Assembly: GCA_001828855.1 (NCBI GenBank)
Contig: MHZT01000051.1
Location: 62,001-126,000, forward strand
Origin: Rhodobacterales bacterium RIFCSPHIGHO2_02_FULL_62_130
GTDB lineage: Bacteria; Pseudomonadota; Alphaproteobacteria; Rhodobacterales; Rhodobacteraceae
DNA: 64,000 nucleotides
Direction of reading: 5' to 3'
In this document: piece by piece, positions 1 through 64,000 of the stretch
How the letters are laid out: each line of letters begins with the position of its first letter
How positions within the stretch are numbered: position 1 is the first letter of the stretch
The notes under the pieces: model-generated
Told to the model about the DNA's origin: nothing
The model's input: the letters and a program-made list of their open reading frames with translations, nothing else
Databases searched by the model: none
Program-made: the position numbers and the translations under genes

Positions 1-1
1 G

Positions 2-64
2 GTGGGGGCCACTTTGGCGGGTTCGGCGGGTTATGGCGCGGCCTTTGCGATGATCGGGGCCTGA
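2..64 (+). CDS. C-terminal end of a probable membrane protein (partial)
   Basis: The first bases read in frame 2 as the last 20 residues of a protein ending in TGA at 62-64. The peptide is rich in Gly, Ala and hydrophobic residues (GSAGYGAAFAMIGA at the end), like the last transmembrane helix of a transporter. Only the tail is present, so the family cannot be named. The DUF3775 gene follows 55 bases later on the same strand. Confidence 0.45.
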   Translation: MGATLAGSAGYGAAFAMIGA

Positions 65-118
65 TTGCCCTTGCCCTGCTGCCCCGATGGGGGGAGATTG
101 GCGCAACAGGAGGCCTCA

Positions 119-436
119 ATGCTTGAAATCACCCCCGCCAAAGTTGTCCAGATCATCTTTCAGGCCCGCGAAGGCCGGGTGGCCGAGGCCGAGTTGCATG
201 CCTTTATTGCCGGTCTGAATGACGACGAAAAGGCGCATCTGACGGCGGTGGCCTGGGTCGGGCGCGGTGCGTTCGAGGCCGAGGAATTTGCTGAAGCCGT
301 CGCCACCGCGATTGCCGAGGCCAGCACGCCCACCGAAGACTACCTGATGGGCATGCCGCATCTGGCCGAAAACCTTGAAGCTGGGCTTGAGGCTTTGGGG
401 ATTGATGTGACCGGCGAGGAAGAAGATCTGCTGTAG
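119..436 (+). CDS. DUF3775 domain-containing protein
   Basis: Small acidic protein of 105 residues. It starts MLEITPAKV and carries the family-typical TEDYLMGMPHLAENLEAGL stretch near residues 75-93. The ATG at 119 is chosen because AGGAGG lies at 108-113; an upstream in-frame start at 65 would overlap the spacer and lacks such a site. The family is common in Rhodobacteraceae and has no established function. No signal peptide or membrane segment is visible, so it should be cytoplasmic. trxC follows 57 bases downstream on the same strand and may be co-transcribed. Confidence 0.8.
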   Translation: MLEITPAKVVQIIFQAREGRVAEAELHAFIAGLNDDEKAHLTAVAWVGRGAFEAEEFAEAVATAIAEASTPTEDYLMGMPHLAENLEAGLEALGIDVTGEEEDLL

Positions 437-493
437 GCTTGTGCTTGCGCGGGGCGGCCACCATATATGCGTTAAATCGAATATGAGGTTGTC

Positions 494-931
494 ATGAGCG
501 ATGCTGTGAAACTGTGTTGCGCCACTTGCGGGCAGATGAACCGTGTGCCGGTCGCCAAGTTGGGCGCGGGGCCGAAATGCGGCTCTTGTGGCGAGGCTTT
601 GGCGGATGGCCGTGTGATCGAGTTCGACGCGGGCGCGCATGACAAGGCCACGCGGGGCGACGAGCTGCCGCTTCTGGTGGATTACTGGGCGCCGTGGTGT
701 GGGCCGTGCCGGGCGATGGCACCGGAATTTGTCAAGGCGGCCAAGGCGTTGACGGGTCATGCGCGGCTGGCCAAGCTGAACACGCAAGACAATCCCAAGA
801 TTGCCGAGCGGGCGCGTATCCAAGGGATTCCGGCGCTTATCCTGTATCGCAAAGGGCGTGAGGTGGCGCGGCTGGCGGGGGCGCGGCCTGCCTCGGATAT
901 CGTGGCCTTTGTGCAGCAGCATCTGGGCTGA
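494..931 (+). CDS. trxC: Thioredoxin TrxC (thioredoxin 2 type)
   Basis: Cytoplasmic disulfide reductase of 145 residues. The N-terminal zinc-ribbon is visible as C9-x2-C12 and C29-x2-C32, which separates TrxC from TrxA. The thioredoxin fold follows, with the active site WCGPC at residues 68-72 and a cis-proline loop in GIPALILY. Known TrxC proteins are often part of oxidative-stress responses. The ATG at 494 has GAGG at 485-488. The gene stands between a DUF3775 gene and a two-component pair and shows no truncation. Confidence 0.93.
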   Translation: MSDAVKLCCATCGQMNRVPVAKLGAGPKCGSCGEALADGRVIEFDAGAHDKATRGDELPLLVDYWAPWCGPCRAMAPEFVKAAKALTGHARLAKLNTQDNPKIAERARIQGIPALILYRKGREVARLAGARPASDIVAFVQQHLG

Positions 932-1021
932 CCGCGCATTGCTGCACAGTGGATGTGCAAAAACCGGCTAGGGTGTGCGGCCCATCCCGTGTAGGGTCGC
1001 GGCAAGTGCCGGAGCTTTTTG

Positions 1022-2413
1022 ATGACCTTTTTGCGTTTGCCCCAGTTCGGACCACCCCTTTCCGAGATGTCTTTGGCGCGGCAGTTTGCCTTGGCTGGCG
1101 GGGTGGTAATGCTGGTCTCGGCGCTTGCGGTGGGCGGCTTGGTGCAGGGGCGCATCAAGGAGGTGGTGGTGCGGAACACCGCCAATGCCACCGCGCTTTA
1201 TATGGAAAGCTTCATTGCACCGCTGACGCAGGGCTTGGCGGATGAGGACCGGCTTTCGGAATGGGCGCGGGGCGAGATCGGGCGCTTGCTTGCCGATACG
1301 GCTTTGGGCAGTCGGGTGGTGTCGTTCAAGATCTGGCGCAAGGGCGGGCTGCTGGTGGATGCCTCGAACACCGCATTGGTGGGGCAAACCTTTGATGTGA
1401 CGGAAAACCTGAAGCTGGCCTGGAAGGGCGAGGTGCGTGCCGATTTCGACGATACCGGCGACCAAGAGGATGTGGCCGAACACGCGCTGGGCCTGCCCTT
1501 GTTGGAGATTTACAGCCCGATCCGCGAGGTTGGATCGGGCCGCGTGATCGCCGTGGCCGAGTTCTATGAGGTGGCCACGCAGTTGAAGGCCGATCTGATT
1601 TGGGCGCGGCTGATAGCCTGGGCGGCGGTGGCGGGGGTGATGGCGCTGATCGGGGCCAGCCTGTTTGCGGTGGTGCTGCGCGGCAGCCGCACGATTGACC
1701 GGCAGTTGCTGGCGCTGCGCGATATGTCGGCGGGCAATCTGGCGCTGCGCTTGCGGGTGCAGGGGGCGGCGGCGCGGTTCTCGGCGATGAACGATCAGGC
1801 GTTGCGGCGGATCGGGGCCGATCTGCATGACGGGCCGGCGCAGTTGATGGGCTTTGCGGCGCTGCGGCTGGATGCGCTGCGGGGCAAGATGGCTGATCCG
1901 GCCGCACGGGCAGAGTTGGAAACGGTCGAGCGCGCGGTAAAGGATTCGATTGTCGAAATCCGCAACATCTCGCGCGGGTTGTCCTTGCCCGATATCGAGA
2001 AAAAGCCGCTGGATGATATTCTGGCCAGATTGGTCGATACCCATGCCGCGCGGACGGGGACAGAGGTCAAACTGGCGGGGCGTCTGGGTGCGCTGGCCGA
2101 TCTTGGGCTGCCTCTCAAGATCTGTATCTACCGTTTTGTCGAAGAAGGCCTGAACAACGCCTGGCGGCATGCCAGTGGAGCGGGGCAAGAGGTGCGGCTG
2201 GCGGTGACGGGTGATGTGATGGAACTCTGCGTGCTGGATCGGGGGGCTGGCTTTGCCCAGATTCCGCCCGAGCCGGATTCGGACACCGAAGGGCTGGGGC
2301 TGGATGGTCTGGCTGACCGGGTGGAAAGCCTTGGCGGGCGGCTGATCCTGCGGAACCGCGAGGGCGGCGGCGCGGCCCTGTGTATGGAACTTGATCTGAA
2401 GGGGCAGCCATGA
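1022..2413 (+). CDS. NarX-like sensor histidine kinase (HisKA_3)
   Basis: Membrane sensor kinase of 463 residues. A first transmembrane helix lies near residues 18-40, followed by a periplasmic sensing region to about 190 and a second helix at about 192-218. The dimerisation/phosphoacceptor segment has the HisKA_3 motif ADLHDGPAQ (His near residue 269). The ATPase domain shows EEGLNNAWRHA, DRGAGF and GLGLDGL boxes. The stop overlaps the start of the response regulator (ATGA at 2410-2413), so the two are translationally coupled. The signal sensed is unknown. A TTG codon directly precedes the chosen ATG at 1022 and is an alternative start. Confidence 0.88.
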   Translation: MTFLRLPQFGPPLSEMSLARQFALAGGVVMLVSALAVGGLVQGRIKEVVVRNTANATALYMESFIAPLTQGLADEDRLSEWARGEIGRLLADTALGSRVVSFKIWRKGGLLVDASNTALVGQTFDVTENLKLAWKGEVRADFDDTGDQEDVAEHALGLPLLEIYSPIREVGSGRVIAVAEFYEVATQLKADLIWARLIAWAAVAGVMALIGASLFAVVLRGSRTIDRQLLALRDMSAGNLALRLRVQGAAARFSAMNDQALRRIGADLHDGPAQLMGFAALRLDALRGKMADPAARAELETVERAVKDSIVEIRNISRGLSLPDIEKKPLDDILARLVDTHAARTGTEVKLAGRLGALADLGLPLKICIYRFVEEGLNNAWRHASGAGQEVRLAVTGDVMELCVLDRGAGFAQIPPEPDSDTEGLGLDGLADRVESLGGRLILRNREGGGAALCMELDLKGQP

Positions 2414-3054
2414 CGGTTTTGCGTGTGCTATTGGCCGATGACCACCCGCTTTACCGCGACGGGGTGGCGCGCTCTTTGCGCGATGCGGGGGATATCGACA
2501 TCGTTGGCGAGGCGCAGGACGGCGAATCTGCCGCTGCGATGTGCGTGGCGCTGCGGCCTGATCTGGTGTTGCTGGATATTTCCATGCCCAAGGGCGGCGG
2601 GATTGGCGCCTTGGGCCAGATCATGCAGATGGAGACTCCGCCCTTGGTGGCGATGCTGACCGCCTCGGAGGACGAGGGCGATCTGATGCAGGCGTTGAAA
2701 CTGGGCGCACTGGGCTATGTGCTGAAGGGCGTGGGCGCAACAGAACTGGTCGAATTGGTGCGCGAACTGGCGGCGGGGCGGTCTTATGTCTCGCCCGGCT
2801 TGGCGGGGCGGCTGTTGCTGGCGATGCGCGGCAAGGGCGCTGCGGCTGAACCCAATCCCTTGGCCGACCTGTCGCGGCGGGAAGAGGATATCCTGAAGCT
2901 GGTCGCGCAAGGCCGCAGCAACAAGGAGGTCGGGCGCGAGTTGAACATTCAGGAAAAGACGGTGAAGCATTACATGACCTCGATCCTGCAAAAGCTGCAG
3001 GTGCGGAACCGGGTCGAAGCGGCGATGCTGGCGCGCGAACATCTGAAGCCCTGA
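2410..3054 (+). CDS. LuxR/NarL-type response regulator
   Basis: DNA-binding response regulator of 214 residues. The receiver domain (1-120) has the acidic pair D10/D11, phosphoacceptor D56 in LLDISMP, T84 and K106. A LuxR-type helix-turn-helix occupies about 150-210 (LSRREEDILKLVAQG, then EKTVKHYM). It overlaps the upstream kinase gene by four bases, so the two form a cognate pair. Targets cannot be read from the sequence. A hairpin follows the stop. Confidence 0.92.
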   Translation: MTVLRVLLADDHPLYRDGVARSLRDAGDIDIVGEAQDGESAAAMCVALRPDLVLLDISMPKGGGIGALGQIMQMETPPLVAMLTASEDEGDLMQALKLGALGYVLKGVGATELVELVRELAAGRSYVSPGLAGRLLLAMRGKGAAAEPNPLADLSRREEDILKLVAQGRSNKEVGRELNIQEKTVKHYMTSILQKLQVRNRVEAAMLAREHLKP

Positions 3055-3056
3055 TC

Positions 3057-3102
3057 GGACCAAGGTCGGGGCAAGCCGTTGCAGATCGGCAGGCCTTGGT
3101 CC
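3057..3102 (+). terminator. Possible hairpin terminator after the response regulator
   Basis: A perfect 9-base inverted repeat (GGACCAAGG at 3057-3065, CCTTGGTCC at 3094-3102) encloses 28 bases just after the response regulator stop. There is no T-run, so it may act as an RNA 3-prime stem rather than an intrinsic terminator. Confidence 0.35.
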
Positions 3103-3163
3103 CTCATGGGTGGGCGCTGTCTGCGCTAGGTTTCCGGTATGGTTTGTAAAAAAGGAGCCTGCT

Positions 3164-3370
3164 GTGAAACACGCCCTGCTGTCGATGACCCTTGCTGGGT
3201 TTGCCCTGTCTTTTGCTGGGCCTGTGATGGCGGCCGTTCAGGCCAGCGCCCTTGTCAGCGTGGGGGATATGGCCGACTCCGATCTTGAAAAGCGCAAGAA
3301 AAAGCGGGTCAAGGGCGGGTCGGGCTGTGATGATGCGCGCGATGTGATCGAACATCCCGAGTGCCGCTAG
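3164..3370 (+). CDS. Small secreted hypothetical protein
   Basis: A protein of 68 residues from a GTG at 3164, supported by AAAGGA at 3151-3156. The first 22 or so residues form a signal peptide (KHALL, hydrophobic core, likely cleavage near VMA-AVQA). The mature part is about 45 residues, with a very basic patch (KRKKKR) followed by two cysteines (GSGCDD and HPECR) that could form a disulfide. I do not recognise the family. It sits alone between the two-component genes and tRNA-Ala. Confidence 0.6.
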   Translation: MKHALLSMTLAGFALSFAGPVMAAVQASALVSVGDMADSDLEKRKKKRVKGGSGCDDARDVIEHPECR

Positions 3371-3461
3371 GCCATGGCGCTGGGCCAGATGGGGCAGGGA
3401 CAGACGGGGCAGGGGCAGAAATGCCCCACCTTGCCGCGCCGAAACGTCGCGTGCGGCATGC

Positions 3462-3490
3462 TTGACACATCACCGGTTTCGCGCAAAATC
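3462..3490 (+). promoter_or_regulatory. Candidate promoter of tRNA-Ala
   Basis: TTGACA (3462-3467), a 17-base spacer and AAAATC (3485-3490) lie immediately upstream of the tRNA at the distance expected for a sigma-70 promoter. The -35 is perfect and the -10 is weak. Confidence 0.45.
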
Positions 3491-3502
3491 CTGTTCGGAT
3501 GA

Positions 3503-3578
<76 letters not shown>

Positions 3579-3644
3579 AAGCTTTGCCAAGGCTTGACAG
3601 TTGCCGGTCCGCCAAGCCTGATCGGGGTCTGAACCGGAGGACCC

Positions 3645-4883
3645 ATGACCGATTTTGCCCGCGACCTTGAAGCCCGCCTTGTCCGCTATGCGGCGGTGGA
3701 TACCCAAAGCGACGAGACGTCCGCCACCTCGCCCAGCACTGCGATCCAGTTGAACCTGTCGCGGATGCTGGCGGATGAGTTGCGCGCGATTGGCGCGTCG
3801 GATGTGCGGATCACCGATTATGGCGCGGTGCTGGCGGTGGTGCCTTCGACCGCCGAGGGGCCGTCGGTGGGGCTTCTGGCCCATGTCGATACCGCGCCCG
3901 CCTATCATGCGGTGGGGGTGAAGCCTGTGGTGCATCGGGGCTATAACGGCGGGCCGATCAGCTTTGCCGATGCGCCCGCGCTGGTGCTGTCGCCCGAAGG
4001 GTCGCCCTATCTGGCCGAGAAGGTCGGCCATGACATCATCACCGCCAGCGGTTTGACCCTGCTGGGCGCGGATGACAAGGCGGGGGTGGCGATCATCATG
4101 GTGGCGGCGCGGCATCTGTTGACCAACCCGCAGATACCGCACGGGAAAATCTGTATCGCCTTCACGCCGGACGAGGAAATCGGGCGCGGGGTGGATGCGC
4201 GCCTGCCCGCCGATCTGGGGGCGGATTTTGCCTATACCTTCGACGGGGCGAAGGTGGGAGAGATCGAATATGAAAGCTTTTCTGCCGATGGCGCGGTGGT
4301 GAAGATCACCGGTGTTTCGGCGCATCCGGGCTATGCCAAGGGCAAGCTGGTCAACGCGCTGCATCTGGCGGCGAAGATCGTCTCGACCCTGCCGCAAGCC
4401 ACGCTGACGCCGGAAGTGACCGAGGGGCGCGACGGGTTCTGGCATATCTATCACATGGCCGGAACCGCCGCCGAGGCCGAGTTGAAGTTCATCCTGCGCG
4501 ATTTCGAACTGGATGGTTTGGCGGCGAAGGGGGAACTGTTGCGGCAGGTCTGCGCGACGGTGGCGGCATCGGAACCGCGCGCCGAGATCACGGTGGAAAT
4601 CCGCAAGCAATACCGCAACATGCGCTATTGGCTGGAGAAGGATATGACTCCGGTGGAACTGGCACGTGCGGCCTGTCGGGCGGAAGGGATAACGCCGGTC
4701 TCGGTGCCGATCCGTGGCGGCACGGATGGGTCGCGGCTGACGGAGATGGGGGTGCCGACGCCGAATATCTTCACGGGGATGCAGGAAATCCACGGACCGC
4801 TGGAATGGATCAGCGTGCAGGATATGGAGGCCGCGACACGGGTTTGCCTGCGGCTTGTCGAGCTTGCGGCCAAGGGCGCGTAG
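3645..4883 (+). CDS. pepT: Peptidase T (tripeptide aminopeptidase)
   Basis: Cytosolic M20 zinc metallopeptidase of 412 residues that removes the N-terminal residue from tripeptides. Metal and catalytic residues are visible: H80 and D82 in [10 protein letters not shown]143 in GADDKAG, and the glutamate pair E177/E178 in TPDEEIGRG. The dimerisation domain follows, and the conserved GGTDGSRL and [14 protein letters not shown] segments lie near the C terminus. The start is supported by GGAGGA at 3636-3641. The D-aminopeptidase gene begins two bases after the stop, suggesting one peptide-degrading transcript. Confidence 0.93.
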
Positions 4884-4884
4884 C

Positions 4885-6414
4885 ATGGCACTTGATCTGG
4901 TGGCACTGGAGCGGGCGCTGGATGCGCTGCCGCAGCGGTTCAAGGGGCCGGGCGGTGTGGCGGGGGTTGTGCATGAAGGCCGCGTGATCGCGCGGCGGGC
5001 TTGGGGCTTTGCCGATCTGAACGCGCGGCGGGCTTTGACGGCGCAAACGCTGCTGCCGATCTGTTCGATCACCAAGCAATTCACCTGCGCCCTGCTTTTG
5101 GATCAGATCGGCGATCCGGCGGTCTTGGATGCACAGGTGCGCGCGTTCCTGCCCGATTTCACCGATCCTTTGCCGACGGTGCGGCAGCTTTGCGACAACC
5201 AGTCCGGCCTGCGCGATTATTGGGCCTTGACGGTGTTGCACGGGGCGGCACCGGAGGGCCTGTTCCGCCGCGAGGATGCCGCCCCCCTGATTGCGCGGAT
5301 GAAAACGGGGCATTTTCCGGCGGGAACAGCCTATTCCTATTGCAACTGCAATTACCGCATCCTGTCGGACATGATCGAGGCCGGGACGGGCCGCGATCTG
5401 GGCGATCTTTATGCCGAGCGGATTTTTGCGCCTGCGGGCATGGCGACCGCGCGGCTGTTGCCCGATACCCGTGTGAATGCCGACGGGGTGGTGGGCTATG
5501 AGGGCAATGACGAGGTGGGGTTTCTGCCTGCCGTGAACGGCATCCACTGGCGCGGCGATGCGGGGATTTCGGCCAGCCTTGACGACATGCTGGCGTGGGA
5601 GGCCTTTATTGACGCCACCCGCGACGATGGCACAGGCCTTTACCGGCGGTTGACGGGGCCAGCGAAGTATGGCGATGGCACGCCCGCAAGTTATGGCTAC
5701 GGGCTGCGGCATGACGTGGTGGCTGGGGTTAAGACGACGGGCCACGGCGGCGCGCTGCGCGGGTTTCGGGCGCATCGGTTGCATGCGGCGTCCGAGCGGC
5801 TGTCGGTGGTGGTGATGTTCAACCACGAGGCGGCGGCAAGTGCGGCGACGGCGGCACTGATGGAGGCGGCCTTGGGGTATCAGTCGCCCGATGCGCCTGT
5901 GGTGCCAGTGGGTTGGGATGGGATCTGGCTGGATGAGGCCAACGGGCTGCTGGTGCGGACGGTGCAGGACGCGGGCGGTGTGGTGCTGCGCTATGCGCCC
6001 AGCCCGTCGCGGTTGACGGTGGCGGCGGATGGCGTGGCGCGCGGCGGCGGTGTGACTTTGACGCGAACGGGCGAGGGGCTGACCATGCTGCGGCCCGCCG
6101 AGAATATGGTGGTGCGGGCGCGGGCCTTGGTGCCGGGTGGCGCGGCAATCTCGGGTCGGTTCTGGTGCGACGAGGTGCAGGCCGAGATGGTCGTTGAATC
6201 GCGGGATGGCGCGCTGTTCGCGGGGTTTGACGGCATGCTGGGTCAGGGGCCGATGGAGCGGATGTATCCGGTTTCCGAAGGGCTTTGGGTGATTACCACG
6301 CGGCGGTCAATGGATGCGGCGGCACCGGGGGATTGGACTGTGCTGGCGCTGCCGGATGGCGGGTTGCAGGTGGGGTGCTGGCTGGCGCGGGGGCTACGCT
6401 ATCGGCCCCTCTGA
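4885..6414 (+). CDS. D-aminopeptidase, serine beta-lactamase fold (DapA type)
   Basis: A protein of 509 residues. The N-terminal penicillin-binding-protein-like domain carries S61-x-x-K64 (SITK), Y152-x-N154 (YCN) and a HGG triad, at positions matching the D-aminopeptidase characterised from Ochrobactrum. About 170 C-terminal residues would form the two beta-barrel domains typical of that enzyme. Expected role: release of N-terminal D-residues, mainly D-Ala, from short peptides. ATG 4885 is chosen because it directly follows pepT; an in-frame start at 4855 lies inside pepT. The 3-prime end overlaps the convergent DmpA-type gene by 21 bases. Confidence 0.82.
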   Translation: MALDLVALERALDALPQRFKGPGGVAGVVHEGRVIARRAWGFADLNARRALTAQTLLPICSITKQFTCALLLDQIGDPAVLDAQVRAFLPDFTDPLPTVRQLCDNQSGLRDYWALTVLHGAAPEGLFRREDAAPLIARMKTGHFPAGTAYSYCNCNYRILSDMIEAGTGRDLGDLYAERIFAPAGMATARLLPDTRVNADGVVGYEGNDEVGFLPAVNGIHWRGDAGISASLDDMLAWEAFIDATRDDGTGLYRRLTGPAKYGDGTPASYGYGLRHDVVAGVKTTGHGGALRGFRAHRLHAASERLSVVVMFNHEAAASAATAALMEAALGYQSPDAPVVPVGWDGIWLDEANGLLVRTVQDAGGVVLRYAPSPSRLTVAADGVARGGGVTLTRTGEGLTMLRPAENMVVRARALVPGGAAISGRFWCDEVQAEMVVESRDGALFAGFDGMLGQGPMERMYPVSEGLWVITTRRSMDAAAPGDWTVLALPDGGLQVGCWLARGLRYRPL

Positions 6415-7470
6415 GAAGATCGCAGACAGACGGGCCGTGTCGATGCCGCGCACGATCAGGCCTTCGGGCTTGACGGCGGCGGTATCGCGGCCCGCGACGA
6501 TGGCGTTGATCACGGCCTCGTCCACCGACTCCACCACTGCCAGATAGAACGGGTCCAGAAGTTCGGGGTTCAGCTCGGTCTTCTGGATCAGGGCGGGGGC
6601 GTGTTGCGGCATCGGGCCAGCGTTCGCCGTTGAAAAGGCAAGGAAAATATCGCCCGAGGAATTGCCTCCCGGTGTGCCTGCGCGGCCAATGCCGATGGCG
6701 GCACGCTTGGCAATCTGGCGCAGCGACAGGCCCGACAGCGGCGCGTCGGTGGCGATCACGACGATGATCGAGCCTTGTTCCTTGCTGGCAAAAGCGCCCT
6801 CTGGGATCAGTTTGCCGACCGGCTTGCCCAGCACGGTGAACCACGGGCGGCGGCCATGGTTGGCCTGCACCAAAGTGCCGATTGTGTAGGTTTCGCCGCC
6901 GATGCTGACGCGGCGCGAGGATGTGCCAGTGCCTGCCTTGAACTCATAGGAAATCATGCCGTTGCCGCCACCCACCGCGCCTTCGGCCACGGGGCCGGAG
7001 GTTGCCGATTGCAGCGCTGCAATCGCGTGGTCGGGGGTGACATGCAGGGCGTTGATGTCGTTCAGGATGCCGTCATAGGTTTCTGCCACGACCGGCATCG
7101 CCCAAGCATGGCCCGCGAAATGATCGGCATAGGTGTCAATCATCCAGCGGACTGCACCGTGATGCACCGCGCCGACCCCGTGCGTATTGGTGATGCAGAC
7201 GGGGCCGACAAAATAGCCCGCATCGTCAATCCAATGCGTTCCAGTCATCTCGCCATTGCCATTCAGCGCGTAATGGCCCGCCCAGACCGGCGAGGGTGTG
7301 GTGTCATGCCCGCGCGGCAAAATCGCGGTGACGCCGGTTTTCATCTTGCGCGCAGGGTCGGTGAGGGTGGTGAAACCAACCAGAACGCCCGCAACATCGG
7401 TGATGGCATTGAAGGGGCCAGTCGTGCCGTGAAAGGGCAGACCAAGATCGCGCGCGCGGGGTTCGGGCAT
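6394..7470 (-). CDS. DmpA-type aminopeptidase (P1 / S58 family)
   Basis: Ntn-type aminopeptidase of 358 residues, similar to DmpA (L-aminopeptidase/D-esterase). Family members are made as a proprotein that cuts itself and exposes an N-terminal serine. The matching site here is GGNSSGDIFLAFST, with S271 or S272 as candidate nucleophile. Other conserved stretches are NAITDVAGVLVG, TNTHGVGAV and GAVGGGNGM. There is no signal peptide, so it should be cytoplasmic. GGAG precedes the ATG. It converges on an unrelated D-aminopeptidase, so both genes may serve D-peptide or beta-peptide turnover. Confidence 0.87.
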   Translation of the reverse strand: MPEPRARDLGLPFHGTTGPFNAITDVAGVLVGFTTLTDPARKMKTGVTAILPRGHDTTPSPVWAGHYALNGNGEMTGTHWIDDAGYFVGPVCITNTHGVGAVHHGAVRWMIDTYADHFAGHAWAMPVVAETYDGILNDINALHVTPDHAIAALQSATSGPVAEGAVGGGNGMISYEFKAGTGTSSRRVSIGGETYTIGTLVQANHGRRPWFTVLGKPVGKLIPEGAFASKEQGSIIVVIATDAPLSGLSLRQIAKRAAIGIGRAGTPGGNSSGDIFLAFSTANAGPMPQHAPALIQKTELNPELLDPFYLAVVESVDEAVINAIVAGRDTAAVKPEGLIVRGIDTARLSAIFSEGPIA

Positions 7471-7849
7471 GGTGGCGCTCCGCCGAAGGGGTTGGTTCGG
7501 CTCAGGAAATCACGGGTGCTGTTCCAAATGCAAGGGGCGAAAGCGGGCATGTTTCAAGGCGGTTTGGAAGGACACGGGGCTGTCGGGTTTATATCTATTT
7601 CCAAAGCGCAAAACCTGTCGGGGCTTGGGAATGTGACGGCCTGTGCGGGTGCAGAAAATCTGCAATTCTGCCCTTGAAAAAGACGATGCCGCTGTGCCTA
7701 TGCCGGAATTAAAGATAAATTAAAACATATGCTTGATGAGTGTTTTCCAAGGTAAAGCTGCGGCGCGGCATGTTGTGCTGTGTTATCGGTGTCATTTTGT
7801 GGGCCACGTGAATTGGTGAGGATAGTTGACCAGTCATGCGGCAAATTTG

Positions 7850-7859
7850 AAAGCGCTTT
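7850..7859. promoter_or_regulatory. LacI-family operator-like palindrome
   Basis: AAAGCGCTTT is a perfect 10-base palindrome with the central CG typical of LacI-family operators. It sits just upstream of the candidate -35 of the thu promoter. A related half-matching sequence (GCAAACGCTT, 7907-7916) lies at the predicted start site, so the two could bracket the promoter. Confidence 0.5.
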
Positions 7860-7872
7860 GAGGCAAGAATCG

Positions 7873-7901
7873 TTGACGTCCTAGGATTGTTTGCGCTAAA
7901 C
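7873..7901 (+). promoter_or_regulatory. Candidate thuEFGKAB promoter
   Basis: TTGACG (7873-7878), a 17-base spacer and CTAAAC (7896-7901) form a plausible sigma-70 promoter about 107 bases before thuE. Confidence 0.45.
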
Positions 7902-7923
7902 CTCCCGCAAACGCTTCGGGAGG
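7901..7923 (+). repeat. GC-rich hairpin at the thu transcription start region
   Basis: CCTCCCG (7901-7907) and CGGGAGG (7917-7923) are perfect inverted repeats around a 9-base loop. In RNA this would be a stable 5-prime stem; in DNA it may be part of an operator. Confidence 0.5.
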
Positions 7924-8007
7924 CCATTTCGCAAGGAACGGAAAATGGGGCGTTTGGAAAACAGGGACGCGCGGGTTCGCGCACAACAACTGATAGGGAG
8001 GAAATCC

Positions 8008-9288
8008 ATGTCCTTTGGATTTAAGGGCCGTGCTTTGCGGTCTGCTGCCGTGGCAGCAATGGTCGCCGCATCCGGCTCGCCGGTTCTGGCTGATGAAATT
8101 TTCTACGTTTCGGGCGCAGTCGGCAACGCTGTCGAAAACTTTGTCAATCTGGTGAAGCCGTGGGAAGAAGCCACCGGCCACAAGGTGACGCTGGTGCCGA
8201 TGCCCGCGTCCACCTCGGACCAGTTCGGCCAGTATCGTCTGTGGCTTGCCGCCGGTGCCACCGACATCGACCTTTACCAGACCGACGTGATCTGGGCGCC
8301 GCAACTGGCAGACCATTTCGTTGATCTGACCGAAGTGGCCAAGGATCTGGCACCGACGCATTTCCCCTCGATCATTGAATCGCAGACGGTTGCCGGTAAG
8401 CTGGTTGCGCTGCCGATTTTCACCGACGCGCCGGCGCTTTACTATCGTAAAGACTTGCTTGAGAAATATGGCGTTGCCGTTCCGAAAACCTGGGACGAGC
8501 TGACCGTTGCCGCGCAGACCGTGCAGGATGGCGAACGCGCAGCCGGCAAGGGCGATTTCTGGGGTTTTGTGTGGCAGGGCAATGCCTATGAAGGCCTGAC
8601 CTGCAACGCGCTGGAATGGGTGAAATCCTTTGGCGGCGGCCAGATCGTCGAGCCGGATGGCACGATCTCGATCAACAACGAAAATGCTGCCAAGGCTTTG
8701 GACACCGTCAAGGGCTGGGTCGGCACGATCTCTCCCGAAGGCGTTTTGGCCTATCAGGAAGAAGAAGCCCGTGGCGTGTGGCAGACCGGCAATGCCGCGT
8801 TCATGCGGAACTGGCCCTATGCCTATGGTCTGGGCAACGGCGCGGATTCGGCTGTGAAGGATCTGTTCGGCGTGACGACCTTGCCGGTTGGCGGTGAAGG
8901 CAACACCTCGGCGGCAACGCTGGGCGGCTGGAACGTGGCTGTGTCGAAGTATTCGCAGCATCAGGAAGCAGCGATCTCGCTGGCCATGTATCTGGCAGGC
9001 CCCGAGGCGCAAAAGCAGCGTGCGATCAATGAATCGAACCTGCCGACGATCGTGGCGCTGTATGACGACGCCGATATCGCCGCCTCGCAGCCGATCATTC
9101 CGCAGTGGAAAGACGTGTTCCTGAACGCCGTTCCGCGCCCGTCGGCCCCGACTTTGGGCAAATACAACGAAGTTTCGGCCAAGTTCTGGTCGGCTGTGCA
9201 TGAAACCCTGTCGGGCAATGGCACCGCTGCCGAAAACCTTGAACTGCTGGAAGCAGACCTGACCGAACTGAAGGGCGAAGCCTGGTAA
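8008..9288 (+). CDS. thuE: Trehalose/maltose-type ABC transporter, substrate-binding protein
   Basis: Periplasmic solute-binding protein of 426 residues (family 1 sugar binders). A Sec signal peptide is visible, with cleavage near SPVLA-DEIF. The body matches the trehalose/maltose binder of the Sinorhizobium thu operon, and the assignment is strengthened by the order thuE-F-G-K-A-B. Sugar specificity (trehalose, maltose or sucrose) cannot be fixed from sequence. The ATG at 8008 has GGGAGGA at 7996-8002. A strong hairpin separates it from the permease genes, as often seen where the binding protein is needed in excess. Confidence 0.88.
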   Translation: MSFGFKGRALRSAAVAAMVAASGSPVLADEIFYVSGAVGNAVENFVNLVKPWEEATGHKVTLVPMPASTSDQFGQYRLWLAAGATDIDLYQTDVIWAPQLADHFVDLTEVAKDLAPTHFPSIIESQTVAGKLVALPIFTDAPALYYRKDLLEKYGVAVPKTWDELTVAAQTVQDGERAAGKGDFWGFVWQGNAYEGLTCNALEWVKSFGGGQIVEPDGTISINNENAAKALDTVKGWVGTISPEGVLAYQEEEARGVWQTGNAAFMRNWPYAYGLGNGADSAVKDLFGVTTLPVGGEGNTSAATLGGWNVAVSKYSQHQEAAISLAMYLAGPEAQKQRAINESNLPTIVALYDDADIAASQPIIPQWKDVFLNAVPRPSAPTLGKYNEVSAKFWSAVHETLSGNGTAAENLELLEADLTELKGEAW

Positions 9289-9312
9289 TCCTCCCGGCCA
9301 GCTTTGAAGCCT

Positions 9313-9370
9313 GAGGGTGGGCGGCGGAACCATTTGCACCAATGCGAATGCACCGCCGCCCCTCTTTTTT
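9313..9370 (+). terminator. Intercistronic terminator/attenuator between thuE and thuF
   Basis: The stem GGGCGGCGG (9319-9327)/CCGCCGCCC (9353-9361), extended by GAG/CTC, is followed by a six-T run (9365-9370). It lies inside the operon and probably lets most transcripts end after thuE. Confidence 0.65.
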
Positions 9371-9407
9371 CCGGCCCAGAAACAGGGCCGACCAAAGGGG
9401 GGAAGAT

Positions 9408-10373
9408 ATGACGACAGCGAATTCCGTTGCCGGACCGAAGGGGCTAAGCCTGCATCAGCAGCGCCAGCGTGCCGCCTTCTGGTTCCTGGCCCCGATGCTG
9501 ATTGCCCTGTTCTGCGTGGCGGCTTGGCCGTTGTTGCGGACGGTCTGGTTCTCGTTCACCGATACATCGCTGAATGACCTGAATGGCGGCAAATGGATCG
9601 GTTTTGATAACTATCTGAAAATCCGCACGCTCGAGTCCGGCAAGGTGATCTACCGCGGCACTCTGGTTGATCCGGCATGGTGGAATGCAGTCTGGAACAC
9701 GGTCAGATTTTCGGTCGTGTCAGTGGTTTGCGAAACCGTCATCGGCCTGATTATCGCGCTGGTGCTGAACGCCGAGTTCAAGGGCCGTGGCCTTGTGCGC
9801 GCGGCCATCCTGATCCCTTGGGCGATCCCGACGATCGTGTCGGCCAAGATGTGGGCATGGATGCTGAATGACCAATACGGCATCATCAATGACATCGGGA
9901 TGAACCTTGGCCTGCTGACCGAAAAGGTGGCGTGGACGGCCAACACCGATACCGCCATGTATGCCGTGCTGATGGTGGATATCTGGAAAACCGCGCCCTT
10001 TATGGCGCTGTTGTGTCTGGCGGGCCTGCAAATGGTGCCGCGCGACATATATGAGGCCGCCAAGATCGACGGCATCAATCCGGTCAAGGTGTTCTTCAAG
10101 ATCACCCTGCCGCTGATCCGCCCGGCGCTGATGGTGGCGGTGATCTTCCGCATGCTGGATGCGCTGCGCGTGTTCGACCTGATCTATGTGCTGACCCCGA
10201 ACTCGGCGGCGACGAAAACCATGTCTGTGATCAGCCGTGAAAACCTGATCGACTTCGACAAGTTCGCCTATGGATCGGCGCAATCCACGCTGTTGTTCGC
10301 CATTCTTGCAGTGTTCGTGGCGCTGTATATCTGGCTGGGCAAAGTTGATCTGAGTGGGGAGAGCGGGAAATGA
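9408..10373 (+). CDS. thuF: Trehalose/maltose-type ABC transporter, permease 1
   Basis: Inner-membrane permease of 321 residues, MalF-like, with six predicted transmembrane segments starting near residue 25. The EAA loop that docks with the ATPase is visible as YEAAKIDGINPVKVFFKITLP. The start at 9408 follows a purine-rich GGGGGGAAG. The gene overlaps thuG by four bases (ATGA at 10370-10373). Confidence 0.88.
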   Translation: MTTANSVAGPKGLSLHQQRQRAAFWFLAPMLIALFCVAAWPLLRTVWFSFTDTSLNDLNGGKWIGFDNYLKIRTLESGKVIYRGTLVDPAWWNAVWNTVRFSVVSVVCETVIGLIIALVLNAEFKGRGLVRAAILIPWAIPTIVSAKMWAWMLNDQYGIINDIGMNLGLLTEKVAWTANTDTAMYAVLMVDIWKTAPFMALLCLAGLQMVPRDIYEAAKIDGINPVKVFFKITLPLIRPALMVAVIFRMLDALRVFDLIYVLTPNSAATKTMSVISRENLIDFDKFAYGSAQSTLLFAILAVFVALYIWLGKVDLSGESGK

Positions 10374-11203
10374 CAGCCAATAAACTGTTCAAAACCATCG
10401 CTTTCTATGCGCTGGTCGTGGTCATCGTGGTGTTCTCGGTGTTCCCGTTCTACTACGCCATCGTCACCTCTTTTGCGACCGGCACACGTCTGTTCGAGGT
10501 GAACTATTTCCCGCCGGTGTTTGATTGGGCCAACTATGAAACCGTGCTGGGCGGGCGCACCTTCCCGCGCAACATCCTGAACTCGGTCTTTATCGCGACG
10601 ACAACCGTGGTTCTGGCGCTGTTTCTGGCCGTGACCGCATCCTACGCCTTGGCGCGGGTGCGGTTCCGCGGGCGGGGGCTGTTGCTGATGACCATTCTGG
10701 CCGTGTCGATGTTCCCGCAGATTGCGGTTCTGGCCGGTCTGTTCGAGTTGATCCGGTTCCTGAACCTGTTCAACACGCCCTTCGCGCTGATCCTGTCTTA
10801 CACGATCTTTACCCTGCCGTTTACCGTCTGGGTGCTGACCACCTTCATGCGCGATCTTCCGGTCGAGATTGAAGAGGCGGCGATTGTGGACGGGGCGACG
10901 CCTTGGGTCATCATCACCAAGGTCTTCCTGCCGCTGCTGTGGCCCGCGCTGGTGACAACGGGGCTTCTGGCTTTCATCGGGGCGTGGAATGAATTCCTGT
11001 TCGCGCTGACCTTCACCTCGCAGGAAATCACCCGGACGACTCCGGTGGCGATTGCGATGCTGTCGGGCGCATCGGTGCAGGAAATTCCGTGGGGACCGAT
11101 CATGGCAGCAAGCGTCATTGTGACCGTGCCGCTGATCATCCTTGTTCTTATCTTCCAACGCAAGATCGTGGCGGGTTTGACCGCTGGCGGCGTGAAGGGC
11201 TAA
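10370..11203 (+). CDS. thuG: Trehalose/maltose-type ABC transporter, permease 2
   Basis: Inner-membrane permease of 277 residues, MalG-like. It has an N-terminal helix at about 8-30, five more helices and the EAA motif [19 protein letters not shown]. It pairs with ThuF to form the channel. It overlaps thuF by four bases and is followed after four bases by the ATPase gene, so translation of the transporter subunits is probably coupled. Confidence 0.88.
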
Positions 11204-11207
11204 TCCA

Positions 11208-12212
11208 ATGGCAAAAATCGAACTCAAGAACGTCAAGAAGTCCTATGGGGCGGTGGATGTCATCAAGGGCATCGACCTGACCATCGAGAAGGGCGAGTTT
11301 ATGGTGTTTGTCGGACCTTCGGGCTGCGGCAAGTCCACCCTGCTGCGCCTGATCTCGGGGTTGGAGGAAATCTCCAGCGGCGACATGCTGTTTGACGCCG
11401 AGCGCGTCAACAACGTGCTGCCCAGCCAGCGCGGCATCGCGATGGTGTTCCAGTCTTACGCGCTTTATCCGCATATGACGGTCTACGACAACATGGCCTT
11501 CGGGATGAAACTGGCCAAGGCCAGCCCCGAGGATATGAAAAAGCGGGTGCTTGAGGCGGCGAAACTGCTGCAGATCGATCACCTGCTGGACCGTCTGCCG
11601 AAACAGCTTTCGGGCGGTCAGCGTCAGCGGGTTGCCATCGGCCGCGCCATCGTGCGTGATCCGCGGGTGTTCCTGTTCGACGAACCGCTGTCGAACCTTG
11701 ATGCGGCCCTGCGGGTGCAGACCCGTCTGGAAATCGCCAAACTGCACCATTCGATGTCTGACGTGACGATGATCTACGTGACGCATGATCAGGTCGAGGC
11801 GATGACTTTGGCTGACCGGATTGCGGTTCTGCGCGACGGGCGTCTGGAGCAGGTCGGCACCCCTGCCGAGCTTTATGAGCGCCCGAACTCGATCTTCGTG
11901 GCAGGGTTCATCGGCAGCCCGAAAATGAACTTCCTGACGGGCAGATTTGCGACTGACCATGGCTGCACCACGCTGGGTATCCGCTCGGAGCATATTGATG
12001 TGGTGGCAGGAGAAGGCATGTGGAACGGCGAGGTTGTGCATGCCGAAGACCTTGGCAGCGACAACTATCTGTTCGTCGAGGTTGGCAGCGACGAGCCGCT
12101 GATCGTGCGTCAGGAAGGCAAGTTGACCGTCACGCTTGGCACCAAGGTGGGGCTTACGCCGAAGGCGGGGCAGTTGCACCGCTTTGATGCGAACGGCAAG
12201 CCGATCCGCTGA
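11208..12212 (+). CDS. thuK: Trehalose/maltose-type ABC transporter, ATP-binding protein
   Basis: Cytoplasmic ATPase of 334 residues of the MalK/UgpC group. Walker A is GPSGCGKST at 36-44, the Q-loop is in [10 protein letters not shown], the signature LSGGQ is at 134-138, Walker B is FLFDEP near 155 and the switch histidine is in VTHDQ near 190. A C-terminal TOBE-type regulatory domain (about 235-334) is present, which in MalK relatives can bind regulatory partners. It energises ThuFG for uptake of the ThuE ligand. Confidence 0.92.
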
Positions 12213-12266
12213 ATGACCATCCGTCGCGCCTGTGAGGGGCGCGACATCTACCCCAGGAGTATTTCT

Positions 12267-13052
12267 ATGAGCATCCGCGTCACCGTTTGGGGCGAAAACG
12301 TCCATGAACAAAAAAACAAGGTTGTCGCCGAGGTCTATCCCAAGACCATGCATGGCACGATTGCCGAGGCTTTGAACCGGAACGCCGGTATCAAGGCCAC
12401 AACGGTCACGCTGCAAGACCCGGAACACGGGATGACGGTGGAAAAGCTGGCCGAAACCGACGTGCTGATCTGGTGGGGCCACGCCGCCCATGCCGCGGTG
12501 GATGATGCGATTGTAGAGCGGGTCTGCAACGCGGTCTGGGGCGGGATGGGGATCATCTTCCTGCACTCGGCCCACTTTGCCAAACCGTTCAAGCGCCTGA
12601 TGGGCGCGCCCTGCAACCTGTCGTGGCGCGAAGCCGGAGAGCGCGAGCGCATCTGGGTCACCAGCCGCCAGCACCCGATTGCCGCCGGTCTGCCCGACCA
12701 TTTCGAACTTGAAACCGAAGAGATGTATGGCGAGCCTTTCGGCGTGCCAGAGCCGCTGGAAACCGTGTTCATCTCGTGGTTCGCCGGGGGCGAGGTGTTC
12801 CGGTCTGGTCTGACCTACAAGCGCGGGGCGGGGAATATCTTTTACTTCCGCCCGGGGCATGAAACCTATCCCAGCTATCACGACGCCAATGTGCAGCGCG
12901 TGATCTCGAACGCGGTGAAATGGGCCTATAACCCGGAAAAGCGCATCGCCGATCCGAATGACGCGCCGAATACGCCCGTCGACAAGGCACTGGAGCCGAT
13001 CGTGGAACGCGGCCCGCGTCTGCACCATGATGGCGAGGCGGGGTATCGGTGA
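12267..13052 (+). CDS. thuA: ThuA-like trehalose utilisation protein
   Basis: A protein of 261 residues with the ThuA domain (glutamine-amidotransferase-like fold). Visible landmarks are VTVWGENVHE near the start, DVLIWWGHAAHAAV, and YFRPGHETYPSYH near the C terminus. In Sinorhizobium, ThuA and ThuB act together in catabolism of trehalose, maltitol and sucrose through 3-keto sugars. The ATG at 12267 is preceded by AGGAG at 12255-12259; the reading frame remains open back to thuK. The stop overlaps the thuB start (TGATG). Confidence 0.87.
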   Translation: MSIRVTVWGENVHEQKNKVVAEVYPKTMHGTIAEALNRNAGIKATTVTLQDPEHGMTVEKLAETDVLIWWGHAAHAAVDDAIVERVCNAVWGGMGIIFLHSAHFAKPFKRLMGAPCNLSWREAGERERIWVTSRQHPIAAGLPDHFELETEEMYGEPFGVPEPLETVFISWFAGGEVFRSGLTYKRGAGNIFYFRPGHETYPSYHDANVQRVISNAVKWAYNPEKRIADPNDAPNTPVDKALEPIVERGPRLHHDGEAGYR

Positions 13053-14110
13053 TGGCAAAGCCCGTCCGTATCCTGATCCTTGGCACGGGCGGCATGGCGA
13101 ACAACCATGCCGACAGCTTCAAGGCGATTGAAGGTGTGACGGTCGTGGGGGGTATCGACACCCGCGCCGAACAGCTTGCCAGCTTTGCCGACCGCCACGG
13201 CATCCCCAACCGCTTTGCCTCGATTGACGAGGCGATTGCCTGGGGGCAGTTTGACGCCGTGACCAACGTCACGCCGGATGCCGCGCATTATCCCACGACT
13301 TTGCCCTTCCTTGCTGCGGGCAAGCATGTGCTGTGCGAAAAGCCGCTGGCCACGAATGAGGCTGACGCCGATGCCATGGCCGCTGCGGCTGCCAAGGCGG
13401 GCGTCGTGAATATGGTGAACCTGTCCTACCGCAACGTCGCGGCGCTGCAAAAGGCCGCCGCGATGGTGCGCGAAGGCGCCATCGGCACCGTGCGCCATTT
13501 CGAGGCGTCTTACTTGCAAAGCTGGCTGACCCAACCGGCCTGGGGCCATTGGGACAAGGAAAGCCAGTGGCTGTGGCGGCTGTCGACCAAGCACGGCTCA
13601 AAGGGTGTGCTGGGCGATGTGGGCATCCATATCCTTGATTTCGCAACCTTTATCGCCGGGCAATCGGCGCGTGAAGTGTCCTGCCGTCTGGCGACCTTCC
13701 ACAAGGCACCGAATGATCAGATCGGGGAATACCCGCTGGACGCCAATGACTCTGCCACCATGCAGGTGGTGCTGGAAAACGGCGCGCTGGGCACGGTTGC
13801 GGCCACGCGCTTTGCCAGCGGCCATCTGAACGACCTGCGCCTGCGGATCTATGGTGACAAGGGCGGGCTGGAAGTGACGTGGGAAAAGAACATCAGCGGG
13901 CTGCGCGCCTGCCTTGAGCCTGACTTGCAATCCGGCACATGGCACAACGTGGACGCGCCGGTTCTGGCCACGATCTATGAACGCTTCATCGCCGCCATCC
14001 GTGGTGAAGGCGTGGCCGATCCCGATTTCGCGCGGGGTGCTGCGCTGCAACGTCTGCTTGATCGGGCCGAGCAATCGGCAGGGCAGGGCGGTCTTAGCCT
14101 GACGGTGTAA
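13052..14110 (+). CDS. thuB: ThuB-like Gfo/Idh/MocA oxidoreductase
   Basis: NAD(P)-dependent dehydrogenase of 352 residues. The Rossmann motif is GTGGMANNHADS near residue 12, the family signature EKPLATNEADA is near 95-105, and an alpha/beta substrate domain follows. In the thu pathway it is expected to oxidise the imported disaccharide at C3. A GTG three bases upstream is an alternative start. A strong terminator follows, ending the operon. Confidence 0.86.
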   Translation: MAKPVRILILGTGGMANNHADSFKAIEGVTVVGGIDTRAEQLASFADRHGIPNRFASIDEAIAWGQFDAVTNVTPDAAHYPTTLPFLAAGKHVLCEKPLATNEADADAMAAAAAKAGVVNMVNLSYRNVAALQKAAAMVREGAIGTVRHFEASYLQSWLTQPAWGHWDKESQWLWRLSTKHGSKGVLGDVGIHILDFATFIAGQSAREVSCRLATFHKAPNDQIGEYPLDANDSATMQVVLENGALGTVAATRFASGHLNDLRLRIYGDKGGLEVTWEKNISGLRACLEPDLQSGTWHNVDAPVLATIYERFIAAIRGEGVADPDFARGAALQRLLDRAEQSAGQGGLSLTV

Positions 14111-14131
14111 CCACAGCTTGCAGGCCAAGAC

Positions 14132-14168
14132 AAAACCGGCACGCCCCCACGCGTGCCGGTTTTATTGT
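14132..14168 (+). terminator. Intrinsic terminator of the thu operon
   Basis: AAAACCGGCACGC (14132-14144) pairs with GCGTGCCGGTTTT (14151-14163) around a 6-base loop and runs into TTTTATTGTTT. The A-tract before the stem would let it work on both strands. Confidence 0.85.
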
Positions 14169-14179
14169 TTTACCGTGAC

Positions 14180-14193
14180 TTGACGCGGATCAA
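14180..14193. promoter_or_regulatory. FnrL/Crp-type box
   Basis: TTGACGCGGATCAA matches the FNR consensus TTGAY-N4-RTCAA exactly. Its centre is about 62 bases before the start codon of the next gene, which fits an activating position near -41. Confidence 0.65.
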
Positions 14194-14248
14194 GGCGCGC
14201 CGCGCAAAGCGGGGTCATACTTGGGCGTAACTTGCCAAGGAGGCCAAA

Positions 14249-14425
14249 ATGGCACGGCTGACGATGCTGCTTTATTCGGTGATTGGGTCGGCCTTGGCCG
14301 GGACCGGTGTGATCGTGGTTTTGACCATGGGTTATGGGACATTGCAGCCGATCCTGATGGCTGCGGCTGCGGGGGCGGTCATAGGGCTTCCGGTTAGCTG
14401 GCTGGTGGCAAAGAACTTGGCTTGA
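14249..14425 (+). CDS. Small two-helix membrane protein (CTP-synthetase-like annotation)
   Basis: A 58-residue protein with two hydrophobic helices (about 7-28 and 34-53) and a single glycine-rich turn between them. AAGGAGG at 14238-14244 supports the ATG. Proteins of this size and composition in Rhodobacterales are often labelled CTP synthetase by transfer, but there is no CTP synthetase domain here. Function unknown; inner membrane. An FNR box lies upstream and a cytochrome b561 gene follows after 72 bases, so a link to respiration is possible. Confidence 0.7.
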   Translation: MARLTMLLYSVIGSALAGTGVIVVLTMGYGTLQPILMAAAAGAVIGLPVSWLVAKNLA

Positions 14426-14497
14426 TCCGCGATTTCTGCGACGAAAAAGAGGTGCCGCGCCGTTGCGCGCGGCTTGGTTGATGTTGCGGAGATTGAG

Positions 14498-14989
14498 ATG
14501 GCAGTTTTGAAGGGCTATTCCTTTACCCAAATCCGGTTGCACTGGGTCATTGCGGTTCTGATCGTTGGCCAGCTTGTTTTCGGTGAGGAAATGGGCGAGG
14601 CGTGGGAGGCCGTTGAAGACGGTCAGGTTCCCGAAATGGGGCTGATGGTCTGGGGCCATATCATTGCGGGCGTCGCGGTGCTGGCGCTGGCGGTCTGGCG
14701 GTTGGGGCTGCGCTTTGGTCGTGGCGCGCCGCCGCCGCCCGAAGTTGGTTCCGCCTTGGCGCATATGGCGGCGCATGTCGGGCATTGGGCGCTTTATGCG
14801 CTTATGGTGGCGCTGCCGGTGTCGGGACTTGTGGCGTGGTATGGCGGGGTTGAGGCCGCTGCCGAAGCGCATGAGATCATGAAGCCGGTCACCATCATTC
14901 TGGTGGCGGTGCATGTGGTGGCCGCCCTGTGGCACCAGTTCTATCTGAAAGACGGGCTGCTGCTGCGGATGAAGCGTCCGCTCGACTGA
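14498..14989 (+). CDS. Cytochrome b561 family protein
   Basis: Di-haem membrane cytochrome of 163 residues with four predicted helices. Candidate haem-ligand histidines are in RLHW near the N terminus, VWGHI, HVGHWALY and HVVAALWHQF. Related proteins move electrons between quinol and periplasmic or cytoplasmic acceptors. The ATG at 14498 opens the typical sequence KGYSFTQIRLHW; an in-frame TTG at 14474 is less likely. It probably shares the FNR-boxed promoter with the small upstream gene. Confidence 0.86.
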   Translation: MAVLKGYSFTQIRLHWVIAVLIVGQLVFGEEMGEAWEAVEDGQVPEMGLMVWGHIIAGVAVLALAVWRLGLRFGRGAPPPPEVGSALAHMAAHVGHWALYALMVALPVSGLVAWYGGVEAAAEAHEIMKPVTIILVAVHVVAALWHQFYLKDGLLLRMKRPLD

Positions 14990-15760
14990 TCAGGCGTTCA
15001 GGAACACGCGGACCGCCTCTTCGAACTCGCGGGGGCGGTCGGCGTGCAGCCAATGGCCTGCCCCCGGCAGTTTGGCAAAGCGCGCTTTGGGGAACATGGC
15101 AAGGATGGTGAGGCGGTATTCCGGCTTGACGTAATGCGACAGGGCGCCGGTCAGGAACAGGGTGGGGCCATCGAAGTGGCCGGACGTGTCGGGCCAGCCG
15201 ACGATTTTCGCCATCTCGGCTTCAAGCACGTCCAGATTAAGCCGCCAGTGCGGTGGTTGCGCCTTGAGGTCCAGCGATTGCAGGAAAAAGGCGCGCAGGG
15301 CGGGATCGTCGATCAGCGCGGACAGGCGGCGGTCAGCCTCGGCGCGGCTGGTCAGATCGGTCAGGTCCAGCGCGCGCATGGCGTGGATATGGCGGGATTG
15401 GTCGTGGTCATAGGCCACGGGCGCGATATCGGCCACCACCAGTTTGCGGACCAGTTCGGGCCGCGTCAGCGCCAGCAGCATCGAGGCCTTGCCGCCCATC
15501 GAATGGCCCAGCACATCGGCCTGCCCGCCAAGGCTTTCGATCACCTTCGCCAGATCGGCGGCCATTTCGGGATAGCTGTGGCTGGCGTGGCGCGGGCTGG
15601 CACCGTGGTTCCGCATATCGACGGCCACCACATCGCGGCCTTCTGCAAGGCGGCGGGCGATCACGCCCCAGTTCCGGCCAGAGCCATACAGCCCATGCAC
15701 GATCAGCAAGGGCGGGGCCGTGACGGCTTCGGAGGCGGGGTGCAAAGTTGTGGCAAGCAT
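14990..15760 (-). CDS. Alpha/beta hydrolase, YbfF-like esterase
   Basis: Cytoplasmic esterase of 256 residues. The oxyanion region is HGLYGSGRNWG near residue 23, the nucleophile elbow is GHSMGG near 93, a charge-relay acid probably lies in the 200-220 region, and the catalytic histidine is in GAGHWLHAD near 236. YbfF relatives hydrolyse short acyl esters including acyl-CoA; the true substrate is unknown. It starts one base after the convergent cytochrome gene ends, with no room for a terminator. Confidence 0.85.
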   Translation of the reverse strand: MLATTLHPASEAVTAPPLLIVHGLYGSGRNWGVIARRLAEGRDVVAVDMRNHGASPRHASHSYPEMAADLAKVIESLGGQADVLGHSMGGKASMLLALTRPELVRKLVVADIAPVAYDHDQSRHIHAMRALDLTDLTSRAEADRRLSALIDDPALRAFFLQSLDLKAQPPHWRLNLDVLEAEMAKIVGWPDTSGHFDGPTLFLTGALSHYVKPEYRLTILAMFPKARFAKLPGAGHWLHADRPREFEEAVRVFLNA

Positions 15761-15853
15761 GGGCCCCTTCCTAGCCCCCCGCGCACGGCTTCGCCAGAGG
15801 TGTTGAAGCGCCGCCCAAGCGCGCCTACTGTGTGCAAGTCAGGGGATGCGGGT

Positions 15854-16225
15854 ATGAGTGCGGTTACACTTCAGCAAATGGCCGAGCGGGTGGCAGGTCT
15901 GATGGAGGAACGCCTGCGGGTGCGCGGGCGGGGGCTGACGGAAAAGCTGCGGAAGGGGGGGCGGTTGCTTCCGCGCAAAGTGCGGGCGGCTGCCGAGACG
16001 GTGGCGCAGGCGGCGGTGATGGCGCAAAGTCCCAAGCTTTTGATGCAGATCGACCGCGAGGCGGTGGCCGAGGCCTATGATCTGTGTGTGCGGTATCTGG
16101 GCGGGATCAATCGGGCCGAGCGTCGCAAGGGGATGATCCTGAATATTGCCGCCTCGATGGCGTTTTCGGTGCTGGTGGTGGCTGGGTTGCTGCTGGCGGT
16201 GCTGTACTGGCGCGGGTTTCTTTAG
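15854..16225 (+). CDS. Hypothetical protein with C-terminal membrane anchor
   Basis: A 123-residue protein. The first 90 residues are highly charged and predicted mostly helical (QQMAERVAGLMEERLRV, then RKGGRLLPRKVRAAAETVA). A single transmembrane helix at about 97-118 ends with a short tail YWRGFL. It looks like a tail-anchored cytoplasmic protein. I do not recognise a named family. The reading frame is open far upstream, but ATG 15854 is the first start outside the antisense esterase gene. Confidence 0.7.
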   Translation: MSAVTLQQMAERVAGLMEERLRVRGRGLTEKLRKGGRLLPRKVRAAAETVAQAAVMAQSPKLLMQIDREAVAEAYDLCVRYLGGINRAERRKGMILNIAASMAFSVLVVAGLLLAVLYWRGFL

Positions 16226-16233
16226 GGCCAAAG

Positions 16234-16267
16234 AAAAGGGGCGCAGCGGGATGCTGCGCCCCTTTTT
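16234..16267. terminator. Bidirectional terminator
   Basis: AAAAGGGGCGCAGC (16233-16246) pairs with GCTGCGCCCCTTTTT (16253-16267) around a 6-base loop. A-tract and T-run on opposite sides serve both the upstream gene and the convergent glyA. Confidence 0.88.
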
Positions 16268-16285
16268 GGACGGGTGTCTATCGGA

Positions 16286-17581
16286 TCACAGGCCCGGATA
16301 GATCGGGAACTTCTGGCACAGCGCCTCGACGCGGGCCTTCACCGACTCTTCGACAGCGCCGTTGCCATCTTCGCCATTGGCGGCCAGACCATCGACCACT
16401 TCGACAATCCAATCCCCGATCAGGCGGAACTCAGCCTCGCCAAAGCCGCGGGTGGTCCCTGCGGGGGTGCCAAGGCGGATGCCGCTGGTGATCGTCGGCT
16501 TTTCGGTGTCGAACGGAATGCCGTTCTTGTTGCAGGTGATATGGGCGCGGCCCAGTGCCTTTTCGGTGGCATTGCCCTTGACGCCTTTGGGGCGCAGATC
16601 GACCAGCATCAGGTGCGTGTCGGTGCCAGAGGTCACGGTGCCAAGACCACCCTTCATCAACTGATCTGCCAAGGCTTGCGCGTTCTTGATGACTTGGGTC
16701 TGGTAGCCCTTGAATTCGGGGCGCAGCGCCTCGCCAAAGGCAACGGCTTTGGCCGCGATGACATGCATCAGCGGACCGCCCTGAATACCGGGGAAGATCG
16801 CCGAGTTGATCTTTTTCGAGATCGCTTCGTCATTGCACAGGATCATGCCGCCGCGCGGGCCGCGCAGGGTTTTGTGCGTGGTGGTGGTGGCAACATGGGC
16901 ATGCGGGAAGGGCGAGGGATACAGACCAGCCGCGACCAGACCGGCAAAGTGCGCCATGTCGACCAGAAGATAGGCGCCCACCGAATCCGCAATCTCGCGC
17001 ATTTTCGCGAAATCGATGATGCGCGGAATGGCGGAGCCACCGGCGATGATCATCTTGGGCTGATGTTCGGTCGCAAGCGCCTGCACCTGATCGTAGTCCA
17101 GCGTCAGGTCTTGCTTGCGGACACCGTATTGCACGGCTTTGAACCATTTGCCCGACTGGTTCGGGGCGGCACCATGGGTCAGGTGGCCACCTGCGTCGAG
17201 GCTCATGCCCAGAATGGTGTCGCCGGGCTGGATCAGCGCCTGAAACACGCCTTGGTTGGCCTGCGACCCCGAGTTCGGCTGCACGTTGGCGTAAGACACG
17301 CCGAACAGCTTGCAGGCGCGTTCAATCGCCAGATTCTCGGCCACATCGACCCACTGGCAGCCACCGTAATAGCGTTTGCCCGGATAGCCTTCGGCATATT
17401 TGTTCGTCATCACCGAACCCTGCGCTTCCATCACGGCGCGGGACACGATGTTTTCCGAGGCGATCAATTCGATCTCATGGCGCTGACGGCCAAGTTCCGA
17501 GGTGATCGAGCCGAACAACTCGGGGTCACGGGAGGCAAGGCTTTCGGTGAAAAAGCCGGAATCGCTGGCGGCTGCGGTCAT
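16286..17581 (-). CDS. glyA: Serine hydroxymethyltransferase
   Basis: PLP enzyme of 431 residues that interconverts serine and glycine and charges tetrahydrofolate with a one-carbon unit. The PLP-lysine segment is [14 protein letters not shown], the phosphate/cofactor region is SGSQANQ, and the C terminus carries [15 protein letters not shown]. Length and order fit the bacterial enzyme. GGAGATCCCC precedes the chosen ATG at 17581; the frame is open upstream but overlaps the divergent nadK region. Convergent terminator at the 3-prime end. Confidence 0.96.
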
Positions 17582-17785
17582 GGGGATCTCCTGCGGAAAG
17601 GGCCAAGTGGGCAGACTCCTAGGACATGGGGCGCGGTCTGGAAAGGCAATAAACGACAAGGATTCGGCCCGATGCGAAGTCTTGTTCACTATAGGAAACT
17701 TTTTTGGCACATCGTTTCCCTGTGCGGGGGCTTGAGTTTGCCTGCGCGCATGGGCATGACTGGTGCAGGCCAAGGGGGAAAACCG

Positions 17786-18550
17786 GTGCAGTTCCAACGG
17801 ATCGCGTTCATGGCAAGCCCTGCTCCGGCGGCGCAAGAGGCGCTGGCAGCCCTGATCGCGCTGCATGGCCAGACCCCGCTGCAACTGGCCTCGGTGGTGG
17901 TGGCGCTGGGGGGGGACGGCTTTATGCTGCAAACCCTGCATGACACCGAACGCCTGGACCTGCCGGTTTACGGCATGAATTGCGGCACCATCGGCTTTTT
18001 GATGAACACCTATTCGGTCGAAGGCCTGCCCGCGCGGCTGGCGGCGGCAGAGGAGGCGGTGATCAACCCGCTGTCGATGGTTGCGGTGACGGGGAACGGC
18101 GCGGTGACGCGGGCGCTGGCGATCAATGAGGTCTCGCTTTTGCGCGCGGGCCCGCAGGCCGCCAAGCTGCGGATTTCCGTCGATGGCAAGGTGAGGCTGG
18201 ATGAATTGGTTTGCGACGGGGCGCTGGTATCCACCCCCGCCGGATCAACCGCCTACAACTATTCCGCGCATGGGCCGATTCTGCCCATCGGGTCCGAAGT
18301 GCTGGCGCTGACACCGATGGCGGCATTCCGGCCCCGGCGTTGGCGTGGCGCGCTGCTGCCCAAAGGTGTGACGGTGCGGTTTGACGTGCTGGAGGCAGAC
18401 AAGCGCCCTGTGCGCGCGGATGCCGACAGCCGTCCCGTCGAGGATGTGATTTCGGTGGAAATCCGGTCGGAACCGCAGGTGCGTCACCGCATCCTGTTCG
18501 ATCCGGGGCATGGGCTGGAAGAGCGGCTGATCGTGGAACAGTTCGCCTAG
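17786..18550 (+). CDS. nadK: NAD kinase
   Basis: Cytoplasmic enzyme of 254 residues that phosphorylates NAD to NADP. The GGDG motif is in [11 protein letters not shown] near residue 42; [20 protein letters not shown] and HGPILP follow in the usual order. The GTG start at 17786 ([13 protein letters not shown]) is chosen because AAGGGGGAA lies just before it; upstream ATGs in the same frame would only add a glycine-rich leader. The gene is divergent from glyA across a 204-base spacer with no clear operator. Confidence 0.9.
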
Positions 18551-18552
18551 GG

Positions 18553-19941
18553 CTAGGGTTTCGCCCAGCCTTCGATCTTGCGGTAAAGCGTTGATGGCGA
18601 CAGGTGCAGCACACGGGCGGCTTTGGGAACCGATCCGCCGTGGCGGTCCAGCGTGGCCTCGATCACCATGCGTTCAATCTCGGCCAAGGGGCGGCCAATC
18701 AGATCATCCAGCGCAGCACTTTGGGCTGGGGCGGGGGCCACCCGTGCAAGGATCGGCGCGCCCTGCTGTTGGGCCAGCGTTTCGGGCAGCATATCGGCTG
18801 TGACCACGCCGCCGTCATTCAGCACCACCACGTTGCGGATCACGTTCAGCACCTGTCGCACGTTGCCGGGCCAGGGCAAGGCGCGGAACAGGGCTTGCAC
18901 CTGCGGGGCCAGCCCGTCAAAGGACTTGCCCTCTTCCTGGGAAAAGCGCGCCAAGGCGGCTTCGGCAATCTCGATCACGTCATCGCCGCGTTCACGCAAG
19001 GGCGGCATGTGGATCGGCACCACGAACAGGCGGTAATACAGATCCTCGCGGAACTGACCCAGCCGGACAGCCTCAAGCGGGTCGCGGTTGGTGGCGCAAA
19101 CGATGCGGACGTTGACCTTTTTTGGCCGCGTCGCACCCACTGGCACCACGGTCGAGGTTTGCAAAAAGCGCAGCAGCTTGGTTTGCAGGGCGGGGGCCAT
19201 CTCGCAGATCTCATCCAGAAACAGCGTGCCGCCATCGGCTGCGGTCGCCGCCCCCGGCTTGTCGGAAATAGCGCCGGTAAAGCTGCCCTTCATATGGCCG
19301 AACACTTCGGACTCCAGCAAATCCTGCGGGATTGCACCACAGTTCAGCGCGATGAAGGGGCCAGAGGCGCGGGCGGAATTGCCATGCACCGCCAGCGCGC
19401 ACAGCTCTTTGCCGGTGCCGCTTTCGCCGGTGATAAAGACGGTGGCCATCGACCGCGCCACCGAAGCGATCTTGCCATGTATCCGCGTCATCGCATCCGA
19501 TGTGCCGATAAAGGCGCTGTTGGCCGGAACCGAGGTGGGCAGGGCGGCGGTGCGCGGAGCCAGCCGCTTGGGGGTGCGGTTTGACAGCGCATTGGCGACG
19601 GCGGCCAAAAAGCGTTGCTCGTCAAAGGGTTTGACCAAGAATTCATGCGCGCCGACGCGCATCGCCTCGACCGCCTTGTTGATTGACCCATGCGCGGTCA
19701 TCACGATGACCGAGGTTTCACGCCGTAGCGCCAGCATCTCTTGCATCAGCGACAGGCCGTCGCGGTCGGGCAGCACAAGGTCCAGCACCACCACCGGATT
19801 TTCCTGCGCGCGAAAGATCTCAAGCCCTTCGGAGGCGGTAGAGGCCAGAACCACCCTATGCCCCGCCGAGGTCAGCACCGATCGGTAGACCATTTGCAAT
19901 GTCGGGGTGTCTTCGATCAGCAGGATTGCGGGCGTGTTCAT
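18553..19941 (-). CDS. Sigma-54-dependent response regulator (NtrC/LuxO type)
   Basis: Transcription activator of 462 residues. The receiver domain is 1-120 with phosphoacceptor D54 in VVLDLVLPD. The AAA+ domain has Walker A GESGTGKE at 172-179, Walker B GGTLFLDE, and the sigma-54 contact loop as GSFTGA (219-224) instead of the usual GAFTGA. A Fis-type helix-turn-helix lies at about 420-460 (VPKAARVLHLSPSTLYRKI). Its start overlaps the stop of a histidine-phosphotransfer gene by four bases, an arrangement like LuxU-LuxO. The cognate hybrid kinase is not in the window. Confidence 0.88.
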   Translation of the reverse strand: MNTPAILLIEDTPTLQMVYRSVLTSAGHRVVLASTASEGLEIFRAQENPVVVLDLVLPDRDGLSLMQEMLALRRETSVIVMTAHGSINKAVEAMRVGAHEFLVKPFDEQRFLAAVANALSNRTPKRLAPRTAALPTSVPANSAFIGTSDAMTRIHGKIASVARSMATVFITGESGTGKELCALAVHGNSARASGPFIALNCGAIPQDLLESEVFGHMKGSFTGAISDKPGAATAADGGTLFLDEICEMAPALQTKLLRFLQTSTVVPVGATRPKKVNVRIVCATNRDPLEAVRLGQFREDLYYRLFVVPIHMPPLRERGDDVIEIAEAALARFSQEEGKSFDGLAPQVQALFRALPWPGNVRQVLNVIRNVVVLNDGGVVTADMLPETLAQQQGAPILARVAPAPAQSAALDDLIGRPLAEIERMVIEATLDRHGGSVPKAARVLHLSPSTLYRKIEGWAKP

Positions 19942-20276
19942 GGCGGGCTTGCCCCCGCAATAGCGCGGATCAGATCATGGGTGGCACGGACCACGGCAGG
20001 CAATAGCGCCGCCATGCCAGCGGTATCGCGATCCAGTGCCAACTGGTGCAGGCGGTCCGCATCGGCATGCAAGTCAGGCGCGCCTGCGGTTCCGGCAAGC
20101 GCGATCAGCACATGGCACTGGGCCTGCACCACCGCGCAATCCGTGGCATCGGCTGTCATGCGGTTTGCGACGGTTGTCAGATCATCGTGCAACCGGCGCA
20201 GCAATTCGCCCGCAAAATCGGGTCCGGCAAGCTGCAACAGCCGGTTCAGCGTGGTCGGGTCAAACGCGCTTGTCAT
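19938..20276 (-). CDS. Histidine phosphotransfer (Hpt) domain protein
   Basis: A single-domain protein of 112 residues that is predicted all-helical. The phosphoacceptor is H55 in AQCHVLIALAGTAGA, matching the AHxLxGxxxxxGA pattern of Hpt domains except that a cysteine precedes the histidine. It should relay phosphate from a hybrid sensor kinase to the sigma-54 regulator encoded next, with which it overlaps by four bases. The start at 20276 is preferred over 20315 because the domain begins there. Confidence 0.78.
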   Translation of the reverse strand: MTSAFDPTTLNRLLQLAGPDFAGELLRRLHDDLTTVANRMTADATDCAVVQAQCHVLIALAGTAGAPDLHADADRLHQLALDRDTAGMAALLPAVVRATHDLIRAIAGASPP

Positions 20277-20416
20277 GCCCGCCCCCATGTCAGGGCAGGC
20301 CAAGGCCGAAAGCAAAGCGCAAGGACTGGCATCATAGCGCGGACGTTACGCGACGGGGCGGCAAAGTCCAGCCTGCGCCGTATGGCCCTGCCCAGTTTTG
20401 CCCAAGCTGGCGCGGT

Positions 20417-22309
20417 TCAGCCCTTGGCGTAGCCCAAGGATTGCAGCGCCAGCTTGATCTCGTCCAGAATGGCGGGATCGTCGATGGTTGCGGGCATCTT
20501 CCATTCGGCCCCATCCGCGATTTTCACCATGGTGCCGCGCAGGATCTTGCCCGAGCGGGTTTTCGGCAGGCGGTCCACCACAACCGCGCGCTTGAAATCG
20601 GCCACGGGGCCGATCTTGTCGCGCATCAGTTGCACACATTCCTTGACTACATCGGCATGGGGGCGGGTGCTGCCCTTGTTCAGGCAGAGGAATCCCACGG
20701 GGCTTTGGCCCTTCAGGTCGTCCGAGACACCTACAACGGCACATTCGGCCACGTCCTTGTGGCCTGCCAGAACCTCTTCCATCGCACCGGTGGACAGGCG
20801 GTGGCCCGCGACGTTGATCACGTCATCGGTGCGCGCCATGATGTAAAGATAGCCATCCTCATCGACATAGCCCGCGTCGCCGGTTTCGTAATAGCCGGGG
20901 AAGTGGTTGAGGTAGCTTTTCTTGAAGCGTTCTTCGGCGTTCCACAGCGTCGGCAGGGTGCCGGGGGGCAGGGGCAGCTTGATCGCAATCGCGCCAAGGG
21001 TGCCTGCGGCAACCGCATGGCCGCCCTCGTCCAGAATCTGCACGTCGAACCCCGGCATGGCCACGGAAGGAGAGCCGATTTTCACCGGCAAGGGTTCGAT
21101 TCCCATCGGATTGGCCGCGATGGCATAGCCGGTTTCGGTTTGCCACCAGTGATCAATCACCGGCACCTTCACATGCGCCTGCGCCCATTGGATCGTATCG
21201 GGATCGGCGCGTTCGCCCGCCAGATAGAGCGCTTTCAGTCCTGAAAGATCATAATCCGAGGGCAACAGCCCTTCTGGATCTTCGCGTTTGATGGCGCGCA
21301 GGGCGGTGGGGGCGGTGAAAAAGGCGCGGACCTTGTGTTCTGCAATCACCCGCCAGAAGGTGCCTGCATCGGGGGTGCCGACGGGTTTGCCTTCGAACAC
21401 AATCGTGGTGCAACCTGCAATCAGCGGGGCATAGCAGATATAGCTGTGGCCGACGACCCAACCCACATCCGAGGCCGCCCAGAACACATCGCCCGCGCCG
21501 CAATCATAGATCGCGCGCATGGTCCAGTTCAGCGCCACCAGATGCCCTGCCGTCGGGCGCACCACGCCCTTGGGCGCGCCGGTGGTGCCGGATGTATACA
21601 GGATATAGGCGGGATGGTTGCCTTCGACCGGCACGCAATCGGCAGGCTCCACCCCATATTGGAACGTGTGCCATGCCACGTCGCGGCCTTCGACCAGTTT
21701 TGCCACTTCCTGTTCGCGCTGGAGGATCACGCAGAAATCGGGTTTGTGGCTGGCTTGGTCGATAGCGGCATCCAGCAGCGGTTTGTAATGCACGACGCGG
21801 GACGGCTCGATCCCGCAGGAGGCCGCGATGATCGCCTTGGGGGTGCAATCGTCGATCCGCACGGCCAGTTCGGCGGCGGCAAAGCCCCCGAACACGACAG
21901 AATGGATCGCCCCAAGACGCGCGCAGGCCAGCATCGCCTCCAGCGCTTCGGGGACCATCGGCATGTAGATGATGACGCGGTCGCCCTTTTCCACGCCCTT
22001 GGCGCGCAAGGCACCGGCAAGGCTGGCCACACGGGTTTGCAATTCTGCATAGGTGATGCCGTGCTTGGTATGGGTGACGGGGCTGTCATGGATGATGGCC
22101 AACTGGTCGCCGCGACCGGCCTGCACATGGCGGTCCACCGCGTTCCAGCAGGTGTTCACGGTTGCATCGGTGAACCATTCATACAAAGGCGCACGGGCGT
22201 CGTTCAAGGCGCGTGAAGGCGCTTCGACCCAATCAATGCCTTTTGCGGCGTCCAGCCAGAAACCCTCGGGGTCGGCTTGCCAGCCTGCATATACGTCACG
22301 ATATCCCAT
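20417..22309 (-). CDS. prpE: Propionate-CoA ligase
   Basis: ANL-superfamily acyl-CoA synthetase of 630 residues, closest in features to PrpE. It has the N-terminal ACAS_N region, the AMP-binding loop YTSGTTGAPKGVVRP, WWQTETG, the hinge/ARTDDVINVAGHRLSTG segment and the C-terminal catalytic lysine in PKTRSGKILRGT. It makes propionyl-CoA from propionate, ATP and CoA. The start at 22309 has GGAGGCGTTCC in front. Upstream TTTGCAAA motifs suggest control by a short-chain acyl-CoA regulator (PccR type). Acetate use cannot be excluded. Confidence 0.88.
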   Translation of the reverse strand: MGYRDVYAGWQADPEGFWLDAAKGIDWVEAPSRALNDARAPLYEWFTDATVNTCWNAVDRHVQAGRGDQLAIIHDSPVTHTKHGITYAELQTRVASLAGALRAKGVEKGDRVIIYMPMVPEALEAMLACARLGAIHSVVFGGFAAAELAVRIDDCTPKAIIAASCGIEPSRVVHYKPLLDAAIDQASHKPDFCVILQREQEVAKLVEGRDVAWHTFQYGVEPADCVPVEGNHPAYILYTSGTTGAPKGVVRPTAGHLVALNWTMRAIYDCGAGDVFWAASDVGWVVGHSYICYAPLIAGCTTIVFEGKPVGTPDAGTFWRVIAEHKVRAFFTAPTALRAIKREDPEGLLPSDYDLSGLKALYLAGERADPDTIQWAQAHVKVPVIDHWWQTETGYAIAANPMGIEPLPVKIGSPSVAMPGFDVQILDEGGHAVAAGTLGAIAIKLPLPPGTLPTLWNAEERFKKSYLNHFPGYYETGDAGYVDEDGYLYIMARTDDVINVAGHRLSTGAMEEVLAGHKDVAECAVVGVSDDLKGQSPVGFLCLNKGSTRPHADVVKECVQLMRDKIGPVADFKRAVVVDRLPKTRSGKILRGTMVKIADGAEWKMPATIDDPAILDEIKLALQSLGYAKG

Positions 22310-22402
22310 GGAACGCCTCCTCCAAAGCTGCGCCCCTGTTACGAATGCCGCCCGAGTCGCGCAATGATCTTGGGACAACGAGTCGCGGCCTGCGACAATT
22401 AG

Positions 22403-22443
22403 TTTGCAGAAATCAGCGAAATCACGTGGCAAATTTTTGCAAA
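22403..22443. promoter_or_regulatory. TTTGCAAA-type operator candidates upstream of prpE
   Basis: A perfect TTTGCAAA lies at 22436-22443 and a one-mismatch copy, TTTGCAGA, at 22403-22410, both on the 5-prime side of prpE. In Rhodobacter sphaeroides the propionyl-CoA regulator PccR recognises TTTGCAAA-type palindromes (recalled from the literature), so these fit control of propionate activation. A third copy lies in the neighbouring terminator loop. Confidence 0.5.
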
Positions 22444-22469
22444 CTTTGTGGTGACGGTAGAGATCACGC

Positions 22470-22503
22470 AAAAGGCGGCCAAGTTTGCAAACTCGGCCGC
22501 CTT
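22470..22503 (-). terminator. Terminator of the outer-membrane barrel gene
   Basis: On the minus strand AAGGCGGCC (22495-22503) pairs with GGCCGCCTT (22472-22480), followed by TTTTGC. The 14-base loop itself contains a perfect TTTGCAAA palindrome at 22484-22491. Confidence 0.75.
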
Positions 22504-22527
22504 GATTTGCGAAGTCTGGCTGCTGGC

Positions 22528-23301
22528 TCAGAAGTGCAGGGCAAGCGTGGCGCGCACGCTTTGGGAACTGGTGGCCATTGCCGCATCAAACTGTGCGGTG
22601 TCACTGATCGGGCCCGCGATCAGGCCCACATCCCCGAAATCTGTCGCGCGGTATTCCAGTTTCAACGAAGTCATCTCGCCAAGACGGGTTTCGATACCTG
22701 CGCCAATGGTGGTGCCAAAGGCGCCAAAACCATAGGTCGCGGTGGCCAAGTCCGGTCCGTATCCGGCTTCGGCATCGCCGTGGAATGTGCTGTAGGATTC
22801 ACCGGCCAGACCATAGATCATCGTCGAGTCATTGACGACATAGCCCAGACGCAGCAAGCCTGATGCAACGAATTTCGGGCGGAAGGTGGTCGAGATGGTG
22901 CCAGTCGGCCCGAGATTCAGCGCGGCATCGGCTTTGATCTGGGTCGAGGTGTAGTCAAGCTGCGCGCCGGCAACCCAGCCATTGCCAAACTCATGGCCCC
23001 AGCCGATTTCGGCCCCGATCAACCCGCCTTTGCCACCAAGATCGGGCAGATCAAGCCCGCCCAGCATATCGCCCGTGTCGACATCGGTAATATGCGCGCC
23101 AATATCATAGGCCGACGAACCGCTGCCCATCGAGGCCCCGATCCAAAAGCCGCTCCAGATCGAGTTTGACGCCAAAGCGGCAGCGGGCGCTGCAAGCTCG
23201 GGTTCAGCATCTGCCGCCGCCGGACCGCCCGCATGGGCAGAGGTGGCAGCGGTTACAAAGGCAAGAGAGGTCAGCGCAAGCTTGACGGCTTCGGTATTCA
23301 T
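22528..23301 (-). CDS. Outer-membrane beta-barrel protein
   Basis: A 257-residue protein. The signal peptide (residues 1-24, cleavage after ATSAHA) is followed by an Ala/Pro-rich linker and then a barrel domain from about residue 48 (SIWSGFWIGASMGSGSS). Alternating amphipathic strands and a terminal aromatic (LALHF) are typical of outer-membrane insertion. It resembles the small porin-family (OmpA-like barrel) proteins of Rhizobiales and Rhodobacterales. GGAGAATTACG supports the start. Ligand or pore function is unknown. A hairpin terminator separates it from prpE downstream. Confidence 0.82.
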   Translation of the reverse strand: MNTEAVKLALTSLAFVTAATSAHAGGPAAADAEPELAAPAAALASNSIWSGFWIGASMGSGSSAYDIGAHITDVDTGDMLGGLDLPDLGGKGGLIGAEIGWGHEFGNGWVAGAQLDYTSTQIKADAALNLGPTGTISTTFRPKFVASGLLRLGYVVNDSTMIYGLAGESYSTFHGDAEAGYGPDLATATYGFGAFGTTIGAGIETRLGEMTSLKLEYRATDFGDVGLIAGPISDTAQFDAAMATSSQSVRATLALHF

Positions 23302-23422
23302 CGTAATTCTCCAGATCGTTAAGGACGCCCAAGGCGAAGCCCGTCAGATGCCGCAGAATTGTCGAGGAAACACGCGGGCCTAGCCGTTGTAGTCAGGCCC
23401 TATGCTTCTGGGGGTTTTGGCA

Positions 23423-25702
23423 CTATCCATAGACAGCCACCGGCGTTCCCGCCAAGGCCGAGATATTCAGCAGCCCCCGCGCCGTGATCGAGGGCGTCAC
23501 GATATGGGCGCGGTTGCCCATGCCCATCAGGATCGGCCCCACCTCAAGCCCGCCTGCCTTCAGCTTCAGCATGTTGCGGGCGGTGTTGGCGGCATCGGTA
23601 TAGGCGAACACAAGGATATTGGCCGCCCCCTCCAGCCGCGCATTCGGGAAAATGCGTCCGCGCAATTCGGGGTCAAGGGCGGCATCGACCGACATTTCGC
23701 CCTCAAAGGCAAAATCCACCTCGCGCGCGTCGAGTATCTCCATTGCGGCGCGCATCCGGCGGCCCGAATCCGTCTCAAGGTTGCCAAAGTTGGAATGGGA
23801 ACACAGCGCGACCTTGGGTGTGACGCCAAAGCGGCGGGCGTGGCGGGCGGCGCCGATGATGGTTTGCGCCACCTGTTCCGGCGTCGGCACGGGGTTCACT
23901 TGGGTATCGGCCACGAACAGCGGTCCGTCCTCAAGGATCATTAGCGACAGCGCCCCCTGCGGGCTAAGGCCACCGCGTGCCAGCACTTGCCGGACATAGT
24001 TCAAATGCCACAGATATTGCCCGAAGGCCCCGCAGATCAAACTATCGGCATCGCCGCGATGCACCGCAATCGCACCAATCGCCGTCGAGTTCGTCCGCAA
24101 TACCGCCCGCGCAATATCGGGCGTCACGCCGCGCCGCGCCATCAGCTCATGATAGCTACCCCAATAGTCGCGGTAGCGGTGGTCGCTTTCGGGGTTCACG
24201 ATTTCAAAATCGCGGTCGGGACGGATCGGCAGACCTGCGCGCTCGCAGCGGGTGGCAATCACGTCGGGACGGCCGATCAGGATGGGCCGCACCGTCATTT
24301 CTTCAATCATCGCATTGGCCGCGCGCAGGACGCGCTCATCCTCGCCTTCCGCAAAGATGATCCGGCGCTGCGAGGCGCGGGCGGCTTCGAACACCGGACG
24401 CATGATGAGGGCGGATTTGAACACCGATCCGTTCAGCTTTTCACGGTAGGCGTCCAGATCGGCAATCGGGCGCATCGCCACGCCGGTTTCCATCGCAGCC
24501 TTGGCGACGGCGCTGGCCACTACCCCGATCAGGCGCGGGTCAAAGGGTTTGGGGATCAGGTAATCCGCGCCGAAGGTCAGTTGCTCGCCCTTATAGGCGG
24601 CGGCGGCCTCGGCGCTGGTGGTGGCGCGGGCAAGGGCGGCTATGCCTTCGATGCAGGCCAGCTCCATCTCGGCGTTGATGGTGGTCGCCCCCACATCCAG
24701 CGCGCCGCGGAAGATGAAGGGGAAACACAGCACGTTATTGACCTGATTGGGAAAATCGCTGCGGCCCGTGGCGATGATGGCATCGGGGGCCACCGCGCGC
24801 ACCGCATCGGGCAGGATTTCCGGCGTCGGGTTGGCAAGGGCAAAGACAATCGGGCGTGGGGCCATTTTCGCCACCATCTCGGGCGTCAACACGCCCGGCC
24901 CGGACAGGCCAAGGAACAGATCCGCCCCTTCGATCACATCGCCAAGGCTGGCCGCCGTGGTGCCTTGGGCGAAGGCGGCTTTCTGTTCGGTCATCTGCTC
25001 GTTCCGGTCCTTGTAGACCAGACCGGCAAGGTCGCAGAGCCAGACATTCTCGCGCCGCACACCCAGTTTCAGCAGCATGTTCAGGCAGGCGATTCCCGCC
25101 GCCCCGCCACCGGTCGAGACCACCTTGATCTGGTCAAAGGACTTGCCAGCGACATGCAGCGCATTGGTCGCCGCCGCCCCCACCACGATAGCCGTGCCGT
25201 GCTGGTCGTCATGGAACACCGGAATCTTCATCCGGTCGCGGCAAAGTTGTTCAACGATGAAACAATCGGGGGCCTTGATGTCTTCAAGGTTGATCGCGCC
25301 AAAGGTCGGCTCCAGCGCGCAGACGATATCGGCCAGTTTGTAGGGGTCAGGCTCGTTCAACTCGATGTCGAAACAGTCGATATTGGCGAACTTCTTGAAC
25401 AGAACCGCCTTGCCCTCCATCACCGGTTTGGAGGCCAAAGCGCCAATGTTTCCAAGGCCCAAGACGGCAGTGCCATTGGTGACAACCGCCACCAGATTGC
25501 CGCGCGCGGTATAGCGGGACGCGGTGGTGGGATCGGCCTTGATCTCGAGACAGGCTTCGGCAACACCGGGGGAATAGGCGCGGGACAGGTCGCGCCCGTT
25601 GGCCAAGGGCTTGGTCGCGCGGATTTCCAGCTTACCCGGTTTCGGGAATTCGTGGTAATCCAGTGCCGCCTGACGGGTGTTGTCGCTGCGTGCCTCGTCC
25701 AT
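23423..25702 (-). CDS. maeB: NADP-dependent malic enzyme (MaeB type)
   Basis: A 759-residue enzyme that decarboxylates malate to pyruvate with NADP. The malic N-terminal domain covers about 1-190 ([21 protein letters not shown]), the NAD(P)-binding domain about 190-430 ([12 protein letters not shown]) and a phosphotransacetylase-like domain about 430-759, normally regulatory in this class. The MDEARSDN start at 25702 is chosen; the frame is open further upstream but crosses the divergent cupin promoter. A perfect GGTTTA-N4-TAAACC palindrome lies 23 bases upstream. Confidence 0.93.
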
Positions 25703-25724
25703 CCCAAATCCCCTTGCCCTATTT

Positions 25725-25740
25725 GGTTTATCGTTAAACC
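25725..25740. promoter_or_regulatory. Palindromic operator candidate between maeB and cupin gene
   Basis: GGTTTA-TCGT-TAAACC is a perfect 6-base inverted repeat with a 4-base spacer, 23 bases before the maeB start and 105 before the divergent cupin gene. It could control either or both. The binding protein is unknown. Confidence 0.45.
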
Positions 25741-25844
25741 GTTTTTTCAACTCCGCCAATGCGGCGTTTGAAACAACAGCTTTCGGCCCGGCTTGCAAAT
25801 CCTGCGGGGCAGTCGCAGTCTGGCGCAAACCGACAGGAAACACC

Positions 25845-26921
25845 ATGACCGAGACCCGCGCCGAAATCCGCCTGCCCACGCAAGAGCTTCGCAACGACCT
25901 GCCCTTCTATACCAAGGTGCTGAAAATGCGGCTGGATATGATCTATCCGGCGGATAACCCCGAAGTGGCGGTGCTGTCGGGCCACGGGTTGCGCCTGCGC
26001 ATCCAGAAGGGCGCATCCGAGTCCCCCGGCACCCTGCGCATCCTGACCGATGATCCCGACAGCTTTGCGGATGGCGCGCGCAGCCTGACCGCGCCCAACG
26101 GCACTGTGATCGAGATCGACGAGTTGAACCCGCCCTTGGTGCTGCCGAAAACCGAACATGCCTTTGTCGTGCGCCGTCTGGCCGATCAGGCGCCTTGGGT
26201 GATTGGCCGCGCTGGCATGGAATACCGTGATCTGATCCCGACCCGTCTGGGCGGGGCCATGATCGCCAGCCATATCCGCGTGCCAGATGGCCCCGTGCCT
26301 GATTTCGTGCATTTCCACAAGGTCGGCTTCCAACTGATCTTCTGCGTCGCGGGTTGGGTGGATGTTCTTTATGAAGATCAGGGCGATAAGCTGCGGATTT
26401 CGGCTGGGGACTGCTTTATCCAGCCCCCCGGCATCCGCCACAAGGTGCTGTATTCCGAAGGCGTGCAGGTGATCGAGATCGGCGTGCCTGCCGAACATAT
26501 CACCGAGATTGACCATGAGATGACGCTGCCCAACGGCACCATCAACCGCGAACGCGAATGGGACGGGCAGAAGTTTGTCCACAACATCGGCGCGACGGGC
26601 AGCTTTGGCCCCTTCCGTATTCCGGGGTTCGAGGCCCGCGATACCACCATCAACACCAATACCAAGGGCGTGGCGAGCGTTATGGTCGCGCGGCCGAACG
26701 GTTCGGCCCCTTGGACCAAGCATCAGGGCGATATCCTGTTCACCTTTGTGATGGCGGGCGAAATGACGCTGGAGGGCGAAGGCAAAGAGCCCTTCCGCCT
26801 TTCGCCCGGCGATGCTTTCGTGATCCCGCCCGACATGGCCACCCGCTATGCCGACTGCACGCCAGACCTGCAATTGCTGGAGGTTTCCCTCCCAGGTAAC
26901 CCGCAAACGACGGTTCTTTAA
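25845..26921 (+). CDS. VOC-like/double cupin fusion protein
   Basis: A 358-residue protein. The first 100 residues resemble a glyoxalase/VOC half-domain (ELRNDLPFYTKVLKMRLDM, then AVLSGHGLRLRI). Two cupin barrels follow: the first around 150-215 (PDFVHFHKVGFQLIFC, AGDCFIQPPGIRHKV) and the second around 290-350 (WTKHQGDILFTFVMAG, PGDAFVIPP). Metal-binding histidines are visible in cupin 1 (HFHK, GIRHK) but are partly lost in cupin 2. Cupin dioxygenases or sugar-binding proteins are possible; the substrate is unknown. The ATG at 25845 follows ACAGGAAACACC. Divergent from maeB. Confidence 0.72.
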   Translation: MTETRAEIRLPTQELRNDLPFYTKVLKMRLDMIYPADNPEVAVLSGHGLRLRIQKGASESPGTLRILTDDPDSFADGARSLTAPNGTVIEIDELNPPLVLPKTEHAFVVRRLADQAPWVIGRAGMEYRDLIPTRLGGAMIASHIRVPDGPVPDFVHFHKVGFQLIFCVAGWVDVLYEDQGDKLRISAGDCFIQPPGIRHKVLYSEGVQVIEIGVPAEHITEIDHEMTLPNGTINREREWDGQKFVHNIGATGSFGPFRIPGFEARDTTINTNTKGVASVMVARPNGSAPWTKHQGDILFTFVMAGEMTLEGEGKEPFRLSPGDAFVIPPDMATRYADCTPDLQLLEVSLPGNPQTTVL

Positions 26922-26923
26922 CC

Positions 26924-26970
26924 TTTCATCTTGGCCTAAATACTCCGGGGGCGAGGGGGCTGGCCCCCTC
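26924..26970 (+). repeat. Dispersed intergenic repeat A, copy 1, with hairpin
   Basis: The core TTTCATCTTGGCCTAAATACTCC (26924-26946) starts three bases after the cupin stop and is followed by the hairpin GAGGGGGC-TG-GCCCCCTC (26953-26970). The same core recurs at 48138 and 57429, also after plus-strand genes. It probably acts at transcript 3-prime ends. Confidence 0.75.
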
Positions 26971-27053
26971 ACTTTCCGACATGCACAACCCTTGCCATTT
27001 ACTCGCCCAAGCCCCACACTTCTAACCATATGGTCAAAGAATAAAGGGCTGCC

Positions 27054-27446
27054 ATGTCGCTTTTGAACGCTGCAACCGAAGTCCGCCTGCGCGCCTATGC
27101 GCCCTATTCGCGCTTCAAGGTCGGGGCGGCGATCCGATCGGTTGAGGGCAACACCCATGTCGGTTGCAACGTGGAAAACGTGGCCTATCCCGAAGGCACC
27201 TGCGCCGAGGCGGGGGCGATTGCGGCGATGATTGCAGCGGGGGATAGCAAGATTGCCGAAATCTGGGTGATCGCCGATAGTCCCGAACCTGTGCCGTGCT
27301 GCGGTGGTTGCCGCCAGAAGATTGCCGAGTTTGCGGCCCCTGATGTGATCGTAACCCTTTGCACCACCGATGGAAAAACCAGATCCCTGACCGTGGCTGA
27401 ACTGCTGCCCGGCGTGTTCACCGCGGCCCATATGGACAAGGCGTGA
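27054..27446 (+). CDS. cdd: Cytidine deaminase
   Basis: Zinc enzyme of 130 residues that deaminates cytidine and deoxycytidine. The substrate motif is CNVEN, the catalytic glutamate is in CAEAGAI, and the zinc cysteines are in PCCGGCRQ. It is first in a five-gene nucleoside salvage operon. Its stop TGA (27444-27446) overlaps the deoA start. Confidence 0.94.
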   Translation: MSLLNAATEVRLRAYAPYSRFKVGAAIRSVEGNTHVGCNVENVAYPEGTCAEAGAIAAMIAAGDSKIAEIWVIADSPEPVPCCGGCRQKIAEFAAPDVIVTLCTTDGKTRSLTVAELLPGVFTAAHMDKA

Positions 27447-28753
27447 TGGACGCCCGCGCGATCATCGTGAAGCTGCGCGACGGGGCGGTGCCGTCGGCGG
27501 AAGAATTGCAGTGGTTCGCGCAAGGGCTGGCGAATGGGGCGGTGACGGACGCGCAGGCGGGGGCCTTTGCCATGGCCGTTTTGCTGAAAGGTCTGGGCGA
27601 GGCAGGGCGTGTGGCGCTGACCCGCGCGATGCGGGATTCGGGCCATGTGTTGAAATGGGACATGCCCGGCCCGGTGCTGGACAAACATTCCACCGGCGGG
27701 ATTGGTGATTGCGTGTCCTTGCTGCTGGCCCCTGCGCTGGCGGCGTGCGGGGCCTATGTGCCGATGATTTCGGGGCGCGGTTTGGGCCACACCGGTGGCA
27801 CGCTGGACAAGCTGGAGTCGATCCCCGGTTTCAAGACCGGCATGTCCGAGGATCAGTTGCGGCGGCAGTTGAAAGACATCCGCTGTGCCATTGTCTCGGC
27901 CAGCGCCGAGATCGCCCCCGCCGACCGCCGCCTTTATGCGGTGCGCGATGTGACGGGGACGGTGGAGTCGATTGATCTTATCACGGCCTCGATCCTGTCG
28001 AAGAAACTGGCGGCGGGGCTGGAAGCCCTTGTTCTGGATGTGAAATGCGGTTCGGGTGCCTTTATGAAAACGCCCGAGGATGCCGAGGCTTTGGCCCGCG
28101 CGCTTGTCAGCACGGCGCAGGGCGCGGGCTGCATGACCACCGCCCTGATCACCGATATGAGCCAACCACTTGCCACCGCCGCAGGCAACGCGCTTGAGGT
28201 GATCGAGGTGATGGAGACGCTGACCGGCACTTCGGTCAACACTGCGCTGTGGGATATTACGGCGGCGCTGGGCGGTGAGGCTTTGGCGCTGGGCGGGCTT
28301 GCCGCCGATCCGGCGGATGGGGCAGGGCGGATTGAACAGGCGCTGGAATCCGGTGCCGCCGCGGAATGGTTCGGGCGGATGGTGGCGGCGCAAGGTGGCC
28401 CCTTGGATTTCGTCGAGCGCTGGCCGGACCGTCTGCCCGCCGCCACCGTGATCCGTGAGGTTCCCAGCCTTGGCGCGGGCTTTGTCATGGCGATTGACGG
28501 TCAGGGCCTGGGGCTGGCCGTTGTCGGGCTTGGCGGCGGACGCCAGCGCGAGGGCGACAAGCTTAACTTGTCGGTTGGTCTGTCAGATCTTGCCGGAATT
28601 GGCGAGGATATTGGCGCGGGCGATCCGCTGTGCATGGTCCATGCCGCGACCGAAGCGGCGGCGGACGAGGCCATCGCGCGGGTGCAGGCTGCCTATGCCT
28701 TGGCGGCTGTGGCCCCTGCCGATCCGGCGCTGGTGTTGAAAAGGATTGCCTGA
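27446..28753 (+). CDS. deoA: Thymidine phosphorylase
   Basis: A 435-residue enzyme that cleaves thymidine or deoxyuridine with phosphate to give the base and deoxyribose-1-phosphate. Signatures are KHSTGGIGDCVSLLLAP near residue 80, SGRGLGHTGGTLDKLE and KKLAAGLEALVLDVKCG. The ATG at 27446 overlaps the cdd stop; a GTG three bases upstream is an alternative. Next in the operon is deoB, which uses the deoxyribose-1-phosphate formed. Confidence 0.94.
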   Translation: MDARAIIVKLRDGAVPSAEELQWFAQGLANGAVTDAQAGAFAMAVLLKGLGEAGRVALTRAMRDSGHVLKWDMPGPVLDKHSTGGIGDCVSLLLAPALAACGAYVPMISGRGLGHTGGTLDKLESIPGFKTGMSEDQLRRQLKDIRCAIVSASAEIAPADRRLYAVRDVTGTVESIDLITASILSKKLAAGLEALVLDVKCGSGAFMKTPEDAEALARALVSTAQGAGCMTTALITDMSQPLATAAGNALEVIEVMETLTGTSVNTALWDITAALGGEALALGGLAADPADGAGRIEQALESGAAAEWFGRMVAAQGGPLDFVERWPDRLPAATVIREVPSLGAGFVMAIDGQGLGLAVVGLGGGRQREGDKLNLSVGLSDLAGIGEDIGAGDPLCMVHAATEAAADEAIARVQAAYALAAVAPADPALVLKRIA

Positions 28754-29950
28754 ATGGCGCGCGCGTTTCTGATCGTGATGGATTCCGTGGGCTGTGGCGG
28801 CGCGCCCGATGCGGCGGCTTTTGGCGATGAGGGGGCGAACACGCTGACCCATATCGCGCAGGCCTGTGCGGCGGGGCGGGCGGATCTGGGGCGGAGCGGC
28901 CCGCTAAGGATGCCTGTGCTGGACGCGTTGGGACTGGGGGCCGCGATCCGGCTGGCCTCGGGCGACGATGCGCCGAACCTTGGCGCTGCGCCTATGGGCC
29001 GCTGGGGGGCTGCGACGGAAGTTAGTCGCGGCAAGGACACGCCCTCGGGCCATTGGGAGCTGGCGGGGGTGCCGGTGCCGTGGGACTGGACCTATTTCCC
29101 CGACACGGTGCCTGCCTTTTCGCCCGAGCTGGTGGCGCTGGTCTGCAAACTGGCGGGGACTGATGGTATCCTTGGCAACTGCCACGCCTCGGGCGTGCCG
29201 ATCATCGAAAAACACTGTGCCGAGCATCTGCGGACGGGGTGGCCGATCTGCTATACATCGGCGGATTCGGTGTTCCAGATCGCCGCGCATGAAGAGGCGT
29301 TCGGGTTGGAGAGGCTGTTGAAGCTGTGTCAGGATTTGGCACCCCATCTGCACGCGATGAAAGTGGGCCGCGTCATCGCGCGCCCCTTCACCGGCACTCC
29401 CGGCGACTTCAAGCGCACAGCAAACCGCCACGATTACGCCATTGCCCCGCCTGCGCCCACCTTGCTGGATTGGGTTTCGGGGGCGGGGCGGGCGACCCAT
29501 GCGATTGGAAAGATTGGCGATATATTCTCGATGCAGGGGGTGGGGCGACTGTGGAAGGGCAAGAATGACGCCGATCTGTTCGACCATCTGGACCGATTGG
29601 GGGCCGAGGCCGAGGACGGTTCGCTGACCTTCGCAAACTTTGTTGAATTTGACAGCCTTTACGGCCATCCCCGCGATGTGGCCGGTTATGCCCGCGCGCT
29701 GGAATGGTTCGATGCGCGGGCGGGGGCGTTTCTGGCGCAATTGCGCGCGGGCGATCTGGCGATTTTCACCGCCGACCACGGCAATGACCCGACCTTCAGG
29801 GGAACCGAACACACCCGCGAACGGGTGCCGGTGATCTGTGCGGGTGTTGGCAAAGGCGGGATCGGCTTGTGCGGCTTTGTCGATGTGGCGGCAAGCGTGG
29901 CCGCGCATCTTGGCATCCCCGCCCAAGGGCAGGGAAGGAGTTTTCTTTGA
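28754..29950 (+). CDS. deoB: Phosphopentomutase
   Basis: Alkaline-phosphatase-superfamily enzyme of 398 residues that converts (deoxy)ribose-1-phosphate to the 5-phosphate. Metal-binding and active-site segments are visible: LIVMDSVGCGGAPD at the start, GHWELAG near residue 98, and FTADHGNDPTFRGTEHTRE near 338-356. It follows deoA without a gap and its stop overlaps the TTG start of add. Confidence 0.95.
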   Translation: MARAFLIVMDSVGCGGAPDAAAFGDEGANTLTHIAQACAAGRADLGRSGPLRMPVLDALGLGAAIRLASGDDAPNLGAAPMGRWGAATEVSRGKDTPSGHWELAGVPVPWDWTYFPDTVPAFSPELVALVCKLAGTDGILGNCHASGVPIIEKHCAEHLRTGWPICYTSADSVFQIAAHEEAFGLERLLKLCQDLAPHLHAMKVGRVIARPFTGTPGDFKRTANRHDYAIAPPAPTLLDWVSGAGRATHAIGKIGDIFSMQGVGRLWKGKNDADLFDHLDRLGAEAEDGSLTFANFVEFDSLYGHPRDVAGYARALEWFDARAGAFLAQLRAGDLAIFTADHGNDPTFRGTEHTRERVPVICAGVGKGGIGLCGFVDVAASVAAHLGIPAQGQGRSFL

Positions 29951-30939
29951 CGATCAACAGCTTGCCGAAGGTCGAATTGCACCTGCACCTTGAGGGCGGC
30001 GCACCGCCTGCCTTTATCAAGGGGCTGGCGAAAGAGAAGAAACTGGATATTTCCGGCATCTTTAACGAAGATGGTAGCTATCGCTTTACCGATTTCTGGA
30101 ACTTCCTGAAGGTCTATGAGGCTGCCTGCACCACCCTGCAGCGCCCCGAGGATTTCTACCGCCTGACGCTGGCCGTGCTGGAGGAAAGCGCGAAAAACGG
30201 CGTCGTCTATTCCGAAACCTTCCTGTCGCCCGATTTCTGTGGCGGGCGTGATGTGGGGGCGTGGCGGGAATACCTCCACGCGATCCAAGAGGCGGCGGAT
30301 AAGGCGCAGGCCACGATGGGGATCACGCTGAAGGGGATTGTCACCTGCATCCGCCATTTCGGCCCCGAAAAAGCCCGGCAAACCGCCCGCTGTGCGGCGG
30401 AAACGGCGGGCGATTTCATCGTGGGCTTTGGCATCGCGGGGGATGAAAAGATCGGCAAGCCAAAGGATTACCTGTGGTCCTTTGACGCCGCGCGCGAGGC
30501 GGGTCTGCGGATCACCGCTCATGCGGGTGAATGGGGCGGGCCAGAGTCTGTCCGCGAGGCCATCCATGATCTGGGCGCTGAACGCATCGGCCACGGCGTG
30601 CGCGCGATTGAAGATCTGGCGCTGGTGGACGAGATTGCGGAAAAGGGCATCGTTCTTGAGGTCTGCCCCGGCTCGAACGTGGCCTTGGGGATTTACCCCA
30701 GTTTCCGCAAACATCCGATCGGCGAGTTTTACAACCGCGATGTCAAAGTGACGATCAGCACCGACGATCCGCCGTTCTTTCACACCACAATGGCGCGGGA
30801 ATATGACATGTTGAACCGCGCCTTCGACTGGGACGAGGGGGTTTTTGACAAGATCGCCCGCACCTCGCTTGACGCCGCCTTCTGCGATGCCGATACCAAA
30901 GCGCGTATCTTGAAAACCTTGGAGCAGGGCCATGCTTGA
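29947..30939 (+). CDS. add: Adenosine deaminase (TTG start)
   Basis: Zinc enzyme of 330 residues that deaminates adenosine to inosine. Metal and catalytic residues are visible in ELHLHLEGG near residue 11, TAHAGEWGG near 190, GHGVRAIED and STDDPPFF. The start is a TTG at 29947, overlapping the deoB stop; AAGGAG at 29935-29940 is well spaced and no in-frame ATG lies near the conserved N terminus. Upstream frame extensions fall inside deoB. The 3-prime end overlaps upp by eight bases. Confidence 0.92.
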
Positions 30940-31564
30940 CCATCTGACCGTCGTTTCGCACCCTTTGGTGCAGCACAAGCTGACCCTGATGCGGGAGAAA
31001 GACACCTCGACCGCCTCTTTCCGCAAACTGCTGCGGGAAATAAGCCTGCTTCTGGCCTATGAAGTCACCCGCGAATTGCCGATGACCACCAAGCGGATCG
31101 AAACCCCCATCGAACCGATGGATGCTCCGACGATTGATGGCAAGAAACTGGCGCTGATTTCCATTCTGCGGGCGGGCAACGGGCTGCTGGATGGTATTCT
31201 GGAACTGATCCCCGCCGCGCGGGTTGGCTTTGTGGGCCTGTATCGTGATCCCGAAACGCTGCAACCCGTGCAGTATTACTGCAAGCTGCCCGACCATCTG
31301 GACGAGCGGGTTTCGATTGTCGTCGATCCGATGCTGGCCACGGGGAACTCATCCGCAGCGGCGATTACGCTTTTGAAACAATCGGGGGCCAAGAATATCC
31401 GGTTTTTGTGCCTTCTGGCCGCCCCCGAGGGCATTGCCCGCATGAAAGAGGCCCATCCAGACGTGCCGATCGTCACAGCGGCGGTAGACAGCCATCTGAA
31501 CGATCATGGATATATTGTCCCCGGGCTAGGGGATGCGGGCGACCGTATGTTCGGCACTAAATAA
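30932..31564 (+). CDS. upp: Uracil phosphoribosyltransferase
   Basis: A 210-residue enzyme that joins uracil with PRPP to give UMP. The PRPP loop is [14 protein letters not shown] near 130, and the uracil-binding tail is [18 protein letters not shown]. It is last in the cdd-deoA-deoB-add-upp operon and reclaims the uracil that DeoA releases. The start overlaps add by eight bases, consistent with translational coupling. Confidence 0.95.
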
Positions 31565-31631
31565 GGGTATTCCCCCTTTACTCGGAAACAATACTGCCCC
31601 ATGATTCGCGGATAGCTACTTGGGGGTAGTC

Positions 31632-32750
31632 ATGCTGTTCAAAATTGCTGCGGTCGCGTTTGCGACCGCGTTGGGTTCTTTTGCTGCCCAAGCTGATATT
31701 TCCGGCCCGTCCAACTTGCCCCCGGCGGGGTTCAAGGGCCAGCAATTCGTCGATAGCCGTGGCTGCATTTTCCTGAAGGCCGGATATGGCGGGCAAGTGA
31801 CATGGGTTGCGCGGGTTAGCCGTGATCGCAAGCCGCTGTGTGGCTTTCCGCCGACATTCGGGCCGCAACCGGCCATCGAGGTGGCCGAGGCTGCCCCCGT
31901 TGCCCCTGCAAAACCTGCCGCCGCAACACCCGCGCCGGTCGCTGTTGCGACGGCAAAGCCTGCTGTTGCCCCGCTGACTCCGCCTGTGGTCAAGCCTGCG
32001 GCGGTATCGGTTGCTGCCCCGCCCCCCGTTGCCGCAAGCAAACCCGGCCGCAGCTATGAGGTGGTTGCGGGGGCTGGTGTGCCTACGGGCAAGATCGGTT
32101 GCTACAGCGACGCCCCCGTGGCCGAGCGGGTCAAGCTTCGGAATGGTGGTTCGGTGGTGGTTTGCACCACAGGGGATGGCGGGCTTTCGGGCTGGCGTCC
32201 GCCGCTTTATCCTGACGGGTCGCCCGTGGGTGTCGCGCTTAGTGACCCCGCCGCGACAAGCAAAGCCAATCCTGCTGCAACGGCCCAAAGCGACGCAACA
32301 GTGGTGCCAAAGGGCTACAAGCTGGCGTGGAAGGATGACCGGCTGAACCCGCTGCGCGGCAAAGGCACGGCGGCAGGGCAGGCGGCGCAGGATCAGGTCT
32401 GGACCACGAAGGTTCCGGCAAAACTGGTCGCAGCCAAAACGCAAAAAGCAGCGCCGCAGGTCACGGTTTCGACCAAATCGGCAGCGACAGAACCGGTTGC
32501 AGCCCAGCCCCGCGCCAAAGCGTCGGGCGGTGCCTATGTGCAGGTTGGCACTTTTGGTCAGCCCGCAAATGCCAAAGGTGCGTCGGCCCGCCTGAAGGCG
32601 CTGGGCCTGCCGGTGGCGATCAGCAAGATTACCATGGGCGGCAAGGCTTTGCAGATTGTGCTGGCCGGTCCGTTCGGATCGGGGGCCGAGGCGCAGCAGG
32701 CGCTGTCCGCGCTGCGCGGTTCGGGTTTCGGAGATGCGTTTATTCGGTAA
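31632..32750 (+). CDS. SPOR domain-containing secreted protein
   Basis: A 372-residue protein. The signal peptide is 1-21 (cleavage near FAAQA). A small N-terminal domain at about 22-75 has two cysteines (SRGCIFLKAGYGG, KPLCGFPP). A Pro/Ala/Val-rich linker runs to about 135, a second cysteine-pair region lies at 150-190 (KIGCYSD, VVVCTTG), and a C-terminal SPOR peptidoglycan-binding domain covers about 296-372 (YVQVGTFGQPANAKG ... VLAGPFGSG). SPOR domains bind denuded septal glycan, so it likely acts at the division site. GGGGG at 31622-31626 supports ATG 31632. Confidence 0.82.
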   Translation: MLFKIAAVAFATALGSFAAQADISGPSNLPPAGFKGQQFVDSRGCIFLKAGYGGQVTWVARVSRDRKPLCGFPPTFGPQPAIEVAEAAPVAPAKPAAATPAPVAVATAKPAVAPLTPPVVKPAAVSVAAPPPVAASKPGRSYEVVAGAGVPTGKIGCYSDAPVAERVKLRNGGSVVVCTTGDGGLSGWRPPLYPDGSPVGVALSDPAATSKANPAATAQSDATVVPKGYKLAWKDDRLNPLRGKGTAAGQAAQDQVWTTKVPAKLVAAKTQKAAPQVTVSTKSAATEPVAAQPRAKASGGAYVQVGTFGQPANAKGASARLKALGLPVAISKITMGGKALQIVLAGPFGSGAEAQQALSALRGSGFGDAFIR

Positions 32751-32773
32751 GAAGGCGTCGAGCAGATAAGCCT

Positions 32774-32803
32774 GACCCCTCGGTTCATCCGGGGGGTCTT
32801 TTT
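32774..32803 (+). terminator. Intrinsic terminator after SPOR gene
   Basis: GACCCCTCGG (32774-32783) pairs with CCGGGGGGTC (32789-32798) around TTCAT and is followed by TTTTT. Confidence 0.82.
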
Positions 32804-32816
32804 CATGGGGCGCGGT

Positions 32817-33836
32817 TCAATCCGTGCAGATACCCTGCAAACTGATCCAAGCACCATCCTCCAGCACGGGACGCGGAGAGCCGCCAAGGAAGGGATCTTT
32901 CTCGATCAATTCGACCACGGATTGTCCCGAAGGGTCCAGCGCAAAGGCATAGGGCGAGGCTGACACTTCGCTGCCAAGAAATGCCGCCAGCAAGTCCGCG
33001 TTTGGGACAGGCAGCGGTGGCTCTGCCAACAGTGTCTCGGCATAACCCGAAACGGCAGATTCTCCCAGATTGCCACTGGTCAAAAGCCGCACAGTTGCAA
33101 ACAGGCCGGCATAGCGTAGCAGCGCCGCCGCCGGATCATCCGTCGCCGCGCGCAGGCCTTCAGCCAGCACAAACCCCGCAACCACGTCCGGCCCGTCGGT
33201 CTGATCCAGCATTGCGGCGGGCAGCAGGATGATATTGCCGGGCAGATGCAGCGGTGTGGTCAGCCCGTCGCGCAGAACCACCAGACGGGGCGGCGCTGCG
33301 GGGAACAGCCGCGCCATCAGGCTTTGCGCCGCGCTGAGGCCCAAGGGGGCAGCACAGGGAGAGCCGGTCAGCCGCTCCAGATCCCGCAGGGCAAGCTGGC
33401 CCAAGGCAGACTCGGTGGCAGCTGGCAGAACGGCAGCCGTGTGGCTGGTCAGCTTGCCGGGAACCCAGAACACCGCCAGCGTCAGGATGGTCACAGCCGC
33501 GCTGCCCAAAGTCCAGCCCCGCAACCGACCCGGACGGGGGCGTCGGCGTTCCAGCGCAAGCCGCACCGTATCCAGCGCGGCAATCATGTCGCGGTCATCC
33601 ACCTCAAGCGTTTCGGTCAGATCGTCGCCGGGGCCGTAAAGGGCAGGCATCTGGCCGGGGTTCAGCCGCAACAGCGCGGGCAGCGACCATTGCGACAGCG
33701 CCATTTCCGTCTTGGGATCGGCCAGCACGATGGTCGCATCGCGCAGACCCACGATCACCTCGCGCCTCTGGTCCTGCGGCGTCGCGCGCCACAGGCCGGG
33801 GCTTTCCAGCCGCTCGTATTTGCGAAGGGCTGTCAT
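32817..33836 (-). CDS. M48-like membrane protein lacking the zinc site
   Basis: A 339-residue protein. The cytoplasmic N terminus is about 1-105 and a single transmembrane helix lies at about 107-127. The domain from 180 onward reads like an M48 peptidase (LHLPGNIILLPAAML, then DVVAGFVLAEGLRAATDDP). Where M48 enzymes have HExxH this protein has AEGLR at 225-229, so the zinc ligands are absent and it should not be an active protease. It may be a pseudo-enzyme or scaffold. The M48 relationship is my inference from the layout. The start at 33836 is preferred over 33899. Tail-to-tail with the SPOR gene. Confidence 0.65.
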   Translation of the reverse strand: MTALRKYERLESPGLWRATPQDQRREVIVGLRDATIVLADPKTEMALSQWSLPALLRLNPGQMPALYGPGDDLTETLEVDDRDMIAALDTVRLALERRRPRPGRLRGWTLGSAAVTILTLAVFWVPGKLTSHTAAVLPAATESALGQLALRDLERLTGSPCAAPLGLSAAQSLMARLFPAAPPRLVVLRDGLTTPLHLPGNIILLPAAMLDQTDGPDVVAGFVLAEGLRAATDDPAAALLRYAGLFATVRLLTSGNLGESAVSGYAETLLAEPPLPVPNADLLAAFLGSEVSASPYAFALDPSGQSVVELIEKDPFLGGSPRPVLEDGAWISLQGICTD

Positions 33837-33899
33837 GGGGAGGATGTAAGGTTCCGCAAGATCATGCCCGACCCTAGCGCAGCGCCGCCCGCGCCACAA

Positions 33900-35525
33900 T
33901 CATTGCCCCAGCAGTTTTGCCACCGCGCGCAGTTCAAACTTCTGGATTTTTCCGGTCGAGGTCTTTGGCAGTTCTGAGAACACCACCATTTTCGGGGTGG
34001 CAAAGCCCGCAAGCCGCGCGCGGCAATGGGCGATCAACTCGGCCTCGGTGGCGGTGGCTCCTGCTTTCAACTCGACAAAGGCACAAGGCACCTCGCCCCA
34101 TTTTGCATCCGGCTTGGCGACAACGGCACAAAGTGACACCGCCGGATGGTGCATCAGCGCGCCTTCCACCTCGACCGAGGACACGTTTTCACCGCCCGAG
34201 ATGATGATGTCTTTCGCGCGGTCGGTGATTTTCAGATAGCCGTCGGGATGTTGAAACGCGATGTCGCCGGTGCGGAACCAGCCGCCCTTGAACGCCTCGG
34301 CGGTGGCGGTCGGGTTCTTGTAATAGCCCTTCATCACCATATTGCCGCGCATGGCAATCTCGCCCAGATGCGCGCCGTCGCGGGGAACGGGCGTGCCGTG
34401 GGTGTCCTGCACCTCGGCCCCTTCCAGCATCGCCATGGCAATTCCGGTGCGCGCCTTGAGGCTGGCGCGGTCGTCGCCCTGCGCGTGATCCCATTCCTCT
34501 TGCCACAGACATTCGGTCGCGGGGCCATAGGTTTCGGTCAGCCCGTAAACTTGGGTGACGTTGAAGCCCAAAGGTTCAAAGGCGGCCAAAGTGGCGGCAG
34601 GGGGCGGGGCGCCTGCGGTAAAGACCTGCACAATATGGGAAAAATCACGGCGATCTTCGGGGCGGCAGTTGATCATCGTGTTCAGCACAATGGGCGCACC
34701 GCCGAAATGGGTCACACCTTCATCCGCAATCGCGTCATAAATCGCCTTGGCGGTGATATCGCGGCAGCACACAAGCGTGCCGCCCATCATCGGCACCATC
34801 CACGCATGGCACCAGCCGTTGCAATGAAACAGCGGCACGATGGTCAGATAGACTGGGAAAAGCTGCATCCGCCATCCGATGGCATTGGCGGTGGTGGCAA
34901 GGTAGGCCCCGCGATGATGCGTCACCACCCCCTTCGGCCGCCCCGTCGTGCCAGAGGTATAATTGATCGCAATGCTTTCCCATTCGTCTTCCGGCATGAT
35001 CCACGCCGCATCAGGATCGCCCTTGGCAAGAAAATCCTCATAGGTCTCATAGTGGCCCGAGGCGGTAAAGCCGTGGTCCACCACCTCGACAATCAGAGGG
35101 GCCTCGCCTTCCATTCGCGCGATGGCGGCTTCGGCCAGACCAAGAAGGGCCGAGTCACAGAGCAGGATCTTCGCCCCCGCATGGCCGAAGATGTAGGCGA
35201 CGGTATCGGCATCCAGACGGGTGTTAATGGTGTTCAGCACCGCGCCACAGGCAGGCACGCCGAAATGCGCCTCGGCCTGCTGCGGGATATTGGGCATTAG
35301 GGTGGCCACCACATCACCGGGCGCAATCCCCGCATCCGTCAGGGCCGAGGCCAGTCGACTGACGCGGCGGGCATAATCGGCATAGCTCAGGCGGGTGTCT
35401 TTCCACACCACGGCGGTTCGATGGGCGAACACTTCGGCCGCGCGGCGCAAATGCGACAGCGGCGACAGCGGCACATAATTCGCCGCGCATTTCTCCAGAC
35501 CCGTCTCGTCCGCCAACCAGCCCAT
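33900..35525 (-). CDS. Medium-chain or methylthiopropionate-type acyl-CoA ligase
   Basis: ANL-superfamily enzyme of 541 residues with the AMP loop YTSGTTGRPKGVVTHH, the motif VYGLTETYGP, WFRTGDIAFQHPDGYL, the hinge DRAKDIIISGGENVSS, and the catalytic lysine in PKTSTGKIQKFELR. Layout and length match the DmdB/medium-chain group common in Rhodobacterales, where DmdB activates methylmercaptopropionate from DMSP. No other DMSP gene is nearby, so the substrate stays open. The start of the divergent transporter gene is 99 bases away. Confidence 0.82.
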   Translation of the reverse strand: MGWLADETGLEKCAANYVPLSPLSHLRRAAEVFAHRTAVVWKDTRLSYADYARRVSRLASALTDAGIAPGDVVATLMPNIPQQAEAHFGVPACGAVLNTINTRLDADTVAYIFGHAGAKILLCDSALLGLAEAAIARMEGEAPLIVEVVDHGFTASGHYETYEDFLAKGDPDAAWIMPEDEWESIAINYTSGTTGRPKGVVTHHRGAYLATTANAIGWRMQLFPVYLTIVPLFHCNGWCHAWMVPMMGGTLVCCRDITAKAIYDAIADEGVTHFGGAPIVLNTMINCRPEDRRDFSHIVQVFTAGAPPPAATLAAFEPLGFNVTQVYGLTETYGPATECLWQEEWDHAQGDDRASLKARTGIAMAMLEGAEVQDTHGTPVPRDGAHLGEIAMRGNMVMKGYYKNPTATAEAFKGGWFRTGDIAFQHPDGYLKITDRAKDIIISGGENVSSVEVEGALMHHPAVSLCAVVAKPDAKWGEVPCAFVELKAGATATEAELIAHCRARLAGFATPKMVVFSELPKTSTGKIQKFELRAVAKLLGQ

Positions 35526-35624
35526 GCTATGCCCCCCGTAAATCGCGAAAGAAATGTCGCTTTCCGGCGCGAAGTCTGGCGCTTTGCGGGGTCTTTGTGG
35601 AGAGCAAAAGCGAAGGAATTTCCG

Positions 35625-36542
35625 ATGAGCCCGACTTCAGATAAAACCCTGCTCGCCGCAGGGCTAATCCTGATCTACGCGACGATCATCGGGTTTACGG
35701 ACAATTACGTGCGGGTGATCGCGTCCGAGGCGGGATTGTGGCAGTTCCACTTTACCCGCACGATCATGGCGATGGCGATTTTGACAGTGGCGGCGGTGGT
35801 GCTGAAGCTGCGATTGCGCCCTGTGCGGCTGCGCGCGGTGGTGGCGCGGTCGGTCATCCACGGCACGGCCATGGTGATCTATTTCGGCGCGCTGGCCTTC
35901 CTGCCGGTGGCGCTGGTGGCTGCGGGCCTGTTCACGGCGCCGATTTTTGTGCTTCTTATCAGTCGCTTGATCTATGGTGAACATATCGGCCCCTTCCGCA
36001 TCATCGCCGTAGTGATTGGCTTTGCGGGCGTGATCCTTGTGCTTGGACCCGAGGCGATGACGGGGGCATCGCTGCCCGCCCTGCTGCCGGTGATCGCGGG
36101 GGCCATGTATGCGATGGGCAATATCGCCACCCGCAAATGGTGTCCCGACGAAAGCGCCGAGACTTTGCTGGCAGGCTTTTTCCTGATGCTGGGGCTGATC
36201 GGGGCGGTGGGGATGGTCGTGCTGACGCTGATGCCAATCCCCGTCCCCGAGGGCGCTGCGGGCTTTTTGCAGCGCGGTCCGGTCTGGCCTTCGGGCGATT
36301 TCTGGTTCTGGACCTTCGTGCAGGCGGCGGGGTCGCTGATCGGCGTCGGCATGATGGTGCGCGCCTATCAGGTTGCGGACGCCACGCGGGTTTCGGTGTT
36401 CGAATATGTCATCCTGCCTGCTTCGGCCTTCTGGGCCTGGGTGATCTGGGGCGAGACGCTGACTTGGCTGGCGGTGGCAGGCATGGCGATGATCGTCGCG
36501 GCGGGGCTGATGATCGCGTTGCGGGCCAAGCAAACGGCCTAA
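35625..36542 (+). CDS. EamA/DMT family transporter
   Basis: Inner-membrane protein of 305 residues with ten predicted helices in two EamA repeats (the second begins near PALLPVIAGAMYAMGNI). Family members export or import small metabolites; the substrate is unknown. The ATG at 35625 follows GAAGGAATTTCC. The last four bases overlap the convergent tdk gene. Divergent from the acyl-CoA ligase. Confidence 0.85.
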   Translation: MSPTSDKTLLAAGLILIYATIIGFTDNYVRVIASEAGLWQFHFTRTIMAMAILTVAAVVLKLRLRPVRLRAVVARSVIHGTAMVIYFGALAFLPVALVAAGLFTAPIFVLLISRLIYGEHIGPFRIIAVVIGFAGVILVLGPEAMTGASLPALLPVIAGAMYAMGNIATRKWCPDESAETLLAGFFLMLGLIGAVGMVVLTLMPIPVPEGAAGFLQRGPVWPSGDFWFWTFVQAAGSLIGVGMMVRAYQVADATRVSVFEYVILPASAFWAWVIWGETLTWLAVAGMAMIVAAGLMIALRAKQTA

Positions 36543-37117
36543 TCGCCCACGGCCTCGCGCCAGTGGCGGCGGCAGAGCGAGACGTAGGTTTCGTTGCCGC
36601 CGATCACCACCTGTTCGCCATCCTTGAGCGCCCGCCCGTCCGGCCCACGCCGGATCACCATCGTGGCCTTCTTGCCGCAATGGCAGATCGTGCGAACCTC
36701 GCGCATCTCGTCGGCCCAAGCCAGCAGCGCCGCCGATCCGGGGAAAAGATTTCCTTGAAAATCAACGCGAAGTCCGTAGCACATCACCGGCACGCCCAGA
36801 TCATCCACCGCCCGCGCCAGTTGCCAGACCTGCGGCTTGGTCAGGAATTGCGACTCGTCGATAAAAACGCAGGCCACCTTTCCGGCGGCAAAGCGGGCCG
36901 ACAGCTTGGCGTAAAGATCATCGGCGGGGGCAAAGGTATCGGCATCCTCGCCAATGCCGATCCGGCTGGCGATCCGCCCCGCGCCCGCGCGATTGTCGAA
37001 CTGCGCCGTGATCAGGTAGGTCGCCATACCGCCTTCGCGGTAATTGTGCGATGCCTGCAAAAGCGCGGTCGATTTGCCCGCGTTCATCGTCGAATAGTGA
37101 AAGTAAAGCTTTGCCAT
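36539..37117 (-). CDS. tdk: Thymidine kinase
   Basis: Type II thymidine kinase of 192 residues that makes dTMP from thymidine. It has the P-loop-like MNAGKST at residues 11-17, the FIDESQF Walker B-like motif near 90, and a zinc finger made from CHCGKKA and the SLCRRHW segment. It complements the cdd-deo-add-upp operon 5 kb upstream. It converges on the DMT transporter with a four-base overlap. Confidence 0.94.
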   Translation of the reverse strand: MAKLYFHYSTMNAGKSTALLQASHNYREGGMATYLITAQFDNRAGAGRIASRIGIGEDADTFAPADDLYAKLSARFAAGKVACVFIDESQFLTKPQVWQLARAVDDLGVPVMCYGLRVDFQGNLFPGSAALLAWADEMREVRTICHCGKKATMVIRRGPDGRALKDGEQVVIGGNETYVSLCRRHWREAVGD

Positions 37118-37750
37118 AGCCCCCCTTAGCCCAAGGTTTGATCAGGTGGCAAGAGAGGTAAAAGTCTGCGCGCAGCGGGCTATCATCAGGTAAAACTGCA
37201 GAACCGGTCGCGGCTGACAGGCCCGCCGCACAGCCGCAGTCATTGACCACAGGCAGCCCGAACGGGCTTGCACGACGGACCTCCACCATATCGACGCTGG
37301 GGACGCCGACCACTCGTTACTGTTCCGGAACATCCGGAAGGCCTTTATATATAAGAAAGTATTGCGGCCGGATTAACGGGAAAGGACAAAGTGAGCCCCT
37401 CGTTTCCATGCGCCGGATCTATGTTGACGGTGCAGTCGCCTATCGAGCATTGGCTCAAGAATTATGGTGAAGGGTTTCAGAACCGAGGCTGTCTTGCGCT
37501 GACGGATGGTTCAATGCAACTTCGGGGCGTTTGTTCGGGTCAAGACGACGATGGCGCGTGTTTATGCCCGTCGAACGGGTGGCCATTTGAAAGTTGCTTG
37601 CCTGACTATGACTTGGCGATTGGCGGCGGCAAGATAACGCCTTGTCCATCGAGGGCGTAGTGCATTGAAATTTAATATATTTGTCAGAAATGAAGTCTGG
37701 TCTGGACGCAAGGGCAAGCTGACCCGACAGTGCCGGGTCAGCCGTTTTCG
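37118..37750. other. 633-base region without a confident gene
   Basis: Several short frames are open, for example 37391-37660 plus and 37455-37754 minus, but neither has recognisable motifs, good codon bias or a convincing start context. AT-rich patches occur at 37345-37366 and 37666-37690 (runs such as TTTATATATAAG). The region may be a regulatory spacer or the decayed remains of an accessory gene. The hairpin at 37718 belongs to the helicase. Confidence 0.6.
37718..37742 (-). terminator. Hairpin terminator candidate after DEAD-box helicase
   Basis: GCTGACCCG (37718-37726) and CGGGTCAGC (37734-37742) are perfect inverted repeats, nine bases after the helicase stop on the minus strand. The following tract is only weakly T-rich on that strand. 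Confidence 0.55.
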
Positions 37751-39124
37751 TCATGCCGGACGGCGCTGCTGCGTGCGCGGCTTGGCAGCACCATCAGCGC
37801 GGCGCGGGGCAAAGCTGCCACCGGCGGGCTTGCTGCCCATCGGTTTGGCCTTTGCTGCGGGCTTGGCGCCCGGTTTGCCCGGAGCCGCGCGCTGCACGGG
37901 CTGCGAGCCTGGCTTCTGGCCACCGCGACCTTGGGTCGGGCGCTGGCCACGATTCTGGCCGGGCTTGGGCGCTGCGGCCACAATATCGGCGGCCCAAGGC
38001 GCGCCGCCCAGCACTGGAATCGCCTTTTTCAGCAGCTTTTCAACGGCTTGCAATTCGCCCATCTCGGCGGGCGCGCAGAACGCAATCGCCGTGCCTTCCG
38101 CACCTGCCCGCGCGGTGCGGCCAATGCGGTGGACATAGTTGTCTGGCACGTTCGGCATGTCAAAGTTGTAAACAAAGCGTACGCCCGGAATGTCGATCCC
38201 GCGCGCTGCCACATCGGTGGCCACCAGAACATCCAACGCACCGTTGCGGAATTCCGTCAACGTGCGATCGCGCTGGCTTTGGCTTTTATTGCCGTGGATG
38301 GAGCCAGCTTTGAAGCCCCATGTTACCAGCAATTTCATAAGTTTTTCTGAACCGTGCTTGGTGCGGCCAAACACAAGCGCCTGTTCGCCCGGATGCTTGG
38401 TCAGATATTCGCGTAGCAGGTTGGCCTTGTCGCCGTTCGGGATGTAATGCACACCCTGAACGATGCGCTCCACCGGCTTGCCGGGGGGGGCAACCTGCAC
38501 TTTGACGGGGTTGTGCAGATAGGTTTCAGCCAGTTCCTCAATGTCCTTCGGCATGGTCGCCGAGAACAAAAGAGTCTGCCGTTTCAACGGGATATGCTTG
38601 GCGATCTTCCGCAGGGAATGGATGAAACCCATGTCAAGCATATGGTCGGCCTCGTCCAGCACCAGATAGCCGGTGGCAGACAGGGTGACGTCGCCGCGTT
38701 CCAGCAGATCGATCAGACGGCCGGGGGTGGCGACGAGCACATCGGCGCCGCGTTTCAGGCGTTCGGCCTGCTTGAACAGACTTGCGCCGCCAACGACCAT
38801 GGCGATCTTAACGGCTGTGCCTTTGGTGAAAACCTCAAGGTTATCATTGATTTGGCTGACAAGTTCGCGCGTGGGGGCCAGAATCAGCGCGCGGACGGTT
38901 TTGGGGGCCGGCGGGTGGCCCAGATCGAGGATGCGGTGCAAAAGCGGCAGGCCAAAAGCGGCGGTCTTGCCGGTGCCGGTTTGGGCCAGACCCATCAGAT
39001 CCTTGCCCGCCATGATATGCGGTATAGCCTGCACCTGAATCGGTGTCGGCATCTTCAACGTGGTTTTTTCCAGCGTTTTCAGGATTTTGGGCGAAAGGCC
39101 CAGATCGGCGAAAGTGGTGGTCAT
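37751..39124 (-). CDS. DEAD-box RNA helicase (RhlE-like)
   Basis: ATP-dependent RNA helicase of 457 residues. In order: F-and-Q motif TFADLGLSP...PTPIQ, motif I AQTGTGKT, Ia PTRELVSQ, II DEAD, III SAT, V ATDVAARGIDI and VI HRIGRTAR. The last 85 residues form a basic Gly/Pro/Ala/Arg-rich tail typical of RNA-binding extensions. Likely roles are ribosome assembly or cold-linked RNA remodelling. The minus-strand leader upstream holds three tandem hairpins, which could regulate it. Confidence 0.92.
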   Translation of the reverse strand: MTTTFADLGLSPKILKTLEKTTLKMPTPIQVQAIPHIMAGKDLMGLAQTGTGKTAAFGLPLLHRILDLGHPPAPKTVRALILAPTRELVSQINDNLEVFTKGTAVKIAMVVGGASLFKQAERLKRGADVLVATPGRLIDLLERGDVTLSATGYLVLDEADHMLDMGFIHSLRKIAKHIPLKRQTLLFSATMPKDIEELAETYLHNPVKVQVAPPGKPVERIVQGVHYIPNGDKANLLREYLTKHPGEQALVFGRTKHGSEKLMKLLVTWGFKAGSIHGNKSQSQRDRTLTEFRNGALDVLVATDVAARGIDIPGVRFVYNFDMPNVPDNYVHRIGRTARAGAEGTAIAFCAPAEMGELQAVEKLLKKAIPVLGGAPWAADIVAAAPKPGQNRGQRPTQGRGGQKPGSQPVQRAAPGKPGAKPAAKAKPMGSKPAGGSFAPRRADGAAKPRTQQRRPA

Positions 39125-39136
39125 GTATTACTTTCC

Positions 39137-39186
39137 GACGGCAACACGCCGTCTTTCGGGCCATCCGGCCCTCGCTTCGGGAAGCG
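39137..39186 (-). promoter_or_regulatory. Three tandem small hairpins in the helicase leader
   Basis: GACGGC/GCCGTC (39137-39142, 39148-39153), GGGCC/GGCCC (39158-39162, 39167-39171) and CGCTT/AAGCG (39173-39177, 39182-39186) lie back to back within 62 bases upstream of the helicase start. They could form a structured 5-prime leader. Confidence 0.5.
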
Positions 39187-39354
39187 ACACATCCTCGCAC
39201 CCAGCCCTTGCCGGATACCGTTCATGTCGCGGAACCCCTGCGTGACGGTGGGAACCAGTCATCCACGGCCTTTCACATGCTCACGCGGCACGGGCTATTG
39301 GATAGGGGGCAGATGGGGGCAAATGCGGCGTATGTCAAGCGTAGCTTTTGCGTG

Positions 39355-39381
39355 GTGTATCCGTGGTCACGCTGGATACAC
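39355..39381. promoter_or_regulatory. Palindromic operator candidate upstream of BrnA-like gene
   Basis: GTGTATCC (39355-39362) and GGATACAC (39374-39381) are perfect inverted repeats with an 11-base spacer, 45 bases before the start codon. Ribbon-helix-helix antitoxins usually bind such sites in their own promoters. Confidence 0.55.
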
Positions 39382-39426
39382 GCAATTTTAGGCATTTTCC
39401 GCGAGGCTGGCGCAAAGGAGAGTGCT

Positions 39427-39894
39427 ATGGATCTGTCGAAACTATCGGGAAAGCAGCGGGCGAATTATCATTACATGGCCGACGCGATGCGGCGGCTTGA
39501 ATGGGATTTGCACAACCATATCGAAGCCACCTCGCGCATCCCGCGGGAATGGCATGACATCGCCAAGCAGCGTGAGGCGAAGGGCAAGGTGCATGTCAGC
39601 ATCCGGCTGGACGAGGACGTGCTACGCTTCTTCAAGTCGATGGGCGCAGGCCATCTGCCCCGCATCAACGCCGTGCTGCGCACCTATATGCACGCGCGTC
39701 TGGCGGGGGTGCTGAAAGGGCCGGAGACGATGGATTTCTACCGCAAACAGCGCGAGGACCATGACGGAGGACGGCCCCTCTGGGGCGATAGCGCGCGGAT
39801 GCTGGGGGAATGGCCGGAGGCTACGGCAAAGGAGGTGTCGGATGAACGGATGGCGGTGCTGAAAGAGGAGTTGAAGCGGCGGGGGTTGGAGTGA
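39427..39894 (+). CDS. BrnA-like antitoxin-family protein without adjacent toxin
   Basis: A 155-residue protein. A BrnA-type ribbon-helix-helix segment lies at about 57-97 (VHVSIRLDEDVLRFFKSMG, LPRINAVLRTYMHARL). It is flanked by a charged helical N terminus and a C-terminal extension of about 55 residues. BrnA usually has around 80-100 residues and follows a BrnT toxin gene; no BrnT-sized frame is adjacent here. It may be a stand-alone DNA-binding regulator. AAGGAG at 39415-39420 supports the ATG. Confidence 0.75.
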   Translation: MDLSKLSGKQRANYHYMADAMRRLEWDLHNHIEATSRIPREWHDIAKQREAKGKVHVSIRLDEDVLRFFKSMGAGHLPRINAVLRTYMHARLAGVLKGPETMDFYRKQREDHDGGRPLWGDSARMLGEWPEATAKEVSDERMAVLKEELKRRGLE

Positions 39895-39934
39895 GGGGGG
39901 CTTTCTTGGTCCGAAATCAAGGGCGAAGCCCGCC

Positions 39935-40064
39935 GGACCGCGCCCGACCTCCCCCCGGGAGGGCGCGTTTGAGACGGTTGCCTGCAGAATTTCGACGGGA
40001 GGGGCTGAGGAATAAAGTGTCTAGAAGGAGCGTCAGTGCGTCCTCCCGAGGTCGGGCGCGGTCC
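39935..40064. repeat. 130-base element with long inverted-repeat ends
   Basis: A perfect 17-base repeat GGACCGCGCCCGACCTC (39935-39951) recurs inverted at 40048-40064. Similarity continues inward through GGGAGG and CGC if five extra C residues in the left arm are allowed, giving arms of about 26 bases. The interior has no coding frame. It looks like a miniature inverted-repeat or REP-type element. Confidence 0.65.
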
Positions 40065-40105
40065 TGTGTTGTGCTAGAGCGCTTACGCATAGCCGCTCTA
40101 AAATT

Positions 40106-40119
40106 GAGGTAAAAACCTC
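40106..40119. promoter_or_regulatory. GAGGT-AAAA-ACCTC palindrome
   Basis: A perfect inverted repeat with a 4-base spacer 59 bases before the start of the following gene. It may be an operator or a small RNA hairpin. Confidence 0.35.
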
Positions 40120-40177
40120 TTGAAAGCTCTGATCTTTGGCGTAAATTACGGTAGCGATTATAGTTCAAGGGGCGTTC

Positions 40178-40660
40178 ATGCGTAATATTGCAATATCAAC
40201 CGAAGTCTTTTCACTGATTTGGGCCCAAAGACGGCCGCCAGAAGAGACGGAAAACGAAATACTGCTTCGGATACTGACCAGCATGCGTCCTTTGAGCGAT
40301 GAAGCTGCAGGTGCTAACCAGTTACCGCACTCGGAAAAGAAAGAGGGTAAAACCTCTGATTTCGATGACGAACGTGTCAAGCAAAGTGAAGGAATAACAC
40401 GGATGTTCGGAAAAGTGCGCTGGGTGGACGACGTCAGAACTGCACTGACAAAGATGGGTGGCGAAGCGTCATTGCACTCAATCTATCGTGAGGTCGAATG
40501 CATTAGGCGAGAGGCTGGGCGTTCAATTCCAAAGACACTGGAAGCGGTAATTCGTAGAACATTGGAAGATCATTCTTCTGATTCCGCCAACTATCGTGGT
40601 GTCGATTTGTTTGGTTTGCCTGAAGGGCACGGCAAAGGCATCTGGGCTTTACGCAAATAA
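40178..40660 (+). CDS. Hypothetical protein with winged-helix-like C terminus; AT-rich gene
   Basis: A 160-residue protein. The C-terminal 85 residues (from RWVDDVRTALTKMGG to HGKGIWALRK) resemble a HARE-HTH-type winged helix, a domain seen in chromatin and restriction-related proteins. The conserved pattern is SIYREVE, SIPKTLEAVIRRTLEDHSSDS, LF and GIWAL. The N-terminal 75 residues are charged and unrecognised. GC is about 48-50%, well below its neighbours, and codons such as ATA, AGA and TTA appear, suggesting recent acquisition. CAAGGGG precedes the ATG. Function unknown. Confidence 0.68.
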   Translation: MRNIAISTEVFSLIWAQRRPPEETENEILLRILTSMRPLSDEAAGANQLPHSEKKEGKTSDFDDERVKQSEGITRMFGKVRWVDDVRTALTKMGGEASLHSIYREVECIRREAGRSIPKTLEAVIRRTLEDHSSDSANYRGVDLFGLPEGHGKGIWALRK

Positions 40661-40722
40661 ATTCATTTATGAGTTCTTGTCGTCAAAGCTGGTGAAATAA
40701 AACACTCGGCCCGCGCAGGTTT

Positions 40723-40773
40723 GCGCGGGCGTTCGGGACTGAAAAAGCTCCACCGGAGCGTTTTCGCGGCGCG
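40723..40773. repeat. Palindromic repeat B, copy 1
   Basis: A 51-base copy with the central palindrome GAAAAAGCTCC-ACC-GGAGCGTTTTC, preceded by a second hairpin (CCCGCGC/GCGCGGG). It shares GCGCGGG-CGTTCG and the GAAAA...TTTTC frame with the copy at 48202. It lies just beyond the 3-prime end of carB. Confidence 0.65.
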
Positions 40774-40790
40774 AAGGGCGCCGCCGTCCC

Positions 40791-44120
<3,330 letters not shown>

Positions 44121-44200
44121 GGCGGCCCCCATCAGCGCAAAACTTCGCGGGTTATAGCCAGCACGCGCCTAGGCGCAAGGGGCAGATCGGGGGAAAGCCG

Positions 44201-44551
44201 CTAAAGCCGGGTTCCCCAGCGGCCAGCGGCCCAAATCATCGCCAGATAGAGCAGGAAAGTCAGCGCACAGCCAAGGCCAAGCGCAGTCCAGAACCCCGTG
44301 CCATGCCGCAGCAGCCAAGGAATCAGTAGGAACATCGGCACCGAGGGCGCGATATACCACAGCGTCGCCCCGACGTGATCGGCCATGCGGGCCGGATCAT
44401 GGGTGTCGCGCCAAAGCCAGATCATCCCCAGCACCGAGACCAGCGGCAAGGACGCGATCAGCGCACCGATACCTGCGTTGCGCCGCGCCACTTCGGAGGC
44501 CAGCGCAATCAGGATGCCGGAAATCGCGGCCTTCAGGATCAGGTAGGTCAT
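44201..44551 (-). CDS. DUF3147 family membrane protein
   Basis: A small inner-membrane protein of 116 residues with four predicted helices (starting TYLILKAAISGILIALASE; the second region ALIASLPLVSVLGMIWLW is characteristic of DUF3147). Function unknown. The ATG at 44551 has GGAG six bases upstream; the upstream start at 44563 lacks that. Same strand as carB, with an 80-base gap. Confidence 0.78.
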   Translation of the reverse strand: MTYLILKAAISGILIALASEVARRNAGIGALIASLPLVSVLGMIWLWRDTHDPARMADHVGATLWYIAPSVPMFLLIPWLLRHGTGFWTALGLGCALTFLLYLAMIWAAGRWGTRL

Positions 44552-44567
44552 TGGGCGCTCCATAGAA

Positions 44568-44600
44568 AAAGGCAGCCGGAGGGTCCGGCTGCCTTTGTTT
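44568..44600 (-). terminator. Terminator of the amino-acid permease gene
   Basis: AAAGGCAGCCGGA (44568-44580) pairs with TCCGGCTGCCTTT (44584-44596) around GGG. On the minus strand the stem runs into TTTTTC. It lies directly after the permease stop. Confidence 0.82.
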
Positions 44601-44615
44601 CATGTCAAGGCTGGA

Positions 44616-46175
44616 TCAGCCCTTTTCGCCCACGGCGGCTTCGGCGGCGGCAATCGCGGCCTTGCGGGCGGCGATGCGTTCACCCGTCGGCGGGCCTTCG
44701 AAGCGGCGGTTTTCAACCGCAACCCACAGCACGAGTGCCAGCGCGATAAAGCCCAGAACCACCCAGAGAACACGCTCGTTCGGGGGGGCCACGGCGATGA
44801 ACAGGATCACGCCCATGCCGACGACCGACAGAAGGGTGACAAGTTTGTAGGTGCCGGCAGACATCGCCCAAGGGCCAGGCTTGGCCCATTTGTCGGTGCC
44901 ATAGGCAAACAGACCTGCGATCAGCGGAATGGTGAAGGACAGGAACAGGAACACAAGGGTCGAGTTCACCACGATCACATAGATCGAGGTGCCATCAATC
45001 TTGATCGACATGGCCAGCATCACATAGAGGATGCACAGCACGGTAGCCGTCCAGATCGCGTTCACCGGCGTGCGGTATTTCGGCGACACGGTGGCCAGCG
45101 CCTTGGAGGCTACCGGCATCCCGTCATCGCGCGAAAACGCAAACAGCATGCGCGAGGCCGAGGTGACAGTGGCCAGACCGCAGAGGAATTGCGCGATCAG
45201 GATGCCAAGATAGAGCAGGGTTTTCAGGCCTGCAGGCAGGATAGCGTCCATCGTGGCAAAGAACATGCCCCAGCCTTGGCCAGCCGCAACCGCCAGATCC
45301 GGGATCGCCAGCGTGATGGCGCAGATCATGATCCAGCCAACCAGCGACGACCAGAACACCGCCGAAACGATGCCCGCCGGAACCGAAGTGGCGGCGGATT
45401 TGGTTTCCTCGGAGGTATGGGCCGAGGCATCATAGCCGGTGATGGTATAGACCGGCAGCAACAGGCACAGCAGGAACAGATAGGCGGTGTTGTCGGTCTG
45501 CGGGAACACATTGCCGCCCGCTTCGCCCGAGAAGTTGGTAAAGGTCCACAGCCGCGAGATGTCGATGGCGGGTGCGAAATACAGGCAGGCCACCACCAGA
45601 ACGGCGGTCGTCGCAAAGATGATATAGCCGGAGATGTCGGTCAGCATCGTTGTGACCTTGATCCCCAGATGGTTGAACAGCGCCTGCACGATGGTGATGG
45701 CGGCCACAAAGGTCACAACCTGCATATCCGTGCCGCCAAAGCCGAACATCGCGCCAAAGGTGCCTGCAAAGAAATAGGCCGTGCCGATGTTGATGGCGCC
45801 CAGAACCGTGATCAGACCCAGCAGGTTCAGCCACGCCGTCAGCCAGCCCCAGAAGCGACCGCCCAGAATCGACGCCCAGTGATAAAGCCCGCCCGCTGTC
45901 GGGAAGGCCGATGCGATTTGCGCCATTGCCAGCGCGAACATGCCCGAAAGCAGGCAGCCCACGATCCAGCCGATGCCAGCGCCCGCGCCGCCGACGGATG
46001 AGATCGCCTGCGCGAACGAGTTGATGCCGCCTGACAGGATGCAGATGATCGAGAACGAGATCGCAAAATTCGAGAACTTCGACATAGAGCGCGAAAGCTC
46101 TTGGGCGTAGCCCATGCCATGCAGGATTTTCACATCCTCATGCTTTTCCTTATCGGTATAGTCTTCCGATGCCAT
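44616..46175 (-). CDS. APC-family amino acid permease
   Basis: Inner-membrane transporter of 519 residues with about 12 helices. The first helix region (FAISFSIICILSGGINSFAQA) and the GYDASAHTSEET segment near 250 are typical of the amino acid/choline (ACT) group that includes GABA, choline and polyamine carriers. The charged C terminus (about 485-519) is cytoplasmic. The exact substrate cannot be told. GGAGGGAAACGGAA precedes the start. The 218-base upstream spacer is AT-rich around 46260-46310, a likely promoter area. Confidence 0.87.
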   Translation of the reverse strand: MASEDYTDKEKHEDVKILHGMGYAQELSRSMSKFSNFAISFSIICILSGGINSFAQAISSVGGAGAGIGWIVGCLLSGMFALAMAQIASAFPTAGGLYHWASILGGRFWGWLTAWLNLLGLITVLGAINIGTAYFFAGTFGAMFGFGGTDMQVVTFVAAITIVQALFNHLGIKVTTMLTDISGYIIFATTAVLVVACLYFAPAIDISRLWTFTNFSGEAGGNVFPQTDNTAYLFLLCLLLPVYTITGYDASAHTSEETKSAATSVPAGIVSAVFWSSLVGWIMICAITLAIPDLAVAAGQGWGMFFATMDAILPAGLKTLLYLGILIAQFLCGLATVTSASRMLFAFSRDDGMPVASKALATVSPKYRTPVNAIWTATVLCILYVMLAMSIKIDGTSIYVIVVNSTLVFLFLSFTIPLIAGLFAYGTDKWAKPGPWAMSAGTYKLVTLLSVVGMGVILFIAVAPPNERVLWVVLGFIALALVLWVAVENRRFEGPPTGERIAARKAAIAAAEAAVGEKG

Positions 46176-46393
46176 TTCCGTTTCCCTCCGAACCGTTGGT
46201 TGGTCGTGTATTATTATTGGCAGGTGCGGCGTTTTGCCGTGCCTGACGGAAGGAAAACCCTAATTTTACAGTCTGGCAAGCACTGAATAGATATTTACAG
46301 AACTGCGACAAATGCGGTGCCGCAAAAACAGGCGTCGGTTTTGCGGAAGGAAGGGGCGCGAAGGCTCTGGTCGCAGGGCCGGGAACGCCCTAG

Positions 46394-47566
46394 GTGAAGG
46401 GGAAGGTTGGGTTTGGGGGCTATGCCGTGATCCTGTGCGAACAAGGGCCGAACGGAAAACCCGCGCTATTTGACGGCGCGGTGGAAACCGTTGTGGCGCA
46501 TCGGGCCGACCAGATCGCGCCTGCGCTGGCCCGTCTGGATGCGGCCCGCGCGGCAGGGTTCTGGGTGGCGGGATACCTTGCCTATGAGGCGGGCTATGCG
46601 CTTGAGCCGAAGCTGGCGCATCTGATGCCGGAAGGCGCTGGGCCGCTGTTGGCCTTTGGCGTTTATCCCGCGCCTGTGCCTGCCGATGCCGTGCTGGCAC
46701 AGGCGGCTGTCGAAGCCCCTGCCGCCGCCGTGGCCGCTTTGGAGCCGATGATCTCGCGCGGTGCCTATGGGGCTGCGATGGATCAGGTGATGGCCTATAT
46801 TGCGGCGGGGGACTGCTATCAGATCAACCTGACCTTCCCGCTGGCGACGCGCCTGCTGACCGGCTCGGCACTTGGGCTTTACGGCGCGCTGCGGGCGCGG
46901 CAGGTGGTGGGGCATGGGGCTTTTGTCGATCTGGGCGTGGGGCCGGTTCTGATCTCGCGCAGTCCCGAACTGTTCATCCGGCTGGATGCCACTGGCCGGA
47001 TCGAGGCGCGCCCGATGAAAGGCACCGCGCCGCGCGATGCCGATCCGGTGCGCGATGCCGAACTGGCAGAGGAATTGCGCGCCTCGGCCAAGGGACAGGC
47101 GGAAAACCTGATGATCGTGGATCTGCTGCGGAACGACATCAGCCGGATTTCCAAGATCGGCTCGGTCAAGGTGCCGGAGCTGTTCGCTGTGGAACATTAC
47201 GCCACGCTGCACCAGATGGTCAGTCGCGTGGTCGGGCAATTGGTCGATGCGCCGTCGCTGGCAGGGGTGGTCGAGGCGCTGTTTCCCTGTGGTTCCATCA
47301 CCGGCGCGCCGAAAATCCGCGCGATGGAGATTATCCATCAGGTCGAACCCCACCCGCGCGGTGCCTATTGCGGGGCAATCGGCTGGATGGCGCCGGATGG
47401 GACGGCCAGCTTTAACGTGGCCATCCGCACTTTGTCCTTGTTTGAGGACGGCGCGATTACGCTGAACGTCGGCGGCGGTGTGGTGCAGGACAGCACGACA
47501 GAGGGCGAATGGGAGGAGGCGCTGTGGAAAGCGCGCTACATGCAGGGGCTGGTGCGCCCGATCTGA
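46394..47566 (+). CDS. pabB: Aminodeoxychorismate synthase component I
   Basis: Chorismate-utilising enzyme of 390 residues that makes 4-amino-4-deoxychorismate for folate. Motifs are YIAAGDCYQINLTFP, RPMKGTAPR near 205, ENLMIVDLLRNDISR, and the C-terminal FPCGSITGAPK and AYCGAIGW. The GTG at 46394 is the first start and has a weak GGGAACG context. The glutaminase PabA is not encoded nearby. It overlaps pabC by 43 bases, so the product is probably passed directly to the lyase. Confidence 0.9.
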   Translation: MKGKVGFGGYAVILCEQGPNGKPALFDGAVETVVAHRADQIAPALARLDAARAAGFWVAGYLAYEAGYALEPKLAHLMPEGAGPLLAFGVYPAPVPADAVLAQAAVEAPAAAVAALEPMISRGAYGAAMDQVMAYIAAGDCYQINLTFPLATRLLTGSALGLYGALRARQVVGHGAFVDLGVGPVLISRSPELFIRLDATGRIEARPMKGTAPRDADPVRDAELAEELRASAKGQAENLMIVDLLRNDISRISKIGSVKVPELFAVEHYATLHQMVSRVVGQLVDAPSLAGVVEALFPCGSITGAPKIRAMEIIHQVEPHPRGAYCGAIGWMAPDGTASFNVAIRTLSLFEDGAITLNVGGGVVQDSTTEGEWEEALWKARYMQGLVRPI

Positions 47567-48153
47567 AACTGATCGAGACGCTGGGCTGGGATGGCACCGC
47601 CTTCGCGCGGCTTGATCTGCATATGGCGCGGCTGGCGGCCTCGGCGGCGCGGCTTGGCTGGGGCTGCGATCCCGCCGCCGCCCGCGCCGCCCTGCGCGCT
47701 GCCGCACCCCAAACTGCCGCCCGCATCCGGCTGACGCTGGATGCTGCGGGCCAGATCGACATAACCAGCGCCCCGTTGCCCCCCGCCAAACCGCTCTGGC
47801 GCGTCGGGCTGGGGCAGGTGCGGCTTGCCTCGAATGACCCGTGGCTGACGCTGAAATCCAGCAACCGCGCCAGCTATGACCATGCCCGCGCCGCCCTGCC
47901 CGAAACTCTGGACGAGGTGATTTTCCAGAACGAGAAGGGCGAGGTCTGTGACGGCACCATTACAACAGTGTTCTTTGATCGCGGGCAGGGGATGCATACC
48001 CCGCCGCTGTCCTGCGGATTGCTGCCCGGTGTGCTGCGCGCGGAACTGTCGCTGCCCGAACAAATCCTGCGCGCCGAAGACTTGCCGCATGTCCGCCTCT
48101 GGGTCGGCAATTCGCTGCGGGGTCTGATCCCTGCCGATTTCATCTTGGCTTAA
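47524..48153 (+). CDS. pabC: Aminodeoxychorismate lyase-like protein (aminotransferase class IV)
   Basis: A PLP-dependent fold-IV protein of 209 residues. It has the PLP-lysine region LKSSNRASYDHA, the conserved EVIFQNEKGEVCDGTITTVFF, and GLLPGVLRAEL. It should release pyruvate from aminodeoxychorismate to give p-aminobenzoate. It is shorter than the usual 270 residues, as in other Rhodobacterales. The GTG at 47524 is supported by GGGAGGAGG at 47510-47518. The last codons and stop (FILA-TAA) are supplied by a copy of repeat A. Confidence 0.85.
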   Translation: MESALHAGAGAPDLKLIETLGWDGTAFARLDLHMARLAASAARLGWGCDPAAARAALRAAAPQTAARIRLTLDAAGQIDITSAPLPPAKPLWRVGLGQVRLASNDPWLTLKSSNRASYDHARAALPETLDEVIFQNEKGEVCDGTITTVFFDRGQGMHTPPLSCGLLPGVLRAELSLPEQILRAEDLPHVRLWVGNSLRGLIPADFILA

Positions 48154-48169
48154 ATACTCCCGCCGGAGG
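48138..48169 (+). repeat. Dispersed repeat A, copy 2 (left arm of inverted pair)
   Basis: A 32-base arm, core TTTCATCTTGGCTTAAATACTCC plus CGCCGGAGG. It begins inside pabC and includes the pabC stop codon. It pairs with the inverted arm at 48261-48292 at 27 of 32 positions. Confidence 0.78.
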
Positions 48170-48201
48170 CTTCGGCCGCAATGCCAAACCGGCCACGCGA
48201 C

Positions 48202-48254
48202 GCGCGGGGCGTTCGACGCTGAAAAGGGTCCACTGGACCATTTTCCAGGCGCGT
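48202..48254. repeat. Palindromic repeat B, copy 2
   Basis: A 53-base copy nested between the two repeat A arms. Its central palindrome is GAAAAGGGTCC-ACT-GGACCATTTTC. One stem pair is C-G in copy 1 and G-C here, a compensatory change. Confidence 0.65.
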
Positions 48255-48260
48255 CTCACC

Positions 48261-48292
48261 CTCCGGCGGGGATATTTAAGAACAGATGAAAC
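48261..48292 (-). repeat. Dispersed repeat A, inverted copy (right arm)
   Basis: Reads TTTCATCTGTTCTTAAATATCC plus CCGCCGGAGG on the minus strand. With 48138-48169 it encloses a 155-base unit between pabC and aspS. Confidence 0.75.
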
Positions 48293-48301
48293 CTCGCGGG
48301 C

Positions 48302-48330
48302 TTGACTTCGCACCTAGGGCGGGGTGTATC
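48302..48330 (+). promoter_or_regulatory. Candidate aspS promoter
   Basis: TTGACT (48302-48307), a 17-base spacer and TGTATC (48325-48330) lie 38 bases upstream of aspS. Confidence 0.45.
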
Positions 48331-48367
48331 GGGCCAAATCCTGTAAAGCCTCGTGAAGGGGAAGATG

Positions 48368-50410
48368 ATGCACGCCTATCGCAGCCATACTTGCGCCGAT
48401 CTGAACACCGCCCATGTGGGCCAAGAGGTCCGTCTTTCGGGCTGGGTCCACCGTGTGCGCGATCACGGGGGGGTGCTGTTCATCGACCTGCGCGATCATT
48501 ATGGCATCACGCAGATTTTGGCCGACAGCGACAGCCCCGCCTTTGCCGAGATTGAAAAGGTCCGCTCGGAATGGGTGGTGCAGATCGATGGCCGCGTGAA
48601 GGCGCGCGATGCATCGCTGGTGAACCCCAAGCTGCCGACCGGCGAGATCGAGGTTTACGCCACCGGCCTGACCGTTCTGGGTGAGGCTGCCGAGTTGCCG
48701 ATGCCAGTGTTCGGCGAGGTGGACTACCCCGAGGAAACCCGCCTGACCTACCGCTTCCTCGATTTGCGCCGCGAAAAGCTGCACCGCAACATGATGCTGC
48801 GGTCGAATGTGGTGCGCTCGATGCGGAAACGCATGTGGGATCAGGGTTTTAACGAATTCCAGACGCCGATCATCACCGCATCTTCCCCCGAAGGCGCGCG
48901 CGATTTTCTGGTGCCGTCGCGCCTGCATCCGGGCAAGTTCTACGCCCTGCCGCAGGCTCCGCAGCAGTTCAAGCAGTTGATCATGGTGGCCGGTTTCGAC
49001 CGCTATTTCCAGATTGCGCCCTGCTTCCGCGATGAAGACCCGCGGGCGGATCGGTCGCCCACCGACTTCTACCAGTTGGACATCGAGATGTCCTTTGTGA
49101 CGCAGGAAGACGTTTTCGCCGCCGTTCAGCCGGTTGTGCAGGGGATTTTCGAGGAGTTCGCGCCGACAAAGAAGGTCTATTCCGACTGGACCAAGATCGC
49201 CTATCGCGACAGCCTGAAATGGTATGGCAGCGACAAGCCCGACCTGCGGAACCCGATCAAGATGCAGGACGTGTCCGAACATTTCGCCGGTTCCGGCTTT
49301 GCGATTTTCGCGAAGCTGCTGGAGCAGGACGGCAATGAAATCCGCGCGATTCCGGCACCCACCGGTGGCAGCCGCAAGTTCGCTGACCGGATGAACGCCT
49401 TTGCCCAGAAAGAGGGGCTGCCCGGCATGGGCTATATTTTCTGGCGTCCTCGCGTAGAAGCTGACGCCGAAATGAAACAGAAACTTGAGACTGCAAGCAA
49501 GCTCGCTAAGTTCTTAGATTCAATTAGTGATTCCGAGTTTGGGGCTGAAATTCGGAACAAACTTGAACCGGAGTTCAGAGCCATAATGTCCGAGGCGGAC
49601 GAACGCATGAGCCTTTATGATGAGAAGAACACTTTCCTAGATGATGTCTCCCGAATCCTCGAAGATTTGCATAATCGCGGCCGCCATGAAGATGCGGCAA
49701 AGTTGCTGGAAGAGGCCGTTACTGCTAATAATTTGGAGGCAGCTGGTCCGATTGCCAAAGCACTTGGATTTCAAAAGACAGAAGCAATACGCAAAGAGCT
49801 AAGACTCGGTGTCGGGGACGCTGTGTTTTTCGTGGGCGGCAAGCCCGAGGCGTTCGAGGCCATTGCGGGGCGGGCGCGCAACGAAATCGGGCGTGAATTG
49901 GGGCTGACGGAACAGAACTGCTTCAAATTCGCATGGATCGTCGATTTCCCGATGTATGAGAAGACGGATGAGGGCAAGATCGACTTCTCGCACAACCCCT
50001 TCTCGATGCCGCAGGGGGGCCTTGAGGCGTTGAACGGCGATCCGCTGCAGGTCTATGCCTATCAGTATGACCTTGCCTGCAACGGCTATGAGCTGATCAG
50101 TGGCGGCATCCGCAACCACAAGCCCGAGATCATGTTCAAGGCCTTTGAACTGGCGGGCTATCCGAACTCGGAAGTCGAAAAGCGGTTCGGCGGCATGGTC
50201 AAGGCGTTCAAATATGGCGCACCGCCCCACGGCGGCTGTGCGGCGGGGATCGACCGGATCGTGATGCTGCTGGCGGATGAGGCCAACATCCGCGAGGTCA
50301 TCATGTTCCCGATGAACCAGCGCGCCGAAGATCTGCTGATGGGCGCGCCGTCAGAGCCGATGAACGCGCAACTGCGCGAATTGAACCTGAGGGTCGTTCC
50401 GAAAGAATGA
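48368..50410 (+). CDS. aspS: Aspartyl-tRNA synthetase with extra insertion in GAD domain
   Basis: Class II synthetase of 680 residues; bacterial AspRS usually has about 590. The N-terminal OB anticodon-binding domain covers about 1-105 ([21 protein letters not shown]). Motif 2 is [19 protein letters not shown], and motif 3 is [14 protein letters not shown] near the C terminus. The GAD domain starts near 300 and is interrupted at residues 361-455 by about 95 mostly helical residues (from [11 protein letters not shown] to AVTANN). The GAD sequence then resumes with [15 protein letters not shown] from about 49455 to 49806 is near 47% GC with rare codons. The frame is intact, so the protein is probably functional. 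ATG 48368 is the conserved start; 48365 is an alternative. Confidence 0.93.
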
Positions 50411-50880
50411 GCCTTTACCCCGCCTCGGTTCCGGTGTTCCGCCATTACCTTGCCCGCGTGGCAGCGATGGCGGAAACCGCGACCGACGCGGATCTGGCGG
50501 CGCAACTGGGCGACGCCTTTCCTGCCGCCCAACAGTTTGCCACGGCGGCAGGGTTCGCCCTGCGGATCGCCTGTCCCTTGGCGGGGCGCGACGTGCCGGA
50601 CCTGCCGCGCGCACTGGCCCCAAGGCTGGCAGTGGCGCGGGCGATGCTGGGCGGGATGCGGCCGGATGAATTTATCGGGGCCGAGGATCGGATCATCCAG
50701 CACAGGGCGGGCTTTGCCGAGATCGAGCAGAAGGGGACGGATTTCCTGTTCCTTTATGGCCTACCGAATTTTTTCTTCCATATCACAATGGGTTACGCCT
50801 CGCTTCGCGCTGCGGGGGTTGTCTTGGGCAAGGCCGATTTCGATGGCTTTCACGACTATCCCGCGGGTTTCCGCTTTTGA
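50407..50880 (+). CDS. DUF1993 domain-containing protein
   Basis: A 157-residue, mostly helical cytoplasmic protein with the DUF1993 pattern ([17 protein letters not shown], then [23 protein letters not shown]). The family has a DinB-like four-helix bundle, and its function is unknown. The ATG overlaps the aspS stop (ATGA at 50407-50410), so it is translated with aspS. Confidence 0.82.
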
Positions 50881-50948
50881 CCCCATGGGCGGGGTGTAAA
50901 CCGCCGCCGCCCGCGCCATATTAGGCCAAGCTATTTCAGGGATCGGGG

Positions 50949-52265
50949 ATGCGGTTTCAAACCCTTGCCGCGCTGCGTTTTGGGTTCGGGGTGCCGTCCG
51001 GCGCGCCGAAGAATGTGGAGGCCATGCTGGACAGCTTGGGCGGGCCGGATCAGTCGGCGCGGGACTGGCCGATTGAGGGGCTGGCGTCAGTGCTGCCCGC
51101 CGTTCAGGCAGCGCAGGCCGAAAAGGCCGCCGCGATGGGCGAGGATGCCGCCTTTGCTCTGGCGGAAATGGAGGATCGCGCCTGCCGCAGCACCTTTGTG
51201 CGCGCGATGACGGGCGACGGGTTCCGCGAAAGGCTGGTGGCGTTCTGGGCCGATCATTTCACCGTGACGGGGCGCGGCGCGATGGATGGCATGCTGCCCT
51301 ATGCGCTGGTTGAAGACGCTCTCCGCCCCAATCTGACTGCCAATTTCGAGGCCATGCTGATGCAGGTGGTGCTGCATCCGGCGATCTTGGTTTATCTGGA
51401 TCAGCCGCAATCCTTCGGGCCGACATCACGGGCGGGCAAACGGCAAGGCCGTGGGCTGAACGAGAATTTGGCGCGGGAACTTCTGGAATTACATACGCTT
51501 GGCGTGGGGGCGGATTACGCGCAGGCCGATGTGCGGGCGATGGCGGAACTGCTGACGGGGCTGACCTATGACAGCCGCTGGGGGATGCGCTTTGATCCGC
51601 GCCGCGCCGAACCGGGGGCGGAAACCGTGCTGGGGCGCGCTTATGGCGGCGACGAGATGGTGCCGATCCGGCAGGTTTTGCGCGATCTGGCAGCCCATCC
51701 GGCGACCGCGCGGCATATCTGCGGCAAGCTTGCGGTGCATTTTGTGTCGGATACGCCCGATCCGGCGATGGTGGATGCGATGGTGGCGGCATGGGAAGCC
51801 TCGGGCGGGTATCTGCTGCGGGTCTATGCGGCGATGCTGGGGCATCCGGCGGCTTGGGGTCAGTCACTGGAGAAGGCGCGGCAACCCTTTGATTTCGTTG
51901 TAACTGCGCTGCGCGCCTTGCAGGTGCCGCCGCAGGCGATCTTCGATCTGCCCGATGCGCGGATGCGAAAGCTGATCCTGCGGCCCTTGGCGGAAATGGG
52001 CCAGCCGTGGAAGGCCCCGCGCGGCCCGGATGGCTGGCTCGAGCCTGTCAGTGCATGGATCACCCCTGCAGGACTTGCGGCGCGGATTGACTGGGCGATG
52101 CGGGTTCCGGCGGCACTGGGTGATGTGCCGGACCCTGTGATGTTGGCCGAACGGGCCTTGGCCGAAGCGGCGGAGCCTGCGCTGCTGACGGCTATCGGGC
52201 GTGCGGAAACCGTGGCCGAGGGTGTGGGGCTGGTGCTTGCCAGCCCTGCCTTCAACAGGAGATAG
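50949..52265 (+). CDS. DUF1800 domain-containing protein
   Basis: A 438-residue protein matching DUF1800. Typical stretches are FWADHFTVTG near 100, NENLARELLELHTLGV near 172-187 and YTQADV-like YAQADVRAMAELLTGLTYD. DUF1800 genes are regularly coupled to DUF1501 genes, as here with a three-base gap; the pair is thought to be envelope-associated, but the biochemical role is unknown. It lacks an obvious signal peptide, whereas its partner has one. Confidence 0.85.
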   Translation: MRFQTLAALRFGFGVPSGAPKNVEAMLDSLGGPDQSARDWPIEGLASVLPAVQAAQAEKAAAMGEDAAFALAEMEDRACRSTFVRAMTGDGFRERLVAFWADHFTVTGRGAMDGMLPYALVEDALRPNLTANFEAMLMQVVLHPAILVYLDQPQSFGPTSRAGKRQGRGLNENLARELLELHTLGVGADYAQADVRAMAELLTGLTYDSRWGMRFDPRRAEPGAETVLGRAYGGDEMVPIRQVLRDLAAHPATARHICGKLAVHFVSDTPDPAMVDAMVAAWEASGGYLLRVYAAMLGHPAAWGQSLEKARQPFDFVVTALRALQVPPQAIFDLPDARMRKLILRPLAEMGQPWKAPRGPDGWLEPVSAWITPAGLAARIDWAMRVPAALGDVPDPVMLAERALAEAAEPALLTAIGRAETVAEGVGLVLASPAFNRR

Positions 52266-52268
52266 GCG

Positions 52269-53453
52269 ATGCAGCGGCGGTTTTTCCTGAAAGGTTCGGC
52301 GATCCTTGGCTGCTCGGCGGCGGCGCATCCGTTGCTGTCGACGGTCACGCTGGCGGGGTCGGATGGCGGGCGGCCCTTGGGCGATCATCGGCTGGTGGTG
52401 GTGATCTTGCGCGGGGCGATGGACGGGCTGGACGTGCTGCGACCCTATGGGGATGCGGCCTATGCGGGGCTTCGGCCAACGCTGGCGGTGCCGGACTCTG
52501 GCGTGGCTTTGACGGATTTTCACGCAATGCATCAGGGGCTTGGTGGACTTTCGACGCTGTGGCAGGCGGGGTCTTTGGGGTTTGTGCAGGCCTGTTCCAC
52601 CCCCTACCGCGACAAGCGCAGCCACTTTGCAGGGCAAGACCAGCTTGAGGCGGGGACGGGCTTTGATGTGCCTGCGGGGGCGGTGCGGGATGGCTGGCTG
52701 AACCGGCTGTTGCAGGCCATGCCGGGGGTGCAGGCCGAAACCGCCTACGCCGTGGGGCGCGAGGCGCTGCCGATCCTGTCGGGGGCGGCGGATGTGCGGC
52801 AATGGGCGCCCGAAACCACGCTGGACCTGTCACCCCAAGCGCGGCTTTTGCTGGAGCAGGTCTATCACGATGACCCGATCTTTCAGCAGGCGGCGGTCGA
52901 GGCGTTTGAATTGACGGCGAGTGGCGGGATGGGGGCCGAGGCCAGCGGCAAGCTGGCGGATATTGATCGGCTGGTGGATTTCACCGCCGCGCGGTTACGC
53001 GATGCGACGCGGATCGCGGCGTTTTCGCTGTCGGGGTGGGACACGCACAAGGCGCAGGCCAAGGCGCTGCCCCGCGCGTTGCAAAGGCTGGAGCGGGTGG
53101 TGCTGCGGATGCAGGAGCAGCTTGGCCCGCAGGTCTGGGGCAAGACCACGCTGATTGCGATGACCGAATTCGGACGGACCGCGCGGGAAAACGGATCAGG
53201 CGGGACGGATCATGGCACCGGCGGGACGATGCTGCTGGCGGGTGGGGCGCTGCGTGGGGGGCGGATGTTCGGGCGCTGGCCGGGCTTGGGCGAAAGCGAT
53301 CTGTATCAGGGGCGTGATCTGATGCCGACCTCGGACGTGCGCGAATGGGCGGCCTGGGCGCTGCGGTCGGGCTTTGGCATCGACCGTGCGCTGCTGGAAA
53401 GCGCGATTTTTCCGGGGCTGCAGATGGGGGATGATCCGGCACTGCTGCTTTAG
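52269..53453 (+). CDS. DUF1501 domain-containing protein
   Basis: A 394-residue protein of the alkaline-phosphatase/sulfatase-like DUF1501 family. The N terminus has a twin-arginine-like signal (QRRFFLKGSAILGCSAAA), suggesting folded export. Conserved parts are VVVILRGAMDGLD, a GWDTH motif near 255, MTEFGRTARENGSGGTDHGTGG near 295 and LGESDLYQGRDLMPT. It works with the DUF1800 gene upstream as a two-gene unit. Substrate unknown. Confidence 0.85.
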   Translation: MQRRFFLKGSAILGCSAAAHPLLSTVTLAGSDGGRPLGDHRLVVVILRGAMDGLDVLRPYGDAAYAGLRPTLAVPDSGVALTDFHAMHQGLGGLSTLWQAGSLGFVQACSTPYRDKRSHFAGQDQLEAGTGFDVPAGAVRDGWLNRLLQAMPGVQAETAYAVGREALPILSGAADVRQWAPETTLDLSPQARLLLEQVYHDDPIFQQAAVEAFELTASGGMGAEASGKLADIDRLVDFTAARLRDATRIAAFSLSGWDTHKAQAKALPRALQRLERVVLRMQEQLGPQVWGKTTLIAMTEFGRTARENGSGGTDHGTGGTMLLAGGALRGGRMFGRWPGLGESDLYQGRDLMPTSDVREWAAWALRSGFGIDRALLESAIFPGLQMGDDPALLL

Positions 53454-53513
53454 CGGATTGCGTGGCGGTGGCGGCTGGCGTTAACCTGTTGGTAGCTTGC
53501 AAGGAAACCCGAA

Positions 53514-54233
53514 ATGCCGCACCAGCCCAAATTTGGAAAACCGGTCCCCGGATGGACCCCGCCCCCACGTCCGGTCGGGGCTGCGATGGATGGTCACTGG
53601 GTCCGGCTGGAACGGCTTGAGGCCGATGCCCATGCCGCCGACCTGCACCGCGCCTATTCGGGCCATGATGCGCTGTGGGATTACCTGCCTTACGGCCCGT
53701 TTTCGGCGGCGGCGGCCTATCACCGCTGGGTCAAGGACACCGCCTCGGGGACGGACCCGCTGTTTTACGTGCTGCGCGACCGCGCGACGGGGCATTGTGG
53801 CGGCGTTGCAAGCTATTTGCGGATCGCGCCCGAGGCAGGTTCGATCGAGGTTGGGCATATCTGTCTGTCGCCCGAAATCGCGCGGGGGCGGGTTTGGACC
53901 GAGGCGATGTTCCTGATGATGGACTGGGCCTTTACGGCGGGCTACCGGCGCTATGAGTGGAAATGCGACGCGCTGAACATCCCCTCGCGCCGTGCGGCAC
54001 AGCGGTTGGGGTTCAGCTATGAGGGGGTTTTCCGGCAGATGTCGGTCGTCAAGGGACGCAACCGCGATACGGCGTGGTTTTCGGTGATCGATAGCGAATG
54101 GCCTGCCTTGCGCGAAGCCTTCACCGCTTGGCTGAACCCGTCCAACTTTGACGCAAACGGGCGACAGCACGAGCGGCTTTCCGATCTGACGCGGCTGGTG
54201 CGGGCCGGTTCGGACCCTGCGCTTTACCCCTAG
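53514..54233 (+). CDS. GNAT acetyltransferase (RimJ/RimL-like)
   Basis: An acetyl-CoA-dependent N-acyltransferase of 239 residues, longer than RimJ (about 190) because of N- and C-terminal extensions. The GNAT core covers about 27-195: EVGHICLSPEIARGRVWTEAM is the acetyl-CoA-binding region and NIPSRRAAQRLGFSYEGVFRQ the end of the fold. Substrate unknown; it may modify protein N termini or small molecules. It overlaps the convergent receiver gene by four bases. Confidence 0.85.
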   Translation: MPHQPKFGKPVPGWTPPPRPVGAAMDGHWVRLERLEADAHAADLHRAYSGHDALWDYLPYGPFSAAAAYHRWVKDTASGTDPLFYVLRDRATGHCGGVASYLRIAPEAGSIEVGHICLSPEIARGRVWTEAMFLMMDWAFTAGYRRYEWKCDALNIPSRRAAQRLGFSYEGVFRQMSVVKGRNRDTAWFSVIDSEWPALREAFTAWLNPSNFDANGRQHERLSDLTRLVRAGSDPALYP

Positions 54234-54955
54234 GGCAATGATGCGGGGGCAAAACCCGTATCGGTCAGCGCAAGTCTGCGGTTGATCAGGTGACGCAGAC
54301 CCTCAAGCCCAAGGTCGGGATTGGCCCCCGCCTCCTGTGCGGCGTGGGCTAGCGCGCTGTCATGGGCGTGACTGGCCACACCCGCAACAAACCCCGTCAG
54401 ATAGCGCCGGTGTGCGGGATCGTGACAAGAGGCCAGCACGGCAGCGGCGCGTGCAAGATCGTCACGCAGCGCCAGCGGATCGGGGTGGAACACCTTTTCC
54501 GCCGTGACGGGGCTGGGCAGATCGGGCAGCAGCGCCCCAAGGGCGGCACAGAATTCGGCAAGACTTTCCAGTGGTTTATCCAGAAACCCATCCGCGCCCG
54601 CCGCCAGCGCCAAGGCCCGCCCTGCCGGATTACCCGAACTGCCAAGGATTACCGGTGCGCGGGCGGTCCCCATCACAAGATCACGGATCAATGTCTCTCC
54701 CCGGCCATCGGGCAAGCCCAGATCAATGACAACGACATCGGGGCGATAAAGCCGCAGGTGCGACCGTGCCGCACGCAAGGTTTCAGCCCGTCGTAACCGC
54801 GCACCCGCACGTTGACACATCAGACGCATCGCTTCGCAGGCATAGCGGCTATCTTCGACGGCAAGAACCGTCACCCCTTGCAAGGGGAGCGCCGCGCGGC
54901 CCAGACCGGCAAGCCCAAGGTCAGGCGTGAAGGGAAGGGAATCAAGCTGGGGCAT
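54230..54955 (-). CDS. Orphan receiver-domain protein with unknown output domain
   Basis: A 241-residue protein. The receiver domain lies at about 27-150, with acidic pair near VLAVEDSRY, phosphoacceptor aspartate in VVVIDLGLPDGRG and lysine in GFLDKPLES. About 90 C-terminal residues (DLARAAAVLASCHDPAHRR onward) are helical and not a recognised DNA-binding domain, so output may be by protein contact. No kinase gene is adjacent. The frame is open upstream of 54955, but MPQLDSLPF gives a more natural start. Confidence 0.72.
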   Translation of the reverse strand: MPQLDSLPFTPDLGLAGLGRAALPLQGVTVLAVEDSRYACEAMRLMCQRAGARLRRAETLRAARSHLRLYRPDVVVIDLGLPDGRGETLIRDLVMGTARAPVILGSSGNPAGRALALAAGADGFLDKPLESLAEFCAALGALLPDLPSPVTAEKVFHPDPLALRDDLARAAAVLASCHDPAHRRYLTGFVAGVASHAHDSALAHAAQEAGANPDLGLEGLRHLINRRLALTDTGFAPASLP

Positions 54956-55129
54956 GGTGCAGACCTTCCGGCGGGGGCGGTGGCACCATATGGCCACGGC
55001 TCTGGCTAACGTCCGGTAAACGCCGCAGCCTTCGCGGAAAATAAATAGCGCGGCCTGCGGCGGATCATCCCCTTGCCGGAACCGTCGCAGCACCGCATAA
55101 CCCCCATGCCACACGCAAGGAGCCTGCCG

Positions 55130-55534
55130 ATGATCGGTCGCCTGAATCACGTTGCCATCGCCGTTCCCGACCTGCCCGCCGCCATCGCGCAATACCGCGA
55201 CACGCTGGGCGCGACTGTGGGCGCACCGCAAGACGAACCCGATCACGGGGTGACGGTGGTGTTCATCACACTGCCGAACACCAAGATCGAATTGCTGTAT
55301 CCTTTGGGCGACGCCTCGCCGATCAAGGCTTTCCTCGAGAAAAACCCCGCAGGCGGCATCCATCATATCTGCTATGAGGTCGAAGACATCCTTGCCGCGC
55401 GGGATCGCCTGAAGGCCTCGGGCGCGCGCGTTCTTGGCTCGGGTGAGCCGAAGATCGGCGCGCACGGCAAACCGGTGCTGTTCCTGCACCCCAAGGATTT
55501 CAACGGCTGTCTGGTGGAGCTTGAACAGGTATGA
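55130..55534 (+). CDS. mce: Methylmalonyl-CoA epimerase
   Basis: VOC-fold enzyme of 134 residues that epimerises methylmalonyl-CoA in the propionyl-CoA route. Metal ligands are expected in the first strand (RLNHVAIAVPDL), in GGIHHICYEVEDI and in LVELEQV. AAGGAG at 55118-55123 supports the start. Together with prpE upstream in the window it indicates propionate assimilation. It overlaps the DUF1467 gene by four bases. Confidence 0.92.
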   Translation: MIGRLNHVAIAVPDLPAAIAQYRDTLGATVGAPQDEPDHGVTVVFITLPNTKIELLYPLGDASPIKAFLEKNPAGGIHHICYEVEDILAARDRLKASGARVLGSGEPKIGAHGKPVLFLHPKDFNGCLVELEQV

Positions 55535-55797
55535 CGATCACCGCCGCACTGGTTCTGTTTTCGGTCACATGGTTCATGGTGTTCTTCATGGTCCTGCCGC
55601 TGCGCTTTACCTCGCAGGCGCAGGACGGCAAGATCGAACCGGGAACCCCGGCCTCGGCTCCCGCTGATGCGATGGTTGCCAAGAAGGCCAAGATCACGAC
55701 GGTGATCGCCATTGTGGTCGCAGGTCTGCTTTACGGGATCATCACCTCGGGCTGGATCACCATCGCCAATATGGATGTGTTCGGCATCATGCGCTAA
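55531..55797 (+). CDS. DUF1467 family membrane protein
   Basis: A small inner-membrane protein of 88 residues with two helices (about 4-24 and 56-78) around a cytoplasmic or periplasmic loop rich in Ala and Pro. DUF1467 genes often follow methylmalonyl-CoA epimerase in Alphaproteobacteria; the role is unknown. It overlaps mce by four bases and the convergent EI24 gene by four. Confidence 0.82.
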   Translation: MTITAALVLFSVTWFMVFFMVLPLRFTSQAQDGKIEPGTPASAPADAMVAKKAKITTVIAIVVAGLLYGIITSGWITIANMDVFGIMR

Positions 55798-56492
55798 CGC
55801 GCAAGTCGCTGCACCATATGGGTAAAGGTGGCCACCCCCAGCACGGGGATCACCAGATTGACCAGCGGGACCGACAAAGGTGCCGCCATCAGCGCCCCGG
55901 CAACCCAGATCTGCAGGAAATGCCGCCGCCGCAGCGCAATCGCGGCGGGGCGGCCATAGCGGCGCATCGCCACAAGGCTGAAGTACTCGCGCCCCAGCAA
56001 AAGCCCGTTCAAGGCCCAGAACAACGGCGGGACAAACGGACCGGCCAGCGCGTAAAAGAACAGCGCCACCACGTTCACCGCAATCAGCAATCCCAGAAAA
56101 TTCACCGCATCCTTCAGGCTTTCGCCCAAGGGCAGACGCGGCACGGGCGGCAGGTGCGGATAGTGCCGCGCCTCGACGGCTGCGGCCACATCTTCAAGAA
56201 ACAGGCCGGAAAAGGCGGATGCCACGGGAATCATCAGGAAAACCGACAGCCCGATCATCAGCAGGAACGATCCCCATGACAGCAGCGTGTCGATGCCCCC
56301 GACCGGCCCGATAAAGGGAATATCGACAGATCCGGGCGAAAAAGCCTCGATCAGGCCAAGAAAGGCCGCGTAAACGCCGGTCAACAGGGCAAGTGCCAGA
56401 ATGATGCCCAAGACCAGCACGCGCAGGAAGCGCGCTTCGGCCATCTGGCGCAGGGCCTTGGTGAAATCGACGAAAATCACCGGTCGGCCCAT
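55794..56492 (-). CDS. EI24 domain-containing (CysZ-like) membrane protein
   Basis: An inner-membrane protein of 232 residues with four to six hydrophobic segments (VLVLGIILALALLTGVYAAF, LLSWGSFLLMIGLSVFLMI, LLIAVNVVALFFYALAGPF). EI24/CysZ proteins include sulfate permeases; no cysteine biosynthesis genes are near, so sulfate transport is only a possibility. The start overlaps the end of the nitroreductase gene by 16 bases. Confidence 0.8.
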   Translation of the reverse strand: MGRPVIFVDFTKALRQMAEARFLRVLVLGIILALALLTGVYAAFLGLIEAFSPGSVDIPFIGPVGGIDTLLSWGSFLLMIGLSVFLMIPVASAFSGLFLEDVAAAVEARHYPHLPPVPRLPLGESLKDAVNFLGLLIAVNVVALFFYALAGPFVPPLFWALNGLLLGREYFSLVAMRRYGRPAAIALRRRHFLQIWVAGALMAAPLSVPLVNLVIPVLGVATFTHMVQRLAR

Positions 56493-57058
56493 TTGACCAG
56501 CTTGGCCAGATCGGGGCGTGGGCGGTCCGGCACGGGGGCAGGGTGCGGCGTGCCGATATGCACGATCCCGGCCACGCTTTCGCCCGCGCCACAGCCAAAG
56601 GCCCGCGCGGTAAAGCCCGCATCATGTGCTGGCCAGCCCGACAGCCAGTTCGCCCCCCAGCCAGCGGCCTCGGCGGCATTCACAATCCCCAGACACAGCG
56701 CCCCCGCCGACAGAACCTGCTCGGCCAGCGGGATCTTTTCCGATGGTTTGGGGGAAGAAATTACCACCACCGCCAGCCGTCCAAGATCATATTGCCCGCG
56801 CCCCTTGGCAATCTTTTCGGCATCGCCGCCCAACTCGATCGCCCGCGCCTCGGCCAGATCGGCCAGCCGTGCCATCGACGCAGATTCGATCACGATCAGC
56901 CGCCACGGCTCCAGCTTGCCATGATCCGGCACGCGCGTTGCTGCGGCCAGAATGGCGTTCAGCGCATCGCGGTCCGGCACGGGGCCGGAAAACAGCTTGG
57001 CCGGATGGCTGTGGCGTTGGGCCAGAAAGGCAAACGCGGCGGGGTTCGGATCGGGCAT
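56477..57058 (-). CDS. Nitroreductase family protein (YdjA-like)
   Basis: FMN-dependent oxidoreductase of 193 residues. It has the N-terminal basic FMN motif AQRHSHPAKLF, the ATRVPDHGKLEPWR segment typical of the YdjA group, and GAGESVAGIVHIGTP. It acts as a dimer in the cytoplasm and reduces nitro or enone compounds; the physiological substrate is unknown. The start at 57058 is preceded by GGAGACCCAG. Divergent from the DUF167 gene. Confidence 0.88.
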   Translation of the reverse strand: MPDPNPAAFAFLAQRHSHPAKLFSGPVPDRDALNAILAAATRVPDHGKLEPWRLIVIESASMARLADLAEARAIELGGDAEKIAKGRGQYDLGRLAVVVISSPKPSEKIPLAEQVLSAGALCLGIVNAAEAAGWGANWLSGWPAHDAGFTARAFGCGAGESVAGIVHIGTPHPAPVPDRPRPDLAKLVKWADR

Positions 57059-57148
57059 CTGGGTCTCCTTCGCGCCCAGAACTGGCGACAAAGCCCGCCG
57101 TCGTCAAGCAGGCTTGCCCTGCGCTGCAGCACAGGGCAGGCTGCGCCC

Positions 57149-57403
57149 ATGCAAAAGGGCGATTGGGCAGAACTGGCGATACCGGGCGCGGAATTTTCCT
57201 GCCGCGTCACCCCGCGCGCCCGCAAAACCGGCATTGAACGCGACGGGACCACCATAAGGGTTGCGGTTTCTGCCCCGCCCGAAGATGGCCGCGCCAATGC
57301 CGCAGTGGCCGAGGCATTGGCCCACGCCCTTGGCGTCGCCAAATCCCGTCTGACCCTTTTGCGCGGCACCACATCGCGCGACAAACTCTTTCGCCTCGAT
57401 TAG
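57149..57403 (+). CDS. DUF167 (YggU) family protein
   Basis: A small protein of 84 residues with the DUF167 pattern: CRVTPRARKTGIERDG, then VSAPPEDGRANAAVAEALA and SRLTLLRGTTSRDKLFRL. Function unknown across bacteria. A copy of repeat A follows 25 bases after its stop. Confidence 0.85.
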   Translation: MQKGDWAELAIPGAEFSCRVTPRARKTGIERDGTTIRVAVSAPPEDGRANAAVAEALAHALGVAKSRLTLLRGTTSRDKLFRLD

Positions 57404-57428
57404 GTCGCTAAAACTTGTCTAAAATTGC

Positions 57429-57497
57429 TTCATCTTGGCGAAAATACTCCACGGGGGACGCGGCCCAAGGGCCGCGCGGGGGTGTGAAACCCCCGCT
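57429..57497 (+). repeat. Dispersed repeat A, copy 3, with two hairpins
   Basis: The core TTCATCTTGGCGAAAATACTCC (57429-57450) is followed by CGCGGCCC-AA-GGGCCGCG and by GGGGGT-GTGAA-ACCCCC. Position after a plus-strand gene is the same as for the copies at 26924 and 48138. Confidence 0.75.
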
Positions 57498-57515
57498 CTC
57501 CGCCAGCCAGAGGCG

Positions 57516-57773
57516 TTAACCCAGATCCTTGGGTGCAGGCTCGGGCCGTTCGATCCGGTAGCTGCCCTCGGACAGGTTCAGCGCCGCGCGCAGGTCGTTG
57601 ATCTGCGACAGGGACAGGGTAATCCGCACCGGCTCATCCGTGCGCGGGTCAACCTGTTCGACCACCACGCATTCGGCATAGGTCTCGATGATGATATCTT
57701 CCTGCAAGGGGGCTGGCCCCTCGTCGATCAGGGTGATTACGGTCGCGTCAAAGTCGTGCTCTATGGTGAACAT
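57516..57773 (-). CDS. Conserved hypothetical protein of 85 residues
   Basis: An acidic cytoplasmic protein, predicted mixed beta then helix (TIEHDFDATVITLIDEG, IIIETYAECVVVEQVD, LSLSQINDLRAALNL). It ends in a charged, proline-rich tail. No catalytic motif is recognisable. The start at 57773 is the first ATG; the coding bias on this strand is good. It stands alone between the DUF167 gene and the divergent M48 gene. Confidence 0.68.
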   Translation of the reverse strand: MFTIEHDFDATVITLIDEGPAPLQEDIIIETYAECVVVEQVDPRTDEPVRITLSLSQINDLRAALNLSEGSYRIERPEPAPKDLG

Positions 57774-57904
57774 TCCGTCATGCTAGGGCGAAGTTCTGCA
57801 AGGCTCAAGCCCGAAGGCGGCGGGGTTTCGCTGTTTGGGGCTTGTCCCCTTTCGCCTCGGCATGGATTTGTTATGTCTGACGGCAAAACGGGCAGGAGAA
57901 AGCC

Positions 57905-58627
57905 ATGATTTCGGCAAGATGGGTGGCGGTTTGCGTCGTGGCAGCACTGGTGGCGGGCTGCACCACACCTGTTGCCTATGCGCCTGAACCTGTGCCGGTT
58001 GTCGTCGATGCTGGCTCCACCCTGTCGGGTCCGGCGGCGATGGCGGCGTTTCGGCAGGTGGCCAGCCAAATTGAGCCGATTGCCGAGTCGATGTGCCGCA
58101 CCGAAGGCAATGCCGCCAATTGCGATTTCCGCATTGTGATCGACGATCGTCCGAACCAGCCGCCCAACGCCTTTCAAACGCTGGACAATTTTGGCCGCCC
58201 CATCCTTGCCTTTTCGGTCGCGCTGATTGCGGATGCGCGCAATGTCGACGAGCTGGCCTTCGTCATCGGCCATGAGGCCGCGCATCACATCGCGGGCCAT
58301 ATCCCGCAGGCCCGTCAAAGCGCGCTGCAGGGTGCCTTGATTGCCGGAATTCTGGCAGAGGCGGCAGGCGGCGGGCGGGCCGAGATCGAGGCCGCGCAGC
58401 GCACCGGCGCAACAGTCGCCGCGCGCAGCTATTCAAAAGAGTTCGAGCTGGAGGCCGATGCCTTGGGGGCCGAGATTGCCTTCCACGCGGGGTTTGACCC
58501 GTTGCGCGGGGCGGATTTCTTTGATCGTCTGCCCGATCCGGGCGACCAGTTTCTTGGCACTCACCCCACGAATGCCGCCCGCAAGGCTGCCGTGGCGAGG
58601 GTGGTTGCACGACTTCGCGGGTATTGA
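57905..58627 (+). CDS. M48 family metalloprotease, lipoprotein
   Basis: A 240-residue zinc protease. The lipobox LVAG-C19 predicts anchoring to the periplasmic face of a membrane. The active site is HEAAH at 123-127, and the third zinc ligand is probably E181 in KEFELEADALG. The C terminus carries the conserved THPTNAARKAAV. It is short, with only the M48 core, like the BepA/LoiP-type quality-control peptidases without TPR repeats. An FNR-type box lies at its stop codon, serving the next gene. Confidence 0.88.
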   Translation: MISARWVAVCVVAALVAGCTTPVAYAPEPVPVVVDAGSTLSGPAAMAAFRQVASQIEPIAESMCRTEGNAANCDFRIVIDDRPNQPPNAFQTLDNFGRPILAFSVALIADARNVDELAFVIGHEAAHHIAGHIPQARQSALQGALIAGILAEAAGGGRAEIEAAQRTGATVAARSYSKEFELEADALGAEIAFHAGFDPLRGADFFDRLPDPGDQFLGTHPTNAARKAAVARVVARLRGY

Positions 58628-58637
58628 TCTGTATCAA
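58624..58637. promoter_or_regulatory. FnrL-type box upstream of DUF6455 gene
   Basis: TTGATCTGTATCAA is a perfect FNR half-site pair (TTGAT-N4-ATCAA), centred about 69 bases before the DUF6455 start codon, consistent with activation under low oxygen. Confidence 0.7.
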
Positions 58638-58699
58638 GGCGCCGCGCGGGGCGGGCAAGGCACTCTGAGCGGCATGGGCCGATACTATGGGGGGTTGCC

Positions 58700-58960
58700 A
58701 TGATGATGGGCTATGTCGATGCGCCACGAGCTTGGGGCTATACCCGCGGCATGGCGCGGGTTTTGGGGGTGAACCTGACCTCTGCCGTGGTCGAAGGCTG
58801 GCTTAGCCGGGAAGAACTGGCCGATCTGGTGCAGCGCTGTGAGGACTGCGTCTGCACGGAAAAATGCACGGCTTGGCTTGCGCGCACCGTCACGGCCGAG
58901 GCCGCCCCCGCCTTTTGTCCGAACAAGGCCGCGATCGAGGCGCTGGGACCAGAGCATTAG
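58700..58960 (+). CDS. DUF6455 family protein
   Basis: An 86-residue protein. A conserved cysteine cluster lies at about 48-72 (CEDCVCTEKCTAWL, then FCPNKAAIE), which could bind a metal or an iron-sulfur cluster. DUF6455 is widespread in Rhodobacterales and has no assigned role. A perfect FNR box upstream points to oxygen-dependent expression. Three ATG codons stand close together (58700, 58703, 58709), and the exact start is uncertain. Confidence 0.8.
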   Translation: MMMGYVDAPRAWGYTRGMARVLGVNLTSAVVEGWLSREELADLVQRCEDCVCTEKCTAWLARTVTAEAAPAFCPNKAAIEALGPEH

Positions 58961-59041
58961 GCGTGCCACAACCGTTCTGAGATGTGTTGCAACTGTCCAA
59001 GGCCACTTTTCGCTGCAGGCTGGGGCAGGTAGTCTGCAGCC

Positions 59042-59395
59042 ATGAAACAAATCGAAGATGTCGTGCGGGATCGCGGATCGCGCTATGCCGTGTCCGGTGG
59101 CCCTGTGCAGAGTCGCGCGGGTGTGGACGGATTTCTGACTGATCTCAAGCGCGCCAAGAAATACGCCAAGGCCACCCACAACACCTGGGCCGTTGTGCTG
59201 TCCGATGGCGGTGCGGTGAAGAATGATGACGGCGAGTCCGGGGCTGGCGCGGTGATCCTCAAGATGCTGGAACGCGCGGGGTTGGTGGATCATATCGTGG
59301 TGGTGACACGCTGGTATGGCGGGGTGCATCTGGGCGGCGACCGCTTTGCCCATGTGGTCACTTCGGTGCGGGCCTATCTGGCGGCGCTGGGCTAG
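59042..59395 (+). CDS. Short YigZ/IMPACT-like protein
   Basis: A 117-residue protein corresponding to the N-terminal IMPACT/YigZ domain: KKYAKATHNTWAVVL, then DDGESGAGAVILKMLE and VVVTRWYGGVHLGGDRFAHV. Full YigZ proteins have about 200 residues with a second ferredoxin-like domain, which is missing here. Function in bacteria is not settled. No frameshift remnant follows, so it seems a natural short form. Confidence 0.82.
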   Translation: MKQIEDVVRDRGSRYAVSGGPVQSRAGVDGFLTDLKRAKKYAKATHNTWAVVLSDGGAVKNDDGESGAGAVILKMLERAGLVDHIVVVTRWYGGVHLGGDRFAHVVTSVRAYLAALG

Positions 59396-59451
59396 GGCTG
59401 GACAGACTGCCCGCGCTTGGGCCAGATGCCGCAAGGGAATGCGGGGGGGCC

Positions 59452-59814
59452 ATGCTGAAGATTCTGACAGCCGAGGTGCGGCGCTTTGGCAATACCGCAA
59501 AATGGTCGTGGCAGGGCTGGGTTGCGGCCTGGGCCACCGAAAAATCCCTGCGACAATGGACGGTTGTGAACATTCTCTCGGCCGCGCTGGCCTTTTCTTT
59601 GGACCTGAGCAGCGGCGAACGGGCCTTGATCCTTGCGCTGGGTCTGTTGGTGCTGGCGGCGGAACTGGTCAACACCGCGCTGGAGGAAATCGTCGATCTG
59701 GTTATCTCAGAGCAACACCCGCGAGCGGGCAAGGCCAAGGATTGCGGTTCTGCCGCCGTTGCCTTGACGGCGATTGCGGGGGGCGTGGCGTGGCTGGTGG
59801 TGCTTATCGGCTAG
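59452..59814 (+). CDS. dgkA: Diacylglycerol kinase
   Basis: An inner-membrane kinase of 120 residues that returns diacylglycerol to phosphatidic acid. Three helices are visible, with the catalytic and metal segment AELVNTALEEIVDL near 75-90 and the conserved EKSLRQWTV and KAKDCGSAAV regions. Length and motifs fit DgkA. The 3-prime end overlaps the convergent DCC gene by 11 bases. Confidence 0.93.
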   Translation: MLKILTAEVRRFGNTAKWSWQGWVAAWATEKSLRQWTVVNILSAALAFSLDLSSGERALILALGLLVLAAELVNTALEEIVDLVISEQHPRAGKAKDCGSAAVALTAIAGGVAWLVVLIG

Positions 59815-60172
59815 GTCGCTGGCGGCGCAGATGCGCGCGGTAGATCACGGGCGCCAATATCCGGTCATAGACAAGGCAGGTCACCGGATGGATCAGCGGC
59901 AGCGCCGTGATCCGCGCCAGCCAACGCATATGCGGCAATTCCTGCCAAAGCGCCTGAAACGCCGGTATGCCCGACAAAAGCTGCCCCTTGTGCAGCACAT
60001 GCAAGCGGCGCGCGGCCTGATCGGGGGTCAGCCCCCAAGCATTGGCCTGTGCCAAGCCGTCAAACCGGATCGGCAGATTGTTGGCATTGGCACGGCGCGC
60101 GTAGGCGTCGATTTCGAACCGGCATACCGGACAGGTCTCATTGTAAAGAACGCGGGTGTCGTCTTCCATCAT
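59804..60172 (-). CDS. DCC family thiol-disulfide oxidoreductase (DUF393)
   Basis: A 122-residue thioredoxin-like protein with the redox motif CPVC at residues 14-17 (LYNETCPVCRFEID) and the family C terminus LVYDRILAPVIYRAH. The likely role is thiol redox chemistry; partner unknown. No signal peptide. It follows the haem-copper-like gene on the same strand after 47 bases. Confidence 0.83.
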   Translation of the reverse strand: MMEDDTRVLYNETCPVCRFEIDAYARRANANNLPIRFDGLAQANAWGLTPDQAARRLHVLHKGQLLSGIPAFQALWQELPHMRWLARITALPLIHPVTCLVYDRILAPVIYRAHLRRQRPSR

Positions 60173-60219
60173 CTGAAAATAGGCCTGTGACGCAGAGTTT
60201 CAACGGCACCCGCGCCGGA

Positions 60220-60597
60220 TCAGACCTTGCTTCGCAGCAGGTTTGCCGCCCAGCAAAGCGCGCCCAAAGCTACGGCCCCTTCCGCAAAGGGAAAGATCGG
60301 CCCGATGCTGGCTGCGGCGACGCGGCCTGACATCATCAGGAACAGACCCACCAACAGCACCAGCGCCCCCACCTGATGCAGCCAGAAATGCGCCTTTGCC
60401 AGATTGCTGTCTGTCAGGCCGGGGATCACCCGATAGGCCAGACCGAACACTGTCATAAGGGTAAAGCCCAACAGGTTGATATGGGCGTGGACGGGCGCAA
60501 GCGTATGGTCGCCCGACCCGCCCATATAGCTGCCAAGCCCGATTCCCACGATAAGATAGATCGAACCGATACCCAGAAATCCGCGCGAGATATTCAT
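60220..60597 (-). CDS. Small four-helix membrane protein related to haem-copper/NnrS-type domains
   Basis: A 125-residue protein with four transmembrane helices (starting GFLGIGSIYLIVGIGLGSYMG). It contains HAHINLLGF near residue 38, the histidine pattern shared by cytochrome oxidase subunit I-like and NnrS proteins, and a second histidine in KAHFWLHQVGAL. It is far too short for an oxidase. A haem- or metal-associated membrane role is likely but unproven. ATG 60597 starts NISRGF. Confidence 0.78.
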   Translation of the reverse strand: MNISRGFLGIGSIYLIVGIGLGSYMGGSGDHTLAPVHAHINLLGFTLMTVFGLAYRVIPGLTDSNLAKAHFWLHQVGALVLLVGLFLMMSGRVAAASIGPIFPFAEGAVALGALCWAANLLRSKV

Positions 60598-60712
60598 GTG
60601 ACTGTCCCTTTATATAGCGCGGGTTGGCTCCCGCCCTGTCAGGATAGCACAAACTCTGGGCATTTCTCGAAAGATATGCGCTTGATACGGGTTTTCAAGT
60701 GTTGGCCGCAGC

Positions 60713-60955
60713 CTAAAGCGCCTTGTGGCTTCCGTCGCAAAATGCCCCGTTCTTGGAGTGTTTGCAGCCGCAAAGATAGGCGGTCTTGGTTTCCTCGACC
60801 ATCACTTTGGTCGGCACAAACGCGCTGCCCTTGTGGCTGCCATCGCAGAACGGCTGGTTTTTGGACTGTCCGCAAGCGCACCAGAAATAGGCTTTGCCGC
60901 CCTCCAGCTCGACAGCATAGGGGGACTTCTGGGCGATATGGGGGGCGTCAGACAT
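60713..60955 (-). CDS. Double CDGSH iron-sulfur protein
   Basis: An 80-residue protein with two CDGSH cluster-binding sites: C26-x-C28-x8-C37-x3-H41 and C62-x-C64-x8-C73-x3-H77. Each should hold a redox-active [2Fe-2S] cluster with a single histidine ligand. The MitoNEET-type fold is implied. No signal peptide, so cytoplasmic. Function unknown, probably redox sensing or iron-sulfur handling. The start at 60955 (SDAPHIAQKSP) is preferred over an upstream one. Confidence 0.9.
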   Translation of the reverse strand: MSDAPHIAQKSPYAVELEGGKAYFWCACGQSKNQPFCDGSHKGSAFVPTKVMVEETKTAYLCGCKHSKNGAFCDGSHKAL

Positions 60956-61053
60956 GGGGCTACTCCTGAGGGTTACATCCCTCAAGGCTGCTGCGCGCCA
61001 TGACCAAGGACAAGCGCCAGATCTGTGCGTTGATGCACGCCCCCTGCGCGCGG

Positions 61054-62442
61054 TTACGGATGACCGGTCAGGCTGCCCCAAAGATCGTATTCGCCCGCCT
61101 CGTCTACGGTGACGGTCACGATATCTCCGGCGGAAAGTGTCTCGAAGCCCTCGTCGATGAAGAGGTTGCCGTCGATTTCCGGCGCGTCGGCCTTGGTGCG
61201 GCAGGTGGCGCCGTCTTCGTCCACCTCGTCCACGATGACTTGCATCGTCTGGCCTACTTTAGCCGCCAGTTTCGCCTCGGAAATGGCTTGCGCCTTTTCC
61301 ATAAAGCGATCCCAGCGGTCCTGCTTTACCTCGGGGGCCACGTGGTCGGGCAGGTCATTGCTGCGCGCGCCCGCGACGTTTTCGTATTGGAAGCAGCCGA
61401 CGCGATCGAGTTGGGCCTCGTCCATCCAGTCCAGCAGGGTCTGGAACTCGGCCTCGGTTTCGCCGGGATAGCCGACGATGAAGGTCGAGCGCAGGGTGAT
61501 ATCGGGGCAATCGCGCCGCCATGCCGCGATTTCGTCCAGCGTCTTGGCTGCCGCCGCAGGGCGGGCCATCCGGCGCAGAACCTCGGGGTTCGCATGCTGG
61601 AAGGGGATGTCGAGATAGGGCAGGATCAGCCCCTCGGCCATCAGCGGGATCAGGTCGCGCACATGCGGATAGGGGTAGACGTAGTGCAGGCGGGTCCACG
61701 CGCCCAGACGCCCCAACTCACGCGCAAGATCGGTGATATGGGCGCGCACCTCGCCGCCCTTCCACGGGGACAGATCATGCTTGCGGTCCACGCCATAGGC
61801 GGATGTGTCCTGCGAAATCACCAGCAATTCCCGCACGCCCGCCTCGACCAGCTTTTCAGCCTCGCGCAGAACGGCATGGGCGGGGCGGCTTTGCAGTTTG
61901 CCGCGCATGTCGGGGATGATACAGAATTTGCACTTGTGGTTACAGCCTTCAGAGATCTTCAGATAGCTGTAATGCCGTGGCGTAAGGCTGACGCTGGAGG
62001 CCGGAAGCAGGTCGATAAACGGGTTCGGATCGGGCGGCACGGCGCGGTGAACCGCGTCCAGAACCGCCTCGTACTGGTGCGGTCCGGTCACGGCCAGAAC
62101 CTTCGGATGCGCGCCGGTGATATATTCGGGTTCCGCGCCAAGGCAGCCGGTCACGATGACGCGGCCATTTTCCTGCAAAGCCTCGCCAATCGCCTCAAGG
62201 CTTTCGGCCTTGGCACTGTCAAGGAACCCGCAGGTGTTCACGATCACCGCATCCGCGCCCTTGTAATCCGGGCTGATCGCATAGCCCTCGGCCCGCAGGC
62301 GGGTCAGGATGCGTTCGGAATCCACCAAGGCTTTGGGGCAGCCAAGGCTGACCATGCCGATGGTGGGCTGACCCTCGCGGCGGGTGTCAGGCACAAAGCT
62401 GCGGGCAAGGTCGGGGCGGAGGTTGGGCGGATTTTGTGACAT
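61054..62442 (-). CDS. rimO: Ribosomal protein S12 methylthiotransferase
   Basis: Radical-SAM enzyme of 462 residues that methylthiolates an aspartate of ribosomal protein S12. The UPF0004 domain has its cluster cysteines in [20 protein letters not shown] and VTGCLG. The radical-SAM triad is CNHKCKFC near 157-164. A C-terminal TRAM domain (about 385-450) binds RNA or substrate. The start at 62442 (SQNPPNLRP) is chosen; the longer frame runs into the spacer. Monocistronic appearance. Confidence 0.94.
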
Positions 62443-62898
62443 GGGCCTGCATATACAGGGGTTTGTCGCGGCAGGGTAGGGGGGCGTCCCGACTCGGGAC
62501 ATTTTGGCGGTATTTGAAATCAGAGGGTTAGCAGGCGGCTGTTAAGGGTTTCTTAGGCTTTGTGCGCGGCTGTGGCGAAAAGGCCCCCCGAAGAAGGCAG
62601 GTTTCGGCTTGGGTCAGGTCGACTTTATTTCATGGTTTCGCCTGCTGGCGCATCTATTCCGGTGCGGCGTTCAGAATGTCTTTACGCTTTCTGATGCAGG
62701 CTTGTCCGGCCATGCAAGGCGGTCTTGGCGATAGCGGTGTTGTTTCGTGGGCCTTGCGGCGGCGCAGAAGGTTCCGGCGGTGAGGGGAGGGGTTTGTGAA
62801 GCGTCGCGTGACGGCGAATTGATGCCAAGGGTTGTGCGGGCGCTTGTTTCGTTTCTGGACGGGCGTAGACTTTGTGCGGGTGGCTTTGGGAGGTGCTG
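62443..62898. other. 456-base intergenic region
   Basis: Divergent leaders of rimO and the AsmA gene. A possible degenerate match to repeat A (GGCGGTATTTGAAATCAGA) lies near 62511-62529. A frame at 62562-62783 has an Arg-rich end and no recognisable motif and is not supported as a gene. Confidence 0.6.
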
Positions 62899-64000
62899 AT
62901 GCGCTGGTTGGTCCGTTCGCTGTTTGCGCTGCTGGTTCTGGTCTTGCTTGGCGTCGGTGTGCTGTTCTTGATCCCTGCAGAACGGGTTGCGGCGCTGGCA
63001 ATTGCGAAGTTCAACGCGTTGACGGGGCGGGAGTTGGTGCTTTCCGGCGCGGTGCGGCCATCGTTCTGGCCGCAGTTGGGGGTGACCACAGGGCCGATCA
63101 GTGTCTCGAATGCGGACTGGTCGGATCAGGGGCCGATGGTGCAGGCCGAGGGGCTTTCGATCGGGCTGGATATGGCCGCGTTGCTGGGCGGCACGGTGAA
63201 AATCACCGGACTTGAGGCAATCGCGCCCAAGATCGTGCTGGAGCGCAGCAAGTCGGGCAAGGAAAACTGGGTTTTTGGCGGCGACAATGGCGGCGAGGTG
63301 ACAGGGGCTACGCCCGGCGTGGGGGCTGCCTTCACGCTGGATATGGGGGTGATCCGTGGCGGATCGATGTTGTTTGTCGATCATGGCACCGGCCAGCAGG
63401 TCGAGGTTTCGCAGATCGACGCCAAGGTTGCGATACCCGATTACGTCGGCGCCGCCAGCATTGATCTTGCGGCGGTGATGAACGGGCAGGCTTTTGCAGC
63501 GGTGGCAGAAGTCGGCGCTTTTCAGGCGTTTCTGGATGGCAAGGTGGTCCCGCTTGACCTGACGTTGTCGGCGGGGGCTGCCGAGGTGGCCTTTACGGGC
63601 CGCGCGGGCCACGGACCGCTTGAGGCCGAGGGCGATGTGACCGCCGATCTTGCCGATCTTGTGGCGATTTCGGCGCTGGCAGGAAGCTTGCCGCCCGCTT
63701 TGCCCAAAGGCTTTGGCGCTGACAAGGTGACCGTTGCGGGGGCCTTGACGGTGACGGCGAAACATTCGGCCCATCTGCGCGGCGGAACGGTGGTGCTGGA
63801 CGATAACAGCCTTGCGGTCGAGGCGGATCTGACCACGGCCGGCGACCGGCCCAAACTGTCGGCCAAAGTGGTGGCGGGCGATCTGGCCTTGGCCACCTTG
63901 ACGGGCGGAGGTGGAACAGGCGGCGCGCAGGCGGCGGGATGGCCGGACAGCCGGATTGATGTGGGGGCGCTTGGCGTGATCGACGCCGCGATTGCACTGA
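62899..64000 (+). CDS. AsmA family protein (5-prime part, truncated by window end)
   Basis: The reading frame is open from ATG 62899 to the end of the window, 367 residues so far. The N-terminal transmembrane helix at about 5-25 (LFALLVLVLLGVGVLFLIP) is followed by a periplasmic domain of repeated amphipathic beta strands with the AsmA pattern LTGRELVLSG, then GPISVSNADWSDQGPMVQAEGLSIGL. AsmA-like proteins bridge the envelope and help lipid transport or outer-membrane assembly. GGGAGG at 62888-62893 supports the start. The C terminus is outside the window. Confidence 0.85.
   Translation, partial: MRWLVRSLFALLVLVLLGVGVLFLIPAERVAALAIAKFNALTGRELVLSGAVRPSFWPQLGVTTGPISVSNADWSDQGPMVQAEGLSIGLDMAALLGGTVKITGLEAIAPKIVLERSKSGKENWVFGGDNGGEVTGATPGVGAAFTLDMGVIRGGSMLFVDHGTGQQVEVSQIDAKVAIPDYVGAASIDLAAVMNGQAFAAVAEVGAFQAFLDGKVVPLDLTLSAGAAEVAFTGRAGHGPLEAEGDVTADLADLVAISALAGSLPPALPKGFGADKVTVAGALTVTAKHSAHLRGGTVVLDDNSLAVEADLTTAGDRPKLSAKVVAGDLALATLTGGGGTGGAQAAGWPDSRIDVGALGVIDAAIAL

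Follow-up and report, generated by a model that had tools for sequence, protein, structure and literature searches.

A hypervariable insert at one fixed point of the aspartyl-tRNA synthetase GAD domain in Rhodobacteraceae, probably exchanged between species

By comparison of sequences, the beta hairpin of the GAD domain of aspartyl-tRNA synthetase (AspRS, encoded by aspS) has one fixed point, after GYIFWR and before AAGPxAKN, that is occupied by a short linker, by a conserved segment of 32 residues or by a member of a diverse set of AT-rich domains of 38-105 residues. In this context, the insert found in the window (the whole stretch of 64,000 nucleotides analysed here) may be one allele of a hypervariable AspRS module of the Rhodobacteraceae/Paracoccaceae that is exchanged by recombination and whose diversity is selected, a reading to which we give about even chances; taken alone, the exchange of inserts between species is likely. 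It has the appearance of a single-site, exchangeable and hypervariable module, and does not look like an element visiting many genes.

Results

The aspS gene and its insert in the window

The features of the window referred to below are the following, all on the forward strand.

48368..50407 (stop 50408-50410), +, aspS, bacterial-type aspartate-tRNA ligase, 680 codons (open reading frame; Pfam, TIGR00459, PRK00476)
49448..49738, +, hypervariable insert, 97 codons, residues 361-457 (comparison with insert-less congeners, which have a 9-residue linker)
49430..49450, +, GAD beta strand before the insert, residues 355-361 (AlphaFold2 model)
49466..49522, +, predicted insert helix 1, residues 367-385 (AlphaFold2 model)
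49535..49615, +, predicted insert helix 2, residues 390-416 (AlphaFold2 model)
49631..49675, +, predicted insert helix 3, residues 422-436 (AlphaFold2 model)
49685..49729, +, predicted insert helix 4, residues 440-454 (AlphaFold2 model)
49733..49744, +, GAD beta strand after the insert, residues 456-459 (AlphaFold2 model)
49739..49828, +, apparently imported flank of the IAKALG..GDAVFF type, some 30 codons belonging to aspS itself (low DNA identity with insert-less congeners)

The gene is a single, complete open frame (680 aa), and its product belongs to the bacterial-type AspRS (aspS_bact), with 575 bits against TIGR00459 (cut-off 373.85) and 790.8 bits against PRK00476 (cut-off 443). An earlier note on this DNA had described an oversized AspRS with an in-frame insertion in the GAD domain, which the comparison with relatives confirms: after the conserved GYIFWR, 97 codons stand in place of the nine-residue linker xAEDGSGxE of the insert-less congeners read, for a net gain of 88 residues, and the bounds first proposed (residues 361-455) were correct to within two residues. 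The core domains, reported there as intact, give strong Pfam matches (catalytic domain, E 4e-108; OB-fold, E 3e-16), and the GAD match is a broken one, slightly below the cut-off. No Rfam family was found over positions 48300-50500.

The description of the insert as charged and helix-prone was also right, and its composition is foreign as well, with a GC content in 120-bp windows of 47-49% against 55-67% elsewhere in aspS. Over this stretch all five other frames contain stops and only its own frame is open, the probability of 97 codons without a stop at the base composition of the insert being 0.0039. Moreover, the absence of intein residues holds, since the window insert starts with P-R-V and is followed by A-A-G; among the 70 long inserts, S or T is the first residue in only two and C in none, all junctions read run into AAGP-like sequence, and no intein family was identified in Pfam scans of the window protein and the inserts.

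No asnS match over the cut-off was present in any of the 13 congeners searched (from a genus sample of 15), and the sole weak match in each of them falls within aspS. Since the congeners searched are without AsnRS, the AspRS of this genus is probably non-discriminating, charging tRNA-Asp as well as tRNA-Asn, which would make it a single point of failure.

One site, many inserts

When the window protein was compared with 61 relatives, a single full-length match was obtained in only four genomes, including its own, and at the same codon the loci read in G007, G009, G035 and G026 each have a long insert of their own. With an insert-less congener as the query, 394 genomes of the family (about one per genus) were searched, and an aspS match was found in 385, as one continuous match in 278 and as more than one in 107. 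Besides the genome of the window, 104 of these 107 were searched again (G366 and G381 were left out), G007 and G009 were added, and the sequence of 95 regions was retrieved. At least 50 of the 385 genomes, the window's included, have a long insert of 38-97 residues at exactly this site, and at least 43 the conserved segment of 32-33 residues, both counts being lower bounds because individual reading was directed at the genomes with more than one match. Two loci outside the search pattern (L183 and L190) were read separately and belong to the 50, standing outside the correlation set described below (68 of 70 inserts used); L127, with a short linker, is excluded from the long-insert count.

Hence, the insertion is not peculiar to this lineage, as the earlier note had supposed. 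Conversely, the condition that the note itself set for its refutation, namely the same segment with native codons in the majority of Rhodobacterales AspRS, is not borne out, with continuous matches in 278 of 385 genomes and long inserts that differ among the loci read. Assembly error, also raised at the time, is unlikely as a general explanation, because dozens of assemblies made independently have their inserts at one and the same codon; the carriers include G306 (one contig), and G096 and G339 (four contigs each). Two drafts within the 50 (G171 and G220) contain an insert-bearing fragment and, in addition, a fragment in which aspS is continuous and has no insert. The cause may be a mixture of strains or contamination, and these drafts may also be an instance of closely related strains differing in their allele.

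Among 80 named species-level loci, 79 could be parsed (L255 could not), yielding 46 short linkers (7-9 residues), 10 members of the 32-residue class and 23 long inserts of 42-105 residues. The genera and species with long inserts include Cypionkella, Fuscovulum, Paracoccus, Defluviimonas, Jannaschia, Ruegeria, Rhodobacter maris and Rhodovulum, and 105 residues is the largest insert at the site in the regions read.

Outside the family, the GAD site is rarely enlarged in the sample taken. From 284 non-family genomes of the class, a match was obtained in 279 and was split in only five. When the split-match genomes and three further ones were searched again, seven of the eight could be classified, G571 being the exception: G586, G686 and G610 proved fragmentary, G448 was broken elsewhere, G546 showed no gap and G465 had 7 residues at the site; in the alphaproteobacterium G060 (locus L373) a low-complexity repeat of SGSGRDSxVV units occupies the same GAD site. 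Beyond the family, inserts were also identified in Afifella and two Rhizobiales-like loci. As a control limited to one gene (alaS), whose product has loops not matched for tolerance, AlaRS was surveyed in 149 family genomes, and 139 match the alaS model end to end, with spans of about 2570-2630 nt and no large insertion.

Insert content is uncoupled from the host gene

Within the genus of the window, long inserts are present in 3 of 15 species and are mutually unrelated. In the genus of G400, which is probably Rhodovulum because one of its inserts is identical to that of Rhodovulum steppense, 4 of 16 species carry inserts, all different (53, 64, 71 and 76 aa); the flanks of these four carriers are 91-94% identical in DNA and, by flank identity, they are nearest to one another. 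A cluster of 34 inserts, hereafter the superfamily, spans genera and ends in the consensus AxFLxxAYFGxxE, a C-terminal motif detected in two of these four inserts.

In a sample of one genome per species, the rank correlation of insert similarity with rest-of-protein similarity was -0.03 (68 inserts) and 0.02 (34-member superfamily), against 0.65 and 0.58 for the left versus the right protein half in the same sets, the latter values being at the floor of 300 permutations. BLAST bit scores of the inserts against body identity gave 0.04 over 2278 pairs (p 0.07). Furthermore, unrelated inserts occur in bodies 96-97% identical, and the most similar inserts in bodies 82% identical. The centre is uncoupled from its flanks, as would be looked for in a hypervariable module exchanged by recombination. 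For the 35 residues directly after the insert, the correlation was 0.45 and 0.39 in the same two sets; these lower values fit the import of a short downstream tract, and also fit the smaller number of residues.

On a tree of 80 aspS bodies (built by a quick method), the long-insert state requires 17 changes, at least 12 of them forced by well supported branches, compared with a mean of 20.8 after shuffling; a value as low was reached in 12 of 500 shuffles. The long-insert state is widely scattered yet mildly clustered, and so is partly inherited. On the same tree, the aspS of L283 (CP059262.1, titled Exiguobacterium profundum isolate SSD5) groups with Fuscovulum blasticum, and the title is apparently wrong.

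Beside the insert, the right flank in the window has the look of an imported tract, with an identity to seven insert-less congeners of 0.47-0.59 per 30-bp bin over 90 bp, rising then to 0.81-0.86, in an ungapped comparison whose left side is unreliable past about 60 bp in this genus. Among the insert-less congeners themselves the same bins give 0.82/0.79/0.75. The right flanks of G007 (0.86/0.84/0.74) and G009 (0.79/0.71/0.74) are near these values and form no clear tract, and the exchange reading is somewhat weakened because an imported flank is seen in only one of the three insert-bearing congeners. Among the four carriers in the genus of G400, right-flank identity climbs with distance from 0.81-0.84 to 0.97. 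Across the survey, the 30 residues after the insertion point fall into two main types (L260, L269, L273, L274, L287 and others), one of which is AAGPLAKNIG..GDAAFF; the second also occurs without a long insert, which suggests a separate reshuffling of this part of GAD.

The inserts as protein domains

At four-fold sites, the GC content of long inserts is 0.49, against 0.87 in the same genes, and GC3 is below that of the body in 48 of 49. In all nine homologous insert pairs examined (40-71% amino acid identity), third positions diverge more than first and second ones; synonymous differences are at or near saturation in these nine pairs, and dN/dS values, given for only two, were 0.19 and 0.26. 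Because of this near-saturated synonymous change and third-position excess, the insert lineages look old and constrained. By these comparisons, the long inserts behave as translated domains under purifying selection.

The AlphaFold2 model of the window protein places the insert as four predicted helices on the GAD beta hairpin, at a moderate level of confidence (pLDDT 77.5 on average, 67-84 in the insert blocks and below 50 in some conserved core segments), and a superfamily insert of another species is also predicted to be helical at the same hairpin (mean pLDDT 69.9). In a Foldseek search with this second model of an insert-bearing GAD, AspRS structures came out on top, 1EQR being the best (E 9e-4). 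The solved bacterial AspRS of E. coli (1EQR and 1C0A) and P. aeruginosa (4WJ3 and 4WJ4) share the GAD scaffold of the insert-bearing enzymes. The window protein aligns with chain M of 4WJ3 on both sides of the insert, and between the aligned stretches the P. aeruginosa enzyme has nine residues (369-377), compared with 98 (363-460) in the window.

The conserved segment of 32-33 residues with which many Roseobacter-like genomes fill this position in GAD is of the EKTADAVAQELGITVKEAQAKLKSGEVEGGME and KQSADSIAQERGISVKEVNALIKSGEIVLGNE types (43 of the loci L123-L215, as well as L239-L243, L245, L275, L302 and L304). It resembles a helix-turn-helix by eye, with weak Pfam HTH matches (E 0.02-0.055). 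At four-fold sites its composition is native, with a GC of 0.81 versus 0.81 in the same genes, although GC3 is below the body in 35 of 43. The correlation of this segment with the body was 0.11 (p 0.07), against 0.37 for the body halves; since this class also tracks its body poorly, short conserved segments carry little signal or power in such comparisons.

Search for copies, donors and linked genes

The earlier note also considered an undescribed mobile coding element, a suggestion that the searches do not favor, since the insert of the window is found once in the genome it comes from (no second copy at E up to 10) and the superfamily profile (A1) is strong in aspS only; related copies at several loci, as for a repeat-type element, were not found. 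Up to E 0.01, profile A1 gave matches in 29 of the 248 genomes of the family that were searched. Thirteen were strong (E 3e-9 or better) and all in aspS genes, as expected by construction because their inserts are rows of A1, and no strong match outside aspS was detected in the 248 genomes. The 19 weak matches (E 1e-4 to 9e-3) fall at loci other than aspS, and in 16 cases the locus is an open frame of 820-921 residues; five of the six translated were, by eye, one conserved helical repeat protein, and the likeness was taken as chance. Regarding a diversity-generating retroelement, the genome holds no second copy of the window insert, and the inserts differ as whole sequence families.

Phages were rejected as donors, because a tblastn search with the whole AspRS returned 34 phage records with identity below 60% among the best 20 listed. 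Plasmids were likewise rejected: among the best 20 listed of 57 plasmid records, the top match was an aspS with 83% identity and a match length leaving no room for an insert. In Pseudorhodobacter turbinis, an aspS (83% identical) lies on NZ_CP039965.1, a 1.58 Mb record filed as a plasmid and resembling a chromid. Neither the window insert alone nor one superfamily insert matched phages, plasmids or viral contigs, and a third insert had no match in viral contigs, the only set tried for it. An AspRS relative is encoded by 14 viral contigs, and in the eight where the site is readable, seven have 3-14 residues and one an unrelated 36-residue segment. In six large viral contigs (L312-L314 and L316-L318; 240-608 kb), the best segment of the AspRS is 54-58% identical to that of the window.

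Pfam and PHROGs scans of 67 of the 70 long inserts and three 32-residue segments found no family matching more than one member, and PADLOC, applied to 26 of the 70, no defence family matching more than one. NCBIfam, applied to the window protein, showed no insert family shared by more than one member, and a PDB sequence search with the window insert gave nothing better than E 1.2. Furthermore, no gene tied to long inserts was identified among the 30 largest ORF clusters from 66 loci (22 long-insert, 38 short linker and six 32-residue), with crude calling that recovered aspS in 47 of the 66. Within listings and the opening parts of abstracts in the open-access literature, we found no account of a hypervariable AspRS insert.

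Discussion

Bacterial modules that are hypervariable and exchanged by recombination include the specificity domains of type I restriction systems and the capsule and antigen loci. The AspRS inserts resemble them in having conserved flanks, a highly diverged and exchangeable centre and relatedness uncoupled between the two; unlike those modules, the centre sits here in a cytosolic, essential tRNA synthetase, and we know of no immune role for AspRS. Among aminoacyl-tRNA synthetases, lineage-specific insertion domains and conserved signature indels are inherited by common descent and so mark lineages. The AspRS insert is similar in being an in-frame domain in a loop with the catalytic core intact; however, sister species have different long inserts and related ones reappear in distant species, and the 32-residue class is the closer match to such indels. 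With Rickettsia palindromic elements, in which one repeat family is spread through many genes of a genome, the insert shares in-frame coding insertion into an essential gene, but the AspRS inserts occupy one site and that of the window is single-copy in its genome.

Exchange would proceed by homologous recombination through the conserved aspS flanks, swapping alleles between species, for which transformation or gene transfer agents would suffice, with no mobile enzyme of its own being needed. Diversity might then be kept by frequency-dependent selection exerted by something that recognises the AspRS surface, such as a phage protein, a toxin or a peptide antagonist. A new domain at the GAD tip could block or re-specify the binding and let catalysis continue, and an enzyme supplying both tRNA-Asp and tRNA-Asn would be a rewarding target for an antagonist. 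In the genome comparisons, no antagonist, partner or phenotype tied to the insert was found. The full form of this account, an arms race in which the GAD tip is bound by a widespread antagonist, be it a phage protein, a toxin delivered by contact or a peptide, and the bacteria respond from a large and old pool of interchangeable helical caps shared horizontally, is put forward tentatively, as a possibility with perhaps one chance in three.

Inserts might instead be near-neutral passengers, gained and lost over time, that are tolerated at the tip of the GAD hairpin and carried along when aspS recombines, with no antagonist involved. The intact catalytic and OB-fold matches agree with such a permissive loop, as do the many relatives that manage without a long insert, and a four-fold-site GC near 0.5 might reflect weak selection on codon use. 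We consider it unlikely, since homologous inserts recur across genera in the 34-member cluster, the insert protein is under apparent purifying selection with predicted helices, four closely similar aspS genes in one genus all retain an insert with different contents, and AlaRS offers no counterpart, its loops being unmatched for tolerance. Alternatively, each insert could bind a cognate factor, encoded at another locus, with which it is exchanged, such as a toxin, an antitoxin or a translation partner like GatCAB. Diverse modules, predicted to be folded, on one scaffold do recall specificity domains, and with AsnRS missing the enzyme probably needs an amidotransferase for Asn-tRNA; however, no linked partner gene was seen in the crude ORF clustering, no PADLOC family matched more than one of the 26 of 70 inserts scanned, and a conserved housekeeping partner would not account for such diversity, so that this is quite improbable.

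That the insertion is an ordinary lineage-specific one, inherited vertically and changing fast by point mutation and indels, would agree with the mild clustering on the tree, with the mutual nearness of the four carriers in the genus of G400 by flank identity and with the native composition of the 32-residue class. For the long class it is largely contradicted, and overall very improbable, given that insert and body correlate near zero, against 0.58-0.65 between the two halves of the body, that distant bodies can have similar inserts and bodies 96-97% identical can have unrelated ones, and given the foreign composition and the imported flank in the window. A fixed insertion point within a highly conserved stretch of an essential gene would also suit protection at the DNA level, with the insert breaking up a target that a homing endonuclease or integrase would otherwise recognise in the conserved aspS codons. 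To this last explanation we give hardly any credence, because any interruption would serve, the diversity among sister carriers and the purifying selection are left unexplained, and no insert above 105 residues occurs at the site in the regions read.

Essential translation enzymes are usually taken as vertically inherited markers. A hypervariable, exchangeable domain in an essential tRNA synthetase breaks with that expectation and would be very unusual for a housekeeping enzyme. The diversity of the inserts hints at a ligand or an enemy of AspRS not known so far, and dozens of natural domain swaps in one enzyme provide a ready library with which the role of GAD is directly testable. If the arms race were true, aspS would be a serotype-like locus inside the cytosol, in an enzyme from which alone the cell probably obtains Asp-tRNA-Asp and the precursor of Asn-tRNA-Asn.
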